The notes under the pieces are model-generated. The model had not been told where the DNA came from, did not search any database, and saw only the letters and a program-made list of their open reading frames with translations. DNA of 64,000 nucleotides from Stenotrophomonas sp. 610A2 (GTDB lineage Bacteria; Pseudomonadota; Gammaproteobacteria; Xanthomonadales; Xanthomonadaceae): contig NZ_CP130832.1 of the NCBI RefSeq assembly GCF_030549615.1, positions 3,162,001 to 3,226,000 of the forward strand, given 5' to 3'. The position numbers were made by a program, and so were the translations under genes. This document shows, piece after piece, positions 1 through 64,000 of the stretch; within the stretch, counting starts at the first letter, position 1, and each line of letters opens with the position of its first letter.

Positions 1-60
1 CTGCGCCGTAGCGCTCACCGCCAAACCCATGCACAACGCCAACAAACCCCGCTTGATCAT
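1..60 (-). CDS. Secreted protein, N-terminal fragment only
   Basis: Only the first 20 codons lie in the window; the gene continues past its left edge. The visible part starts Met-Ile-Lys-Arg, runs through a hydrophobic Gly-Leu-Leu-Ala-Leu stretch and ends Ser-Ala-Thr-Ala-Gln, which reads as a Sec signal peptide with an Ala-x-Ala cleavage site. A purine-rich GGGGGAAG lies just upstream of the ATG. The mature protein is not visible, so no function can be given. Confidence 0.6.
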   Translation of the reverse strand, partial: MIKRGLLALCMGLAVSATAQ

Positions 61-165
61 GCTTCCCCCGGCCTTAGGCCCAATGACGACAAACCACCGA
101 GTCTAGCCAGCAGCTGGCCCCATCGAGTCGGCCAATGGTCATGGTTTGCCGACAGCGGTCGCGAT

Positions 166-1050
166 TCAGTCCACGCGGGTCACAACCGCATGTGCCAGCG
201 CAGGCTGCAGCTGGCTTTGCCAATCACGGTCATTGGCCACCTGGGCACGCTTGCGGCTGGCCTCGAAGGCGGCAAAGTCGAGATCGGCATAAGCCCACAG
301 CGTTTGCTCATCAGTCTGTGCCAGCACGCCGTCGGCGGGGAAACCCACATCCATCGGTGCATAGATCGCGGCCTCACCGGTATTTACATCCAACGCCGGA
401 CTCCATTCGGCGAGCCCGGCGGTGACCGACTGCGCCACGAACATCCGGTTCTCCAGCGCGCGGGCGAGGCAACCGACGCGCACGCGCATAGCTCCGGCAG
501 CGGTATCGGTGCAACTGGGCACGATCAGCAAGCGCGCACCGGCCTCGTACTGACGCCGCACCGGCAGCGGGAATTCACTGTCGTAACAGATGGCCACACC
601 AACACGGACGCCGTCGATCTCGAAAACTTTAAGTGCATCACCAGGATCAATGATGCCGGTGCCTTTCTCGAAACCGGTGAGCTGCAGCTTGTCCTGCCAC
701 AGATGCAGGCCCTGCGGTGTCAGCCAGTCGCACCGGTTGCGGAAGCGTCCATTGCCGTCATCGAGCAGGAAACTGCCGGCTACCACGTGCATGTCCAGTT
801 CCCGTGCCAGGTCGGAGAAAAGCTCCAGCCAGCGCTGCCGATACTGCTGGATGGCCGCCAGCGACGCCGCCAGATCACTGAAGATCGGCCGACCAAAACT
901 GGCAGCCAGTTCCAGCGACAGATACTCCGGCAGCACCGCGATGCGCGCACCAGCAGCAGCGGCTTCACCCAATACCTGCGCCTGACGCGCGGCGAACGCG
1001 TCAAAGCTGGCGGGCGAACCCACCGGATAGCGTGCAACGGCAATCTTCAT
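166..1050 (-). CDS. Carbon-nitrogen hydrolase (nitrilase superfamily amidase)
   Basis: A 294-residue cytoplasmic enzyme that should hydrolyse an amide or nitrile C-N bond. The superfamily triad is visible: Glu42 in VLPEY, Lys121 in WQDKLQLT and the nucleophile Cys155 in AICYDSEFP. The start MKIAVARYP was chosen because it fits the family's first strand and because the ATG overlaps the stop of the upstream acetyltransferase gene by four bases (ATGA), which implies translational coupling. Nitrilase-GNAT pairing, as neighbours or fusions, recurs in bacteria, and the pair may act on one amine or amide metabolite. The substrate cannot be read from sequence. Confidence 0.85.
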   Translation of the reverse strand: MKIAVARYPVGSPASFDAFAARQAQVLGEAAAAGARIAVLPEYLSLELAASFGRPIFSDLAASLAAIQQYRQRWLELFSDLARELDMHVVAGSFLLDDGNGRFRNRCDWLTPQGLHLWQDKLQLTGFEKGTGIIDPGDALKVFEIDGVRVGVAICYDSEFPLPVRRQYEAGARLLIVPSCTDTAAGAMRVRVGCLARALENRMFVAQSVTAGLAEWSPALDVNTGEAAIYAPMDVGFPADGVLAQTDEQTLWAYADLDFAAFEASRKRAQVANDRDWQSQLQPALAHAVVTRVD

Positions 1051-1652
1051 GAGACGGGCTCCAGCTTGCGGGTCCAGAACGTCAAAGGATGCATGACATT
1101 GCCCAGCCCTGCCTCCTCCCAATGCAGCTGCATGGTCATGCCCGGCTGACGCTGGTAACCGCGCTTATGCCAGAACACTGCATTGTCGCGATGCCCGGGC
1201 GGCCGCCGTGGGTCGTCGTCGGAACGATCCACTGTACAGAAGGCCGTCATTGCGAAACGCCCCAATCCTCGTGCATGTGCCTCGCGTGCATCGAAGAACG
1301 CATGACCGATGCCATGCCCGCGATACGCAGGCAGCAGTACTGATTCACCAAAATAGAAGACCCGGGCAGGATCGAGCCCCGCCTGCTCGAACGGCGCGCG
1401 GAAAGCCGGCCCATCATCGAGCAGCGGCAACCCGGTCGACGCCCCCACAACCGCATCACCGGAGCATGCGATTACGCATACCGCATCCGGCGTCGCCGCA
1501 TAGGCCGCAAGGTAGTCCCGCTCGTAGTCGAGGCTGCCCTGGTAGAGATAGGGCCAATCATTGAACACCTGGATACGCAGCCGCGCGATGTCGTCAAGAT
1601 AGGGCAGCAGTTGCTTGCCGAGCAGGCTGGTGATGGTCGGAGTTGAGCGCAT
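1047..1652 (-). CDS. GNAT family N-acetyltransferase
   Basis: A 201-residue protein of the Gcn5-related acetyltransferase fold, expected to move an acetyl group from acetyl-CoA to an amine. The middle shows a typical acetyl-CoA-binding part: strand VFYFGESVLL, then a variant of the Gly-rich pyrophosphate loop in YRGHGIGHAFFDAREAHA. It is upstream of and overlaps the nitrilase-family gene, so the two are probably one operon read from around position 1700. The acceptor substrate is unknown. The region upstream holds repeat DNA, so the promoter must lie between the repeat and the start codon. Confidence 0.82.
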   Translation of the reverse strand: MRSTPTITSLLGKQLLPYLDDIARLRIQVFNDWPYLYQGSLDYERDYLAAYAATPDAVCVIACSGDAVVGASTGLPLLDDGPAFRAPFEQAGLDPARVFYFGESVLLPAYRGHGIGHAFFDAREAHARGLGRFAMTAFCTVDRSDDDPRRPPGHRDNAVFWHKRGYQRQPGMTMQLHWEEAGLGNVMHPLTFWTRKLEPVS

Positions 1653-2469
1653 GCGGGCAATTCTAGAGCCTGCGGCGGAAAGACGCGCTTCTTCAGTTTA
1701 TCCCGCGCAGCTCCCCTCTCCCCAACCCCTCTCCCGCGAGGGGAGAGGGGGCTTCAAGCTGCAATTGCGTGTATCGCATCATTGGACGCGGCATTAGGCA
1801 ACTGAGGAGCCTTATCCGCCAAATTGACCGCGGCGGTGACCGCCAGCTCAAGTCTCGGCTCCGGCTCCAGCTCCAGCTCCAGCTTTGGTTGCAATTGAGG
1901 TTGCTCTTGCAGTTGCAGTTGCAGTTGCTCGTGCTCGTGCTCGTGCTCGTGCTTTTGTTCTTGCTCAGCTTTTGACGTACCGGGCCCCTTCCGCAGCGAC
2001 GGAGCTGGCAGAAAAGACCCCGCACGGGGCGACGTGCAGGACGCACGTCGTTTTTCGACGATACAGGGATGTATCGTCGAAAAATCCTGCCAGCGGAGTG
2101 GACCCGCGTCGCGTAGCGGCGTGGGCGCGGAGGCAGGGTGTGCTTTCTTTTGGTTACCTTTTCTTTGCACAAGCAAAGAAAAGTAACTCGCTCCCCGCAG
2201 GGGAGTGAAAGCTCTGCGGTTGCTGTTGCTACCTTGGCCTTTAATCAAGAAACAGAGCAACAGCAAAACCCAAAGCTCCCCCCATCCGCCCTCCGGGCAC
2301 CTTCCCCCGCAAGCGGGAGAAGGGAGTGTCATGCAGCTCGGTGCATGTCTTCGGCCCGCCTTCGCGGGGATGCTCTTCGAACGCCCCGCTTTTCGACTGC
2401 ACGCCTATGGATTTCCGCCAAAAATCGGAGAACAGCAATATCACGCAACCCACCAAACAACCGTTCCAC
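1653..2469. repeat. Gene-free 0.8 kb mosaic of hairpin repeats and hexamer tracts
   Basis: No credible gene lies here. From left to right it holds: a hairpin unit at 1711-1755 (CCCCAACCCCTCTCCCG followed by its complement); hexanucleotide-like tracts at about 1857-1972 (GGCTCC, CAGCTC, GCAGTT and GCTCGT repeated three to four times each); a block of perfect hairpins at 1985-2205; and, inverted, at 2276-2325 the partner hairpin unit seen elsewhere beside the 1711 type. Reading frames that cross it in several phases come from the lack of stops in the hexamers. The block from about 2276 to 2400 is rich in short inverted repeats. The same two hairpin units recur near 9.5, 41.4 and 47.2 kb. Confidence 0.75.
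1985..2205. repeat. Highly structured element with three perfect hairpins
   Basis: Direct reading shows a 15-bp perfect stem at 2051-2065 / 2070-2084 (TTTTTCGACGATACA, loop GGGA), an 11-bp perfect stem at 2158-2168 / 2173-2183 (CTTTTCTTTGC, loop ACAA) and a short CTCCCC/GGGGAG stem near 2190-2204. The translated complement contains Lys-Glu-Lys-Val-Thr-Lys-Arg-Lys, a string I recall from spurious ORFs in many Xanthomonadaceae genomes. That suggests a dispersed repeat rather than a gene. Confidence 0.6.
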
Positions 2470-2853
2470 TCACTCCCACCACCCATAAACCACCAAACGC
2501 TCGACCGGCAACACCACAAACCACGCCCGCCCATCCAATGCCACCGCCGAATAGCCAGCCCCGTGACCGGATGGCAACACCTCGGCGGCAAACGAAGCAC
2601 ACTCCGCCGCAAACGCCGAATACACCCAATCCCCGGCCTCGAAGTAGCGCAAGCCCTTGCGCTGGATCGCCAACGCCGTCGACAACGACAAACGCAAGGC
2701 AACAACCCCCTGCGCCTGCCCACCACCAAACACACTGCCCAACAGCACCCGCTCCACCTGCCCCGGCCCCATGCCGAAGTGCAACAAGCCACAGGTCTCG
2801 ATACCCGCAGGCAACAGACGCCGCGCACGCTGATGGATCAAAGCACGATTCAT
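2470..2853 (-). CDS. Hypothetical protein downstream of creD
   Basis: A 127-residue protein I do not recognise. The start MNRALIHQ is chosen for the strong GGAGGAAGGAC just upstream. The sequence is soluble-looking and mixed alpha/beta, with a Gly-Gly-Gly turn near the middle and an aromatic C-terminus (VVYGWWE). It follows creD by 68 bases on the same strand and could be co-transcribed with it. It abuts repeat DNA on its 3' side, so the 3' end may differ between strains. Nothing points to a specific role. Confidence 0.55.
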   Translation of the reverse strand: MNRALIHQRARRLLPAGIETCGLLHFGMGPGQVERVLLGSVFGGGQAQGVVALRLSLSTALAIQRKGLRYFEAGDWVYSAFAAECASFAAEVLPSGHGAGYSAVALDGRAWFVVLPVERLVVYGWWE

Positions 2854-2921
2854 GTCCTTCCTCCTTGCGAAAGAAGCGGGATGGCCATCGCCACCCCGCC
2901 CCGTCATCGCAGCCGGCTCAA

Positions 2922-4268
2922 TCAACCCTGCTTGCTCATTGCGCGATTGCTCAGCTCATACCAGTCCAGCTTGCGGGTGATCCACATGATCACCGACAGG
3001 ATGCCGAACAGCAGCAGCGAACCCATCAACAGCGCGTTGTTCTCCGAGACCAGCAGCACATACAACACGCCGTACAACAAGGTCAGCATCGTCGCGAAAC
3101 CAACACCGCGCTTCCAGCTATGTAGCACACCGCTCAGGTAGAAACCCTGCAGGCCGATACACGCCGCCGCAGCTGCCAGGTACGCCTTCCAGAACGCAAT
3201 CTGCTCGGAAAGACTCAGCAGCAACAGGAAGAAGATCGCCAGCGCCAAACCTACCAGCAGGTACTGCAGCGGATGGATCTTCAACTGCTTGATCAACTCG
3301 AACAGCGCGAAGCCCACAAAGGTCAGCAACACGAACAGGATGCCGTACTTGCTGGCCCGGTCCACCTGCGTATAGGTATCCACCGGGTCCACCAAGGCCA
3401 CGTTCAGAGCCTCCACGCTGCCACCATCGCTGCGGATCGCCCTGACCAACTGCGACTGCGCCGCCGAGGCCAGCGATGACACCGCCCACTCCGCCTTGAA
3501 GCCGCTGGCATCGATGCTGCGCTCGTTGGGCAGGAAGCTGCCGCCGAACAGCGGGTGCTGCCAGGGAGAAGACAAGGAAACACGGGTGTCATCACCCACC
3601 GGAGCGACCGCTAGCGAACGAGTGCCGCCCAGCACGAACTCCAGCTCGACCTTGCCACCCTCACGCAGTACGCCCTGCATCGAGTCGGGCAAGACCGACA
3701 GCGGCGCGTGCAGGCCCTTGGAGGTCCCCTCCAATGCGCCGGCGCCCGGCTGCAGCTGGATCGCACGACCGTCCACGCGCAGGTTCGGCGTACCGACCAG
3801 TCCACGCACGTCGGAGATGCCCAAGGCCAGGTAGGGACGGCCATAGGTGCGGCCCGGTACCGCGACATAACTGCTCTCGGCGAACTCGGCCTGCAGCTTG
3901 GCCTGCCAGTTGTAGACCGGCACCTTGAACAGGCCGACAGTGCGCTCATCGGTGCGCATGTTGCCCTGCACGTTCAAGCGTGTCGGCATCTGCAGGTCAT
4001 AGCCGCTTTCGACGCGCAGCTCGGTCCGGCGCGGCTTGTCGCCTTCGGCCGGGATTTCCACTTCACGCTGCTGGGTCCACGGCAGCACCCGCACCGGGCC
4101 GATCAGCGACTGCTCGCCGGCCCAGCTCTGCGATACCCGTTCGACCGCCTCGTTGCGGTAACGCTCACGCTCGTTGATGGTGCTGCGGATCAGCAGCAGG
4201 GGAATCAGCAGCAACAACACCAGCCCGCCGACAATGGCGAAGCGCAACAGCAGTTTCAGGGAAGTCAT
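2922..4268 (-). CDS. creD: CreD, inner-membrane cell envelope protein
   Basis: A 448-residue member of the CreD family, inner-membrane proteins linked to envelope integrity and beta-lactam response in bacteria that have CreBC. It has one N-terminal membrane segment (about residues 5-27), a large periplasmic part with the family's RSTINERERYRNEAV region and a C-terminal block of about five membrane helices (from about residue 310). The start MTSLKLLLRF is the Met just before the first helix; a longer upstream frame would swallow the regulatory site. It lies 82 bases after creC, with a cre-tag-like repeat in the gap, so it likely has its own CreB-activated promoter. Confidence 0.93.
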   Translation of the reverse strand: MTSLKLLLRFAIVGGLVLLLLIPLLLIRSTINERERYRNEAVERVSQSWAGEQSLIGPVRVLPWTQQREVEIPAEGDKPRRTELRVESGYDLQMPTRLNVQGNMRTDERTVGLFKVPVYNWQAKLQAEFAESSYVAVPGRTYGRPYLALGISDVRGLVGTPNLRVDGRAIQLQPGAGALEGTSKGLHAPLSVLPDSMQGVLREGGKVELEFVLGGTRSLAVAPVGDDTRVSLSSPWQHPLFGGSFLPNERSIDASGFKAEWAVSSLASAAQSQLVRAIRSDGGSVEALNVALVDPVDTYTQVDRASKYGILFVLLTFVGFALFELIKQLKIHPLQYLLVGLALAIFFLLLLSLSEQIAFWKAYLAAAAACIGLQGFYLSGVLHSWKRGVGFATMLTLLYGVLYVLLVSENNALLMGSLLLFGILSVIMWITRKLDWYELSNRAMSKQG

Positions 4269-4333
4269 GTCCCGTCCTCGTGTGGAAACAGGGACAGGTT
4301 GAACGCGGCTGGTGAGCAGGGTTTGTGCCGAGT

Positions 4334-4349
4334 TTGAAGCGAATGTGAA
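4334..4349 (-). promoter_or_regulatory. cre-tag-like CreB binding site upstream of creD
   Basis: On the minus strand the sequence reads TTCAC-N6-TTCAA, nine of ten bases of the published Escherichia coli cre tag TTCAC-N6-TTCAC. It sits right after the creC stop codon and 66 bases before the creD start. No similar repeat is visible in front of creB. It is the expected position for phospho-CreB to activate creD separately from creBC. Confidence 0.65.
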
Positions 4350-4350
4350 G

Positions 4351-5787
4351 TCAGCCGGCCGGCAGTAGCAGACGCGCCTCGGCACCGCCTTCGGGATGAT
4401 TGCCCAGCTGCGCGACACCGCCATGCAGGCGCGCCACCTCCGCCACGAACGGCAGGCCGAGGCCGGAACTGCGCTGGCCCGTAGCCGGCCTTGCCAGCGA
4501 GTAGAAGCGTTCGAACACCCGTTCCTGCGCGTACTCCGGCACACCTGGACCATTGTCGCGAACGGCAATCCGCCAGCTCTGCTGCTCCCGCCGCACGCTC
4601 AGCACGATGCGGCCGCCCGGCGCGGAGAATGCAATCGCGTTGTCCAGCAGATTGGAAAGCGCCTGCCGTAGCAGGAAGGCGTCGCCCTGCACCGCTGCCT
4701 GCTCCGGCACTTCCACATCCAGGTGTATCTGCCCGGCCTGCAGGCGCGGCGCCGCATCGTCGGCCAGCGCGCGGCAGACCGCGACCAGATCCACCTCGTC
4801 ACGCCGCTGCAGCCAGCCGTGTTGTTCCACCTCGGCCAAGCGCAGCAGCTGATCGATGGTTTCAGTCAGGCGGCGCTCCTGCTGCACGATATTGGCGGCG
4901 AAACGCTGCCGATCGGCTTCCGGCAGCGGCTCCTGCAACAGTTCGGCGGCGCCGCGTATCGCCGCCAGCGGGCTCTTCATTTCGTGGGTCAACGACTGCA
5001 CGTATTGCTCGACATAGGCCTTGCCTTCGAGCTTGCGACGCATGGTTTCCAGCGCCTGACCCAGATCACCGATCTCATCGCGGCGCCGCTTCGGCGGCGG
5101 CACGAGCTCACCGGCACTCACCGCCTTGGCATAGCGGCTGAGTCCACCGATGCCGCGCGACAACCACCAGGTCATCAGCAGGCCGATCAAGGCCGACAGC
5201 CCGATCAACCAGGCGCCACGCGCGATGATGGCGCGCTGGCTGGCAACGATGAAGGGATCGATGGTGTCGTTGGGCTGCGACAGCGTAAGCACGCCGATCA
5301 GGGTGCGGCCGTCTGCCGGGTCGTACACCGGCGCGGCCACATGCATCACGGTGTTGATCTCTTCACCCGGGATCTCCGGGCTGGAACGTGCGCCGTACTC
5401 ACCACGCAGGGTCTTGTAGACGTCATTCCAGCGCGAATTGTCGCGCCCGACGTCCTGCCCGCGCGAGTCATAGACCACTATTCCCTGCGCATTGGTCACC
5501 GTCACCCGATAATCGATGCTGCGCTTGGGGAAGCGCCAGACCATCGCCTTGGGGTCGCGCCGCTGGGCAGTAGCCAACCGCGCAGCGAAGTCACCGTCGC
5601 CGATATGGCCGGCTTTCAGATCCGGCGCAGCCATCACTGCCAGCACATTGGCTGCGTCCACCAGGGTGGACTCCATCGCTTGGCGCACGCCGGGTTTGAC
5701 CTCGTTGACGAACACGCGCATCACGAAGAACGCGGCAATGCCGACAATCAGGAAGAATCCCAGGAACAGCTTCAGCCCGATCCGCAT
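4351..5787 (-). CDS. creC: CreC, sensor histidine kinase
   Basis: A 478-residue membrane sensor kinase that should phosphorylate CreB. N-terminal membrane segment about residues 7-26, periplasmic sensor about 27-190, second segment about 192-210, a HAMP-like linker, then the phospho-acceptor His268 in SLTHEMKSPL and an ATPase domain with N box NLLDNAIAF and G boxes DNGPGVPE and SSGLGLPF. It starts three bases after the creB stop, so creB and creC are translated as a unit. CreC kinases respond to envelope or fermentation-related signals, but the ligand is not settled. Confidence 0.93.
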   Translation of the reverse strand: MRIGLKLFLGFFLIVGIAAFFVMRVFVNEVKPGVRQAMESTLVDAANVLAVMAAPDLKAGHIGDGDFAARLATAQRRDPKAMVWRFPKRSIDYRVTVTNAQGIVVYDSRGQDVGRDNSRWNDVYKTLRGEYGARSSPEIPGEEINTVMHVAAPVYDPADGRTLIGVLTLSQPNDTIDPFIVASQRAIIARGAWLIGLSALIGLLMTWWLSRGIGGLSRYAKAVSAGELVPPPKRRRDEIGDLGQALETMRRKLEGKAYVEQYVQSLTHEMKSPLAAIRGAAELLQEPLPEADRQRFAANIVQQERRLTETIDQLLRLAEVEQHGWLQRRDEVDLVAVCRALADDAAPRLQAGQIHLDVEVPEQAAVQGDAFLLRQALSNLLDNAIAFSAPGGRIVLSVRREQQSWRIAVRDNGPGVPEYAQERVFERFYSLARPATGQRSSGLGLPFVAEVARLHGGVAQLGNHPEGGAEARLLLPAG

Positions 5788-5790
5788 CGG

Positions 5791-6492
5791 TCACACATCC
5801 AGGGCGTAGCCGACGCCGCGATGGGTGCGGATCGGCTCGCCCTGCGCACCGGCCGCACGCAGCTTTGCGCGCAGGGTTTTGACGTGGGTATCGACGGTGC
5901 GGTCGGTGCTGTCGCTGGTGTGATCCCAACCGCGCTCCATCAGCTGTGCCCGGCTCAGGATCGCGCCGGGGCGCTGCAGCAGCGCCGCCAGCAAGGCGTA
6001 CTCGTAGCGGGTCAGGTCCAGCAGCGCCTCGTCGTAGCGGATGCGGCGGCCGTCGTGGTCTATCGCGAACCGGCCCAGCTGCTTCCAGCCCCCCGCTTCG
6101 GCCGCAATCGGCGCAGCAGGCGTGGTCCGGCGCAGCCGCGCACGCACCCGCGCAACCATCTCGCGGGGCGAGAATGGCTTGGTCACGTAGTCGTCGGCGC
6201 CCAGCTCCAGCCCCAGCACACGGTCGAACTCGTCGTTGCGGGCGGTCAGGAAGATCACCGGCACCTGGCTGAAAGTACGCAGTTCACGGCAGACCTCGAA
6301 GCCGCCCAGGTCCGGCAGGCCGACATCCAGCACCACCACATCGGCGCCGTCCTGGCGCAGCAGGGCCAAGGCCTCGCGGCCCAGCGCGCAATGACTGGCG
6401 GCGTAGCCTTCGCTGCGCAGCGCATAGAGAAGGGTATCGGCGATGGCGGCCTCGTCTTCGACGACGAGTACCCGGGCTGGTTGGTTTGACAT
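5791..6492 (-). CDS. creB: CreB, OmpR-family response regulator
   Basis: A 233-residue response regulator. The receiver shows the acidic pair Glu12-Asp13, phospho-acceptor Asp56 in VVVLDVGLP and the conserved Lys105 in VTKPFSPRE. The C-terminal winged helix ends with the usual RTVDTHVKTLRAKL recognition-helix region. The start MSNQPARVLVVEDE fits the family; upstream codons in frame belong to the divergent promoter region. It heads creB-creC and lies divergent from rlmJ with 138 bases between them. Likely target: creD through the site at 4334-4349. Confidence 0.93.
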   Translation of the reverse strand: MSNQPARVLVVEDEAAIADTLLYALRSEGYAASHCALGREALALLRQDGADVVVLDVGLPDLGGFEVCRELRTFSQVPVIFLTARNDEFDRVLGLELGADDYVTKPFSPREMVARVRARLRRTTPAAPIAAEAGGWKQLGRFAIDHDGRRIRYDEALLDLTRYEYALLAALLQRPGAILSRAQLMERGWDHTSDSTDRTVDTHVKTLRAKLRAAGAQGEPIRTHRGVGYALDV

Positions 6493-6630
6493 CGCATCAG
6501 CATAGCTGCCCTTGCCACAGACACCAGCGCTGCGGGCAACAGGGGACCAAATCCCCCTCTGCAGCCGCCCCTGGCGTGGCGGCAGGCGATCAAAACGCCC
6601 ACGCAGCGCGGCAAGCCGTAAACTCCGCCC

Positions 6631-7488
6631 ATGAATTATCGCCACGCCTTCCACGCCGGTAACCACGCCGACGTCCTCAAGCACATCGTCATGTTGGCGA
6701 TGATCGACGCGCTCAAGCGCAAAGACTCGCCCTTCTTCGTGCTGGACACGCATGCCGGCCGCGGCCGTTACCTGCTGTCCGCCGAGGAAAGCCGCAAAAC
6801 CGCCGAGATCGATGAAGGCGTGCTGCGGCTGATGACCACCCCGTCGCTGCCCGAAGTGGTGGAGCACTACCTGCGCGCAGTGCAGGCCGACAACCCGGTT
6901 GGCGCCTTGATCTCCTACCCCGGCTCGCCATTGCTGGCCGCCCGTGCCCTGCGTGAGCAGGACCGCATGGCCGCCTGCGAGCTGCAGAAGGACGAAGTCA
7001 CCGCGCTCAAGGAACTGTTCGCCCATGACCGCCGGGTACAGGTCCACGCCGGCAACGGCTATGAAGCCATCCGCGCCTTCCTGCCGCCCAAGAGCGGTGC
7101 CATCAAGATTGGCCGGGCGCTGGTGCTGATCGACCCGCCGTATGAAGTACAGGACGCCGAGTACCCGCTTATCATCTCAACAGTTCGTGAGATTTTGACC
7201 CGCATGCCGCAGGCGCAGTGCGCGGTCTGGTATCCGATCAAGCAGCGCCGCACCCTGCAGCCGTTTTTCCGCAAGGCAGCCGCCCTGCCAGCCAAGTCCA
7301 TCCTGGTGACCGAGCTGATGGTGAGGTCCGACGACTCCCCGCTGCGTCTGAATGGCAGTGGGATGCTGTTGCTGAACCCGCCATGGCAGTTTGAGCAGGT
7401 ATTGGCCCCGGCTTTGCCCGTGCTGAAGCAGTATCTGGGTGAAGCCGGTGCCTCGACCCGACTGGAGTGGCTGAAGACCCCCGAATGA
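6631..7488 (+). CDS. rlmJ: RlmJ, 23S rRNA (adenine2030-N6)-methyltransferase
   Basis: A 285-residue SAM-dependent enzyme that methylates N6 of A2030 in 23S rRNA. It opens MNYRHAFHAGNHADVLKH, which is nearly diagnostic. The SAM-binding region FVLDTHAGRG is at about residues 36-45 and the catalytic DPPY motif at residues 168-171. Length and motif spacing match the family. It is divergent from creB and followed on the same strand by a GNAT gene after a 96-base gap. Confidence 0.94.
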   Translation: MNYRHAFHAGNHADVLKHIVMLAMIDALKRKDSPFFVLDTHAGRGRYLLSAEESRKTAEIDEGVLRLMTTPSLPEVVEHYLRAVQADNPVGALISYPGSPLLAARALREQDRMAACELQKDEVTALKELFAHDRRVQVHAGNGYEAIRAFLPPKSGAIKIGRALVLIDPPYEVQDAEYPLIISTVREILTRMPQAQCAVWYPIKQRRTLQPFFRKAAALPAKSILVTELMVRSDDSPLRLNGSGMLLLNPPWQFEQVLAPALPVLKQYLGEAGASTRLEWLKTPE

Positions 7489-7584
7489 CGGGCCTCGCCG
7501 GCAATCTGCACCTGCTTTGGACCGCGTTCACAGAACGTAGCAGCCGCAGTGACAGAATCAGGCGACTTTGGAGGAAACGTAGTC

Positions 7585-8130
7585 ATGGCCACTCGCAACC
7601 GCATGCCCCCGTGGCATGAAAATTTCAAGGCACCCAGCGGCCGTGAGCTGCTGATACGGCCAATCCGCCCGGAAGACGGCGCACCGCTGCAGGGCGCGTT
7701 TGCCCTGTTCGGGCCGGAAGAGGTGCGTGACAAGTTCCTGCAGTCGGTTGAATCACTGTCCGATGAGACCGCCCAGCGCCTGACCCACCCGAACCCGAAG
7801 ACTGAAATCGCGCTGGTGGCGGCCGAACCGCTGCCGCCCGGTGAAGCGGTGGTCGGCGCAGTGGCCCGCGCCTCCATCATCCCCGGCACCCGCGATGCCG
7901 AGTACGCGATCCTGGTCAGCGGATTCCTGGCCGGCCAGGGCTTGGGCCGGCAACTGATGCGCAAGCTGGTCAAATGGGCGCGCGGCAAGTACCTGGACCG
8001 CCTGTATGGCGACATCGCCCAGGACAACGAGCCGATGCTGCAACTGGCGGCCTCGCTGGGTTTCAAGCAGGTGCCGCACCCCGCAGCCGCCCCCGGGCTG
8101 GTGCGGATGGTGCTGGAACTGGCCAACTAG
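7585..8130 (+). CDS. GNAT family N-acetyltransferase
   Basis: A 181-residue acetyltransferase. It has the acetyl-CoA loop in GFLAGQGLGRQLMRKLVKWA (about residues 108-127) and ends with the usual DNEPMLQLAASLGFK strand-helix. The start MATRNRMPPWHE was chosen because GAGGAAAC sits seven bases before it; an in-frame earlier codon at 7549 lacks a ribosome site. The architecture resembles the GNAT domain at the end of bacterial protein acetyltransferases, but the N-terminal CoA-ligase-like part is absent. The substrate is unknown. Confidence 0.82.
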   Translation: MATRNRMPPWHENFKAPSGRELLIRPIRPEDGAPLQGAFALFGPEEVRDKFLQSVESLSDETAQRLTHPNPKTEIALVAAEPLPPGEAVVGAVARASIIPGTRDAEYAILVSGFLAGQGLGRQLMRKLVKWARGKYLDRLYGDIAQDNEPMLQLAASLGFKQVPHPAAAPGLVRMVLELAN

Positions 8131-8266
8131 GCGTCAGTTTTCTGCTCGTATCACGATAGGCGCCGACAAGGCGCCTGTCGCGTTTCCGGCCCTGAACCAT
8201 CCGCGCCTGCAAGCCAGATCAGGCCCAACGAGGCGACCGGGGCGCATCTGGTAAAATTCACGGTTC

Positions 8267-11200
8267 ATGTCGCCTATCACCTACCCCATTCCGCCGCTGC
8301 CCCGTTCGGGCCAGCTCCGCGCCTGGTGGCGCGCTCCGGCTTCCAGCAGCGCCCTGGCCTGGCATGTTGCCTGCGCCGCGCAGGCGCACGCCAAGCCGCT
8401 GTTGCTGATCACCCGTGATAACCACAGCGCGCATCAGCTGGTAGCTGACCTGCAGACGCTGCTGGGTGCAAACAGCCCGTTGCCGGTGGTGCCGTTCCCG
8501 GATTGGGAAACCCTGCCCTACGACCAGTTCAGCCCGCACCCGGACATCATTTCGCAGCGCCTGGCCGCATTGCACCGCTTGCCGACGCTGAAGCAAGGCA
8601 TCGTCGTGGTGCCGGTGCAGACGCTGCTGCAGCGACTGGCGCCGTTGAGCTACATCGTCGGTGGCAGCTTCGACCTGAAGGTTGGCCAGCGCCTGAACAT
8701 GGACGCGGAGAAGCGCCGCCTGGAAAGCGCGGGCTACCGCAATGTCGGGCAGGTAATGGACCCGGGCGACTTTGCCGTGCGCGGCGGCCTGCTCGATGTC
8801 TATCCGATGGGCGCCGATACGCCATTGCGCATCGAGCTGCTGGACGATGACATCGATTCCATCCGCGAGTTCGACCCGGAATCGCAGCGCTCGCTGGACA
8901 AGGTGACGGCAGTAAAGATGCTGCCCGGCCGCGAAGTGCCGATGGACGAGGCCAGCCTCAACAAGGTGCTGGCGTCATTGCGCGAACGCTTCGACGTGGA
9001 TACCCGCCGCAGCCCGCTGTACCAGGATCTGAAGGCCGGCCTGCTGCCTTCGGGCATCGAATACATGCTGCCGCTGTTCTTCAACCAGACCGCAACCCTG
9101 TTCGACTACCTGCCAGACGGTTTCATGACCGTGCTCGGCACCGGCGTCAGCGAAGCCTCGGATGCGTTCTGGCTGCAGACCAACAGCCGTTACGAACAAC
9201 GCCGCCACGACATCGAACGGCCGCTGCTGCCGCCGGATGAGATCTACCAGTCGCCGGACAAGCTACGCGAGCAGTTCAACAAAATGCCGCGCGTGGAAGT
9301 GTGCGCCGCCGATCATCCGCGCGCCGCCGAAGCGCAGCCACTGGGCGACCAGCCGCTGCCGCCATTGCCGGTCGCGGCCAAGGATGCGCCGGCTGGACAG
9401 GCGCTGAAGTCTTTCATCGAGCATTACCCGGGACGGGTGCTAATCGCGGCCGATTCGCCGGGACGGCGTGAGGCTTTGTTGGAAGTGCTGCAGGCTGCTG
9501 AATTGCGACCTGAGGTTGTTGCGAGCTTCAATGAGTTCCTGCCTCCCCCCATCGGGGGAAGGTGGCCCGGAGGGTCGGATGGGGGTAAGGCTCCCAGCCA
9601 AAGCAAGAGCAAGAGCAAGAGCGCCCTCACCCCAACCCCTCTCCCGTTAACGGGAGAGGGGCTTGAAGGCAAAGCGGGGCTCGCGCGCTTCGCCATTACC
9701 GTGGCGCCGCTGGATGACGGTTTTGCGCTTAGCGAGCCGGCCTTGGCCGTGCTTACCGAGCGTCAGCTGTTCCCGGAACGTGCTGGGCAGGCGCGGCGTA
9801 CGCGGCGGGCTGGGCGTGAGCCCGAGGCCATCATCCGTGACCTTGGTGAGCTGACCGAAGGCGCGCCCATCGTCCATGAAGATCATGGCGTTGGCCGCTA
9901 CCGTGGTTTGATCGCGATGGATGTCGGCGGCATGCCCGGCGAATTCCTCGACATCGAATACGCCAAGGGCGACCGCCTGTATGTACCGGTCGCGCAGCTG
10001 CACCTGATCAGCCGCTATTCCGGTGCGTCGCCGGAAACCGCGCCACTGCATTCACTCGGTGGCGAGCAATGGGCCAAGGCCAAGCGCAAGGCTGCCGAGA
10101 AAGTCCGCGACGTTGCTGCCGAGCTGCTGGAGATCCAGGCCCGTCGCCGCGCCCGCGCCGGTCTGGCGCTGGATATCGATCGATCGCTGTACGAGCCGTT
10201 CGCGGCCGGTTTCCCGTTCGAGGAAACCCCCGACCAGCAGGCGGCGATCGAAGCGACCCTGCGTGACCTGCAATCCAGCCAACCAATGGACCGCGTCGTC
10301 TGCGGCGACGTCGGCTTCGGCAAGACCGAGGTTGCGGTGCGTGCTGCGTTCGCCGCTGCCAGCGGTGGCAAGCAGGTTGCCGTATTGGTGCCGACCACGC
10401 TGCTGGCCGAACAGCATTACCGCAACTTCCGCGACCGCTTCGCCGATTACCCGCTGCGGGTGGAAGTGCTGTCGCGCTTCAAGACCAGCAAGGAAATCAA
10501 GGCCGAGCTCGACAAGGTCGCCGAAGGCTCCATCGACGTGATCATCGGCACGCACCGGCTGTTGCAGCCGGACGTGAAGTTCAAGGATCTTGGCCTGGTC
10601 ATCGTCGATGAAGAGCAGCGCTTTGGCGTGCGGCAGAAGGAAGCGCTGAAGGCGATGCGCGCCAATGTGCACCTGCTGACCCTGACCGCGACGCCGATCC
10701 CGCGTACCTTGAACATGGCGATGGCCGGCCTGCGTGATCTGTCGATCATCGCCACACCGCCGCCGAACCGTTTGGCAGTCAAGACCTTCATCACCGCCTG
10801 GGACAACGCGCAGCTGCGCGAGGCATTCCAGCGTGAGTTGTCGCGCGGCGGCCAGCTGTACTTCCTGCACAACGATGTGGAAAGCATGGGCCGGATGCAG
10901 CGCGAGCTGTCCGAGCTGGTGCCAGAGGCACGCATCGGCATGGCCCACGGGCAGATGCCGGAGCGCGAGCTGGAACGGGTGATGCTGGATTTCCAGAAGC
11001 AGCGCTTCAACGTGCTGCTGGCCAGTACCATCATCGAATCGGGTATCGACATCCCGAATGCCAACACCATCATCATCAACCGCGCCGACCGCTTCGGTCT
11101 TGCACAGTTGCATCAGCTGCGTGGTCGCGTCGGTCGCTCGCATCACCGCGCTTACGCTTACCTGCTGGTACCGGACAAGCGCTCGATCACCGGTGATGCG

Positions 11201-11869
11201 CAGAAGCGCCTGGAAGCCATCGCTTCGATGGATGAGCTGGGTGCCGGTTTCACCCTGGCAACGCACGATCTGGAAATCCGTGGTGCCGGTGAACTGCTCG
11301 GCGAAGACCAGAGCGGGCAGATGGCCGAGATTGGCTTCAGCCTTTACACCGAGCTGCTGGAACGCGCGGTGCGCTCGATCAAGTCCGGCAAGCTGCCGGA
11401 TCTGGATGCCGGCGAAGAAGCTCGCGGTGCCGACGTCGAACTGCATGTACCGGCCTTGATTCCGGAAGACTACCTGCCCGACGTACACACCCGCCTGACC
11501 CTGTACAAGCGCATCAGCTCGGCGCGCGACAGTGAGCGCCTGCGCGAACTGCAGGTGGAAATGATTGATCGCTTCGGCCTGTTGCCGGATCCGGTCAAGC
11601 ATCTGTTCGCCATTGCCGAGCTCAAGCTGCAGGCCAACGAACTGGGCATCCGCAAGCTGGAGCTGGGTGAGAACGGCGGCCGCATCGTCTTCGACAGCAA
11701 GCCCAACATCGACCCGATGGTGGTGATCCAGCTGATCCAGAAGCAGCCCAAGCTCTACCAGATGGATGGCCCGGACAAGCTGCGCATCAAGCACCCGTTG
11801 CCGGAAAGCGCGGACCGATTCAACGCGGCAAGGGCACTGCTGACCACGCTGCACCCGGGACGCGCCTGA
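8267..11869 (+). CDS. mfd: Mfd, transcription-repair coupling factor, with repeat-derived insert
   Basis: A 1200-residue ATPase that pushes stalled RNA polymerase off DNA lesions and recruits UvrA. N-terminal UvrB-like module; RNA-polymerase-interacting domain around residue 540 (HEDHGVGRYRG); Walker A GDVGFGKTEVAV; DEEQ box; TATPIPRTLNMA; and motif VI LHQLRGRVGRSHHR followed by the TRG and C-terminal domains. The family is usually close to 1150 residues. The excess matches an insert at about residues 426-467, encoded by 9541-9668, which is Gly/Pro/Ser-rich with Lys-Ser repeats. The frame stays open across it, so the gene is probably still functional. It starts at the ATG at 8267. Confidence 0.96.
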   Translation: MSPITYPIPPLPRSGQLRAWWRAPASSSALAWHVACAAQAHAKPLLLITRDNHSAHQLVADLQTLLGANSPLPVVPFPDWETLPYDQFSPHPDIISQRLAALHRLPTLKQGIVVVPVQTLLQRLAPLSYIVGGSFDLKVGQRLNMDAEKRRLESAGYRNVGQVMDPGDFAVRGGLLDVYPMGADTPLRIELLDDDIDSIREFDPESQRSLDKVTAVKMLPGREVPMDEASLNKVLASLRERFDVDTRRSPLYQDLKAGLLPSGIEYMLPLFFNQTATLFDYLPDGFMTVLGTGVSEASDAFWLQTNSRYEQRRHDIERPLLPPDEIYQSPDKLREQFNKMPRVEVCAADHPRAAEAQPLGDQPLPPLPVAAKDAPAGQALKSFIEHYPGRVLIAADSPGRREALLEVLQAAELRPEVVASFNEFLPPPIGGRWPGGSDGGKAPSQSKSKSKSALTPTPLPLTGEGLEGKAGLARFAITVAPLDDGFALSEPALAVLTERQLFPERAGQARRTRRAGREPEAIIRDLGELTEGAPIVHEDHGVGRYRGLIAMDVGGMPGEFLDIEYAKGDRLYVPVAQLHLISRYSGASPETAPLHSLGGEQWAKAKRKAAEKVRDVAAELLEIQARRRARAGLALDIDRSLYEPFAAGFPFEETPDQQAAIEATLRDLQSSQPMDRVVCGDVGFGKTEVAVRAAFAAASGGKQVAVLVPTTLLAEQHYRNFRDRFADYPLRVEVLSRFKTSKEIKAELDKVAEGSIDVIIGTHRLLQPDVKFKDLGLVIVDEEQRFGVRQKEALKAMRANVHLLTLTATPIPRTLNMAMAGLRDLSIIATPPPNRLAVKTFITAWDNAQLREAFQRELSRGGQLYFLHNDVESMGRMQRELSELVPEARIGMAHGQMPERELERVMLDFQKQRFNVLLASTIIESGIDIPNANTIIINRADRFGLAQLHQLRGRVGRSHHRAYAYLLVPDKRSITGDAQKRLEAIASMDELGAGFTLATHDLEIRGAGELLGEDQSGQMAEIGFSLYTELLERAVRSIKSGKLPDLDAGEEARGADVELHVPALIPEDYLPDVHTRLTLYKRISSARDSERLRELQVEMIDRFGLLPDPVKHLFAIAELKLQANELGIRKLELGENGGRIVFDSKPNIDPMVVIQLIQKQPKLYQMDGPDKLRIKHPLPESADRFNAARALLTTLHPGRA
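9541..9668 (+). repeat. Two-hairpin repeat element translated in frame inside mfd
   Basis: This stretch matches the intergenic elements near 41.4 and 47.2 kb. A left unit at 9543-9585 has CCCCCC..GGGGGAAGGTG followed by a GGCCCGGAGGGTCGGATGGG tail. A short core (9599-9622) repeats AAGAGC. A right unit at 9623-9664 has CCCTCACCCCAACCCCTC then an inverted CCCGTTAACGGG stem. It encodes the insert at about Mfd residues 426-467, which includes Ser-Lys-Ser-Lys-Ser. The element's effective length must be a multiple of three, since the mfd frame continues normally. Confidence 0.8.
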
Positions 11870-11964
11870 ACGAAAAATCCAGTGAAGATTGCGTGAAAAC
11901 GGATGGGCGTTGAGAATAACGCCCTCCCCATTAAGCTCGCAGCCGTCCATCCGGCTCCGTCCCC

Positions 11965-12585
11965 ATGTCCCCGATCACCACACCCGTAGGCCTGTCGCTT
12001 CCACCCGAGGACAGCAGCTGCGCCATCGACGTGCTGGCCGCCGCGCTCGACCAGCGCGACAGCTATACCGACCACCATTGCGACCGCGTCTCGCAACTTG
12101 CCCAGGCCATGGGCCAGCGCTGCGAGCTGTCGGAAGAACGCATAGGCCACCTCGTGCTTGCCGCGCGCTTCCATGATGTCGGCAAGATCGGCATCCGCGA
12201 CGAAGTGCTGCTCTATCCCGGCAAGCTCGACGACGACAAGATGTCGGCGATGCGTTCGCACCCGGAGCGCGGTGCACGCCTGTTTACCGCTACCGGACGC
12301 AGTGATGCCAAGGCGGTTGCCACCTTGATCCGCCATCACCACGAAGCCTGGGACGGCAGCGGCTACCCGCATGGCCTGCAGGGCGAAGACATTCCGCTTG
12401 AGTCGCGCATACTGACCATCGTTGACGGCTTCGACGCGATGACCTCGCACCGCCCCTATCGCGATGCGATGGCTACCCAGCACGCGATCGAGATTCTCGC
12501 CAATGATCGCGGCCGGCTGATTGACCGCCGTTTGTTCAGTGAATTCATGGGACTGCTGCGCGGCGACACCCGTCCTGCGGCCTGA
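11965..12585 (+). CDS. HD-GYP domain protein, probable cyclic-di-GMP phosphodiesterase
   Basis: A 206-residue stand-alone HD-GYP protein. The metal-binding HD pair is His70-Asp71 in ARFHDVGKIGI, and the signature HHEAWDGSGYP is at residues 125-135, so both hallmarks of catalytically active HD-GYP enzymes are present. There is no receiver or membrane domain; only about 20 residues precede the HD domain. HD-GYP proteins hydrolyse cyclic di-GMP to pGpG or GMP and lower biofilm formation. It ends nine bases from the convergent cardiolipin synthase gene. It may be expressed from its own promoter in the 95 bases after mfd. Confidence 0.88.
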   Translation: MSPITTPVGLSLPPEDSSCAIDVLAAALDQRDSYTDHHCDRVSQLAQAMGQRCELSEERIGHLVLAARFHDVGKIGIRDEVLLYPGKLDDDKMSAMRSHPERGARLFTATGRSDAKAVATLIRHHHEAWDGSGYPHGLQGEDIPLESRILTIVDGFDAMTSHRPYRDAMATQHAIEILANDRGRLIDRRLFSEFMGLLRGDTRPAA

Positions 12586-12594
12586 GCCGCTGCT

Positions 12595-14094
12595 TCACAG
12601 CACCGGCGACATCATCGCCACTGCGTTCTGCAGCAGCCGCGTTGGCAAGCGCCATGCCAGCACCTGCTCGAGCAGCAGCGGCTCGGATACCGATAGATAG
12701 CCTTCCTGCCGCTGCACGATGCTCACTGTGACCGCGCTGTCGGCAATCAGCAGGTTGTTCTCGAAGTTCAATTCAAGGCTGCGACGGTCCATGTTGGCCG
12801 AGCCGACCAGGGCAATCTCGCCATCGATCGTCAGCGACTTTGCATGCAGCAGACCCAGCGGGTATTCGTAGACCTGCACGCCACATTGCAGCAGATCGGC
12901 ATAGGTGCTGCGGCTGCTTTGCCCCACCAGCCAGGAGTCGTTGTGCTTGGGCAGGATCAGCCGCGTACGCACGCCGCGGCGTGGCGCTGCACAGATTGCA
13001 CGCAGCAATGCTTCATCCGGCACGAAGTACGGTGTGCTGATCACCAGCTCGCGCCGCGCCGCATAAACACAGGCCGCGAACATATCGGCCATCACGTTGT
13101 GGCGCGTAACCGGGCCGGTTTCAAATGCCAGCGCCACGCAGCCATCAGTGAATGGCGGCGCCACGTCGGCAGCATATCCGTCCAGACCCTGCTCACCACT
13201 TTCCGGAATCCAGCCGCTCAGGAACAGCCGCTGCGTCTGCGCTACCACCGGGCCTTCGCAGCGCAGCAGCAGGTCAATCCACGGGGCAAACCGCGGCTTG
13301 ACCCGGAATTCCGGATCGGCGCAATTCTGGCTGCCGCAGTAGGCAATGCGGTTGTCGATGACCACGATCTTGCGATGGTCACGCAGATCCATGCGACTGA
13401 AGGCCACGTGCTGCAGGCGATTGAGATCGTCCAGCGTCCGCAGCAGCTTGACCCCGGCCCGGCTCAGCTGCGTCCAACGCGGGCTGCCGATGAAGCCGCG
13501 CGAGCCCAGCGCGTCCACCATCACCCTGCAGGCGACGCCACGAGCTGCCGCGGCGGCAACCGCATCAGCGACGCGACCACCGGCAACGTCATCCAGCCAG
13601 ATGTAGAAAGCGATATGCACGCTTTGCTGCGCCTGTTCGATATCGCGCACCAGCGCATCGATGGCGGCCCTGCAGTCGTCCATGGGCGCGGCAGGATGGC
13701 TGTCGGCCGCGCCGAGCAGTCGAACCCGGTTGCCTGACTGCGGCTGTGCACCATTGATCGATGCCGCCAAGGCAAACAACGACGCCGCTGGCGCAGGCAG
13801 CGATGCCAGCGCGACGTCACTGTGCGCGGCGCCATTCAAGTCCGCGAGCATCCGCGCCGTCTGCTGCAGCCGGCGCAGGCGTGCCCGGCCAACATTGGTT
13901 TCGCCCAGCAGCAGGTAGGCCAGCATGCCGATCACCGGCGCCAGCATGATCACCAATACCCACGCTGCGCGGGATGCAGGCGTGCGGTTGGCGCGGGTCA
14001 GCGCCCTGGCGGCGACGAGTAGATGCAGCACGAACAGCAGCACGCTCATCAGCCACTGCAGTGTCGCGCGCGGATCACTCAGGTCCAACGCCAT
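12595..14094 (-). CDS. cls: Cardiolipin synthase (phospholipase D superfamily)
   Basis: A 499-residue inner-membrane enzyme that should join two phosphatidylglycerols into cardiolipin. Two N-terminal helices (about residues 14-33 and 43-63, ending LLLGETNVGRAR as in the family), then two HKD motifs: His240/Lys242/Asp247 in RDHRKIVVIDNR and His417/Lys419/Asp424 in LLHAKSLTIDG. Both are complete. The start MALDLSDPRATLQW follows AGGAG. It is the last gene of a minus-strand run beginning at ffh, 124 bases after the aminotransferase gene. ClsA-type is most likely from length and the two helices. Confidence 0.92.
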   Translation of the reverse strand: MALDLSDPRATLQWLMSVLLFVLHLLVAARALTRANRTPASRAAWVLVIMLAPVIGMLAYLLLGETNVGRARLRRLQQTARMLADLNGAAHSDVALASLPAPAASLFALAASINGAQPQSGNRVRLLGAADSHPAAPMDDCRAAIDALVRDIEQAQQSVHIAFYIWLDDVAGGRVADAVAAAAARGVACRVMVDALGSRGFIGSPRWTQLSRAGVKLLRTLDDLNRLQHVAFSRMDLRDHRKIVVIDNRIAYCGSQNCADPEFRVKPRFAPWIDLLLRCEGPVVAQTQRLFLSGWIPESGEQGLDGYAADVAPPFTDGCVALAFETGPVTRHNVMADMFAACVYAARRELVISTPYFVPDEALLRAICAAPRRGVRTRLILPKHNDSWLVGQSSRSTYADLLQCGVQVYEYPLGLLHAKSLTIDGEIALVGSANMDRRSLELNFENNLLIADSAVTVSIVQRQEGYLSVSEPLLLEQVLAWRLPTRLLQNAVAMMSPVL

Positions 14095-14218
14095 GCAAGC
14101 TCCTGGTGGTAGTCGAATCGAGGACAAGGTTCGCAACGCGCCCGCAGTAACAAACGCGGCGTGCACAACTGATCAAGCAACCCCATACCGCAGCCCGCAA
14201 GAACACAGGCTTCCAGCG

Positions 14219-15013
14219 CTACAGGGCGAGCCAAGGCGTCTGCGCCAATGCGGCTTGCAGCTTGGCCAGCAACTGATCGGACTGCTCGAACCGTTGCTCA
14301 CCTACGGCGGCCAACGGCCAGATCCCGGATGCATTGAATGCCACCGCACCACTGAACCGCGCCAGCGCCGACAGCGTCACCTCGCCTTGCACCTGCATCT
14401 GCGCAAGCGAGGTCAAACCATCCATCAGCAAACGCTCGGTGCAGCCGCGCAGCGCCGAGGCCTGCGGCCAATGCACCTGTGCGCCATCCCAGAACGCCAG
14501 GTTCCAGGTGCTGCCTTCGCTGATGCGGCCTTGCGCATCAACAAACAGCGCATCGTCAAAGCCATGCTGCATTGCTTGCCGGCGCAGCTGGAACAGCGGG
14601 AAGGTACCCACGTGTTTGATATGTGCCAACTCGCGTTGATACGGAATCGGCAATACCGAACGCGCAAGCGCTGGAATCGTTGCCGGTGCAGCGATGGCGA
14701 TCAAGACATCCACCGGCACCGCCCGCAGCGGCTGGCGGAAATCGAACTGGCGCGAGAACACCGTGATCCGCACTGATGCATCCGCCGCATCGAGCTGCAG
14801 CAATGCCTCCCGCAGCCATGCCACGAGCTGCGCGCCATCCAGCTCGACATCGAACAGCTCGCGCGTGCCCTGTCGCAGACGCGCAAGATGCAGCGCCCAG
14901 CCCTGCACCGCACCTGCGCGCACCTGCAATGAAGTGAAGTGGCCGTAATTGACCAGCGCCGCACTCAAGGCGCCGGCATCGGCCAGTTGCCCATTGCAGA
15001 ACAACACGCTCAT
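14219..15013 (-). CDS. Class IV aminotransferase, possible aminodeoxychorismate lyase (PabC)
   Basis: A 264-residue PLP enzyme of fold type IV. The PLP-binding lysine is visible in AHIKHVGTFPLF and the cofactor-supporting Glu in GRISEGSTWNLAFWDG. Length matches PabC, which makes 4-aminobenzoate and pyruvate for folate synthesis, but the opening MSVLFCNGQ and the substrate loop differ enough that a D-amino-acid or branched-chain aminotransferase role cannot be excluded. The ATG overlaps the stop of the nitronate monooxygenase gene (ATGA), so the two are translationally coupled. Confidence 0.75.
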   Translation of the reverse strand: MSVLFCNGQLADAGALSAALVNYGHFTSLQVRAGAVQGWALHLARLRQGTRELFDVELDGAQLVAWLREALLQLDAADASVRITVFSRQFDFRQPLRAVPVDVLIAIAAPATIPALARSVLPIPYQRELAHIKHVGTFPLFQLRRQAMQHGFDDALFVDAQGRISEGSTWNLAFWDGAQVHWPQASALRGCTERLLMDGLTSLAQMQVQGEVTLSALARFSGAVAFNASGIWPLAAVGEQRFEQSDQLLAKLQAALAQTPWLAL

Positions 15014-16083
15014 GTCAGCGACTGTGCCTGCGCCCACATCGTCTGCAGAATCTGCGCTGCCGGTGCGCGTCGCGCCATCCAGGCCGATTGCCCCGCCCAT
15101 GCCTGCATCGCATCGAGTTGGTTTGCGGCATTGGCCTGCTTGCGCATGGCAGCAGTCAGCCCGCGTTGTACCGGATACGGACGCGGGCGAGGCGCGTCGG
15201 CTGTTTCGGCGGCACGCACATAGTCGGTCTCCAGGGCGCGTCCAAGCCTGCCACTGAAGACCCGTGTCGGACGCGTTGCTTCAGGCTCGGCAGTGCTCAA
15301 TGCCTGCTTCCAGGCGTCTGGAATATCGGATTCCTCGGCAGCGAGGAATGCAGTGCCCACCTGCACCGCGCTGGCACCGAGCATCAAGGCGGCGGCAACG
15401 CCGCGACCATCGGCGATGCCACCGGCTGCAATCACCGGTACGCTCAGGTGATCAACCAAGCGCGGCAGAAGGGCGAACAAACCCACCATCTGTCGCTCGG
15501 CCTGTGCGGCGTCGAACGCGCCGCGATGACCGCCGGCCTCCATGCCCTGTGCCACCACCGCATCAGCGCCAGCAGCCTGCGCCTGCAGCGCTTCACTCAG
15601 CGTGGTTGCACAGGCAAACCAGGCAATGCCAGCGGCCTTGAGCCGGGTCACCTGCGCAGCGGAAAACACGCCCAGGATGGTCGAAGCCACGGCTGGCCGG
15701 GCAGCAATCAGCGCATCGAACTGGGCATCGAAATCGGCCGGGCCGGCATCGCCCGCCTCCGCTGCAACCGGCGGGCCCCACTGGCCAAGAAACTCGCGGG
15801 TCGCCGCTTCAGCAGCAGGATCACGCAGCGGCGCCGGATCCGGCACCCACAGATTGATCTGCACCGGCCCCGACGATTGCTGGCCAAATGCGTGCATCCA
15901 TTGGGTGATCTGTTCGGGCGTGGACAACACCGCGCCCATCGCGCCCATGCCGCCGGCATTGGCAACCGCTGCAGACAGCGGCACCGGGCAGGCACCTGCC
16001 ATCGGCGCCAGCAGGATGGGAAGTTCAAGACCGAAGCGTTGGCAGAACGCTTCGGTCCGGGCTGAAATGACGGCGTTGTGCAT
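15010..16083 (-). CDS. Nitronate monooxygenase (2-nitropropane dioxygenase family)
   Basis: A 357-residue FMN-dependent TIM-barrel enzyme that oxidises toxic nitronates such as propionate 3-nitronate. Family marks: ILLAPMAGACPVPLSAAVANAGG at the N-terminus, the FMN-phosphate loop around VIAAGGIADGRGVAAAL, and the MEAGGHRG segment with the conserved His. A TTG twelve bases upstream is also in frame, but the ATG at 16083 is preferred as it fits the family start. It follows the lipoprotein gene by 32 bases and overlaps the aminotransferase gene downstream. Confidence 0.88.
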   Translation of the reverse strand: MHNAVISARTEAFCQRFGLELPILLAPMAGACPVPLSAAVANAGGMGAMGAVLSTPEQITQWMHAFGQQSSGPVQINLWVPDPAPLRDPAAEAATREFLGQWGPPVAAEAGDAGPADFDAQFDALIAARPAVASTILGVFSAAQVTRLKAAGIAWFACATTLSEALQAQAAGADAVVAQGMEAGGHRGAFDAAQAERQMVGLFALLPRLVDHLSVPVIAAGGIADGRGVAAALMLGASAVQVGTAFLAAEESDIPDAWKQALSTAEPEATRPTRVFSGRLGRALETDYVRAAETADAPRPRPYPVQRGLTAAMRKQANAANQLDAMQAWAGQSAWMARRAPAAQILQTMWAQAQSLT

Positions 16084-16115
16084 GGCGGTGATCAAGCCGC
16101 CGGTGCCAGGCCCAC

Positions 16116-16550
16116 TCAGCGTAGCGAGAGGGCGTAGGAACGCACCAGCTGGCTGTCCATCTCTTCGTTGAAAGTGAAGTTCACATACTGCGCATCATCG
16201 GCGGGGAAATCCACTTCCACACGCGAACGGCCGATCTCGGCACCGGACTGATCCAATGCACGCGCCAGGAATGCACCCTTGTACGGCTTGGTCGCCACCA
16301 CATACACCGAGGCGTCCTTGGAGCCCATGCCGCGGCTCTTGCCCAGGGTCACGGTCATGCCATTGCTGGCCACTTCCGGTGCCACATCGAGCTTGAGCGA
16401 CATGCGCTTGTCCACGCCCTCGCCCAGGCCGGCGACGAAGTCGGTGGCGGTGCCGCTGATGGCACTGCCGGCCTTCTGCGACATCGAGCGGTCTTCACCA
16501 CAGGCGCTCAGCGCCAGCACGGCCAATACCAGATACATCCTGTTCTTCAT
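16116..16550 (-). CDS. Putative lipoprotein, unknown function
   Basis: A 144-residue protein with a clear lipoprotein signal: MKNRMYLVLAVLALSAC, lipobox LSAC with Cys17. The mature part has a Ser/Gly-rich segment and then a predicted beta-rich domain (VTLGKSRG, ASVYVVATKPYKGAF, VEVDFPADDAQYVNFTF). A GGGAGTGG precedes the ATG. It sits between ffh (38 bases) and the nitronate monooxygenase gene (32 bases) on the same strand and is probably co-transcribed. I do not recognise the family. Residue 18 is Gly rather than Asp, so outer-membrane sorting is more likely than inner-membrane retention. Confidence 0.75.
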   Translation of the reverse strand: MKNRMYLVLAVLALSACGEDRSMSQKAGSAISGTATDFVAGLGEGVDKRMSLKLDVAPEVASNGMTVTLGKSRGMGSKDASVYVVATKPYKGAFLARALDQSGAEIGRSRVEVDFPADDAQYVNFTFNEEMDSQLVRSYALSLR

Positions 16551-16588
16551 GCACCACTCCCTGTTCAACCGGTTGGAATCAAACGTTA

Positions 16589-17968
16589 TCAACGGAACGG
16601 CAGGCCGCCCTTGCCACCCATGGCGCCGAGCATGCCCTTCATGTTGCGCATCATGCCCTTCATGCCGCCACCGGCAAGCTTGCCCATCATCTTTTCCATC
16701 TGCATGTACTGCTTCATCAGCTTGTTGACGTCGGCTGGCTGGGTGCCGGAGCCGCGCGCGATGCGGGCACGGCGCGAACCATTGAGCAGGCCCGGGTTGC
16801 GGCGCTCCTTCTTGGTCATCGAGCCGATGATGGCGATCATGCGCGGCACTTCCTTGCTCTGGCTGACCTGCGCCTTGAGGTGCTCGGGGATCTGGCCCAG
16901 GCCCGGCAGCTTGTCCATCAGGCCGCCGATGCCGCCCATGTTCTGCATCTGTTCCAGCTGGTCGCGCATGTCGTTCAGATCGAACTTCTTGCCCTTGGCG
17001 ACCTTCTCGGCCAGCTTCTGCGCCTTGTCCTTGTCGACCTGCTGCTCAACCTGTTCCACCAGCGACAGCACGTCGCCCATGTCGAGGATGCGGCTGGCCA
17101 CACGTTCCGGGTGGAACACATCCAGGCCGTCGACCTTCTCACCGGTACCGGTGAACTTGATCGGCTTGCCGGTGATGTAGCGAACGCTCAGCGCGGCACC
17201 GCCACGGGCGTCACCGTCGGTCTTGGTCAGCACCACGCCGGTCAGCGGCAGCGCCTCACCGAAGGCCTTGGCGGTGTTGGCGGCGTCCTGACCGGTCATG
17301 GCATCGACCACGAACAGGGTTTCAGCCGGGTTGACCGCTGCGTGCAGGGCCTTGATCTCGGCCATCATCGCTTCGTCGATGGCCAGGCGGCCTGCGGTAT
17401 CGACCAGCAGCACGTCGACAAACGACTTGCGCGCGTCTTCGATGGCGGCACGGACGATGTCCACCGGCTTCTGGTCGGACGCGGACGGGAAGAACAGCAC
17501 ACCGACCTGTTCGGCCAGCGTCTTCAACTGCTCGATGGCGGCCGGACGGTAAACGTCGGCGGACACCACCATCACCTTCTTCTTGCGCTTTTCCTTCAGG
17601 TGCTTGGCCAGCTTGCCGACCGTGGTGGTCTTGCCGGCACCCTGCAGGCCCGCCATCAGGATGATGGCCGGCGCAGGCACATTGAGGTTCAGGTCGGTGG
17701 CCTGCGCGCCCATCACGGCGGTCAGCTCGTCGCGCACCACCTTGATCAGGGCCTGGCCCGGGGTCAGCGACTTGAGCACCTCCTGGCCGACCGCGCGGAC
17801 CTTGATCTTCTCGATCAGGGCCTGCACCACCGGCAGGGCCACATCGGCCTCCAGCAGGGCGATGCGCACCTCGCGGGTGGCCTCGCGGATGTTTTCTTCA
17901 GTCAGGCGGCCGCGCCCACGCAGGCGCTCGATGGTGCCGGAAAGGCGCTGGGTCAGTGACTCGAACAT
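16589..17968 (-). CDS. ffh: Ffh, signal recognition particle GTPase
   Basis: A 459-residue SRP54 protein that binds signal sequences of nascent inner-membrane proteins together with 4.5S RNA. N domain about residues 1-85; GTPase with G1 GLQGAGKTTTVGKLAKHL, DTAGR and TKTDGDARGG; then the Met-rich M domain with RRARIARGSG for RNA binding and a C-terminus of repeated Met-Lys-Gly. The start MFESLTQRLS is the family start. It faces away from the ypjD-like gene, as in Escherichia coli. A minus-strand TATACT at 18008-18013 could be its -10 box, but I see no clear -35. Confidence 0.97.
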   Translation of the reverse strand: MFESLTQRLSGTIERLRGRGRLTEENIREATREVRIALLEADVALPVVQALIEKIKVRAVGQEVLKSLTPGQALIKVVRDELTAVMGAQATDLNLNVPAPAIILMAGLQGAGKTTTVGKLAKHLKEKRKKKVMVVSADVYRPAAIEQLKTLAEQVGVLFFPSASDQKPVDIVRAAIEDARKSFVDVLLVDTAGRLAIDEAMMAEIKALHAAVNPAETLFVVDAMTGQDAANTAKAFGEALPLTGVVLTKTDGDARGGAALSVRYITGKPIKFTGTGEKVDGLDVFHPERVASRILDMGDVLSLVEQVEQQVDKDKAQKLAEKVAKGKKFDLNDMRDQLEQMQNMGGIGGLMDKLPGLGQIPEHLKAQVSQSKEVPRMIAIIGSMTKKERRNPGLLNGSRRARIARGSGTQPADVNKLMKQYMQMEKMMGKLAGGGMKGMMRNMKGMLGAMGGKGGLPFR

Positions 17969-18078
17969 GCGACGGAACCTGCGGAAATCGTGGAAACAGA
18001 GACAGTTAGTATACCGACCAGCCGCCACTACCGCCGGTTCACGTCGCCAGCGACGGGCCTGTATGCGAAACTGCAGCG

Positions 18079-18873
18079 ATGACAATCGTTCTCATCGCCG
18101 CCGCACTCTATCTGGTGTCCACCGCCCTGCTGATCCGCGGGCTGGCCGGCGAGCGCAGTCCGCCCCCACGCAGCTGGCTGTTGCCGACCATCGGCGCGGT
18201 AGTGCTGCACGCCGGCTACCACCTGATGGTGGCGACCAAGACCGCTGGCGGCCCGGACATGCACTTCTTCGCGGCGCTGTCGCTGGTTGGCCTGGGCATG
18301 GCGGCACTGACCACCGTGGTTGGCGCGCGCGGTCGCATGTCGGCGCTGGGCGTGGTGGTGTTCCCGATGGCGGCGATCCTGTTGCTGGCCTACCACAGCT
18401 ATGGCCATGAACCGAGCAAACTGCTGGGCTGGCGCCTGGCCACCCACGCCTGGCTGGCCCTGCTGGCCTACGCCACGCTGAGCGTGGCCGCGCTGCTGGC
18501 CATCATGTTGTGGTTGCAGGAGCGTGCCCTGCGCCGCCGCGACTTCCGCCCCTGGCTGCGTGCCCTGCCGCCGCTGGCCGATCTGGAAACCCTGTTGTTC
18601 CGCACAATCACGGTGGGCTTCTGCCTGCTGACCCTGACCCTGCTGACCGGCGTGCTGTTCGTCGACGATCTGCTGGAGCAGAAGCTGGTGCACAAGACCG
18701 TGCTCAGCGTGCTGTCCTGGATCATCTTCGGCACCTTGCTGATCGGCCGCCGCCGTTACGGCTGGCGCGGGAGCAAGGCCGTGCACTGGACCCTGACCGC
18801 AATGGCGCTGTTGCTGCTGGCGTTCTTCGGCAGCCAGTTCGTGATCGAGCTGGTCCTGGGCCATAGCCGGTAA
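18079..18873 (+). CDS. YpjD/CcsA-family inner-membrane protein
   Basis: A 264-residue protein with about eight membrane helices, belonging to the cytochrome c assembly (CcsA/CcmC-like) superfamily as YpjD. Visible family features: conserved histidines in a hydrophobic setting (LHAGYHLMVATK, LAYHSYGHEPSKLLGWRLATHAWLALLAY) and in LVHKTVLSVLSWIIFG near the third quarter. YpjD proteins are adjacent to ffh in many proteobacteria, and that arrangement holds here on the divergent strand. The function is not well established; a haem-handling or haem-binding role is inferred from the superfamily. Confidence 0.85.
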   Translation: MTIVLIAAALYLVSTALLIRGLAGERSPPPRSWLLPTIGAVVLHAGYHLMVATKTAGGPDMHFFAALSLVGLGMAALTTVVGARGRMSALGVVVFPMAAILLLAYHSYGHEPSKLLGWRLATHAWLALLAYATLSVAALLAIMLWLQERALRRRDFRPWLRALPPLADLETLLFRTITVGFCLLTLTLLTGVLFVDDLLEQKLVHKTVLSVLSWIIFGTLLIGRRRYGWRGSKAVHWTLTAMALLLLAFFGSQFVIELVLGHSR

Positions 18874-19114
18874 GCGGCAGGCGGTAGACGGTAGTGCCGA
18901 GCCATGCTCGGCAGAGGCAATACCAGCAATGCATCGGCATCGGCCTCGGCCTCGGCATCTTGTAAGAGCGGCGTAAGCCGCGAAGCTGGCAACAATGAAG
19001 TTGCGGGAATCTCCGGATCGGATCGACTATCAGTTTCGCGGCTTACGCCGCTCCTACACGTGGCATCGCTGGTAAGGCCCCTGCCGAGCATGGCTCGGCA
19101 CTACAGTGACGGCC
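18874..19114. repeat. SMAG and REP palindrome cluster between ypjD-like gene and radA
   Basis: Outer pair: a SMAG palindrome on the plus strand at 18891-18918 (GTAG head, arms TGCCGAGC / GCTCGGCA) and an inverted copy at 19077-19104. Inner pair: a REP of the type GGAGCGGCGTAAGCCGCGAA at 18961-18987 and its inverted copy at 19035-19058. The nested arrangement could fold as one large hairpin. Between them is a short GGCCTC/GGCATC repeat (18934-18960). The SMAG name is from memory of Stenotrophomonas literature; the palindromes are directly visible. The cluster separates two convergent genes. Confidence 0.8.
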
Positions 19115-20497
19115 TCATTCCATCGCCGCTTCCAGCGCCTGCGACAGACGCTCCACTGCAATCACTTCCATGCCCTTCACCGTACCGGCCTTGGGCGCAT
19201 TGGCCTTGGGCACGATTGCGCGCTTGAAGCCATGTGTGGCCGCTTCGCGCAGGCGATCCTCGCCATTGGGCACCGGGCGGATTTCGCCGGACAAACCCAC
19301 TTCGCCAAAGGCAATGGTCTTCTCCGCCAGCGGCCGGTCCTGCAGCGAGGACAACACCGCCAGCAGCACCGGCAGATCGACGGCGGTTTCCTGCACGCGG
19401 ATGCCACCAACTACATTGACGAACACGTCCTGGTCGCCGACCAGCACGCCGCCATGACGGTGCAGCACCGCCAGCAGCATCGCCAAGCGGTTCTGTTCCA
19501 GACCCACCGCCACCCGGCGCGGATTGGACAGCGGCGAGGAATCCACCAGCGCCTGCACTTCCACCAGCAGCGGCCGCGTGCCTTCGCGGGTGACCATCAC
19601 GCAGCTGCCCGGCTGGCGGGTGCTGCCACCGGACAGGAAGATCGCCGATGGATTGGGCACTTCCTTCAGGCCCTTTTCGCCCATCGCAAACACGCCCAAC
19701 TCATTGACCGCGCCGAAGCGGTTCTTGAACGCACGCAGGATGCGGAAGCGGCTGCCGCTCTCGCCCTCGAAGTACAGCACCGCATCCACCATGTGCTCAA
19801 GCACACGTGGGCCAGCGATGCCGCCCTCCTTGGTGACATGGCCTACCAGGAACACGGCGGTACCGGTTTCCTTGGCAAAACGCACCAGCCGCGCCGCGCT
19901 CTCGCGCACCTGGCTGACCGAACCCGGCGCGGCCGTCAGCGCCTCGGTCCACAACGTCTGCACCGAGTCGGCGACGATCAGCTTGGGCCGCGCCTTCACC
20001 GCGTGCTGCAGGATGTTCTCGACGCCGGTCTCGGACAGTGCATTGACGCCTTCCAGCGGCAGGTCCAGGCGCACCGCGCGGCCCGCCACCTGCGACAGCG
20101 ACTCCTCGCCGGTGACGTACAGCACCGGCAAGGTACCGGCCATCTTCGCCACTGCCTGCAGCAGCAGCGTGGACTTGCCGATACCCGGATCGCCACCGAC
20201 CAGCACCACAGCGCCCTCAACCAGGCCGCCGCCCAGCACCCGGTCGAACTCGCCAATGCCGGTAGACACCCGTAGATGCTCGGTCTGCTGCACATCTTTC
20301 AGCGCGGTGATCTTGGGCGCCTCGACCTTGCCGGCCCAGCCATTGCGGCGCGATGCCGGTGCCTTGGCGGCCGCGGCGGTCTCGAGCACGATCTCGCTCA
20401 GCACGTTCCATACACCGCATTCGGTGCACTGCCCCTGCCACTTGCTGTACTCGGCGCCGCATTCGCTGCAGACGTAGGCGCTGCGGGTCTTTGCCAT
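19115..20497 (-). CDS. radA: RadA (Sms), DNA repair ATPase
   Basis: A 460-residue branch-migration ATPase/helicase that helps RecA process recombination intermediates. N-terminal zinc finger with Cys10, Cys13, Cys24 and Cys27; Walker A GDPGIGKSTLLLQ; RadA-specific FKNRFG motif in RAFKNRFGAVNELGVF; and a C-terminal Lon-protease-like domain (ALVDSSPLSNPRRVAVG and following). The start MAKTRSAYVCSECG is the family start. The gene stands alone, with palindromes on its 3' side and the divergent MHYT-GGDEF-EAL gene on its 5' side. Confidence 0.96.
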   Translation of the reverse strand: MAKTRSAYVCSECGAEYSKWQGQCTECGVWNVLSEIVLETAAAAKAPASRRNGWAGKVEAPKITALKDVQQTEHLRVSTGIGEFDRVLGGGLVEGAVVLVGGDPGIGKSTLLLQAVAKMAGTLPVLYVTGEESLSQVAGRAVRLDLPLEGVNALSETGVENILQHAVKARPKLIVADSVQTLWTEALTAAPGSVSQVRESAARLVRFAKETGTAVFLVGHVTKEGGIAGPRVLEHMVDAVLYFEGESGSRFRILRAFKNRFGAVNELGVFAMGEKGLKEVPNPSAIFLSGGSTRQPGSCVMVTREGTRPLLVEVQALVDSSPLSNPRRVAVGLEQNRLAMLLAVLHRHGGVLVGDQDVFVNVVGGIRVQETAVDLPVLLAVLSSLQDRPLAEKTIAFGEVGLSGEIRPVPNGEDRLREAATHGFKRAIVPKANAPKAGTVKGMEVIAVERLSQALEAAME

Positions 20498-20633
20498 GGA
20501 AATTCCTATCTGCGTTAGCGGCGCAGGATAGCCCACTGGTGTCGCAAACGCTGCGACAGCTAAAGTCCGCGCCGCCACTGCCGCTATGTAAGCGGGGCTA
20601 TGCCCCGTATCGACGTTCCAGGACCCTCCCCCA

Positions 20634-22694
20634 ATGATTGGCAGTTACAACCAGAGCCTCGTTGTCGTCTCGTTACTGGTGGCGATCCTTGCCTCTTACA
20701 CCGCTCTGGACATGTCCGCGCGCGTGGCCAGCGCCCAGAGCCGCAAGGCAGCACGTATCTGGCTGGTCGGCGGTGCGATAGCCATGGGCCTGGGCATCTG
20801 GTCGATGCACTTCATCGGCATGCTCGCCTTCAAACTGCCGATCCCGGTGGGCTACGACCTTTTCCTTACCACGTGCTCGCTGGCTGCCTCGATCGCCGCG
20901 TCGATGTACGCGCTATGGCTGGTATCGCGACAGCGGCTACCGGTTAGCCGCCTGGTGGCTGGTGCGGTGCTGATGGGGCTGGGGATCGCGGCGATGCACT
21001 ACATCGGCATGGCGGCCATGCAGATGCAACCCGGCATCGACTATGACCCGCTGTGGTTCACCGCCTCGATCCTGATCGCCATCGGCGCCTCGGCGGCGGC
21101 CTTGTGGATTGCACAGCGACTACGCCATGAACAGCCCCGCCTGATGCCGATGCGGATGCTGGCCTCACTGGTGATGGGCGTGGCCATTGTTGGCATGCAT
21201 TACACCGGAATGGCCGCCGCACGCTTCCCCGCAGGCGCGTTCTGCGGTGCCATCAGCGACGGCGGGCTGGATACCCAGTTGCTTGCCGGGTTGGTGATCG
21301 TCACCACCATCGCAACCCTGGCGGTCGCGCTGCTGGCCTCCGTCTTCGACGGACAGATGCGGCTGCGTACCGGCGTGCTGGCCAATTCGCTGGCCAATGC
21401 CAATGAAAAACTGGTGCAGGCCGCGCTGCATGATCCATTGACCCAATTGCCCAATCGCGTGCTGCTGCAGGATCGTATCGAGCGCGCCATCGAAAAAGCC
21501 GCGCGGCGCGAGTTCGGATTGGCCTTGATGTTCTGCGATCTGGACGGTTTCAAGAACGTCAACGACGCATATGGCCACCAGCTCGGCGATCGCCTGCTGG
21601 TGCAGTTCAGCAAGAAGGTCGGCGCCCTGCTGCGCAGCCAGGACACCTTCGCGCGGCTCGGCGGCGATGAGTTCGTGATCGTGATGGCGATCGACTCGCC
21701 CGACGACGCAGCACTGATGGCCGAGCAGATCAGCACCGCCATCAGTGACCCGTTCCTGATCGACAACGCGGAGTTGCTGGTCAGCGCCAGCATCGGCATC
21801 GCCCTGTATCCCGAGGACGCCAGTACCGAGCGCGAACTGATGGCAAATGCCGACGCGGCGATGTACCACGTCAAGCAGAGCGGCCGGAACGGCCATGCAT
21901 TCTTCACCTCGACCATGCAGGCTGGCACTCGCCAGCGCCTACGGCTGCTGCAGGATCTGCGCCGCGCCATCGCACGCAACGAGCTGGTGTTGCACTACCA
22001 GCCCAAGTTCCCCGCCGGTGGCGACCGCGCCAACGGTGCCGAAGCACTGCTGCGCTGGAACCACCCGGACCTCGGCATGCTGTCACCGGACGTGTTCATT
22101 CCGGTTGCCGAGCGCAGCGGCCTGATCATTCCTGTCGGCGAGTGGGTCCTGGATACCGCCTGCGCCCAGCTGCGTGCCTGGCACGACGCCGGCAACGCGG
22201 ACTGGTCGATGGCGGTGAACCTGTCGCCACTGCAGTTCGCCTCGCCCACGCTGGTGGAGACGGTGCGCTCCACGCTGGAGCGGCACGCACTGGATCCGCG
22301 CCAGCTGACCCTGGAAGTCACCGAGAGCACGGCGATGAAGGATGTCGAAGCGAGCCTGCAGATACTGGAAGCCCTGACCGCAATGGGCGTGCGCATCGCC
22401 ATCGACGACTTCGGCACCGGCTACTCCAGCCTGCTCTATCTCAAGCGCATGCCCGCCACCGAACTGAAGATCGATCGCGCGTTCGTGCGTGACCTCGAAC
22501 ACAACGCCGAAGACGCGGCAATCGTCTCCTCGATCATCGCGCTGGGCCGTTCGCTGCAGTTGCAGGTGGTCGCCGAAGGCGTGGAAACCAAAGCGCAACG
22601 CGACTTCCTGGGCGAACTAGGCTGCGACGTATTGCAGGGATATCACCTCGGCCGGCCGATGGCTGCAGCCGATTTCATGAGCTGTAACGCCTGA
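20634..22694 (+). CDS. MHYT-GGDEF-EAL cyclic-di-GMP enzyme
   Basis: A 686-residue inner-membrane protein. The first 240 residues form an MHYT sensor with about seven helices and three motif copies: MHFIGM, MHYIGM and MHYTGM. It is followed by a GGDEF domain with intact RLGGDEF (about residue 343) and an upstream RSQD I-site for product inhibition, then an EAL domain with EALLRW (about 469), DDFGTGYSS and KIDRAFV. Both catalytic motifs look intact, so either direction of cyclic di-GMP turnover is possible. MHYT domains are proposed to sense oxygen, CO or NO through copper; the cyo operon starts a few kb away but no direct link is shown. Confidence 0.92.
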   Translation: MIGSYNQSLVVVSLLVAILASYTALDMSARVASAQSRKAARIWLVGGAIAMGLGIWSMHFIGMLAFKLPIPVGYDLFLTTCSLAASIAASMYALWLVSRQRLPVSRLVAGAVLMGLGIAAMHYIGMAAMQMQPGIDYDPLWFTASILIAIGASAAALWIAQRLRHEQPRLMPMRMLASLVMGVAIVGMHYTGMAAARFPAGAFCGAISDGGLDTQLLAGLVIVTTIATLAVALLASVFDGQMRLRTGVLANSLANANEKLVQAALHDPLTQLPNRVLLQDRIERAIEKAARREFGLALMFCDLDGFKNVNDAYGHQLGDRLLVQFSKKVGALLRSQDTFARLGGDEFVIVMAIDSPDDAALMAEQISTAISDPFLIDNAELLVSASIGIALYPEDASTERELMANADAAMYHVKQSGRNGHAFFTSTMQAGTRQRLRLLQDLRRAIARNELVLHYQPKFPAGGDRANGAEALLRWNHPDLGMLSPDVFIPVAERSGLIIPVGEWVLDTACAQLRAWHDAGNADWSMAVNLSPLQFASPTLVETVRSTLERHALDPRQLTLEVTESTAMKDVEASLQILEALTAMGVRIAIDDFGTGYSSLLYLKRMPATELKIDRAFVRDLEHNAEDAAIVSSIIALGRSLQLQVVAEGVETKAQRDFLGELGCDVLQGYHLGRPMAAADFMSCNA

Positions 22695-23031
22695 GGCGAG
22701 CCCGCCGTTTGTGGGAGCGGCGTAAGCCGCGAAGCTGGCAATGCCTGAAAGGCCCCAAAAGCCAACCCCTCCCCAACCCTCCCCTTGGCTGCGCCAAAGG
22801 GAGGGAGCGTAGTGCCGAGCCATGCTCGGCAGGGGCTTCACCAGCAATCCCAGCCGGCTTGTAGGAGCGGCGTGAGCCGCGAAGCTGGGCTGGGCGAAAC
22901 CACCCTGCTGTCGGCGATCTGAAGGACCATCTGCTTCGCGGCTTATGCCGCTCCCACAACCGCGGTCGGCTGATGGTTTGTTGGGAACGCCCCTGCCGAG
23001 CATGGCTCGGCACTACAAAAACAACGTCAAA
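22695..23031. repeat. SMAG and REP cluster between the GGDEF-EAL gene and cyoD
   Basis: Contains REP copies at 22710-22737 (+), 22860-22887 (+) and 22933-22958 (-). SMAG palindromes with GTAG heads lie at 22809-22836 (+) and 22989-23016 (-). A further hairpin at about 22755-22808 (CCTCCCCAACCCTCCCC, then an inverted TTGGC..GCCAA stem) resembles the right-hand hairpin unit of the element at 47.2 kb. No gene fits here. The REP copies are mostly intact, with one or two changes (GTGGGAGCGG, CGTGAGCC). Confidence 0.78.
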
Positions 23032-23061
23032 AACAAAGGCCGCCTTGCGGCGGCCTTTGTT
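23032..23061 (-). terminator. Rho-independent terminator after cyoABCD
   Basis: Perfect 13-bp stem AACAAAGGCCGCC / GGCGGCCTTTGTT with loop TTGC, followed on the minus strand by a T-rich tail. It is 24 bases after the cyoD stop. Confidence 0.85.
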
Positions 23062-23084
23062 CAACATCAAAGCGATCAAATCGC

Positions 23085-23423
23085 TCAGTGCATCATGTGG
23101 TGATTCATGTTCCACATGACCCACAGCGTGCCCAGCACGATGATGCCGATCACCACCAGGGTGAACATGCCGGCATTGACGTTCCAGCGGGCAGCCGAGG
23201 AACGGTCAAGGTGCAGGAAGAACACCAGGTGCACCAGCAGCTGCAGGATGCCTGCAACCACGATCACCGCGCCGGTGGCGAAGGACGACATGCCACCGCT
23301 CATCACCACCCAGAACGGGATGATGGTGAGCACGGCAGCCAGCACGAAGCCGATCAGGTAAGACTTGACGCTGCCGTGGCTCTCGCCAGCGGCACCGTGT
23401 GCATGATTGTCATGTGCGGACAT
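23085..23423 (-). CDS. cyoD: CyoD, cytochrome bo3 ubiquinol oxidase subunit IV
   Basis: A 112-residue membrane subunit of the bo3-type quinol oxidase. After a short His-containing N-terminus there are three helices (about residues 19-40, 46-68 and 81-104), with family sequence SVKSYLIGFVLAAVLTIIPF. It helps assemble the copper-haem centre in subunit I. Its ATG shares one base with the cyoC stop (TAATG), so it is translationally coupled. A strong terminator follows. Haem O synthase (cyoE), often the fifth gene, is not here. Confidence 0.93.
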   Translation of the reverse strand: MSAHDNHAHGAAGESHGSVKSYLIGFVLAAVLTIIPFWVVMSGGMSSFATGAVIVVAGILQLLVHLVFFLHLDRSSAARWNVNAGMFTLVVIGIIVLGTLWVMWNMNHHMMH

Positions 23424-24061
23424 TACATCGCTCCCGACAGATAAACGACAGAGAACACGCCAATCCAGACCAGATCCAGGAAGTGCCAGAACAGGCTCAG
23501 GCACGCCATGCGGGTCTTGTTGCGCGGGGTCAGGCCATCCTGCTTGAGCTGGACGAACATCACCGCCAACCACAGCAGACCAGCGGTCACGTGCAGACCG
23601 TGGGTACCGACCAGGGCGAAGAACGCCGACAGGAAGGCACTCTTGTCCGGGCCGTGGCCGTTATGGATCAGGTGGTTGAACTCCCAGATTTCCATGCCCA
23701 TGAAGCCGGCACCCAGCAGCCAGGTGATGGCCAGCCAGAAGAACATCAGGCCCTTCTTGGACTGATGCATGGCGATCATGCCCAGGCCGAAGGTCAGCGA
23801 GGACACCAGCAGCAGCGCGGTTTCCCACGCTACGAACGGCAGTTCGAACAGGTCCTGGGCCGACGGGCCACCATTGGTGCCGCCAGACAGAACCACATAC
23901 GTCACGAACAGGGTGGCGAAGATGAGCAGATCGCTCATCAGGTACACCCAGAAACCGAAGACGGTGTTCTCGCTGGTGTCGTGATGCTCGTGATGGTCAT
24001 CGCCATGGTCCGCAGCGTGCGCTGCGGAACCGTGGGTCATCGTGTGGGCGTTCGTGCTCAT
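23423..24061 (-). CDS. cyoC: CyoC, cytochrome bo3 ubiquinol oxidase subunit III
   Basis: A 212-residue subunit with five predicted helices. The N-terminus is His-rich ([20 protein letters not shown]), as in other CyoC proteins, then the conserved [18 protein letters not shown] opening helix and [18 protein letters not shown] near the end. Its start overlaps the cyoB stop (ATGA). No catalytic metal is bound by this subunit. It is expected to stabilise subunit I and the proton pathway. Confidence 0.95.
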
Positions 24062-26061
24062 GCCTTCACCTCGGTCTTCACCAAGCCCTGAGCTTCCAGG
24101 TGCTTACGGTGTTCGTTCTCGATACGTTCCACCTCGGCAGCCGGCACCCAGTAATCCACGTCCTTGTCGAAGGTACGGTAGATGAAGGTGGCGATCATGC
24201 CGACCAGGCCGATGATGGCCAGCACCCACATGTGCCAGACCATCGCAAAGCCCAGCACCAGGCTGAACGCGCCGATGACAACACCGGTACCGGTGTTCTT
24301 CGGCATGTGGATGTCGCTGTACTTGGCCGGCTTCTGCCAGGCTTCGCCGCGCTGCTTGCGGTGCCAGAATTCGTCCAGCTCCTCACCCTTGGGCAGGGTG
24401 GCGAAGTTGTAGAACTGCACCGGGGAAGCGGTTTCCCACTCCAGGGTACGGGCATCCCACGGATCGCCGGTCAGGTCAGCATTCTTCTTGCGGTCGCGGA
24501 TGGACACGGCGATCTGGATCACCTGGCACAGGATGCCGAGGGCGATGATCGCGGCGCCGACAGCGGCAACGATGAAGTACGGCTGGTAGTCCATGTTCGG
24601 GTAGCTCTGCATACGACGCGTAGCACCCATGAAGCCCAGTGCGTACAGCGGCATGAAGGCCACGTAGAAGCCGATGAACCAGCCCCAGAACGCGCGCTTG
24701 CCCCAGGTTTCATTCAAGGTGAAGCCGAACATCTTCGGCCACCAGTAGGTGATACCGGCAAACATGCCGAACACCACGCCGCCGATGATGACGTTGTGGA
24801 AGTGGGCAATCAGGAACAGCGAGTTGTGCAGCACGAAGTCGATGGCCGGGATCGCCAACATCACGCCGGTCATGCCGCCGATGGTGAAGGTGACCATGAA
24901 ACCGATCGTCCACAACACCGGCGAGGTGAAGTGCACGCGGCCGCGGTACATCGTGAACAGCCAGTTGAAGATCTTCACGCCGGTCGGGATCGAGATGATC
25001 ATCGTCGTGATGCCGAAGAAGGCATTGACGTTGGCACCCGAGCCCATGGTGAAGAAGTGGTGCAACCACACCAGGAACGACAGCACACCGATCGCACAGG
25101 TGGCGTAGACCATGCCCTTGTAGCCGAACAGGGTCTTGCGCGAGAACGTGGCGATCACTTCAGAGAACACACCGAATGCCGGCAGCACCAGGATGTAGAC
25201 CTCGGGGTGGCCCCAGATCCAGATCAGGTTGATGTACAGCATGGCGTTGCCGCCACCATCGTTGGTGAAGAAGTGCGTACCCAGGTAACGGTCCAGGGTC
25301 AGCAGCACCAGGGTGATGGTCAGCACCGGGAAGGCAGCAATGATCAGCAGGTTGGTGACCAGGGCGGTCCAGCTGAACACCGGCATGTGCATCAGCTTCA
25401 TGCCCGGGCTACGCATCTTGAGGATGGTGATGAAGAAGTTGATACCGCTCAGCGTGGTACCCAGGCCGGAGACCTGCAGCGCCCAGATGTAGTAATCCAT
25501 ACCTACGCTTGGACTGTATTCCAAGCCTGACAAGGGCGGGAACGCCAACCAGCCGGTCGCAGCGAATTCACCGATCCACAGCGAGATCATCATCAGGCCG
25601 CAGCCTGCGACGAACAGCCAGAAGCTCAGCGAGTTCAGGAACGGGAAGGCAACGTCGCGCGCACCAATCTGCAGCGGCACCACCAGGTTCATCAAACCGG
25701 TGATCAGCGGCATGGCCACGAAGAAGATCATGATCACGCCGTGGGCGGTGAAGATCTGGTCGTAGTGGTGTGGCGGCAGGTAGCCTTCGGCGCCGCCAGC
25801 GGCAACCGCCTGCTGGGCACGCATCATGATCGCGTCGGAGAAGCCGCGCAGCAGCATCACGAACGCCACGATCAGGTACATCGCGCCGATCTTCTTGTGG
25901 TCCACCGAGGTGAACCACTCTTTCCACAGGTAGCCCCACAGCTTGAACTTGGTGACCGCGGCTACAACAGCCAGGCCGCCCAGCATCGCGCCGATGAGGG
26001 TGGTGAGCACGATGGGATCGTGCGGCAGTGAATCAAGAGAGAGTTTTCCAAGCATCGTCAT
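24058..26061 (-). CDS. cyoB: CyoB, cytochrome bo3 ubiquinol oxidase subunit I
   Basis: A 667-residue catalytic subunit with about 15 membrane helices. It oxidises ubiquinol, reduces oxygen to water and pumps protons. CuB and haem ligands are visible: HPEVY (the His and the cross-linked Tyr), the HH pair in WLHHFFTMG and [17 protein letters not shown] for the haem axial ligands. The quinol-oxidase length and [12 protein letters not shown] opening fit. The start [12 protein letters not shown] overlaps the cyoA stop. It is part of the cyoABCD operon. Confidence 0.97.
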
Positions 26062-27164
26062 TCTCCCGAGGTGCCGTGGCCAGCATGTGCGGCTTCGGCG
26101 GGCTCGTTGGCATTGTGACCGGCGTGGCCGTCAGCCTCGGCGGCAGCAGCAGGAGCAGCGGCGGCAGGAGCGTCATGGCCCATGGCGGCGTGGTCCATCG
26201 CGTCGTGGCCCATCGCAGCGTGGTCCATGGCTTCGGGCTGCATCGCCTCGTGGCCAGCACCTTCGTGCGACATCTTCTTGCCATCGTGCTTCATGCCGAA
26301 GTGGTGGTTCTCACCGGCATGCTTGGCAATGATGGTGTCGAACAGGCCCTTCTCGGTGCTGCCGTAATAGGTCACCGGGTGCCAGTCGTGGTTCTGCTCG
26401 GTGGTGAGTTCGGCGAACGCCTTCTGGTCCATGACCTTGGCATCGCCGCGCACCTTGGCCAACCAGGCCTGGTATTCCTCATTGCTTACCGCGTGCGCGG
26501 TGAAATGCATCTTGCTGAAGCCTGCACCGCTGTAATGCGAGGAGCGGCCTTCATAGCTGCCGGCCTCGTTGGCGATCAGGTGCAGCTTGGTCTCCATGCC
26601 GGCCATCGAGTAGATCATGCTACCCAGATGCGGAATGAAGAACGCATTCATCACCGTATCGGCGGTGATCTTGAAGTTCAGCGGAGCATCGACCGGGAAG
26701 GTCAGCTCGTTGACCACGGCGATGTTCTCTTCCGGGTAGACGAACAGCCACTTCCAGTCCAGCGAGATCGCTTCGATCACCACCGGCTTGGTATCGGACT
26801 CCAGCGGCTTGTACGGATCCAGCGCGTGCGAAGAACGCCAGGTCAGCACGGCCAGGACCAGGATGATCATGCACGGGATCGACCAGACCACCACTTCGAT
26901 GGCGGTGGAGTGAGACCAGTTGGGCTCGTAACGGGCCTTGGTGTTGGATGCGCGGTACTTCCACGCGAACACCAGCGTCAGCACGATCACTGGGATGACC
27001 ACCAGCAGCATCAGCACCGTACAGGTGATCAGCAGCGTGAGTTCGTCCCGGGCGATCTGGCCCTTGGGGTCAAACAGGGCCCAGTCGCAGCCCGTCATCA
27101 TGACGGCCATAGCGACAATGAGGCCCGGACGCAAAAAGCGTCCAAGAGTTTTCAACGGAATCAT
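26058..27164 (-). CDS. cyoA: CyoA, cytochrome bo3 ubiquinol oxidase subunit II, His/Met-rich tail
   Basis: A 368-residue subunit II. It has a lipoprotein-like N-terminus ([12 protein letters not shown]), two helices and a cupredoxin domain in which the copper-A ligands are absent, as in quinol oxidases: [15 protein letters not shown], then [14 protein letters not shown]. The last 85 residues form a His/Met/Ala-rich tail with an imperfect tandem of [10 protein letters not shown] units; shorter His/Met-rich ends are known in other CyoA proteins. The start [14 protein letters not shown] is chosen just before the signal. It heads the operon, and 679 bases with no gene separate it from tRNA-Thr. 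Confidence 0.94.
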
Positions 27165-27356
27165 CGGTCGATCCAATTGCGAGGGAGAGCCGGACCTGGC
27201 AAGCCCATACATGCAAACGCAAAGCGCCACCCGGGGATTGCCCACCGGGGAGACATGTAGGGGATTGTCAGATTTCAGCCCCGCAATTTTAGGCCTTCAC
27301 ACACCACTTAAGAAAGGTATTGACAATGATTTCGCGCAGCAAAAGCGGGCAGCAGC

Positions 27357-27375
27357 GTGCGACACGTTGTCGCAC
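27357..27375. promoter_or_regulatory. Inverted repeat upstream of cyoA, candidate operator
   Basis: Perfect 8-bp arms GTGCGACA / TGTCGCAC around a CGT centre, about 190 bases upstream of the cyoA start. It could be an operator for cyo or part of a decayed element. No known consensus was matched, and there is no T-run, so a terminator is unlikely. Confidence 0.35.
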
Positions 27376-27814
27376 CTGCGGGCTGTGCAAGGACAGATTC
27401 GGCAAGGTCGCGGGCTTTGACGCCTGCCCGGCTGGCTGCTCACACGCCGGCTGAATATGCGATGGGGATTCGCAACAGCACGTCGCACTCGCCACCCGAC
27501 TCCCAAGCTGTTGCAGCCGGTTCCGCTGGCAACAGCCTGCCGAAACATTCCAGATCCGCGCCCGTGCCGCCCTTGATACCCGCAGATTCAGGTTTATGAG
27601 TGGAATCACTTGCAGCCCATCGGCCCACACCGCGCACCTTGATCGCCCGCCCATGGCCTCCGGAACGCAATGCAGTACCGCTTGCCCGGTCGCAGCCGCT
27701 GAGGCAACTGCATGTCGGCAGCGAGTCCAGACTCTCGGCGAGCCCTCGGCCAAGCTCACAAACGGGCAGGCAATCCAACCTCTCCGCTCAGGCGCTCGCC
27801 AGGCAGCAGCCACA

Positions 27815-27839
27815 GAAAAGGCCCGCACGAGGCGGGCCT
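27815..27839 (-). terminator. Terminator after tRNA-Thr
   Basis: Stem AGGCCCGC / GCGGGCCT with a five-base loop, with a run of four T on the minus strand. It is five bases past the tRNA CCA end. Confidence 0.8.
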
Positions 27840-27843
27840 GATC

Positions 27844-27919
27844 TGGTGCCGGAAATAGGAATCGAACCTACGACCTACGCATTACGAATGCGCCGCTCTA
27901 CCAACTGAGCTATTCCGGC
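27844..27919 (-). tRNA. tRNA-Thr (anticodon CGT)
   Basis: A 76-base cloverleaf with CCA encoded. The minus strand begins GCCGGAATAGCTCAG and ends with CCGGCACCA. The D arm has AGCTCAGTTGGTAGAGC, the anticodon loop TTCGTAA gives CGT, and the T arm has GGTTCGATTCC. It reads ACG threonine codons. No other tRNA is adjacent, and a hairpin terminator follows directly. Confidence 0.97.
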
Positions 27920-28092
27920 GAAGGCGCGAATTGTAGGCAAAGCGGGTAGCTGCGGTCAATGCGCCCTTCGCACGGAGCCGTCTCAAACCTCGGACTACCG
28001 CCACTGACGTGCCTCAACGATGCCCCTGCGTGGGCGGCCACCCCCAAGTCGAAGGGAAGAACGACTATGGCAGCCCAACGCCACGCAACCTT

Positions 28093-28986
28093 CTAGCGCC
28101 CCAACCGCCGCGCAGCCGCCAACCGATACGCCCTCAGTCTTGCATGCAGCATCGGGTCGCCAGCAAACCCTATCCCCGCCGGTAACAGCGCCGGGTCGAA
28201 GGCTACTTTGCGCTGACTGCTCTGGTGCGGGAGCAGCCGTTCCAGCCAGATGTGGCCGAGCGCGAATGATGGCGCGGCGGGATCCCAGCCGCGGGTGATG
28301 TCGGCCGGATCCTCGCCTTCAGGTACCGGGGTGAACAGCAGGGCGAACATCACGCTGCCTTTGGACAGCTCGCCGCGCAGGCGCTTGTCCAGGTAATCAG
28401 GACCGTCTGGTGGAGCGCGGGCGACGTAGGGCTTGGTCGCGCGCATGCTGAGGCGGCCAATGCGGGCGTGTCCGTCCGGGGCGATCAGCCGGTAAGCGTG
28501 CAGCATGTGGTAATCCAAGGCACTGAAGCTGCTGGTCTGCGCGCCTGCGCGCAGCTCCTCGAAACGCGCCACCGCCGGGCACCCGGCCATCTGCGCGGCC
28601 AGCATCGCTGGCACGCGCTCGCGCTGGTTCACTGCATTCAAGAAGGCGAGAAACGCTTCCGGGTCGCTCGCAGGGAAAGCCTCCAGCGAATGCCCAACCA
28701 GCACCATCACCGCTTTGTTGCCTATCCGCAGGGCGAGGCCACGCGGTTCGCCAGCCTGGCTGCGCTGGTCGATATGCGGATTGGCACCGAAGCTCGAGAA
28801 GCGCGCCAGCACGCGCAGGTCTTCGCCACCGAATACCGCGGCCATGCAGAACTGCGGTGCGGTTGCGGTGGCGCGGAAGTGCCCTTCCACCAGCAGGCCG
28901 CGCGCATGATTGACCCTGCCGCCGGCAGCCACCTTGGTGCCGGCATTCAGGGCTCCGAACAGTGCCTGGGACATGTCTGTCGCCAT
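28093..28986 (-). CDS. Catalase-related peroxidase
   Basis: A 297-residue catalase-core protein of the small family seen in many proteobacteria. Short catalase features: distal His in GGRVNHARGLLVEGHF, a VLARFSSFGANPHID stretch in the haem pocket, and a proximal Tyr region AYRLAAARR near the end. It has no obvious signal peptide. Such proteins use haem to remove peroxides but are often poor catalases. It is the last gene of a cassette with an aldehyde dehydrogenase and a GMC oxidoreductase, and H2O2 made by the oxidoreductase would be a natural substrate. GGGAGG precedes the start. Confidence 0.82.
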   Translation of the reverse strand: MATDMSQALFGALNAGTKVAAGGRVNHARGLLVEGHFRATATAPQFCMAAVFGGEDLRVLARFSSFGANPHIDQRSQAGEPRGLALRIGNKAVMVLVGHSLEAFPASDPEAFLAFLNAVNQRERVPAMLAAQMAGCPAVARFEELRAGAQTSSFSALDYHMLHAYRLIAPDGHARIGRLSMRATKPYVARAPPDGPDYLDKRLRGELSKGSVMFALLFTPVPEGEDPADITRGWDPAAPSFALGHIWLERLLPHQSSQRKVAFDPALLPAGIGFAGDPMLHARLRAYRLAAARRLGR

Positions 28987-29049
28987 TGCCGTGTCCTCCC
29001 ACCGCATTGCCGTGGCAGCAAACAGCAGCTCGCGGATATGCAGCGTTAT

Positions 29050-30531
29050 TCAGCGCTCGACCAGACCAGGACGCAGCGCGATATGTTTGTATTCCAGAAA
29101 GTCTTCCAGGGCCGCCAAGCCATTGAGCCGCCCCAGCCCGGACTGTTTGAAACCGCCCTCCTCGGTACCGTCGAACACGCGCGCCCAGTCATTGATCCAT
29201 ACCGAGCCGGCCTCAAGTGCTTCGGCCACGCGCAGCGCGCGGTCGACATCGCGCGTCCATACGCTGGCAGCCAAGCCGTATTCGTTGTCGTTGGCAAGGC
29301 GGATTGCCTGCGCCTCATCGCTGAAGCGTTGAATGGTGAGCACTGGCCCGAAGGTTTCCTGCTGGATGATGTCCAGCGCGTTGTCGAATACTTCCAGCAG
29401 CGCCGGCCGGAAGAACGCGCCCTTGCGCAATGGCCCGCTGCTGATCGGCCCGCCGCGTTCAACCACCACCGCGCCGGACTGGATCGCCTCTTCCACCACC
29501 GCGTTCACCCGTTCGACATTTGCCCGGTCGATCAAAGGCCCCATGTCACTGCCCGGGTCGGCCGCAGGCCCGACCTTGACCATGCGCAGCCGCGCACCCA
29601 TGCCATCACGCACCGCGTCGTAGATGCGGTCATGCACCAGCAGCCGCGAGCCGGTCATGCAGAACTGGCCACTGAATACCGTCAGCGCCTTCTCAAGCAC
29701 GGGCAAGGCCTGGCCGAGGTCGGCATCCTCGAACAGGATCATCGGCGTCTTGCCGCCCAGCTCCATGCCGAAGCGCTTCACATGCTTGGCACCACTGCTG
29801 CTGATCGCCCGGCCGGTACGCGTGGAGCCGGTAAAGCTGACGACAGGCACCTGCGGCGTATCCACCAGATAACTGGAACCTTCAGGCCCGCTTTCGAAAA
29901 ACAGGTTGATCACCCCGCGCGGCAACGATTCCGCCTCGGCCATGATCCTGGCCATGGTGCTGGCGGTCTGTGCCACCTGCGACGGCAACTTGATTACCGT
30001 AGTACAGCCGGCGGCCAATGCTGGCGCCAGCGAACGGATGGTCAACACCACCGGCGAATTCCACGGCGCAATCACCGCCGCTACGCCCATCGGCTGGCGC
30101 AATACCATCGACAACCTGCCCGGCTTGGGTCGCAGCGAGCGGCCTGCTTCCAACAGCGCGGTTGCCGCCGAATAGCGCAATTTGCTCGGCACCATGTCCA
30201 GTTCGAATGCGGCCTCGGCAGCGATCTTGCCGTTCTCCAACGAGAGGATCTCCGCCAGCCGATCACGGTTGCGTTCGAACGCCTGCGCCAACTGCTCCAG
30301 CACCCGCGCCCGCAGCTCGTGATCATGCGCCCACAGCGTGTTCTGGAACGCCTGCGACGCCGCGGATACTGCCGCCATCGCCGCCGCGCGGCCGTTGTCC
30401 GGGTAGCTGCCTATCACCTCATAGGTCGCCGGATTGATCGAATCCTTGAGCGCACCATCAAAGCGCGGAATGCCGTTGATCCAGTTGGCGGCGCGGCGCG
30501 GCTGTTCTGTTGGTTTACTCGTCCCGCTCAT
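29050..30531 (-). CDS. Aldehyde dehydrogenase (NAD(P)-dependent)
   Basis: A 493-residue aldehyde dehydrogenase. Both catalytic residues are visible: the general base in KRFGMELGGKTPMIL and the nucleophile Cys in FSGQFCMTGSRLL. NAD-binding VAAVIAPWNSPV and FTGSTRTGR are also present. It should convert an aldehyde to a carboxylate. It is followed 63 bases later by the catalase-like gene and preceded by a small membrane protein and the GMC oxidoreductase on the same strand, so an alcohol-to-acid oxidation series is plausible. The specific substrate is unknown. Confidence 0.93.
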   Translation of the reverse strand: MSGTSKPTEQPRRAANWINGIPRFDGALKDSINPATYEVIGSYPDNGRAAAMAAVSAASQAFQNTLWAHDHELRARVLEQLAQAFERNRDRLAEILSLENGKIAAEAAFELDMVPSKLRYSAATALLEAGRSLRPKPGRLSMVLRQPMGVAAVIAPWNSPVVLTIRSLAPALAAGCTTVIKLPSQVAQTASTMARIMAEAESLPRGVINLFFESGPEGSSYLVDTPQVPVVSFTGSTRTGRAISSSGAKHVKRFGMELGGKTPMILFEDADLGQALPVLEKALTVFSGQFCMTGSRLLVHDRIYDAVRDGMGARLRMVKVGPAADPGSDMGPLIDRANVERVNAVVEEAIQSGAVVVERGGPISSGPLRKGAFFRPALLEVFDNALDIIQQETFGPVLTIQRFSDEAQAIRLANDNEYGLAASVWTRDVDRALRVAEALEAGSVWINDWARVFDGTEEGGFKQSGLGRLNGLAALEDFLEYKHIALRPGLVER

Positions 30532-30549
30532 GGGACCTCCACGTGTTGA

Positions 30550-30831
30550 TCATTCATGATCGGCCTGGCCTTGCTTGCTCCGCGTCCAACAACGCCGCAA
30601 TGCGGAGAGCAGCGCCTCAATCAAAGGCGCGCTGATGTTGACCACGATCGGCACGATGATCAGCGTCGATCCCAGTACCCGCAGCGGCAGCGGCCAATGC
30701 CTGAAATGCGCGCCCAGCAGACTCAGGACGGTCAGCACTGTTGGGTACACCGCCAGCCAGATCAGTGCGGTGCGCTTCAGCCGCGGTCGAAGTTCGCTGC
30801 GCCATGTCACTGGTCGGCGTCCCGCATCCAT
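30550..30831 (-). CDS. Small inner-membrane protein between GMC oxidoreductase and aldehyde dehydrogenase
   Basis: A 93-residue protein with two hydrophobic helices (about residues 21-41 and 46-68), a basic N-terminus and a basic C-terminus. The sequence WLAVYPTVLTVLSLLGAHF..LPLRVLGSTLIIV resembles the membrane tail of membrane-bound antibiotic-monooxygenase-domain proteins, but without the monooxygenase part. Its first codons overlap the end of the GMC oxidoreductase gene, and it ends 18 bases before the aldehyde dehydrogenase gene, so it belongs to the same transcript. Its role is unknown. Confidence 0.65.
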   Translation of the reverse strand: MDAGRRPVTWRSELRPRLKRTALIWLAVYPTVLTVLSLLGAHFRHWPLPLRVLGSTLIIVPIVVNISAPLIEALLSALRRCWTRSKQGQADHE

Positions 30832-32399
30832 TGGCTGATGCGCTCGGCCAGCATGATCACGGTGGGATTGGTTGCCACGCAGGGCACATCTGGAAAGATG
30901 GATGCGTCGGCTATGCGCAGGCCATCCACGCCGCGCACGCGCCCCTGGTAGTCGGTCACCGCGTGCGCATCGTTGCTGCCGCCCATCGGCGCGGTGGACG
31001 TGGGGTGATGGTAGATATCCAAGGCCATCGGCAATGCTGCTTCCAGCGCGTCGTACGAGATCGACATCGCACCCGGCACCAACTCCTCAGCAATGAGCTC
31101 CGCCAGCGGCCCTTGCCTGGCAATGCGCCGGATCAACTCGATGCCTTCCACCATCAATCGCCGGTCCTGCGCGTCGGTCAGCAGATTCAGCGCGATCACT
31201 GGCGCTGCATCGGCTGCACGCGAGCGCAGCGTCACCGTGCCCATCGAACGTGGCCGGGTCAGCGCCAAGGCCAACATGAAGATGGCGCCGGTGGGCGACG
31301 CCAGCGGATCACCGTAATGCACCGCCGACACGTGGAAGTCGCCAACATTCGCCGCTGCCTTGGACGACTGTGCCCAGAGGATTGCACCCACCGGCGGCAC
31401 CGGCAGGCCAAGCCGGTCCGGGCGCGCAGCCCAGGTGGTGTAGAAAAAGGGATGTTCCTGCAGCCGCTGGCCAACCGGCAGGTTGGCGACCACTCCAATG
31501 CCCAGGTCCAGCAAGTCTTTTGCCGGGCCGATGCCGGAACGCAGCAGCACCGCCGCCGTGCCATAGGTGCCAGCACTCAGCACGATGTTGTCGGCACCGA
31601 TTCGTTGCCCATTGGCCAGCACCACCGCTGTTGCACGCCGGCCATCGAAGGCTATGCGATCAACCAGCGTCTGGCTGCGGATGCTCAGATTGGGCCGCAT
31701 CCGCACATCGAACGATAGATAGGTCATGCCGGTATTGAGCCGCTGCCCCATCCGGTTGTTCATCGGGTAAGGGCCAACACCAAATGGGCGATCGCCGTTG
31801 AAATCAGCTACCCGTGGAAATCCCGCCTGCATCGCCGAGGCGACGAAGGCACGCTGCATGTCCGAGACTTCATCATCCTGCAGGTAGTGGATCGGCCACG
31901 GCCCATGGCGGCCATGGAAGGCATCCTCGCCGTGCACCGTGCGCTCGCTGCGCTGGAAGAACGGCAATACCTCCTGCGCACTCCAGTGCTCCAGCCCGGC
32001 CGCTGCCCACCGTTCGAAGTCACCGGAAGGTGCACGCATCGCCACACCGGCGTTGACCGCCGAACAGCCGCCCAACACCTTGCCGCGCGGTACCGGCATC
32101 GTCACGCCGTAAATATCTGGCTCAGCCGAATAGCCCCAGTCATGCGCGGCATCGGCGCCGATGATGTGCTGCAGGCGAACCGCATCGGGATACGCATCGG
32201 GTGCATACGCCTGTCCGGCCTCAATCAACAGTACCCGCCGGAACCGCTCCTCGCTTAGCCGGCTTGCCATCACCGCCCCCGCAGAGCCGCCGCCCACGAT
32301 CACCATGTCGTAGTGCGACTCGCCGGATGTCGCCACCGCATGTGCACTGTCACCCTGCACTTGAGCACCTGTACCCGCGTATTTTTGCCGAGTAGCCAT
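30807..32399 (-). CDS. GMC-family FAD oxidoreductase
   Basis: A 530-residue glucose-methanol-choline oxidoreductase. FAD dinucleotide fold VIVGGGSAGAVMASRL near residue 32, GMC signature PRGKVLGGCSAVNAGVAMR, and active-site His in IYHHPTSTAPMGG followed by CVATNPTVIMLAERI. It should oxidise an alcohol or polyol to an aldehyde; oxygen use and H2O2 release are typical of the oxidase branch. The start MATRQKYAG is taken for the strong AAGGAGGT just before it. It is the first gene of a four-gene operon that faces a LysR regulator. Confidence 0.9.
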   Translation of the reverse strand: MATRQKYAGTGAQVQGDSAHAVATSGESHYDMVIVGGGSAGAVMASRLSEERFRRVLLIEAGQAYAPDAYPDAVRLQHIIGADAAHDWGYSAEPDIYGVTMPVPRGKVLGGCSAVNAGVAMRAPSGDFERWAAAGLEHWSAQEVLPFFQRSERTVHGEDAFHGRHGPWPIHYLQDDEVSDMQRAFVASAMQAGFPRVADFNGDRPFGVGPYPMNNRMGQRLNTGMTYLSFDVRMRPNLSIRSQTLVDRIAFDGRRATAVVLANGQRIGADNIVLSAGTYGTAAVLLRSGIGPAKDLLDLGIGVVANLPVGQRLQEHPFFYTTWAARPDRLGLPVPPVGAILWAQSSKAAANVGDFHVSAVHYGDPLASPTGAIFMLALALTRPRSMGTVTLRSRAADAAPVIALNLLTDAQDRRLMVEGIELIRRIARQGPLAELIAEELVPGAMSISYDALEAALPMALDIYHHPTSTAPMGGSNDAHAVTDYQGRVRGVDGLRIADASIFPDVPCVATNPTVIMLAERISQWMRDADQ

Positions 32400-32531
32400 G
32401 GCGGCTACCTCCTTGCAGCAAGCCCTTCTAGCCACCTCCCGCCGCCTGCAAACACCTGCATGCAAGCGTGCCTGGCAACAGGACCTTGGCCGCCATCCTC
32501 GACCCACGCCGGCATCGGCGGAATACGTGCA

Positions 32532-32547
32532 TTGGTCATGACACCAA
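32532..32547. promoter_or_regulatory. TTGGT-N6-ACCAA inverted repeat in the lysR/GMC intergenic region
   Basis: Arms TTGGT and ACCAA with six bases between, ending eight bases before the lysR start codon. LysR regulators commonly bind T-N11-A dyads in such a divergent gap and repress themselves. The assignment is by position and symmetry only. Confidence 0.35.
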
Positions 32548-32554
32548 GGAACAA

Positions 32555-33493
32555 ATGTCCTCAGTCCTCTCATCGTTGGAATCATTGAACGGCCTGATCG
32601 CATTCGCCTCTGCGGTGCAGGCGGGCAGCTTCTCAGCAGCGGGCAGACAACTTGGACTGTCGGCATCTGCAGTCGGCAAATCCGTGGAGCGGCTGGAGCT
32701 ACGTCTGGGTGCCCGGCTGCTCAATCGCACCACCCGCTCATTGGCACTCACCGACGAAGGCAAGGTGCTGTATCACTACGCCAACAATGTGATCAACGAC
32801 CTGCGCGAGGCCGAGCGCGAACTCGGCATGCGTGAGCACACACCGCGCGGCCATATTCGAATCACTGCTGCACCAGTGCTGGGGCGCAGATACCTGTTGC
32901 CCGCGCTGGCAGGCTTCCACGAGCGCTATCCCGACGTCGTGATCAACATCAGCATCGACTCGCATCACCTCGACATCATCGAAGAGGGCTATGACCTGGC
33001 GCTGTGGGCTGGCGAACTGGAAGACTCCAGCCTGCAGGCAAGGCGATTGGGATCGTACGTGCTGGTCACCTGCGCCTCACCGGCCTACCTTGCCCAGCAC
33101 GGCACTCCGAGCTCGCCCGCTGATCTGGAGCAGCACTGCTGCATCTACTACCGCCACACCGACAACGAGCGACTGGAGCCATGGCGCTTCCAGGACAGGC
33201 TGATTCCAAAGCCGGCCTCGCCCAACCATGTAATCAACGATACCCAGGCGCTCGTCAGCCTCGCCATGGCAGGCCTTGCGATCGTGCAGGTGCCCGACTA
33301 TTTGATTCGCACTGAAATCGGCGACGGGCAGCTGCTCGAAGTGCTGCATGACCACACCGCACCCAAGCGCGGCGTCTTCCTGGTGTGGCCGCCGTTATCG
33401 GCGCAGATACCGCGGGTACGGGTCTTCATTGACTTCATCATCCAGCGGCTGTCACCTGAGTTCGGCGCCATCGATATGCCCATGAACGAATAA
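32555..33493 (+). CDS. LysR-family transcriptional regulator
   Basis: A 312-residue LysR regulator. Winged helix-turn-helix at residues 5-65 (GSFSAAGRQLGLSASAVGKS, LGARLLNRTTRSLALTDEG), followed by the substrate-binding domain beginning GHIRITAAPVLGRRYLLPAL. It is divergent from the GMC-ALDH-catalase-like operon, the usual layout for a LysR that senses a substrate or product and activates the facing operon. The start at 32555 has AAGGA five bases before it; an earlier in-frame codon would overlap the operator region. Ligand unknown. Confidence 0.9.
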   Translation: MSSVLSSLESLNGLIAFASAVQAGSFSAAGRQLGLSASAVGKSVERLELRLGARLLNRTTRSLALTDEGKVLYHYANNVINDLREAERELGMREHTPRGHIRITAAPVLGRRYLLPALAGFHERYPDVVINISIDSHHLDIIEEGYDLALWAGELEDSSLQARRLGSYVLVTCASPAYLAQHGTPSSPADLEQHCCIYYRHTDNERLEPWRFQDRLIPKPASPNHVINDTQALVSLAMAGLAIVQVPDYLIRTEIGDGQLLEVLHDHTAPKRGVFLVWPPLSAQIPRVRVFIDFIIQRLSPEFGAIDMPMNE

Positions 33494-33518
33494 AGCCGGC
33501 GCAAAGGCCGGCTCTATT
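33494..33518 (+). terminator. Hairpin after lysR
   Basis: Stem AGCCGGC / GCCGGCT with loop GCAAAG and a weak CTATT tail, three bases after the lysR stop. It may also serve the convergent ispH. A strong T-run is missing. Confidence 0.5.
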
Positions 33519-33539
33519 GCGCTGCACTACCAGACGCAC

Positions 33540-34490
33540 TCAGTTCACGAGGCGCAGGCGCAGTTCCTTGGGCAGCGCGAACACCATGGTCTCCGGCTCG
33601 CCGCCGGTCTCGCGGACGCTGCCGGCGCCCAGCTCACGCAACCGTGCAATTACCCCATCCACCAGCACCTGCGGCGCCGATGCGCCTGCGGTAAGGCCGA
33701 TGTGCTTCTTGCCAACCACCCACTGCGGATCAATCTCTTCCGCACCGTCGATCAGATAGGACTCCACGCCTTCACGACGTGCAAGTTCACTGAGGCGATT
33801 GGAGTTGGAACTATTGGGCGAACCCACCACCAGCACCAGATCACACTCTTTGGCCAGGTCGCGTACCGCATCCTGACGGTTCTGCGTGGCGTAGCAGATG
33901 TCGTCGTTCTTCGGACCCTGGATCTTGGGGAAGTGCTTGCGCAGCGCCTCGATCACCGCGCGGGTGTCGTCCACCGACAAGGTGGTCTGGGTGGTGTACG
34001 CGAAGTTCGCCGGCTGCGATACCTGCAGCGCCTCGACGTCTTCCACGCTCTCGACCAGGTAGATATGGCCCACACCCTTCTCGCGGTTCCACTGGCCCAT
34101 GGTGCCTTCCACTTCGGGATGGCCTTCATGACCAATCAGCACCACATCGCGACCGGCGCGGCAGTGACGGGCCACTTCCAGATGCACCTTGGTCACCAGC
34201 GGGCAGGTTGCGTCAAACACCTTCAGGCCACGGCGTTCGGCTTCGATACGCACTGCCTGTGACACGCCATGCGCGCTGAAGATGACGGTATTGCCATCCG
34301 GCACTTCGTCGAGTTCTTCAACGAAGATGGCGCCGCGTGCCTTCAGGTCGTCGACCACGAAGCGGTTGTGTACCACTTCATGACGCACATAGATCGGCGC
34401 GCCGAGGGTTTCGATGGCGCGTTTGACGATCTCGATGGCGCGGTCTACACCGGCACAGAAACCACGGGGATTGGCGAGCAATACGTCCAT
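33540..34490 (-). CDS. ispH: IspH, 4-hydroxy-3-methylbut-2-enyl diphosphate reductase
   Basis: A 316-residue iron-sulfur enzyme for the last step of the MEP pathway, making isopentenyl and dimethylallyl diphosphate. The three cluster cysteines are at residues 12, 96 and 199, matching Escherichia coli (12, 96, 197). The substrate-binding His41, [14 protein letters not shown] and [11 protein letters not shown] are visible. The start [14 protein letters not shown] is the family start. It is the last gene of the murJ-ribF-ileS-lspA-ispH run, 52 bases after lspA. Confidence 0.97.
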
Positions 34491-34542
34491 CTTCAACGAC
34501 TCCGACCGCTGACGGTCGCTAATGCGGGAACAGATGCCGGAA

Positions 34543-35049
34543 TCATCCGGCCTTTTTTTCGGCCTTGCCATCAAGCAGGCCCATCAAGGCGATGCCGATG
34601 GCGCCGCCCACAATCGCCGCGTCGGCGATGTTGAACGACGGCCAGTAATGGTCACCGATATACCACTGAATGAAATCAACCACGTGACCATGGATCTGCC
34701 GATCGATGACATTGCCGATCGCACCACCAATGACCAAGGCATACGGCAGCGCGCTGCGCCAGTTGGCGCGCGGGGTGCGCGACAACCAGAACGCCATCAG
34801 GCCGCTGATCGCGATGGCCAGGAAGGTGAAGAACCACAACTGCCAGCCGCCGGCATCGCTGAGGAAGCTGAATGCCGCGCCGGTGTTATAGGTGCGGTAC
34901 CAGTTCCAGAAACCGTCGATCACCGGCACCGGGGTGAACTCCGGCAGGCTGGACAGCACCCAGGCCTTGCTCCACTGGTCCAGGCCGATCACGACCACGG
35001 AAACCAGCAGGTAGATCAACGCATTGGGTTTAACAGCCTTTGCTTGCAT
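34543..35049 (-). CDS. lspA: LspA, lipoprotein signal peptidase II
   Basis: A 168-residue inner-membrane aspartic protease that cleaves prolipoproteins. Four helices; catalytic Asp125 in [15 protein letters not shown] and Asp143 in [12 protein letters not shown]. The N-terminal WSKAW and YNTGAAFSF motifs fit. It lies 70 bases after ileS and is likely in the same operon. Several lipoprotein genes in this window would need this enzyme. Confidence 0.96.
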
Positions 35050-35119
35050 GTAATACGCCTGTAGTGGACTGCGATGAAGCGGATGAGAGGTTTCTCACCC
35101 GCTTCGCCTGACGCCTAGC

Positions 35120-37947
<2,828 letters not shown>

Positions 37948-37951
<4 letters not shown>

Positions 37952-38895
37952 GCGGTAGCTCGCAATCTGTGTTCGTTGAGGATGCGACGCGCTTGCTCTG
38001 CGTCGCGGTGCATCTGCTCGGTCAACGCCGGCAGATCGTTGAACTTTTCTTCATCCCGCAGTTTGGCAACAAACTCCACTTCGATGTGACGGCCGTACAG
38101 GTCGCCATTGAAGTCGAACAGATGTGCCTCAAGCAGCGGCTCCACACCTTCAACCGTGGGGCGCGTGCCGAAGCTCGACACCGACGGCCATGGCTGCTCG
38201 AACACGCCGTGCACCCACGTAGCGTAGATACCAGAAAGTGCGGGTGTTTTCGGGAAACGCAAGTTGGCGGTAGGGAAGCCCAGGGTGCGCCCGAGCTGGC
38301 GCCCACGCACAACCCGGCCACCGATCGCATACGGACGGCCCAGCAGTTCGCCGGCATGGGCGAACTCGCCGGCCACGATCAACTCGCGGATACGGGTGCT
38401 GGAAATCCGCTCGCCGTTCAGGTGCACCGGCTCGATCTCGCCAGCGACGAAGCCCAGCTCGGCGCCCATCGCCTGCAGCAGCGCGATATCGCCGCCACGG
38501 CGGTTGCCGAAATGGAACTTGGGGCCGATCCAGACTTCGCGCGCACCCAGCCGGCGGACCAGCATGTCGCGGACGAAGTCCTCGGCGGTGATCGCCGCCA
38601 TCTTGGCGTCAAAGCGCAGCAGGCCGACGCTGTCGACCCCCAGCTCGCGCAGGGTGGCGACCTTGTCACGCGCCAGCATCAGCCGCGGCGGCGGGTTGTC
38701 CTTGGCGAAGAACTCGCGCGGCAGCGGCTCGAAGCCCAAGGCCACGGCTGGCACACCCAAGGCGCGGGCACGGGCAACTGCGTGGCGCACCAGCGCCCGA
38801 TGGCCCAGGTGCAGGCCATCGAAGGCACCAATGCAGACCACGCTTCCCTGCGGGAACAACACCCCGCCTTCGACGTCTCTAAAAAGCCTGCTCAT
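37948..38895 (-). CDS. ribF: RibF, bifunctional riboflavin kinase/FAD synthetase
   Basis: A 315-residue enzyme converting riboflavin to FMN and FAD. N-terminal adenylyltransferase with [14 protein letters not shown] (residues about 23-36) and [18 protein letters not shown]-terminal flavokinase with [11 protein letters not shown] and [22 protein letters not shown]. The start [18 protein letters not shown] was chosen because the longer upstream frame would run into murJ. The neighbouring FAD and FMN enzymes make this a useful supply gene. Confidence 0.95.
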
Positions 38896-38974
38896 TCCAT
38901 CCGGATCCAGCCCATGCGGGCCGGTTCTGTCGTGTGTAGCCCTGAAGTATAACGGGGCTGGCCACGCTGTCGGC

Positions 38975-40603
38975 TTACTGGCCACGCAGCTCGCGCGGCC
39001 GGTAGCCCATCAGCAGCAGGCCGGCGGCATAGACCGCGCCGCCGGTGCCGACCAGCACCGCCAGACGCCAACCGCGTTCCCACCACGCCCAGGCCGTCCA
39101 ATCCGACCAGAACAGGCGCAGCGCCACCACGGCAGCCAGCATCAGCACGCTGGCCACGGTCAATTGCAGCAGGAACCGCCCCCAACCGGGCTGGAGCTGG
39201 TATACCCGCGCCCTGCGCAGATACCACCACAACTGCAGGGCATTGGCCCAACCGGCGATCGCAATGGCCAGGGCAAGCAGGGCATGCGCCCCTTCCACCT
39301 TCTTGAGTGCCTCCAGCCACTGCCCGTCGGCCGCGACCAGTGCGGCCTGACCCATCGGGCTGAAGGAGAACATGGCGACGAACAGCAGCACCGTGCAGAT
39401 GATGTTGATCAAGATGGATGCCACCGCCGCCTTTACCGGCGTGCGCGTGTCCTGGCGCGAGTAGAAGGCCGGCGCCAACACTTTGACCAGCAGGAAGGCC
39501 GGCACGGCCAGCGACTGCGCCATCAGGCTGAGACTGCTCATGCGCATGTCCTGCTCGGAGAAGCGACCGTACTGGAACAGGGTTGCCAGCAGCGGCTGCG
39601 CGCACAGCACCAGCCCGATGCAGGCCGGCACACCAATCAGCAGGCATAGCCGGAAGCCCCAATCCAGCCCCTTGGAATAGCCTTCCGGATCCGAACTGGC
39701 GTGGCGGCTGGACAGATGCGGCAAGATCACGGTGCCGATGGCCACCCCGAACATGCCCAGCGGGAACTCCAGCAAGCGGTCGCTGTAGTACAGCCAGGTC
39801 ACGCTGCCACCCATCAGCATCGAGGCCGCCAACGTATTGAACAGCAGGTTCACCTGCGCAACCGACGAGCCGAACAGGGTCGGCACCATCAGCGTCATGA
39901 TCTTGCGCACGCCGGCATGGGCCAGATCGAACCGAGGCCTTGGCAACAGCCCCAGCTTCGCCAACGACGGCAACTGGAAGGCGAGCTGCAGGATGCCCGC
40001 CACGAATACGCCCCAGGCCAGCGCCAGCACCGGCTCATAACCCCAGGCTTTCATATGCGGCACAAGACAGAGCGCCGCGGCAATCATGGAAATATTGAGC
40101 AGGATCGGTGAAAGCGCGGGTACGGCGAACTTCTGATAGCTGTTGAGCACACCACCCACCAGCGACGCCAGCGAGATGAACAGGGCGTAGGGAAAGGTGA
40201 TCTGCAGCATCAAGGTGGCCAGCTCGGCCTGCTCGCTGCCAGGCGCAAAACCCGGCGCGAACACCCGCATCAGCCAGGGTGCCAGCAGGATGGCCGCGGC
40301 TGTCATCACCAGCAGGGAGGCCGTCAACACGCCTGTCACCCTGTCCACCAGCGCCTTCACGGCAGCGTGGTCGCCTTTTGCCTTGTATTCGGCCAGTACC
40401 GGCACGAACGCCATCGAGAATGAACCCTCGGCGGAAAGGCGGCGCATGAAGTTGGGAATCCTGAACGCGACGACAAAGGCGTCCATGGCGGCGCTGGCAC
40501 CGAACACATGCGCGTAAACTTGGTCGCGGACAAGTCCGCTGATACGTGACAGGAACGTCATGGAACTGAATACAGCAGTGGATTTGAGCAAACGACCGCT
40601 CAT
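38975..40603 (-). CDS. murJ: MurJ, lipid II flippase
   Basis: A 542-residue protein of the MATE/MVF type with 14 predicted helices that moves lipid II across the inner membrane for cell-wall synthesis. N-terminus KSTAVFSSMTFLSRISGLVRDQVYA is the family mark; MRRLSAEGSFSMAFVPV and SSRHASSDPEGYSKGLDWG are also typical. The start at 40603 follows AAGAGGAAG. It is the first gene of the murJ-ribF-ileS-lspA-ispH run and divergent from rpsT, as in many gammaproteobacteria. Confidence 0.96.
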   Translation of the reverse strand: MSGRLLKSTAVFSSMTFLSRISGLVRDQVYAHVFGASAAMDAFVVAFRIPNFMRRLSAEGSFSMAFVPVLAEYKAKGDHAAVKALVDRVTGVLTASLLVMTAAAILLAPWLMRVFAPGFAPGSEQAELATLMLQITFPYALFISLASLVGGVLNSYQKFAVPALSPILLNISMIAAALCLVPHMKAWGYEPVLALAWGVFVAGILQLAFQLPSLAKLGLLPRPRFDLAHAGVRKIMTLMVPTLFGSSVAQVNLLFNTLAASMLMGGSVTWLYYSDRLLEFPLGMFGVAIGTVILPHLSSRHASSDPEGYSKGLDWGFRLCLLIGVPACIGLVLCAQPLLATLFQYGRFSEQDMRMSSLSLMAQSLAVPAFLLVKVLAPAFYSRQDTRTPVKAAVASILINIICTVLLFVAMFSFSPMGQAALVAADGQWLEALKKVEGAHALLALAIAIAGWANALQLWWYLRRARVYQLQPGWGRFLLQLTVASVLMLAAVVALRLFWSDWTAWAWWERGWRLAVLVGTGGAVYAAGLLLMGYRPRELRGQ

Positions 40604-40627
40604 GCATCTTCCTCTTGACAACTTGAC

Positions 40628-40656
40628 TTGACGTTCTTTCAGTCAGCCATCATACT
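40628..40656 (+). promoter_or_regulatory. Predicted sigma-70 promoter of rpsT
   Basis: TTGACG at 40628-40633 and CATACT at 40651-40656 with a 17-base spacer, about 48 bases before the rpsT GTG. A good fit for a strong ribosomal-protein promoter. Confidence 0.6.
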
Positions 40657-40703
40657 TGCATGCTTGCTGTTCCCACCACACCGATTTTCAGGAAACCACC
40701 ACT

Positions 40704-40973
40704 GTGGCCAATATCAAGTCCGCCAAGAAGCGCGCCAAGCAGACCGTTGTGCGCAACGCGCGCAACACGGCTCAGCGTTCGATGCTGCGCACCGCCGTCA
40801 AGAAGGTGATCAAGGCTCTGGATGCCAACGACGCCGCTGGCGCCGAGGCAGCCTTTGCCGTCGCCCAGCCGATCCTCGACCGTTTCAGCGCCCGTGGCCT
40901 GATTCACAAGAACAAGGCTGCGCGTCATAAGAGCCGTCTGACCGCCCGCATCAAGGCCATCAAGGCTGCCTGA
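40704..40973 (+). CDS. rpsT: Ribosomal protein S20
   Basis: An 89-residue basic protein of the 30S subunit. Starts at GTG ([14 protein letters not shown]), not at an upstream ATG, because the family starts with Met-Ala-Asn-Ile-Lys; GGAAACC lies about eight bases upstream. Ends [22 protein letters not shown], as expected. It is monocistronic, divergent from murJ and followed by a terminator. The GTG start of S20 is known to reduce its translation in Escherichia coli, where it uses UUG. Confidence 0.97.
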
Positions 40974-41011
40974 TCCGCGCGATCACCCGGAGTCGCAAGA
41001 CTCCCGGCATG

Positions 41012-41039
41012 AAAAACCCGGCCTTGTGTCGGGTTTTTT
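41012..41039 (+). terminator. rpsT terminator
   Basis: Stem AAAAACCCG / CGGGTTTTT with a nine-base loop and a run of six T, 39 bases past the rpsT stop. Confidence 0.88.
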
Positions 41040-41083
41040 GTTGGGCGATTTTTGGGGAAGCGAGGCAGACGCCCTCCCGCATA

Positions 41084-41342
41084 GCTTTGGCTTTGGCTTT
41101 GGCTTTGGCTTTGGCTTTGGCTTTGGCTTTGGCTTTGGCTTTGGCCTTGGCCTTGGCTTTGGCCTTGGCTTTGGCCTTGGCCTTGGCCTTGGCCTTGGCT
41201 TTGGCCTTGGCTTTGGCCTTGGCTTTGGCCTTGGCTTTGGCCTTGGCTTTGGCCTTGGCTTTGGCCTTGGCCTTGGCCTTGGCCTTGGCCTTGGCCTTGG
41301 CCTTGGCTTTGGCCTTGGCCTTGGCCTTGGCTTTGGCTTTGG
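41084..41342. repeat. Hexanucleotide tandem array (GGCTTT/GGCCTT)n
   Basis: About 43 uninterrupted six-base units over 259 bases. Only two unit forms appear, GGCTTT and GGCCTT, in a mixed order (a run of TTT units, then irregular alternation). The purity suggests recent slippage expansion or selection for a structured transcript. Copy number is likely to differ between strains or assemblies. Confidence 0.9.
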
Positions 41343-41603
41343 GCCTCCCCAGAAAAGCCTGAACAACTTCCTTCTCCCGCTTGCGGGAGAAGGTGCCCGA
41401 AGGGCGGATGAGGGGGCCTTTGATCTGGGTTTGGCTTTTCAAGCAAAAGCTTGCCCTCACCCCAACCCCTCTCCCGCGGGCGGGAGAGGGGCTCCAAGCA
41501 GAGGCACAAGCACCAGCCACAGCCACAGCCACAGCCAAAGCCAAAACCAAAACCAAAGCCAAAGCCAAAGCCAAAGCCAAAGCTAAAGCGAAAGCCAAAA
41601 CAG

Positions 41604-41627
41604 AAAACCCGGCTTTCGCCGGGTTTT
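41604..41627 (-). terminator. Terminator after obgE
   Basis: Perfect 10-bp stem AAAACCCGGC / GCCGGGTTTT with loop TTTC, 29 bases past the obgE stop. U-runs on both strands make it bidirectional. Confidence 0.85.
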
Positions 41628-41655
41628 CCTCAAACATCAACTGCCGGCGAAAAAC

Positions 41656-42840
<1,185 letters not shown>

Positions 42841-42883
42841 TCAGCAGCCCACACCGGAGTATGGGCAGCTTGCGTGTACGGAA

Positions 42884-43144
42884 TCAGGCTTCCGTGACGA
42901 CGCTGACGGTACGGCGCTTCTTGGCACCCTTCACCGCGAACTCAACCTTGCCATCGACCAGCGCGAACAGCGTGTGGTCACGACCCAGGCCGACGCCTGC
43001 ACCCGGGTGGAACTGGGTGCCGCGCTGACGCACGATGATGTTGCCGGCTTCGATGGCCTGGCCACCGAAGATCTTGACGCCGAGGTATTTCGGGTTGGAA
43101 TCGCGACCGTTGCGCGAGGAACCTACGCCCTTTTTATGTGCCAT
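42884..43144 (-). CDS. rpmA: Ribosomal protein L27
   Basis: An 86-residue 50S protein near the peptidyl-transferase centre. Opens [20 protein letters not shown] with no extra leader, so no N-terminal protease processing is needed. It follows rplU by 19 bases in the conserved rplU-rpmA pair. Confidence 0.97.
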
Positions 43145-43163
43145 GACGGATTCTCCTTAGCAA

Positions 43164-43472
43164 TTAGCCGGCGATGCCGGTGATTTCGATTTCGGTGTAG
43201 TACTGACGGTGACCCTGACGCTTCATGTGGTGCTTGCGGCGACGGAACTTGATGATCCGGACCTTGTCGGCGCGGCCATGGGCCACAACCTTGGCGGTCA
43301 CCGAAGCGCCCTTCAGCGCGTCACCCAGCTTGATGCCATCGGCATCGCCGAGCATCAGGATGTTGTCGAACTTGATCTCGTTGCCAGCTTCGACTTCGAG
43401 TTTTTCCACGCGCAGGGTTTCACCCTGAACGACGCGGTACTGCTTACCGCCAGTTACCAGAACTGCATACAT
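43164..43472 (-). CDS. rplU: Ribosomal protein L21
   Basis: A 102-residue 50S protein, opening [18 protein letters not shown] and ending [20 protein letters not shown]. It heads the rplU-rpmA-(obgE) run. AGAGGAAG is the ribosome site. The 296-base gap to uvrA should contain both divergent promoters. Confidence 0.97.
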
Positions 43473-43593
43473 GACCAGACTTCCTCTGTAGTTATTGTGG
43501 TCGCCTTGCCCGCCATCGAGGGCGGACAGAAGCGGGATTTTACCGGGCGGACCGAGTTCGGGTCAACCCACCCCCTGCCCTGACCCGCCGGGA

Positions 43594-43609
43594 CTGAACC
43601 CCGGTTCAG
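43594..43609. promoter_or_regulatory. Inverted repeat between rplU and uvrA
   Basis: CTGAACC-CC-GGTTCAG, perfect seven-base arms in the divergent intergenic region. It is not a LexA box that I recognise. Could be an operator or an RNA hairpin in the leader. Confidence 0.3.
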
Positions 43610-43768
43610 CCCCGCAGCCGGTATCCGGCCCACTGGCGGGAAACAGCACTGGCAAAACTGGCAATTGCCCCCAAATGACAAGGCCGCTAGGCTGATTGAC
43701 TGCCGTCAGCGACGCCCCCACACCTCCTGCTTCCGGCCCAGCCGGCAGCGGTCCAAATCGGATTTCCC

Positions 43769-46728
<2,960 letters not shown>

Positions 46729-46732
<4 letters not shown>

Positions 46733-47136
46733 GCAACGAACACAAGCAACTGGCCCGCGTACCGATCAGCGTGCGCTGGCGCGACATGGACTCGATGGGC
46801 CACGTCAACAACGCCAAGTACGTTTCGTATCTGGAAGAGGCGCGCGTGCGCTGGATGCTGGGCGTGGAAGGCGTGTCGATGACCGACCGCATCGCGCCGG
46901 TGGTGGCCAACACCAACATCAACTACCGCCTGCCGATCGTGTGGCCGAACGATATCGTGGTCGAGCTGTTTGTTGAGCGTCTGGGTAATAGCAGCGTGAC
47001 CATTGGTCACCGCATCGTTGACCAGAACGACGACAGCAAGCTGTATTCGGACGGCAATGTGGTGGTGGTCTGGATGGATACGCAGACCGGCAAGAGTGCA
47101 CCGTTGCCGGAGGCTGTTCGGGGTGCTTCGAGCTAA
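46729..47136 (+). CDS. Acyl-CoA thioesterase (4-hydroxybenzoyl-CoA thioesterase fold)
   Basis: A 135-residue single hotdog-fold protein. Catalytic-region motif [25 protein letters not shown] at the N-terminus with the conserved Asp and the HVNN turn. It should hydrolyse an acyl-CoA; the substrate chain is unknown. Its ATG overlaps the uvrA stop (ATGA), an odd partner for a repair gene; shared transcription is probable, a shared function is not implied. Confidence 0.87.
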
Positions 47137-47361
47137 GCGGAAGTGAAGCCTGCAGATCGTAAAAATGTCTGAAGCCTTCCTTCTCCCGCATGCGGGAGAA
47201 GGTGCCCGAAGGGCGGATGAGGGGAGCTTTTGTAGCTTTTGGAGCTATTAGAGCTTTTGGAGCTTTAAAGCGCCCTCACCCCAACCCCTCTCCCGCGAGC
47301 GGGAGAGGGGCTTCAGCTGCAGTTGCGGGCTTGGCGGTGAACTGCCTGCCTTCGCGCAGCC
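47137..47361. repeat. Two-hairpin repeat element with nine-base core repeat
   Basis: No gene. Left unit 47179-47224: stem CCTTCTCCCGC / GCGGGAGAAGG then TGCCCGAAGGGCGGATG. Core 47225-47271: four imperfect nine-base units of the form GGAGCTTTT. Right unit 47272-47313: GCCCTCACCCCAACCCCTC and stem CTCCCGC / GCGGGAG. This is the clearest full-length copy in the window and the reference for the others. Confidence 0.8.
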
Positions 47362-47895
47362 TTATTTCAACGCAACCTTCGGAAAATCCACCGGCACATC
47401 CAGCGCCACGTTGATGTAGTTGGTGAACAGGTTCAACGCCACATGCGCGAGAATCTCGACGATCTGCTCGTCACCGAAGCCAACGCTGCGCAGCTCGGCC
47501 ACATCGGCGTCATCCAGCTGCGCACGCTGTTCCACTACTTTCAGCGCGAAGCGCAGTGCCGCAGCGGTACGCGCGTCCTCCGACTGCCCCGCCTGTGCCG
47601 ATGCCATTTCAGCGGCGGTAGCACCCGCCTTCTGCCCCAGCACGGTGTGCGCGGCCAGGCAGTATTCGCAGCTGTTGCGGTTGGCGATGGCAACAGCGAG
47701 CTGCTCGCCAAGCTTGCTGCCAAGGCTTCCCTTGCCCAAGGCACCGAATGCACCCCACATGCTCTGCAATGCAGCCGGGGAATTGGACACTGCCTTGAAC
47801 ATGTTCGGCGTCGCGCCGAAGGCCTGGTGGATCTGTGCCAGCAGCGGCTGGCTGGCGGCGGGGGCGGTCTGGGTCTGCAGATTGATGCGTGACAT
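47362..47895 (-). CDS. Carboxymuconolactone decarboxylase/AhpD-like protein
   Basis: A 177-residue helical protein of the CMD family. The redox motif Cys76-Glu-Tyr-Cys79 with His83 (CEYCLAAH) is the AhpD-type peroxidase/thiol-disulfide site rather than the decarboxylase type. It may take part in peroxide defence or alkylation chemistry. It faces the AraC regulator across 116 bases that hold two direct repeats, so it is the likely regulated target. Start MSRINLQTQT is well supported. Confidence 0.85.
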   Translation of the reverse strand: MSRINLQTQTAPAASQPLLAQIHQAFGATPNMFKAVSNSPAALQSMWGAFGALGKGSLGSKLGEQLAVAIANRNSCEYCLAAHTVLGQKAGATAAEMASAQAGQSEDARTAAALRFALKVVEQRAQLDDADVAELRSVGFGDEQIVEILAHVALNLFTNYINVALDVPVDFPKVALK

Positions 47896-47965
47896 GGTGA
47901 TCTCCTGATCGGTTGGGATGTTTGCCGGGCCGTCAGCCCGTGAAAGAAGTATCCCGCCCGAACCA

Positions 47966-48009
47966 GAACCATTTGATACGATTAGTTCATCAAACGAACC
48001 AATTGGTAC
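47966..48009. promoter_or_regulatory. Direct repeats upstream of the AraC gene, candidate operator
   Basis: GAACCATTTGATAC at 47966-47979 and GAACCAATTGGTAC at 47996-48009 match at 12 of 14 bases, with starts exactly 30 bases apart (about three helical turns). This is the spacing expected for AraC-type dimers. The second copy ends two bases before the araC-family start, so it would overlap the ribosome site. Confidence 0.55.
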
Positions 48010-48011
48010 AG

Positions 48012-48875
48012 ATGAACGCCCTTCCCCCGGTAGATCGACTGGCAGGCGTCCTGGAGAACTTCCGCTTCCAGGCGCAGCTGTTCCACTCCGGCCCGCTGTG
48101 CGGGCTGACCAGCTTTGATGCGGGCGAAGGCCATGCCTATCTGCACGTACTGCGACGCGGCCAACTCGAGGTCAGCCATCCCGGCAGCCGCGATATCCCC
48201 GCCTCGATGCACTTCGAGGAGCCGACGCTGCTGTTCTATCCGCGCCCGTTCAATCACCGCTTCCACAACCCACCACGCGAGGGCGCTGACTTCACCTGCG
48301 CGCGGCTTGATTTCGATGGCGGCATCGCCCATCCGCTGGTACGTGGCCTGCCGTCGCTGATCGCAATGCCATTGGCACGCATCCCCGGCCTGGCGATGAC
48401 ACTCGAACTGCTGTTCAACGAAACCGACAACGTTCGCTGCGGTCAGCGCCTGCTGACCGATCGGCTGTTCGAAGTCGTGGTCATCCAGTTGCTGCGCTGG
48501 CTGCTGGATCATCCGCAGGAAGCCGGGATACCCGCCGGTTTCATCACCGGCCTGTCGGATCAGCGCTTGTCGCGTGCCTTGGCCGCCATGCATGATCGCC
48601 CCGGCGAAAGCTGGACACTCAACAGCCTCGCCGAACAGGCAGGCATGTCGCGCACCGCGTTTGCCAACAGCTTTCGCGACATCGTTGGACAGACGCCGCT
48701 GGACTACCTCACCGATTGGCGCATCGCCCTGGCCCAACGCCGGCTGCGGCAAGGCCGGCCGATCAAGACGCTGGCCGACGAGCTGGGCTATGCCAACGCC
48801 TCGGCGCTGTCGCGGGTATTCGCCGCCAAAATCGGGATGTCGCCGCGCGACTGGCTGAAGCAGGCCGATGCCTGA
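48012..48875 (+). CDS. AraC-family transcriptional regulator
   Basis: A 287-residue regulator: N-terminal cupin-like sensing domain (LHVLRRGQLEV, HFEEPTLLFYPRPFNHRF) of the AraC_binding_2 kind, then two helix-turn-helix motifs (SLAEQAGMSRTAFANSF; ADELGYANASALSRVFAAKIG) ending PRDWLKQ. It most likely controls the divergent AhpD-like gene through the direct repeats between them. Similar regulators respond to small organic ligands; the ligand is not known. Confidence 0.88.
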   Translation: MNALPPVDRLAGVLENFRFQAQLFHSGPLCGLTSFDAGEGHAYLHVLRRGQLEVSHPGSRDIPASMHFEEPTLLFYPRPFNHRFHNPPREGADFTCARLDFDGGIAHPLVRGLPSLIAMPLARIPGLAMTLELLFNETDNVRCGQRLLTDRLFEVVVIQLLRWLLDHPQEAGIPAGFITGLSDQRLSRALAAMHDRPGESWTLNSLAEQAGMSRTAFANSFRDIVGQTPLDYLTDWRIALAQRRLRQGRPIKTLADELGYANASALSRVFAAKIGMSPRDWLKQADA

Positions 48876-49319
48876 TCAGCGCGCGGGCGGCTCGCGTCGT
48901 ACCTGCAGCATGCCGTCCACCTTGGTTCCATCTTCCAGGCTCAGCCGCAACGGCAGCTGCGCGCCTTCCGTCAGCGGCACTTCCGGTTGCATCAACATCA
49001 AGTGCAGACCGCCGGGCCTCAGCTCGACCGATGCACCCGCGGCAATCGGCAAGCGATCGATCTCGCGCATCCGGCTGACGCCTTGCGTGACCGTGGTTTC
49101 ATGCAGCGACACATCGCCAAAGGCCTTGCTGCCCGCACCGACGACAACCACCTCGCTGGCGCAGCCGTTGCGGATGCGCGCAAAGCCCGCCGCCATTCGC
49201 ATCGCCGCTGGGGTCAACCGCACCCAGCCCTGCTCCACGCTCACGCAGGCCGGTGCTGCAGCTGCGGCCTCGAAAGCACACAAGGCCAACAGTACGCACA
49301 CGAATGGTTTGGTTATCAT
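48876..49319 (-). CDS. PCu(A)C copper chaperone
   Basis: A 147-residue secreted protein with a signal peptide (residues 1-22). The family's copper motif H-x10-M-x21-H-x-M is complete: His73, Met84, His106, Met108. PCu(A)C proteins pass Cu(I) to the CuA site of cytochrome oxidase or to other periplasmic targets. It ends directly at the stop of the AraC gene (convergent) and is divergent from the enoyl-CoA hydratase gene. There is no partner Sco gene nearby. The cyo oxidase here has CuB only. Confidence 0.92.
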   Translation of the reverse strand: MITKPFVCVLLALCAFEAAAAAPACVSVEQGWVRLTPAAMRMAAGFARIRNGCASEVVVVGAGSKAFGDVSLHETTVTQGVSRMREIDRLPIAAGASVELRPGGLHLMLMQPEVPLTEGAQLPLRLSLEDGTKVDGMLQVRREPPAR

Positions 49320-49355
49320 CAGGCCACGACTCCTTGCCGTACGAGAAACCGCAGC

Positions 49356-50138
49356 ATGACCACGCTCATCGAAGTGATCAACCATGGCCCCATCCGTGAA
49401 CTGCGCCTGGCACGGCCACCGGTCAACGCGCTGGATACCGAACTGTGCCGTGCGCTGATTGCCGCCGTCACCCTGGCCATGACCGACGACGTGCATGGCA
49501 TCGTGCTGTCCGGCAGCGAGCGCATCTTTACCGGCGGCATGGACGTGCCGCACCTGCTCTCGCATGGCGATGACAAGCGCAAGCTGATGGACAGCTGGCA
49601 AGCCTTCTTCGGCGCTGCACGGGTATTGGCCGAAAGCCGGGTTCCGGTAGTAGCCGCGCTGACCGGGCATTCACCGGCTGGCGGCTGCGTGCTGGCGCTG
49701 TGCTGCGATTACCGGGTGATGGCACGCAGCGCCGACCCGGCAAAACCCTATGTGATCGGCCTGAACGAAGTACAGGTAGGCCTGGTCGCGCCGGAAGGCA
49801 TCCAGCGGCTGATGCGCCGCGTGGTTGGCCACCATCGCGCCGGCGTGTTGTTGACCGGCGGCCAACTGGTCAGCGCCGAACGCGCCCTGGAAATCGGCCT
49901 GGTCGATGAACTGGCTGACGGTGCGCCGCAGGTGGTCGAACGCGCCATTGGCTGGCTGCAGGCCCAGCTCAAGCTGCCGGCGCAGCCGATGCTGCAGACC
50001 CGCGCCATCGCCCGTGCCGACCTGCATGAGGCCATGCAGGCCGAGCACATCCAGCTGGAGCGCTTCGTCGAGGCCTGGTTCTCGCCGGATGCGCAGGGCG
50101 CTTTGCAGGCCTTGGCTGCTCGCCTGGGCAAGAACTGA
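49356..50138 (+). CDS. Enoyl-CoA hydratase/isomerase family protein
   Basis: A 260-residue crotonase-fold protein. Oxyanion-hole segments GSERIFTGGMDVPHLL and ALTGHSPAGGCVLALCCDYRVM are in place, and a Glu in APEGIQRLMRRVVG sits in the usual catalytic position. It is short of nothing obvious, so hydration or isomerisation of an enoyl-CoA is likely; the exact reaction cannot be read. It may be expressed with tesB downstream (105-base gap). Confidence 0.87.
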   Translation: MTTLIEVINHGPIRELRLARPPVNALDTELCRALIAAVTLAMTDDVHGIVLSGSERIFTGGMDVPHLLSHGDDKRKLMDSWQAFFGAARVLAESRVPVVAALTGHSPAGGCVLALCCDYRVMARSADPAKPYVIGLNEVQVGLVAPEGIQRLMRRVVGHHRAGVLLTGGQLVSAERALEIGLVDELADGAPQVVERAIGWLQAQLKLPAQPMLQTRAIARADLHEAMQAEHIQLERFVEAWFSPDAQGALQALAARLGKN

Positions 50139-50243
50139 GAATCACCCGTTCCGGGCCAGGGGAACTGCGGCAGCCGCTGCTGCCTGCGTTCCCCTTCCCC
50201 TGCTCGCCTATAATCGCGGCCTGTCGAAAAGAAGGCCGCCGCC

Positions 50244-51140
50244 TTGTCCAACACGCCCGAACCCGTGGTATCCGAGCTGATTGACCTGCTGTCGCTGGAG
50301 CGGCTGGAGGACAACCTGTTCCGTGGCCAGAGCCGCGACATCGGCACCAAGTACGTGTTCGGCGGGCAGGTGCTGGGGCAGGCGCTGGCCGCCGCCCAGG
50401 CCACGGTCGAGAACGGCCGCCATGTGCATTCGCTGCACGCTTATTTCCTGCGTGCCGGCAACATCGACCACCCCATCGTCTATGACGTGGACCGTACCCG
50501 TGATGGCGGCAGTTTCTCGGTGCGCCGGGTCACCGCCATCCAGCACGGCAAGGTGATTTTCTTCTGCGCGGCCTCGTTCCAGCAGGCCGAGCGCGGTGCC
50601 GAGCACCAGCACAAGATGCCGGACGTGCCGCAGCCCGAGGACATCGAGCCGAGCCGCCCGCTGCCGGCCGATGTGCTGGAACGCTTGCCGGTGAAGGTGC
50701 AGCGCTGGCTTTCGCGCGGCGGTCCGTTCGAATTCCGCCATGTCTATCCACGTGACGAGCTGAACCCGCCCAAGCGCCCGCCCTATCACCAGGTGTGGCT
50801 GCGCTTGAACGAGAAGATCGGTGATGCACCGGAGCTGCACCAGGCGTTGCTGGCCTATGCCTCCGACTTCCACCTGCTCGGCACGGCGACCTTCCCGCAC
50901 GGCATCAGCTATTACCAGCCGCATGTGCAGATGGCTTCGTTGGACCATGCGATCTGGTTCCATCGTCCTTTCCGCGTCGACGATTGGCTGCTGTACTCGC
51001 TGGACAGCCCCAGCGCGCAGGATTCGCGCGGCCTGGCGCGTGGCCAGTTCTATACCCGCGACGGCGTGCTGGTCGCCAGCACCGCACAGGAAGGCCTGAT
51101 CCGCGTAACCCCCGACGACAACGAAGCGAGCAAGGGCTGA
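50244..51140 (+). CDS. tesB: TesB, acyl-CoA thioesterase II
   Basis: A 298-residue double-hotdog thioesterase that hydrolyses medium- and long-chain acyl-CoAs. TTG start (MSNTPEPVVSELIDLLSLERLEDNLFRG), with AAGAAGG ten bases before; no ATG fits the family's N-terminus. Catalytic region DHAIWFHRPFR, SPSAQDSRGLARG and AQEGLIRV matches TesB Asp, Thr/Ser and Gln positions. It lies three bases before the DUF2007 gene, so those are likely co-transcribed. Confidence 0.93.
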   Translation: MSNTPEPVVSELIDLLSLERLEDNLFRGQSRDIGTKYVFGGQVLGQALAAAQATVENGRHVHSLHAYFLRAGNIDHPIVYDVDRTRDGGSFSVRRVTAIQHGKVIFFCAASFQQAERGAEHQHKMPDVPQPEDIEPSRPLPADVLERLPVKVQRWLSRGGPFEFRHVYPRDELNPPKRPPYHQVWLRLNEKIGDAPELHQALLAYASDFHLLGTATFPHGISYYQPHVQMASLDHAIWFHRPFRVDDWLLYSLDSPSAQDSRGLARGQFYTRDGVLVASTAQEGLIRVTPDDNEASKG

Positions 51141-51143
51141 ACC

Positions 51144-51674
51144 ATGCGCAAGATTTTCAGCAGCCAGCGCGTCGAGAACGCCGAGGGCGTGGCGGAGATC
51201 CTCCGTGATGCCGGCATCGAGGTGCGGGTCACCAACGGCCGCTCCTACCACAGCAAGCGCCGCGGCCAGTTCAGCTATACCGACAAGGTCAACAACGAGA
51301 ACCTGCCTTCGGTCTGGGTGGTGCATGCCAACGACCAGCCGCGTGCGCGTGAGATCCTGCGCGACAAGCGCCTGCTCGACACCACCCGCCGCGACCATCC
51401 CACCGCCGAATACGCCTTCCGCGAAGCACCCGCCGAGGCCGGCAATGGCCGCAGCTGGGCGTGGCGCATCCGCATCGCCCTGCTGGTGGTGATTGCCGGC
51501 GTGGCGCTGGTGATCATGATGCGCCATCGCACTGCGCCGACCGCCGCTCCCGCTGCCCCCGCCGCACATGCACAGCCGGTCCAGCAGCAGCCCAGCGAAG
51601 ACGAGTTCCGCGTCCGCATCCAGTCCCAGCCCGACGCCCCGCAGCCGGCACCGGCACCGGCACCGGAAAAATAA
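51144..51674 (+). CDS. DUF2007-type membrane protein
   Basis: A 176-residue protein. The N-terminal ~80 residues form a DUF2007-type (putative signal-transducing, ferredoxin-like) domain: RKIFSSQRVENAEGVAEIL then GIEVRV. One membrane helix at about residues 109-126 is followed by a Pro/Ala/Gln-rich periplasmic tail ending APAPAPEK. Xanthomonads label related genes as pathogenicity-like, with no proven role. It precedes the membrane-fused sigma factor by 61 bases, and I infer a functional link. Confidence 0.72.
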   Translation: MRKIFSSQRVENAEGVAEILRDAGIEVRVTNGRSYHSKRRGQFSYTDKVNNENLPSVWVVHANDQPRAREILRDKRLLDTTRRDHPTAEYAFREAPAEAGNGRSWAWRIRIALLVVIAGVALVIMMRHRTAPTAAPAAPAAHAQPVQQQPSEDEFRVRIQSQPDAPQPAPAPAPEK

Positions 51675-51735
51675 TCGGTCACATCGGGCTTCGGTGCCCG
51701 TCCTGTTTGGCAGTACCGTCGAAAAGGCCTGTCCG

Positions 51736-52950
51736 ATGAGCACCGAAACGCTGGAAACCATGCTGCAGAACGAACTGCCCGCCGCCCGCAAGGGCTGCAC
51801 GCAGTCCTATGGGCGCATCGTGCTGGCCTGCCAGAACACGGTGACCGCCATTGCCCTGGCCATCACCCGCGACGTCCAGGCCAGCGAGGACATCGCCCAG
51901 GAAGCCTTCATCAAGGCCTGGCAGCAGCTCACCCAACTCAATAACAGCTCCAGTTTCCTGCCCTGGCTGCGGCAGATCACCCGCAATCTGGCCCGCGACT
52001 GGCTGCGTGCCAACCGCAACCGCCCACTCAGCGGCGAGGCCGCGGAAATCGCCATCGGCATGGCCGCCGATCCCTCGCCAAATGGCGTCGACGCGATGGC
52101 GCGGGTGGAAGAAGAACTGGTCGCCGAGGAAATCATCTCGGCCCTGCCCGAGGACAGCCGCGAAGCGCTGTTGCTGTATTACCGCGAGGGACAAAGCTCC
52201 CAGCAGGTGGCCATGCTGCTGGGCCTGAGCGATGCAGCCGTGCGCAAGCGCCTGTCGCGTGCCCGCGCCAGTGTCCGCGAGGAAATGCTCAAGCGCTTTG
52301 GTGAATTCGCACGCAGCTCTGCGCCGAGCGCCGCCTTTGCCGCCCTGGTCAGCTCGGCGCTGATGCTGGCCGCGCCTGGTGTAGCCAGCGCTGCGATCAT
52401 TGCCAGCGGTGCGGGTGTTGCAGGCACCAGCGCTGGCAAACTGGGGGTCGGCACTCTGGGCGTCAACACCGCTGGCAGCGGTGCGGCCGCAGGAACACTC
52501 GGCGCCGCCGTAAACGCATTGTTCGAGAATCCTTTCGATCTATGGATAGTGGCGGGCGCAGTCGTGTTTGGCACCGTCGGGGCCTATCTCACCAATATCT
52601 ACCTGCTGCACTATGCCGAGACGCCGGAGGAAACCCTGCGCATTCGCCGCTTCATGCGCCTGCACACCGTCAGCGCCCTGGTGTTCTGCATCTGCGCCAT
52701 GGCCGGCGTTGTGCTCCGCATGGGTCCGGTGGGCGGACTGCTGACCCTGGCAATAGGCATGGCGGTGTTGAACTACCAGTACCTGGTCACGCTGCCGCGC
52801 ATGATGGCGCCGATGCTTGCCCGTGATGCCGCCCGGCATGGCCGCAACGGCCCGTCCTGGATCTATCAGAGCATGTTCGGGCGCAGCGCCGTGGTCAGCG
52901 CATCGCTGCTGGCAGTGGTGGCGACCCTGTACGCCTTGCTGCAGCACTGA
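51736..52950 (+). CDS. ECF-type sigma factor fused to a C-terminal membrane domain
   Basis: A 404-residue protein. Residues about 1-190 are a sigma-70 family ECF factor: region 2 with ASEDIAQEAFIKAWQQL and FLPWLRQITRNLARDWLR, and region 4 with LPEDSREALLLYYREG and SSQQVAMLLGLSDAAVRKRLSRARASV. The C-terminal half has about five hydrophobic segments (about 199-224, 268-291, 311-328, 332-352, 385-402) joined by a Gly/Ala-rich loop. The sigma factor may be membrane-tethered with no separate anti-sigma factor; none is encoded beside it. Fused C-terminal extensions are known in some ECF groups, but I do not recognise this one. Confidence 0.82.
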   Translation: MSTETLETMLQNELPAARKGCTQSYGRIVLACQNTVTAIALAITRDVQASEDIAQEAFIKAWQQLTQLNNSSSFLPWLRQITRNLARDWLRANRNRPLSGEAAEIAIGMAADPSPNGVDAMARVEEELVAEEIISALPEDSREALLLYYREGQSSQQVAMLLGLSDAAVRKRLSRARASVREEMLKRFGEFARSSAPSAAFAALVSSALMLAAPGVASAAIIASGAGVAGTSAGKLGVGTLGVNTAGSGAAAGTLGAAVNALFENPFDLWIVAGAVVFGTVGAYLTNIYLLHYAETPEETLRIRRFMRLHTVSALVFCICAMAGVVLRMGPVGGLLTLAIGMAVLNYQYLVTLPRMMAPMLARDAARHGRNGPSWIYQSMFGRSAVVSASLLAVVATLYALLQH

Positions 52951-52963
52951 AGTCCAACAACAA

Positions 52964-52993
52964 AACACCCCCGCTGTTGCCAGCGGGGGTGTT
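52964..52993 (+). terminator. Bidirectional terminator after the sigma-factor gene
   Basis: Perfect 13-bp stem AACACCCCCGCTG / CAGCGGGGGTGTT with loop TTGC, between convergent genes. The T-run on the plus strand is weak (GTTGT). Confidence 0.75.
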
Positions 52994-53016
52994 GTCGATC
53001 GGCGCCTCTCCGGGGA

Positions 53017-53601
53017 TTACTTCGCAGCCGGAGCCTGCGGCGGCACCGGGCCGCGTGAGCCACGGTGATCGCGATGACCGTCCTTGCGTGCAGCCTGCAG
53101 TTCTTCCGGGCTCAACTTTCCATCCTTGTTGGTATCGGCCTTGGCAAACCACTCGGCACGGCGCTGCTCGGCGCGGGCCTGACGATCGGCCTGGTCGATG
53201 TAGCCGTCCTTGTTGACGTCCAGGCGAGCGAAATTGGCCTGGTATTCGGCGGCGCTGATGCGGCCGTCGTTATCGGTATCCATGCCGCGCATGAAACCGC
53301 CGTCGCGTTGGCCGTGATGACCAGCGTGGCGATCACCGCCGTGACGTGCACCATGACGCGGGCGCGGCAGCTCCTCGCGTGACAGCTTGCCGTCCTTGTT
53401 CTTGTCCAGTTCGTCGAAACGCTGCGCAAGGCGCGGATTCGCTGCCGCTTCCTGGCGATCCACCACACCGTCGTTGTTGGCGTCCAGGCGCTGCGGCGCC
53501 GGGCTCGGGCTGGCAGGCGCGGCTGCGAACACCAAGCCGGTCGCCGAGGTGGCCAGCAGCATCGCCAGCAGGAGGAGAGGTTTGCGGTGGGTCTTGGTCA
53601 T
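53017..53601 (-). CDS. Secreted EF-hand protein with five calcium loops
   Basis: A 194-residue protein with a signal peptide (about residues 1-27) and five 12-residue EF-hand loops starting at Asp40, Asp66, Asp108, Asp128 and Asp156, each D-x-N/D-x-D-G-x-I/L-x-x-x-E/D. Loops 1, 2, 3 and 5 end in Glu, loop 4 in Asp, so most should bind calcium. His/Arg-rich linkers (RHGARHGGDRHAGHHGQRD) join them. A periplasmic or surface calcium buffer or sensor is likely; no enzyme domain is seen. The convergent sigma-factor gene ends 66 bases away. Confidence 0.85.
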   Translation of the reverse strand: MTKTHRKPLLLLAMLLATSATGLVFAAAPASPSPAPQRLDANNDGVVDRQEAAANPRLAQRFDELDKNKDGKLSREELPRPRHGARHGGDRHAGHHGQRDGGFMRGMDTDNDGRISAAEYQANFARLDVNKDGYIDQADRQARAEQRRAEWFAKADTNKDGKLSPEELQAARKDGHRDHRGSRGPVPPQAPAAK

Positions 53602-53751
53602 GGTGTGGCTCCGTGGTGAGGCTGCGGACGCGGCATTGCGTCCTCGCTACGGTCAACGCGCCAACCTGCAGCTCGGTTGACCGCTGCGCCGACAATATTC
53701 ATCACGCAGACAGGCGCAGGTTTTGCGACGCGCCACAGCTATGCTGTGCGC

Positions 53752-54492
53752 ATGGCAGCCCACGGTGAAAACAACGAAGAACTGCGCCTGTTCCAGACCG
53801 GCGAGCATCCCTGTGGCTATTGGCCGGAACGGCAGGCAAGAGACCTGGTGCTGGATCCCCAGGACGAGCGGCTGGGCGCGCTCTACCCGATGGCGCTGAC
53901 CTGGGGCTTCCGTCGTTCCGGCGACCTTGTATACCGCCCGCATTGCGAAGGCTGCCGCGCCTGCGTACCAGTGCGCATCCCGGTGGCGCGCTTCCGCCCT
54001 GACCGCAGCCAGCGCCGCTGCCTGGCGCACAATGCCGACCTGCAGTGCAGGATTCTGCCGGCCGAGCGTACCGACGAACAATTCGCGCTGTATCGACGTT
54101 ACCTCGCCCACCGCCACGCCAAGGGCGGCATGGACGAGCACGGCCCGCACGAGTTCGACCAATTCCTGGTCGGCAGCTGGTCACATGGCCGCTTCATGGA
54201 GATCCGCACGCCCGGCGCCGGCGGTGAACGCGGGCAACTGCTGGCCGTCGCCGTCACCGATGTCACCGAACTCGGCCTGTCCGCTGTCTACACGTTCTTT
54301 GATCCGGACCAGGAAAAACGCAGCCTCGGCACCTTCGGCATCCTGCAGCAGATTGCCTGGGCGCAGCGCACCGGCTTGCCGCATTTGTATCTGGGCTACT
54401 GGATCAACGGCCACCGCAAGATGGACTACAAGCGCCGCTACAGCCCCTTGGAATACTTCGACGGCAAGCGCTGGGTGCTGGGTGCTGGGTGA
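53752..54492 (+). CDS. bpt: Bpt, aspartate/glutamate leucyltransferase
   Basis: A 246-residue enzyme of the N-end rule that adds Leu from leucyl-tRNA to N-terminal Asp or Glu, marking proteins for ClpAP. N-terminal [13 protein letters not shown] with Cys near residue 21 and the [11 protein letters not shown] cluster, then the GNAT-like body ending [22 protein letters not shown]. It matches the family for length. A GTG six bases upstream is also in frame. The AAT enzyme is not in the window. Confidence 0.93.
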
Positions 54493-54640
54493 GCAGGACG
54501 GTGGCTTCGGCCTGCCCTGATTGGGACCGCGCTCAACTGTGACGCGCCTTGATACTTATTTAACCGGGATTTATGCAAAATAGGAATGTCATCGCGCAAC
54601 GTGATGGCGCAAGGAAGTATCCATTCAACAGGAGTAATGC

Positions 54641-55027
54641 GTGAAGACCCAACTTTTGATTCTGGCTGCCATTGGCACCCTGGCCCTCGCTGGCTGCAAG
54701 AAGGCCGAAACCCCGGCCACCGACGCACCGGCAGCCACCCCGGCCGCTGCTCCGGCAGCAGCTGCAGCCGAAGTCACCCCGGCTCCGGCCACCGACACCG
54801 TCAAGGCCGGCACCGGCGTTCCGGAATGCGATCAGTACCTTGAAAAGGTCTACGCATGCATCAGCGACAAGGTTCCCGAAGCCCAGCGCGACATGATGAA
54901 GCAGGGTATCGAGCAGTCGCGTAGCGCCTGGGCAGGCGTGACCGACAAGACCGAGCTGGCCAACCAGTGCAAGACCGCACTGGAACAGGCCAAGACCAGC
55001 TTCGGCGCGATGGGTTGCTCGTTCTAA
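54641..55027 (+). CDS. Small lipoprotein, unknown function
   Basis: A 128-residue lipoprotein starting at GTG with AGGAG seven bases before. Signal LILAAIGTLALAGC with Cys19, then an Ala/Pro-rich linker (about residues 24-50) and a helical domain with four Cys (CDQYLEKVYACISD, LANQCKTALEQ, GCSF at the end), likely two disulfides. The family is not recognised. Its own terminator follows. The gene lies alone between bpt and the phosphatase-family gene. Confidence 0.78.
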   Translation: MKTQLLILAAIGTLALAGCKKAETPATDAPAATPAAAPAAAAAEVTPAPATDTVKAGTGVPECDQYLEKVYACISDKVPEAQRDMMKQGIEQSRSAWAGVTDKTELANQCKTALEQAKTSFGAMGCSF

Positions 55028-55049
55028 GCGACGTAGCAACGCTGTCCCT

Positions 55050-55081
55050 GGACGCCCCGCTCGCGGGGCGTCCGTGTTTTT
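55050..55081 (+). terminator. Terminator after the small lipoprotein gene
   Basis: Perfect 11-bp stem GGACGCCCCGC / GCGGGGCGTCC with loop TC and a T-rich tail GTGTTTTTG. Confidence 0.88.
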
Positions 55082-55132
55082 GCCAGTGCATCATTTCGCC
55101 TTATCGTCATGGCGACGTGAGAAAATCGGCGG

Positions 55133-56326
55133 ATGCGCATCTCAACCCTACTCGCCCCGATGACCCTGCTGCTGGCAGCCTGTTCCACCTCACCCAGCGG
55201 CAGTGCCGCCGCGCCGGAGCAGCTGCGGCTAGCGACGTACAACACCTCGCTGTACTCCGAAGAAGAAGGCGGCCTGATCCGCGAACTGCAGGGCGACAGC
55301 GCGCACGCGCGCAAGATCGCTGCTGTGCTGCAGCAGACGCGGCCTGATCTGGTCCTGCTCAATGAATTCGATTTCGACGACGCCCACCGCGCCGCCGACC
55401 TGTTCCAGCAACGCTATCTGGAAGTCGCCCAGCCCGGCGGCGGCGAAGCACTGAAATATCCCTACCGCTACCTCGCCCCGGTCAATACCGGCGTGCCCAG
55501 CGGCCTGGACCTGGACAATAACGGCACGGTCGGCGGCAAGGGCCGCGAGCGCGGCAACGATGCCTGGGGCTACGGCCTGCATCCGGGCCAGTACGGCATG
55601 CTGGTGCTATCCAGGTATCCGATCGATGAAGCCGCCGTGCGCAGCTTCCAGCTGTTGAAGTGGAGCACGATGCCCGGCGCAATCCGCCCGACCGATCCGA
55701 GCACCGGCAAGTCGTTCTGGCCAGACGCGGTGTGGTCGCAGCTACGGCTGTCGTCCAAATCGCATTGGGATGTGCCGGTGCGCACGCCGCTGGGCACGGT
55801 ACACGTGCTGGCCTCGCACCCCACTCCGCCGGTGTTCGATGGCAAGGAAAAGCGCAATGCCGCCCGCAACCACGACGAGCTGCGGCTGTGGAAGGAATAC
55901 CTGGATGGCGGCGACAAGCCCTGGCTGTGTGACGACAAGGGCGCGTGCGGTGGCCTCGCCGCGGACGCACGTTTCGTCATCGTCGGCGATCTGAACAATG
56001 ATCCGGCCGATGGTGACGGCCGCCACGACGCCATCCTCGAACTGCTGGAACACCCGCGCGTGCTGCGCTACCCGACGCCGACCAGCGTCGGCGCCGAACA
56101 GACCAGCCTGGCCTATGCCGAGAAAGGCATTGTCCGCCGCGGCGCCCCGCAACATGCCACTGGCGATTTCGGCCCGCGTTCGGGCACGATGCGCCTGGAT
56201 TACGTGCTGCCCTCGACCGGCCTGAGCTACATCGGCAGCGGCGTGTTCTGGCCAGCCAATGACAGCCCGGAAGCGAAGATCGCCGACGGCAGCGACCACC
56301 ATCTTGTCTGGGTGGATGTGAAGTAA
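55133..56326 (+). CDS. Endonuclease/exonuclease/phosphatase-fold lipoprotein
   Basis: A 397-residue lipoprotein (MRISTLLAPMTLLLAAC, Cys17) with an EEP domain. Family motifs: LRLATYN at the first strand, RPDLVLLNEFD with the metal-binding Glu, GQYGMLVLSRYPI, VHVLASHPTPPVFDG, VIVGDLNNDPADGDG and SDHHLVWVDV at the end, where the His completes the site. It should cleave a phosphodiester or phosphomonoester outside the cytoplasm; whether DNA, a lipid or a nucleotide is unclear. A terminator follows. Confidence 0.85.
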   Translation: MRISTLLAPMTLLLAACSTSPSGSAAAPEQLRLATYNTSLYSEEEGGLIRELQGDSAHARKIAAVLQQTRPDLVLLNEFDFDDAHRAADLFQQRYLEVAQPGGGEALKYPYRYLAPVNTGVPSGLDLDNNGTVGGKGRERGNDAWGYGLHPGQYGMLVLSRYPIDEAAVRSFQLLKWSTMPGAIRPTDPSTGKSFWPDAVWSQLRLSSKSHWDVPVRTPLGTVHVLASHPTPPVFDGKEKRNAARNHDELRLWKEYLDGGDKPWLCDDKGACGGLAADARFVIVGDLNNDPADGDGRHDAILELLEHPRVLRYPTPTSVGAEQTSLAYAEKGIVRRGAPQHATGDFGPRSGTMRLDYVLPSTGLSYIGSGVFWPANDSPEAKIADGSDHHLVWVDVK

Positions 56327-56356
56327 AAAAACGCCGGCTAAGCCGGCGTTTTTTTT
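56325..56356 (+). terminator. Terminator after the EEP lipoprotein gene
   Basis: Stem ACGCCGGC / GCCGGCGT with loop TAA and a run of eight T. Confidence 0.9.
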
Positions 56357-56357
56357 G

Positions 56358-56667
56358 CCTCTGTATTTTGTAGGAGCGGTGTAAGCCGCGAAGCAACTGA
56401 ACCATCAGGTCGCAAAGACCATGGCAATCAGCAATGCCGGCTTCGCGGCTGATGATGCTCGCCCACCTTTGTAGGAGCGGCGTAAGCCGCGAAGCTCGTA
56501 CATCATCAGATGACGATGCATCCCGCTGCTGCAGCATTGCCAGCTTCGCGGCTTACGCCGCTCCTACAAGCGCGAGGGCGACTGCTGCTGCGGGAACAGC
56601 ATCACAACAACGGAGCTCCCCCCTCCCCAACCCTCTCCTTGCCTTCGGCAAAGGGAGGGGGCAAAGC
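56358..56667. repeat. REP palindrome cluster between EEP gene and purT
   Basis: Three full REP copies with the core GGAGCGG(T/C)GTAAGCCGCGAA: 56369-56394 (+), 56470-56495 (+), 56542-56568 (-), and a half copy near 56441-56450. Another hairpin at 56619-56660 (CCCTCCCCAACCCTCTCCTT, then a GCC..GGC stem) is related to the unit at 22755. No SMAG here. No gene fits. Confidence 0.8.
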
Positions 56668-57852
56668 TCAGCGCAGCTCGATTCCAATCGCCGCTGCCGC
56701 ATCACGCGCGATCGCGCGTGCCTGATCCACATCAGCTGCGCGGGCCAGGGTCACACCGACGCGGCGTTGGCCCTGCACCATCGGCTTGCCGAACAGGCGC
56801 AGCGCCGAATCCGGATGGATCAGCGCTTCGGCGACATTGCTGAAGAACGGCACGCCATTGCCCTGCGCCAGCATCGCGCACGATGCCGATGCGCCGTTGT
56901 GGCGGATGGCCGGGATCGGCAGGCCCAGAATCGCGCGCGCATGCAGCGCGAACTCACTCAGTTCCTGCGATACCAAGGTCACCAGGCCGGTATCGTGCGG
57001 ACGCGGCGAAACTTCGCTGAACCACACCTCATCGCCCTTCACGAACAACTCGACACCGAACAGACCCCAACCACCAAGATCCTCGGTGATGGCGCGGGCG
57101 ATCTGCTGCGCGCCTTCCAGTGCCTTGGCCGACATCGCCTGCGGCTGCCAACTTTCTCGGTAGTCGCCGTCCTTCTGCAGGTGGCCAACCGGATCGCAGA
57201 ACGCTGTGCCATCGGCGTGACGTACGGTCAGCAAGGTGATCTCGTAATCGAAGTCGATGAAGCCTTCGACAATGCAACGGCCGGCACCGGCACGGCCGCC
57301 GGTCTGCGCGTATTCCCAGGCCGGGCCGATGTCGGCCTCGCTGCGCAGCGTGCTCTGGCCCTTGCCCGAGGACGACATCACCGGCTTGACCACGCACGGC
57401 AGGCCGATGGCGGCGACGGCGTCGCGGTACTCGGCTTCGGTATCGACGAAGCGATACGGCGAGGTCGGCAAACCCAGGGTTTCCGCGGCCAGCCGGCGGA
57501 TGCCTTCGCGGTCCATGGTCAGGCGCGCGGCGCGCGCGGTCGGGATCACCCGCAGGCCTTGTTCGGCCTCCAGCTGCACCAGGGTTTCGGTGTGGATCGC
57601 CTCGATCTCGGGCACCACCAGGTGCGGCTGCTCCTGCGCGATCAAGGCCTTCAGCGCGGCGGGATCGAGCATGTCCAGCACATGGCTGCGGTGTGCGACC
57701 TGCATGGCCGGGGCATTGGCATAGCGATCGGCGGCAATCACTTCCACGCCGAAGCGCTGCAGCTCGATGGCCACTTCCTTGCCCAGTTCGCCCGAACCAA
57801 GCAGCAGGACACGGGTGGCGGATGGGGACAGCGGGGTACCGAGGGTGATCAT
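56668..57852 (-). CDS. purT: PurT, formate-dependent GAR transformylase
   Basis: A 394-residue ATP-grasp enzyme that formylates glycinamide ribonucleotide with formate and ATP in purine synthesis. N-terminal [24 protein letters not shown]-binding [16 protein letters not shown] and [29 protein letters not shown]. Length matches the family. It lies by itself; the start at 57852 is the Met before the conserved first strand. Confidence 0.97.
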
Positions 57853-58042
57853 CAGGCGGTTCCGGGAGGCGCAAAAGAGGGTGCCTATTCTAGGCAACGT
57901 AGCCCGGGTAAGCGCGCGCGCAGCCGGGGTCGCGCGATCTCCCCATCACCGGCGCCGCTCCACTCCTTCCCCGGATGGGCCGCGCTTCCCCGGGCCAGGG
58001 GTTTTCGGTTCTGCCCGGAGCCCCGTCAAAATCGCTTGCATG

Positions 58043-58061
58043 TTGATATCAATTTGATATC
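58043..58061 (+). promoter_or_regulatory. Tandem TTGATATC sites upstream of the SPFH operon
   Basis: TTGATATC at 58043-58050 and again at 58054-58061, 11 bases apart start to start, which also form a GATATCAA-T-TTGATATC dyad. It is an AT-rich island in GC-rich DNA, 30 bases before the SPFH start. This is the spacing seen for ribbon-helix-helix operators, and the operon encodes such a protein. Confidence 0.5.
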
Positions 58062-58091
58062 TTTCATTCCAACTACCACGGAAGATGTGCC

Positions 58092-58973
58092 ATGAAAGAG
58101 AAGTCCCTCGGTTCCATGTCCGGCATCCCCACCCTGCTTGGCGCCTTGCTGCTGATGCTGGTCGGCACCGTCGCCATCATCGGCGCGGTCGTTGTCACCA
58201 AGAACGGCACCGGCGGCGGTGGCATCCTGGTGATCGGCGGCATCCTGCTGGTCGTCGTCGGCATCATCTTCAGCTGCGGCCTGTACATGGTCCAACCCAA
58301 CCAGGCCGCGGTGATCAGCCTGTTCGGCAAGTACGTGGGCACGGTCAAGGAAAACGGCCTGCGCTGTAACAATCCCTTCTACAGCAAGCGTGCGGTCAGC
58401 CTGCGCGTGCGCAACTTCGAGAGCGGCAAGCTCAAGGTCAACGAGCTGGATGGCTCGCCGATCGAGATCGCCGCGGTCATCGTCTGGCAGGTAATCGACG
58501 CCTCCGAAGCCGTCTACAACGTCGACGACTACGAGAGCTTCGTGCACATCCAGTCCGAGTCGGCCCTGCGTGCGATGGCCACCAGCTATCCCTACGACCA
58601 GCACACCGAAGGCCAGCTTGCCCTGCGCAGCCATGCCACCGAGATCTCCCAGCACCTGAAGGACGAACTGGCCGAACGCCTGGCCGATGCTGGCGTGCAG
58701 GTGCTTGACGCCCGTATCAGCCACCTCGCCTATGCGCCGGAAATCGCCCAGGCGATGCTGCAGCGCCAGCAGGCCAGCGCGGTGATCGCCGCACGTACGC
58801 AGATCGTCGCCGGCGCCGTCGGCATGGTCGAAATGGCGTTACTGGAGCTTGAGAAGAATGCCGTCGTCACGCTCGATGAAGAGCGCAAGGCGCAGATGGT
58901 TGGCAACCTGTTGACCGTGCTGTGTTCGGACCGCGGCACGCAACCGGTGGTCAATGCCGGCTCGCTGTACTGA
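58092..58973 (+). CDS. SPFH/band 7 domain membrane protein
   Basis: A 293-residue protein. Two N-terminal membrane segments (about residues 11-36 and 43-66), the second continuing into an SPFH domain ([49 protein letters not shown]) and a helical part with [20 protein letters not shown] and [19 protein letters not shown] proteins build large ring scaffolds (flotillin, HflK/C, QmcA). It is the first gene of an operon of six tightly spaced genes. Membrane organisation is inferred, not shown. Confidence 0.9.
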
Positions 58974-58995
58974 ACAACGTAATGAGGTAATCGCA

Positions 58996-59280
58996 GTGAA
59001 TGTCTTCGCTCCCCTGATCATCGCCGCCACTGGCGTTCCAGCCCTGTGCTTCGCCGTGTGGAGTGGCCGCCCCGGCACCGCGCATGCGCGTGGCATGGGC
59101 CTGCGCTGGGCGCTGATCGCACTGTGCATGTTCGTGGCTGCCACCGGCGTCTACCTGGCCGGTGACAACCAGAACATCGCCTACGGGGTGATCATCGCGC
59201 TGGTGCTAGCGGTCAATGCGCTTGGCATTTCGCTGGTCCTGCACCTGCGCCGCGGCAACAACGGAGCACCCCGCCGGTGA
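58996..59280 (+). CDS. Small three-helix membrane protein in SPFH operon
   Basis: A 94-residue protein starting at GTG ([18 protein letters not shown]). GAGG lies nine bases upstream. Three hydrophobic segments at about residues 4-22, 35-55 and 62-83, with basic ends. No family recognised. It overlaps the next gene by GTGA (59277-59280), so the operon is translated as a chain. It probably sits next to the SPFH protein in the inner membrane. Confidence 0.72.
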
Positions 59281-59456
59281 GCGAGAAGAAGGCCTATCCG
59301 CTGCGCATCAACGCTGATGTTCTGGCTGCGACCCAGCGCTGGGCCGACGACGAGCTGCGCAGCCTCAACGCGCAGATCGAATATGTGATCCGCGACGCCC
59401 TGCGCAAGGCCGGGCGTCTTCCCAAACCTCAGAAAGAACCCAAGGACGAACAATGA
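59277..59456 (+). CDS. Arc-like ribbon-helix-helix DNA-binding protein (59 aa)
   Basis: Short gene with GTG start overlapping the stop of the previous gene (GTGA). The 59 residues read as a classic ribbon-helix-helix: beta-strand AYPLRIN, helix 1 about residues 13-27 (ADVLAATQRWADDEL), turn, helix 2 SLNAQIEYVIRDALRKAG, then a charged tail. Such proteins are dimeric DNA binders, often antitoxins or autoregulators. No toxin gene is adjacent, so it may instead control this operon through the TTGATATC repeats. Its stop overlaps the DUF4177 start (ATGA). Confidence 0.8.
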   Translation: MSEKKAYPLRINADVLAATQRWADDELRSLNAQIEYVIRDALRKAGRLPKPQKEPKDEQ

Positions 59457-59635
59457 GCACGCAGTGGAAGTACCTGGTTGTCGAACTGAAAACCACCTTG
59501 ATGGGCAGCTTCAAGGTCGAAACACTGCAGGAGGAGCTGGACAAGCAGGGCCGGCTTGGCTGGGAGCTGGTGAACGTGGTGCATGCCACGCCGACCGTCT
59601 CCACTCCAACCCTGATCTTCAAGAAGGCACAGTGA
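59453..59635 (+). CDS. DUF4177 family small protein
   Basis: A 60-residue protein of the DUF4177 pattern: QWKYLVVELKT at the start, LQEELDKQGRLGWELVNVV in the second half, as in many small bacterial proteins with a strand-helix-strand core. Its ATG overlaps the ribbon-helix-helix stop, and its own stop shares one base with the next start (TGATG). Function unknown; it may be a ligand-binding or protein-interaction module. Confidence 0.75.
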   Translation: MSTQWKYLVVELKTTLMGSFKVETLQEELDKQGRLGWELVNVVHATPTVSTPTLIFKKAQ

Positions 59636-60930
59636 TGAAAGGCCGGGGCGGATGGATCACTGCAGCGGTTCTTTCCCTCGCCGGCAGCGCACATGCTGCC
59701 GACCCGGCCGCACTGGCCAAGCAGTTGCTGGACCAGCTTGATGCCGGCCAGTACACAGCTGCCGAAGCAGGCTTCTCAGCACAGATGAAGGCCGCAGTGC
59801 CTGCAGAGAAGCTCAAGGCAGTCTGGGAATCCCTGCCCGCGCAGATGGGCGCCGCCGGCCCGCGCGGCACCGCCATCAGCAGTGAAGCCGACGGCTTCCG
59901 CATCGTCGTCATCCCACTGAACTACGCCAACGGCGCCCTGCAGGCGCGCATCGTGCTGGACAAGGACGACAAGGTTGCCGGCTTCCTGCTGCAGCCTGCA
60001 GCGGCCGCACCGGCTCCGGCACCAGCTGCCGATGCAGGCATCATCGAACAGGATTTCAACGTACCGGCCAGCGGCACCGCCAGCGCGGCACTGCCGGGCA
60101 CATTGACCCTGCCCAAGGGCAAGGGTCCCTTCCCCGCCGTCGTACTGGTGCACGGCTCTGGTCCGCAGGACCGCGACGAAGCCATCGGCCCCAACCGCCC
60201 CTTCCTCGATATCGCACGCGGGCTGGCAGCACAGGGCATTGCCGTGCTGCGCTATGAAAAGCGCAGTCACGCACGGCCGCAGGATTTCAAAGGCAGCTTC
60301 AGCATCGATGACGAAACCACCGACGATGCAGTCGCCGCGGTACGCGCGCTTTCCGGAACGCCCAATATCGATGCCAAGCACATCTACCTGCTGGGCCACA
60401 GCCAAGGCGGATTGCTGGCCGGTCGCATCGCCAAGGCAGCCGATGGCAAGCTCGCAGGGCTGGTCCTACTCGCCGCACCGGCGCGCCCCATCCTCGATCT
60501 GCTCGCCGAACAAAACCGCTACATGCTCGGACTCGATGGTGCGATCAGCACCGACGAACAAACGCAACTCACCGCGCTGGATACCGCCATCGCCGCCGTG
60601 CGCAGCAATCCCGATGCGCGCTTGATGGAGATCCCTGGCCGCTTCTGGCAACAACTGGAAAGCGTTGATCCCATCGCCGATGCACGCGACAGCAAGCTGC
60701 CAGTGCTGTTGCTGCAAGGCGGCCGCGACTTCCAGGTGGTGGATGCCGACTGGCAGCTGTGGAACCAGGGCCTGCAAGGCGAGCGCTACCGCTTCCGGCA
60801 CTACCCGGCGCTGAATCACCTCGGCATCGCCGGTGAAGGCAAGGGCTCGCTGGAGGAATACACACGTCCGGGGCATGTCGACGCGGCGCTGGTCAACGAC
60901 GTCGCGCAATGGATCAAGGCACAGCGATGA
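59635..60930 (+). CDS. Secreted alpha/beta hydrolase with DUF3887 domain
   Basis: A 431-residue protein. Signal peptide ending AHAADP (about residue 21), an N-terminal DUF3887-like domain (about 24-120), an Ala/Pro linker, then an alpha/beta hydrolase: oxyanion loop VLVHGSGPQDRDEAIGPN, nucleophile Ser256 in GHSQGGLLAG, acid Asp365 in GGRDFQV and His395 in LNHLG. All triad members are present. It may be a periplasmic esterase or acyltransferase. It overlaps both neighbours and is transcribed with the SPFH operon. Confidence 0.87.
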   Translation: MKGRGGWITAAVLSLAGSAHAADPAALAKQLLDQLDAGQYTAAEAGFSAQMKAAVPAEKLKAVWESLPAQMGAAGPRGTAISSEADGFRIVVIPLNYANGALQARIVLDKDDKVAGFLLQPAAAAPAPAPAADAGIIEQDFNVPASGTASAALPGTLTLPKGKGPFPAVVLVHGSGPQDRDEAIGPNRPFLDIARGLAAQGIAVLRYEKRSHARPQDFKGSFSIDDETTDDAVAAVRALSGTPNIDAKHIYLLGHSQGGLLAGRIAKAADGKLAGLVLLAAPARPILDLLAEQNRYMLGLDGAISTDEQTQLTALDTAIAAVRSNPDARLMEIPGRFWQQLESVDPIADARDSKLPVLLLQGGRDFQVVDADWQLWNQGLQGERYRFRHYPALNHLGIAGEGKGSLEEYTRPGHVDAALVNDVAQWIKAQR

Positions 60931-61499
60931 GCGGCCGCAGCACCGTGCCAACCGAGACAAAGGCATTCAACGTCGCCAAGCCAACCAGCTCACTCCTGCT
61001 CTGGTTATGGGCGCCCATGCTGCTGGTACTCTCCATCGATCCCCTGATCAGGGTATTCGCCGGCAAGCAGCCGTTCCAGGCGACTTTCACCTCCTGGGGC
61101 GGCTGGTTGGTGCTTTCCCTGGTAGGCGCCGCACTGACCCTGGCCTACCGTCGGCGCGAGCTGCGCGTGGAGCCGCGGCAGCTGACCATTGCCGCCACCC
61201 TGTACACACGGCGCGTGCCGGTGAGTTCGATGTGGCTGGATCGCGCGCGGGTAGTCAGTTTCGCCGAGAACCCGGACTTCAAGCCTGGCATGAAATCCAA
61301 TGGCTTCCAGTTCCCGGGTTTCCGCGCCGGCAATTTCCACATGAAAGGCGGTGGCAAGGCGTTCTGCCTGATCACCGACGACAGCCGCGTGCTGGTGATC
61401 CCGCTGCGCGATGGCAATAGCGTACTGGTCAGCCCCGAACAGCCGCGTGTGCTGTTGGATGAACTCAAGCGACTGGCCGACAGCGGCGCACGGGCCTAA
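60927..61499 (+). CDS. Membrane-anchored PH-like domain protein
   Basis: A 190-residue protein with two N-terminal membrane segments (about residues 22-45 and 57-74) and a C-terminal PH-like beta domain (ELRVEPRQLTIAATLYTRRVPVSS, VLVIPLRDGNSVLVSPEQ). The bacterial PH family often sits in membrane complexes. Start overlaps the hydrolase stop (ATGA). It closes the overlap chain. Confidence 0.7.
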   Translation: MSGRSTVPTETKAFNVAKPTSSLLLWLWAPMLLVLSIDPLIRVFAGKQPFQATFTSWGGWLVLSLVGAALTLAYRRRELRVEPRQLTIAATLYTRRVPVSSMWLDRARVVSFAENPDFKPGMKSNGFQFPGFRAGNFHMKGGGKAFCLITDDSRVLVIPLRDGNSVLVSPEQPRVLLDELKRLADSGARA

Positions 61500-61508
61500 G
61501 CTGCGCGT

Positions 61509-62315
61509 ATGCGCAACGCACCCCACATCCTGCTCAACACGCCCGACATCGAGATCTGGCCCGGCGGCCTGCTGCGCGCGCGCAGCAGCGACGACGCGCG
61601 CGTGCTGGCTCGTGCGACCCATGTCCTTCGGCGCAAGCGCGATGGCCGCTACCTGGCTGCCCAGCTGCGTGGCGGTTTGATGCCGCTGGTGCCGCGACTA
61701 GCGGACGAGCCCGGTATCGACTTCGCACTGACCGCATTGGACAGCCTGCGCACCCAGCCCTCCCGCATTCCACCGCCAGACGGCAGCCTGCCGCTGCTGC
61801 AACTGCAGCTGCACCTTCAGCAACTGGATCTGGACGCCGACGCCTATGCGGCGCAAACCGGCCTGGAGCTGGTCGCCGAACCCTTGCACCTGCGATTGGC
61901 AGGTTTCGATCGCTACCGTCGTCCGCTCTGGCTGACCGGCGCTGCAGCGCGCGGCTGGCAGCGTATGCAGCAGGCCGCGGCAATCGATGGCGTCGCGCTG
62001 GATGCGATCTCCGGCTACCGCAGCCATGACTATCAGCTCGGTATTTTCGAGCGCAAGCTGGCACGCGGCCTGAGCGTTGCCGAGATCCTCACGGTCAACG
62101 CTGCACCGGGTTACAGCGAACACCATGGCGGCGATGCACTGGACATCAGCTCACCCGGCGAGCCGCCGGCCGAGGAGTCCTTCGAGCTCACGTCAGGATT
62201 CGCCTGGCTGCAACAGCATGCAGCGCGCTTCGGTTTCCACATGAGCTACCCGCGCGACAACCCGCACGGCATCGTCTACGAGCCGTGGCACTGGCGTTAT
62301 CGCAGCGCCACGTAA
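61509..62315 (+). CDS. M15-family D-Ala-D-Ala carboxypeptidase-like protein
   Basis: A 268-residue zinc peptidase of the VanY/LdcB type. Metal site S-x-H-x-x-G-x-A-x-D with His205 and Asp212 (YSEHHGGDALDI) and C-terminal His261 in EPWHWRY with the general base Glu258; the substrate-binding SGYRS is at about 168-172. It has a 120-residue N-terminal extension with no signal peptide that I can see, which is odd for an enzyme that would act on the wall. It lies nine bases after the PH gene and is probably in the same transcript. Confidence 0.83.
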   Translation: MRNAPHILLNTPDIEIWPGGLLRARSSDDARVLARATHVLRRKRDGRYLAAQLRGGLMPLVPRLADEPGIDFALTALDSLRTQPSRIPPPDGSLPLLQLQLHLQQLDLDADAYAAQTGLELVAEPLHLRLAGFDRYRRPLWLTGAAARGWQRMQQAAAIDGVALDAISGYRSHDYQLGIFERKLARGLSVAEILTVNAAPGYSEHHGGDALDISSPGEPPAEESFELTSGFAWLQQHAARFGFHMSYPRDNPHGIVYEPWHWRYRSAT

Positions 62316-62660
62316 TTGCAGGAGCGGCGCTGGGTGGCCTCGGGCCATAAGCCGCGAAGCTGGTGGACTGTCCGATGGATTGCCTGCAAGGCCCCTGCCG
62401 AGCATGGCTCGGCACTACCTGGCATACCTGCGACCTTACGGATCATGGACTTCGCGACTAATGCCGCTCCCACAATCTGGAGCGCGCCGCTGTTTGCAGG
62501 AGCGGCGTAAGCCGCGAAGCTGATGAACTGTCCGATGCATTGCCTGCAAGGCCCTGCCGAGCATGGCTCGGCACTACCTGGCATAGCTGCGACCTTACGG
62601 ATCGTGGGCTTCGCGGATTACGCCGCTCCTACAAAAGCGCGGCACTGTCCACGTTGCTAC
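62316..62660. repeat. Duplicated composite REP-SMAG-REP block
   Basis: Two imperfect tandem copies of a composite unit: REP(+), spacer, SMAG(-), spacer, REP(-). Copy 1 is 62317-62475 with SMAG 62391-62418, copy 2 is 62494-62633 with SMAG 62551-62577. The spacers also match (CTGTCCGATG(G/C)ATTGCCTG and GCGACCTTACGGATC in both). The first REP of copy 1 is split by an 18-base insert after GGAGCGGCG. No gene fits. Confidence 0.85.
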
Positions 62661-63335
62661 TCAATCCTGGGAACGATTGGTCTTCTGCTTCGGATCGGTG
62701 CTGAAGTCAGCGATACGCCACAGGTACAGGCTGGCCCAGGTGCGGTACGGGCCCCAGCGCTCGCCGCGCTCGGTCAAGGCTTTGGGCGTGAGCATCGTCT
62801 CGCCGCCATCCACGCGCTGCGCCCCTTTGCGGATGCCCAGGTCATCAATCGGCAGGATGTCGGGCCGACCCAGACGGAACATCAACATCATTTCCACGGT
62901 CCAGCGACCGATACCGCGCACCGCTACCAGGGCATCGACGATGGCCTGATGATCCATCACCGACATCTGCCGCAGGCTCGGCAACTCACCCGCGCTTTCG
63001 CGGCGGGCAAGGTCGCGCAAGGCCAAGGCCTTGTTGCCGGATACGCCGCAGGCACGCAGCCCTGAATCATCGATCAGTTCAAGACTGGCTGCATGCAGGC
63101 GCTTGCTACCGATTGCAGTCTCCACCCGTCCAACTATGGTCGACGCGGCCTTGCCACTGAGCTGCTGGAACAGGATTGCCCGCGCCAGCGCATCGACCGG
63201 ATCAAACGAGCGCGCCCAGCCTTGCGGCGGCGGCAACGGACCAACGCGACGCATCCAGCTGGCCAGCCGCTTGTCCACCCGTTGCAGGTGCGCGTGCGCG
63301 GCATCGATATCGAAGCCGCGGCGATAGCGCGGCAT
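62661..63335 (-). CDS. DNA-3-methyladenine glycosylase II (HhH-GPD family)
   Basis: A 224-residue base-excision enzyme. Helix-hairpin-helix VRGIGRWTVEMML (about 139-151) followed by the catalytic Asp165 in DILPIDDLGIRKG. It is like AlkA but without its N-terminal domain. It should remove alkylated bases. It ends just after the composite repeat. The DUF423 gene lies upstream with a three-base gap, so the two are co-transcribed. Confidence 0.9.
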   Translation of the reverse strand: MPRYRRGFDIDAAHAHLQRVDKRLASWMRRVGPLPPPQGWARSFDPVDALARAILFQQLSGKAASTIVGRVETAIGSKRLHAASLELIDDSGLRACGVSGNKALALRDLARRESAGELPSLRQMSVMDHQAIVDALVAVRGIGRWTVEMMLMFRLGRPDILPIDDLGIRKGAQRVDGGETMLTPKALTERGERWGPYRTWASLYLWRIADFSTDPKQKTNRSQD

Positions 63336-63338
63336 GAC

Positions 63339-63710
63339 TCAACGCCGCAGGGCACTGAGTGCAAGCAGCACCCAACCGCCCATCAAGCTCATGCCGCCGG
63401 CCGGCGCCAGCGTCGTCGGCCACTGCATCAGCACATTGCCGACCAGGCTGCCGGAGAACAACAAGGTACCCAGCAGCAGCACATACAGCGCACAACGCCC
63501 CAGCGTATTTACCGAGGATGCCCCGAGCCCGACCAGCACCACGCCATGCCCGAACGCATACAGCGCTGCGGTGTTCAGATGCGACTGCGCCAATGCCTCG
63601 CTCACGCCGTGCGAGGCGTAGGCCGACAGACCAACCGCAGCCGCGGCCAACAGGCCACCACAGAACGCGAGAAACGAAGGCTTACGCGTCCGCCGTTCCA
63701 CTCCCAACAT
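63339..63710 (-). CDS. DUF423 family membrane protein
   Basis: A 123-residue protein with four predicted helices: FLAFCGGLLAAAAVGLSAYASHGV, NTAALYAFGHGVVLVGLGA, LYVLLLGTLLFSGSLVGNVL and the C-terminal APAGGMSLMGGWVLLAL, all DUF423 features. The start MLGVERR was chosen for GGAGAG seven bases upstream; a TTG twelve bases earlier is unlikely. Function unknown in the family. Confidence 0.85.
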   Translation of the reverse strand: MLGVERRTRKPSFLAFCGGLLAAAAVGLSAYASHGVSEALAQSHLNTAALYAFGHGVVLVGLGASSVNTLGRCALYVLLLGTLLFSGSLVGNVLMQWPTTLAPAGGMSLMGGWVLLALSALRR

Positions 63711-63744
63711 GTCGCTCTCCAATCAGTCCTGCAAACGCTGTCCA

Positions 63745-63780
63745 TAAAAAAAACGCGCCGCTGGAAGCGGCGCGTTTTCT
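63745..63780 (-). terminator. Terminator between partial gene and DUF423
   Basis: Perfect 12-bp stem AAACGCGCCGCT / AGCGGCGCGTTT with loop GGA and a run of T on the minus strand. It ends transcription of the gene cut by the right edge. Confidence 0.9.
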
Positions 63781-63809
63781 TCGATCAGATCATCATCAAC
63801 AACCGATGA

Positions 63810-64000
63810 TTACTTGACCGCCCAGTAGAGGTCGTAGGAACCATCGGTGGTGAAGGCCTTGGCCACACCACCCTTCCACGACTCATACGGACGATCGACA
63901 ACTTCGTTACCGGTGGTGGTAGCCCATGCACGCAGGCCGTTACGGGCCAGGTCCAGGCCAGCCATGTGGCCGGTGTAGGAAGCAAATGCCGAACGGTGGG
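63810..64000 (-). CDS. C-terminal fragment of an unidentified protein
   Basis: The last 63 codons of a gene that continues past the right edge. The end reads like short amphipathic strands: HRSAFASYTGHMAGLDL, then RPYESWKGGVAKAF and GSYDLYWAVK. The frame is open across all visible codons, and codon use fits the neighbours. An outer-membrane beta-strand protein is possible, but too little is visible to say. A strong terminator follows its stop. Confidence 0.6.
   Translation of the reverse strand, partial: HRSAFASYTGHMAGLDLARNGLRAWATTTGNEVVDRPYESWKGGVAKAFTTDGSYDLYWAVK

What the first reader, a model, noticed from the sequence alone, without database searches (positions are those of the whole stretch)
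9541..9668. Repeat element translated in frame inside mfd
The stretch matches, unit for unit, the two-hairpin element that is intergenic at 41.4 and 47.2 kb. In mfd it is read through and adds about 42 residues near 426-467, rich in Gly, Pro and Ser with Ser-Lys repeats. The position corresponds to the junction region of the UvrB-like module, probably a surface loop. The core repeat AAGAGC is six bases long, so slippage there would change the length without breaking the frame.
Basis: partly seen in the sequence, partly recalled or inferred. Interest (0 to 1): 0.72.

Follow-up and report, generated by a model that had tools for sequence, protein, structure and literature searches.

The report
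Repeat DNA repeatedly translated inside Mfd
A scattered palindromic DNA repeat sits inside the DNA-repair gene mfd and is read through as a probably floppy loop, and in related bacteria the same loop holds several unrelated repeats, a clear natural example of repeat DNA becoming part of a widely conserved protein.

Summary
Window 9541-9668 is a two-hairpin repeat read in frame in mfd. At least 115 sites of this repeat family were found in its genome. Mfd of the insert-free relative Stenotrophomonas sp. Iso1 is 44 residues shorter.

The insert lies in domain D3, not the UvrB-like module: it splits Pfam MFD_D3, and AlphaFold models it as unstructured (pLDDT 45-48, neighbouring blocks 77-93).

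In one-genome-per-species samples, 27 of 129 genomes of the window's family and at least 21 of 124 of a second family carry long in-frame inserts there, from at least three unrelated repeat groups: CCCCAACCC-type (both orientations), CGTC-REPs and GTAG-REPs. In five of five genomes tested the loop DNA matches dispersed copies in that genome. MetH shows the same.

Most likely: palindromic repeats spread, copies landing in genes are purged, and a few in-frame copies survive in tolerant loops, then decay. In-frame palindromes and REPs in repair genes are published (PMC3733652); mfd is not named in its main text. New member of a known kind, with strong same-site recurrence. Effect on Mfd and the mobiliser are untested.

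The parts
8267..11869 (+). mfd, transcription-repair coupling factor, 1200 aa
9542..9664 (+). translated two-hairpin repeat (CCCCAACCC-type, called family A here); Mfd is 44 residues longer than that of insert-free Stenotrophomonas sp. Iso1
9541..9563 (+). left hairpin, decayed (interrupted stem)
9605..9622 (+). three AAGAGC units in the spacer, read as Ser-Lys repeats
   Evidence: two residues fewer at protein level in P0002 and P0003
9636..9661 (+). right hairpin, intact 11-bp stem with TTAA loop
   Evidence: up to 98% to other genomic copies
2272..2326 (-). half element (left arm) of family A
1714..1736 (+). match to the right-arm pattern, 1 mismatch

Best explanation
The Mfd insert is a copy of a dispersed palindromic repeat that entered a tolerant loop of domain D3 in an ancestor of the window's Stenotrophomonas clade and is now read as part of the protein. 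Several repeat families multiply in these genomes. Copies that land in genes are almost always lost; those that land in frame, without stops, in a loop that tolerates a disordered segment are kept, then change by point mutation, hexamer slippage and deletion of an arm. The D3 loop of Mfd is such a site and has been filled several times, by unrelated repeats, across Lysobacterales. Shown: identity of the insert with genomic repeats, its open reading frame, its absence in relatives, same-site presence of at least three unrelated repeat groups and of family A in both orientations, and predicted disorder. Inferred: how the repeats move, that tolerance rather than benefit keeps them, and that the protein is made and works.
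For: Own-genome matches of the loop DNA: 81 for the window insert, 87 (GTAG type, G340), 59 (CGTC type, G255), 54 (G316), 81 (G195) (each count includes the query's own place and opposite-strand hits at the same sites, so it is not a count of sites, and only 40 candidates were scored per search). Same-site inserts: 27 of 129 genomes of the window's family and at least 21 of 124 of a second family. By type (protein patterns, some labels by hand), of the 27: family A 15, A reversed 3, CGTC 6, unassigned 3; of the 21: related CCCCAACCC types 9, CGTC 8, GTAG 4. In 43 more distant gammaproteobacterial loci (53-57% identical) none has more than 21 bases there. Every loop printed and all 28 MetH loops have a length divisible by 3. 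Parsimony needs at least 69 state changes on a 333-row Mfd tree built without the loop, and 30 for repeat versus none. Purging: of 115 sites in the window's genome, 17 have a frame open for 60 codons on both sides, and only 4 of these lie inside a gene that a family model recognises (mfd, metH, recD, an E2 acyltransferase). Loop versus flanks, window against P0003: 32 of 43 versus 566 of 600 identical. Disorder.
Against: Gains cannot be separated from losses: rejection of family A as one clade (AU p 0.0002) also fits one old insertion with many losses. Some same-family loops look inherited (L179 and L067 92% identical, L204 and L202 88%). For L204 and L217, own-genome copies are not clearly closer than other species' Mfd loops. 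No transposase is tied to family A: its patterns were not found within 1.5 kb of the genome's two Y1_Tnp genes. The tree overstates prevalence: 198 of its 333 rows came from protein searches with insert-bearing queries and many loci were fetched because they had inserts; the 27/129 and 21/124 figures do not rest on the tree. Three of the 27 long loops (G160, G345, G309) were not assigned to a repeat family. Only five loops were tested for copies in their own genome.
Confidence: 0.82

Rival explanations
1. One ancient insertion of a family A repeat in Mfd of the family's ancestor, inherited vertically, with many losses and with arms refreshed by gene conversion from genomic copies; other families are minor later replacements.
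For: Most family A inserts share frame and nearly the same junction (LPSPxG...TPTPLP.GEGL) across Stenotrophomonas, the X. sacchari/translucens group, Pseudoxanthomonas and Lysobacter; several pairs are 88-92% identical. The window's right arm is closer to its own genome's copies (98%) than to other Mfd loops in the set (best 88% over 43 bases), as conversion would give.
Against: Family A occurs in reversed orientation in the same loop (L184, L190, L194, P0048), and unrelated CGTC and GTAG repeats occupy it in many lineages, so several independent entries are needed in any case.
Confidence: 0.12
2. The site is targeted or the insert is favoured: hairpin DNA or the unstable Ser-Lys stretch tunes Mfd level or activity, and hence repair and mutation rate.
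For: Many published intragenic REPs lie in DNA synthesis and repair genes (PMC3733652, section read); in the window's genome two of the four recognised in-frame hosts are repair genes, mfd and recD; the Ser-Lys stretch differs by one hexamer's worth between close relatives.
Against: MetH, a metabolic enzyme, shows the same recurrent filling; the loop diverges faster than its flanks; most species lack the insert; the repeats are not unusually open in frame (2.44 of 6 frames against 2.58 simulated).
Confidence: 0.05
3. A native Mfd loop that only resembles the repeat by chance.
For: Close relatives of the window share the insert.
Against: 0 of 100 shuffles give even one match to the repeat pattern; 81 genomic matches, the query's own place included; absent in an 89%-identical relative and in the loci titled S. 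maltophilia.
Confidence: 0.01

Closest known systems
Rickettsia palindromic elements (RPE), protein-coding palindromes (Ogata 2002, Claverie and Ogata 2003: recalled, and cited in passages of PMC3733652; not read)
   Same: Dispersed palindromic repeats read in frame inside open reading frames that likely encode functional proteins.
   Different: Different sequences and hosts; here one loop is filled by several unrelated repeat groups across many genera.
Intragenic GTAG and CGTC REPs (Di Nocera et al. 2013, PMC3733652: abstract, sections 5, 6, 15 and passages read)
   Same: REP singles and dimers in genes, dimers or groups encoding 20-30 residues, many in DNA synthesis and repair genes; different REPs at about the same site in recB of X. 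campestris and X. oryzae. The CGTC and GTAG inserts found here in other species' Mfd look like these.
   Different: mfd is not named in the main text (0 occurrences; supplement not open to me). The window's family A shows no GTAG or CGTC tag at its ends.
REPINs / BIMEs (PMC3116915: search listing and start of abstract only)
   Same: Recalled: inverted REP pair around a variable spacer, high copy number.
   Different: Family A was not found beside the genome's two RAYT-like genes.
GGGAATC heptamer repeats of Xanthomonas (PMC4692102: passages read)
   Same: A further dispersed repeat; similar motifs were found here in the MetH region of relatives.
   Different: Not found in any of 59 Mfd loops of 45 bases or more; tandem heptamers, not two-hairpin dimers.

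Membership tests
In-frame protein-coding palindromic repeats (RPE-like class) | Same sequence dispersed through the genome | tested here: met
   at least 115 sites; copies at 41.4 and 47.2 kb
In-frame protein-coding palindromic repeats (RPE-like class) | Inserted in frame in a conserved protein and absent from homologues | tested here: met
In-frame protein-coding palindromic repeats (RPE-like class) | Protein is expressed with the insert | not testable with these tools
   needs mass spectrometry
GTAG REP (window insert) | GTAG-type tetranucleotide next to the hairpin | tested here: not met
   read directly from the copies at 9.5, 41.4 and 47.2 kb
GTAG REP (window insert) | Association with a RAYT gene | tested here: not met
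   0 of 2 Y1_Tnp loci carry family A patterns within 1.5 kb; one (L142) carries GTAG repeats
CGTC REP (window insert) | CGTC tag, 8-9 bp stem with AT at its base | tested here: not met
   read directly; family features from PMC3733652 section 6
CGTC REP (loop of L084; also L217, L205) | CGTC tag, stem and CCA-type tail, inverted dimer | tested here: met
   CGTCATCCCCGCGAAGGCGGGGATCCAG... CTGGATTCCCGCCTTCGCGGGAATGACG in L084; L217, with 59 matches in its own genome. Other loops were labelled CGTC by protein pattern only
GTAG REP (loops of L206, L209, L212, L219) | GTAG-tagged (GTGG in L219) hairpins in inverted pair, many genomic copies | tested here: met
   (genomic copies tested for L209 only)
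GTAG REP (loops of L206, L209, L212, L219) | Mobilised by a RAYT | not tested
   RAYT genes were not sought in those genomes
MITE | Terminal inverted repeats of a known transposase and target-site duplication | not tested
   Exact insertion points and target duplications were not mapped; no cognate transposase was identified for family A

The most novel reading that the evidence does not exclude
The D3 loop of Mfd, and a few loops like it, act as standing docking points where unrelated palindromic repeats are repeatedly recruited because a translated, length-unstable disordered segment there adjusts Mfd and thus the cell's repair and mutation rate; the repeat families would then serve as a source of reversible tuning of a repair protein.
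Probability: 0.05. Interest if true: 0.88.

Novelty: new member of a known kind. Interest (0 to 1): 0.56.

Why it matters
It gives a densely sampled natural series (empty, filled, decayed, one-arm remnant, replaced) of how repeat DNA becomes protein in a widely conserved repair factor. Because at least three unrelated repeat groups reach the same loop, it separates what the repeat does from what the host loop allows, and lets the question 'where do new disordered segments in core proteins come from' be tested with natural alleles.

Tried and rejected
Chance or native loop: rejected by shuffles and genomic copies. Location in the UvrB-like module: rejected, it is D3 (the UvrB module is D1a-D2-D1b, PMC7864632, passages). 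Repeat pre-adapted for coding: the 36 strict dimers of the genome are open in 2.44 of 6 frames on average against 2.58 for simulated sequence, and 13 of 36 have a length divisible by 3, so no sign of it. RAYT as mobiliser of family A: not supported. Restriction of the phenomenon to Mfd: rejected by MetH. Hotspot beyond the order: 0 of 43 distant loci; in a class-wide sample 8 of 340 matching genomes outside the order gave two matches, which I did not resolve further. Rfam: only matches under the families' gathering scores, taken as chance. A single-sequence fold was useless (pLDDT 36); the 38-sequence one was usable. Paper searches for the repeat's letters and for mfd with palindromes listed nothing relevant among the rows shown (15 of 121 and 15 of 75 papers).

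Rows set aside: G331 (second hit unrelated), G105 and G350 (pieces on different contigs), G346 (second full match elsewhere), G062 and G204 (pieces on different contigs), G182 (adjoining pieces). Tree: 376 rows cut to 333 (6 too short, the rest duplicates); labels by protein pattern, with hand changes to L200, P0225, P0170, P0020, P0088, L222, P0066, P0028 and L227; family names A, A2, A3, B, C are mine. Of the 17 open-frame sites, mfd, metH, recD and E2 were accepted. For the other 13 sites, 14 frames were scanned with Pfam: two matched a family above its cut-off, a ParA-type ATPase (201727) and a ribonucleotide reductase small chain (340344), but in both the repeat lies upstream of the domain in a stretch with poor coding score, so I take it as 5' of the gene; one had a match below cut-off; 11 had none. 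Sites in genes but out of frame or at gene ends were not counted. MetH motif counts are for the central 660 bases of each locus, with mismatches allowed and no shuffled control.

Full report
What is there. mfd runs without interruption from 8267 to 11869 on the plus strand, 1200 codons, and is recognised as transcription-repair coupling factor. Bases 9542-9664 are a repeat: a decayed left hairpin, a short GC-rich tail, a spacer with three AAGAGC units, and an intact right hairpin with an 11-bp stem. The same arrangement stands at 41.4 and 47.2 kb. I call it family A; its right arm carries the motif CCCCAACCCC.

How common it is in the genome. The window lies in a single-contig genome of 4.68 Mb. 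Hits from three searches merge into 115 sites, a lower bound because those searches listed or scored only part of their candidates. The mfd right arm is up to 98% identical to other sites; near-full-length identity is only 74-77%, so the left arm has drifted. Thirty-six strict dimers have spacers enriched in AAAGC/GCTTT (91 in 2,080 bases against a simulated mean of 39 and maximum of 54), so hexamers like the one inside mfd belong to the element.

Is it foreign to Mfd? Of 80 Mfd loci from named genomes, 43 are distant (L098-L140, 53-57% identical); none of these has more than 21 bases in the measured gap. Among the 37 nearer ones, Stenotrophomonas sp. Iso1 (best segment 89%) and the four loci titled S. 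maltophilia lack the insert; Stenotrophomonas sp. SY1 has a related, shorter one. The window's nearest database relatives share it in changing forms, including one Ser-Lys pair fewer, shortened remnants and apparent losses. The insert diverges faster than its flanks: against P0003, 32 of 43 aligned loop residues but 566 of 600 flank residues are identical.

Where in the protein. Pfam MFD_D3 is matched in one stretch, whole, in Iso1 Mfd but in two stretches in the window's. Against E. coli Mfd the break falls between residues 419 and 430. AlphaFold on 38 sequences models the insert at pLDDT 45-48 with no secondary structure, between a helix (block means 93, then 77 at the edge) and a strand (88) of D3; the fragment matches solved Mfd structures best.

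A recurrent site. A 221-residue insert-free fragment was searched in 398 one-per-species genomes of the order; 381 matched. In the window's family (group code f1) all 129 matched: 27 have loops of 63 bases or more, 6 have 10-16 extra residues, 96 have at most 7. In a second family (f12) of 124, 24 gave two matches; 3 were set aside, leaving 21 long loops (66 bases or more), a lower bound because single-match rows of that family were mostly not measured. Of the other 128 matching genomes three gave two matches, all from contig ends or adjoining pieces; their loops were not measured.

What fills it. Of the 27: family A in 15, family A reversed in 3, CGTC-type REP in 6, unassigned in 3. Of the 21: related CCCCAACCC types in 9, CGTC-type in 8, GTAG-type in 4 (labels by protein pattern, some by hand). 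GTAG and CGTC are the two published REP super-families (PMC3733652, abstract and sections 5, 6 read). For five genomes the loop DNA was searched in that same genome: GTAG (G340) 87 matches, CGTC (G255) 59, CCCCAACCC type (G316) 54, family A in G195 81, window 81. These counts include the query itself and opposite-strand hits at the same sites, and each search scored only 40 candidates. One-armed remnants such as RHPREGGND (P0172, P0187, P0212) look like dimers that lost an arm.

How many events. On a 333-row Mfd tree built without the loop, at least 69 changes of loop state are needed, 30 for repeat versus none, 29 for A and 31 for CGTC (FastTree; rows enriched for inserts, 198 of 333 from protein searches with insert-bearing queries; labels partly by hand). 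On a 77-row tree of chosen rows the counts are 31 and 16, and family A as one clade is rejected (AU p 0.0002). These counts do not tell gain from loss. What forces several independent entries is the nature of the inserts: unrelated families, and family A in both orientations. Within groups, inheritance is likely (92% L179-L067, 88% L204-L202).

Not only Mfd. In the window's genome, 17 of 115 sites have a frame open for 60 codons on both sides. Four lie in frame inside recognised genes: mfd, metH (44 residues in the B12 activation domain), recD (between RecD_N and the ATPase) and a dihydrolipoyl acyltransferase (between E3-binding and catalytic domains). The other 13 showed no gene around the repeat: no family match above cut-off, except two where the repeat lies upstream of the matched domain. 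Since most of a bacterial chromosome is coding (recalled), this is far below random landing. In MetH of relatives, 146 of 149 genomes matched; 28 loci, chosen mostly as best matches to the insert-bearing query, have loops of 72-156 bases, all divisible by 3: family A motifs in 6, GTAG-like in 4, GGGAATC-like heptamers alone in 12, none in 6 (no shuffled control). Others have an empty site (pieces 12-18 bases apart in G047 and G341). GGGAATC repeats are published for Xanthomonas (PMC4692102, passages read); they were in none of 59 Mfd loops.

Mechanism. Most likely, repeats of several families copy themselves around these genomes by means not identified here; insertions in genes are purged unless in frame in a tolerant loop; survivors lose their hairpins, change length by hexamer slippage or arm deletion, and are sometimes lost or replaced. 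Tolerance needs no benefit, and the MetH case and loop divergence favour it. A benefit to Mfd remains possible: many published intragenic REPs lie in DNA synthesis and repair genes (PMC3733652 section 15), and two of four hosts here are repair genes.

Known or new. In-frame palindromes (RPE) and intragenic REPs are known. mfd does not occur in the main text of PMC3733652 (supplement not open), and the rows shown by the searches held no title on repeats in mfd. Hence: new member of a known kind, notable for same-site recurrence of unrelated repeats.

Noticed in passing
window 41087-41342 and 41515-41599: Long TTGGCC-type hexamer array (42.7 copies) and an AGCCAA array (14.2 copies) flank the repeat at 41.4 kb; likely length-variable.
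   Followed up: partly
window 47223-47266: Nine-base GGAGCTTTT tandem repeat (4.9 copies) in the spacer of the 47.2 kb element; other copies have similar AAAGC/GCTTT arrays.
   Followed up: partly
L308 1318-1450 (G000:C1:2667813-2667945): In-frame family A dimer, 44 codons, in metH of the same genome; the same MetH region holds family A, GTAG-like or GGGAATC-like repeats in relatives.
   Followed up: partly
L054 (G000:C1:4643840-4646119, minus strand): recD of the same genome carries an in-frame family A insert between RecD_N and the ATPase domain.
   Followed up: partly
L020 (G000:C1:637093-638613, minus strand): A dihydrolipoyl acyltransferase (E2) carries a half repeat in frame between the E3-binding and catalytic domains.
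   Followed up: partly
L142 1327-2032: One of two Y1_Tnp (RAYT-like) genes of the genome has GTAGTGCCGAGC-type GTAG repeats on both sides, an ordinary REPtron layout.
   Followed up: no
L188 1444-1533: Mfd loop of G160 holds a long imperfect inverted repeat (CCGCGGGACGCGGGGGGC / GCCCCCTGCGTCCCGCGG) of no family named here.
   Followed up: no
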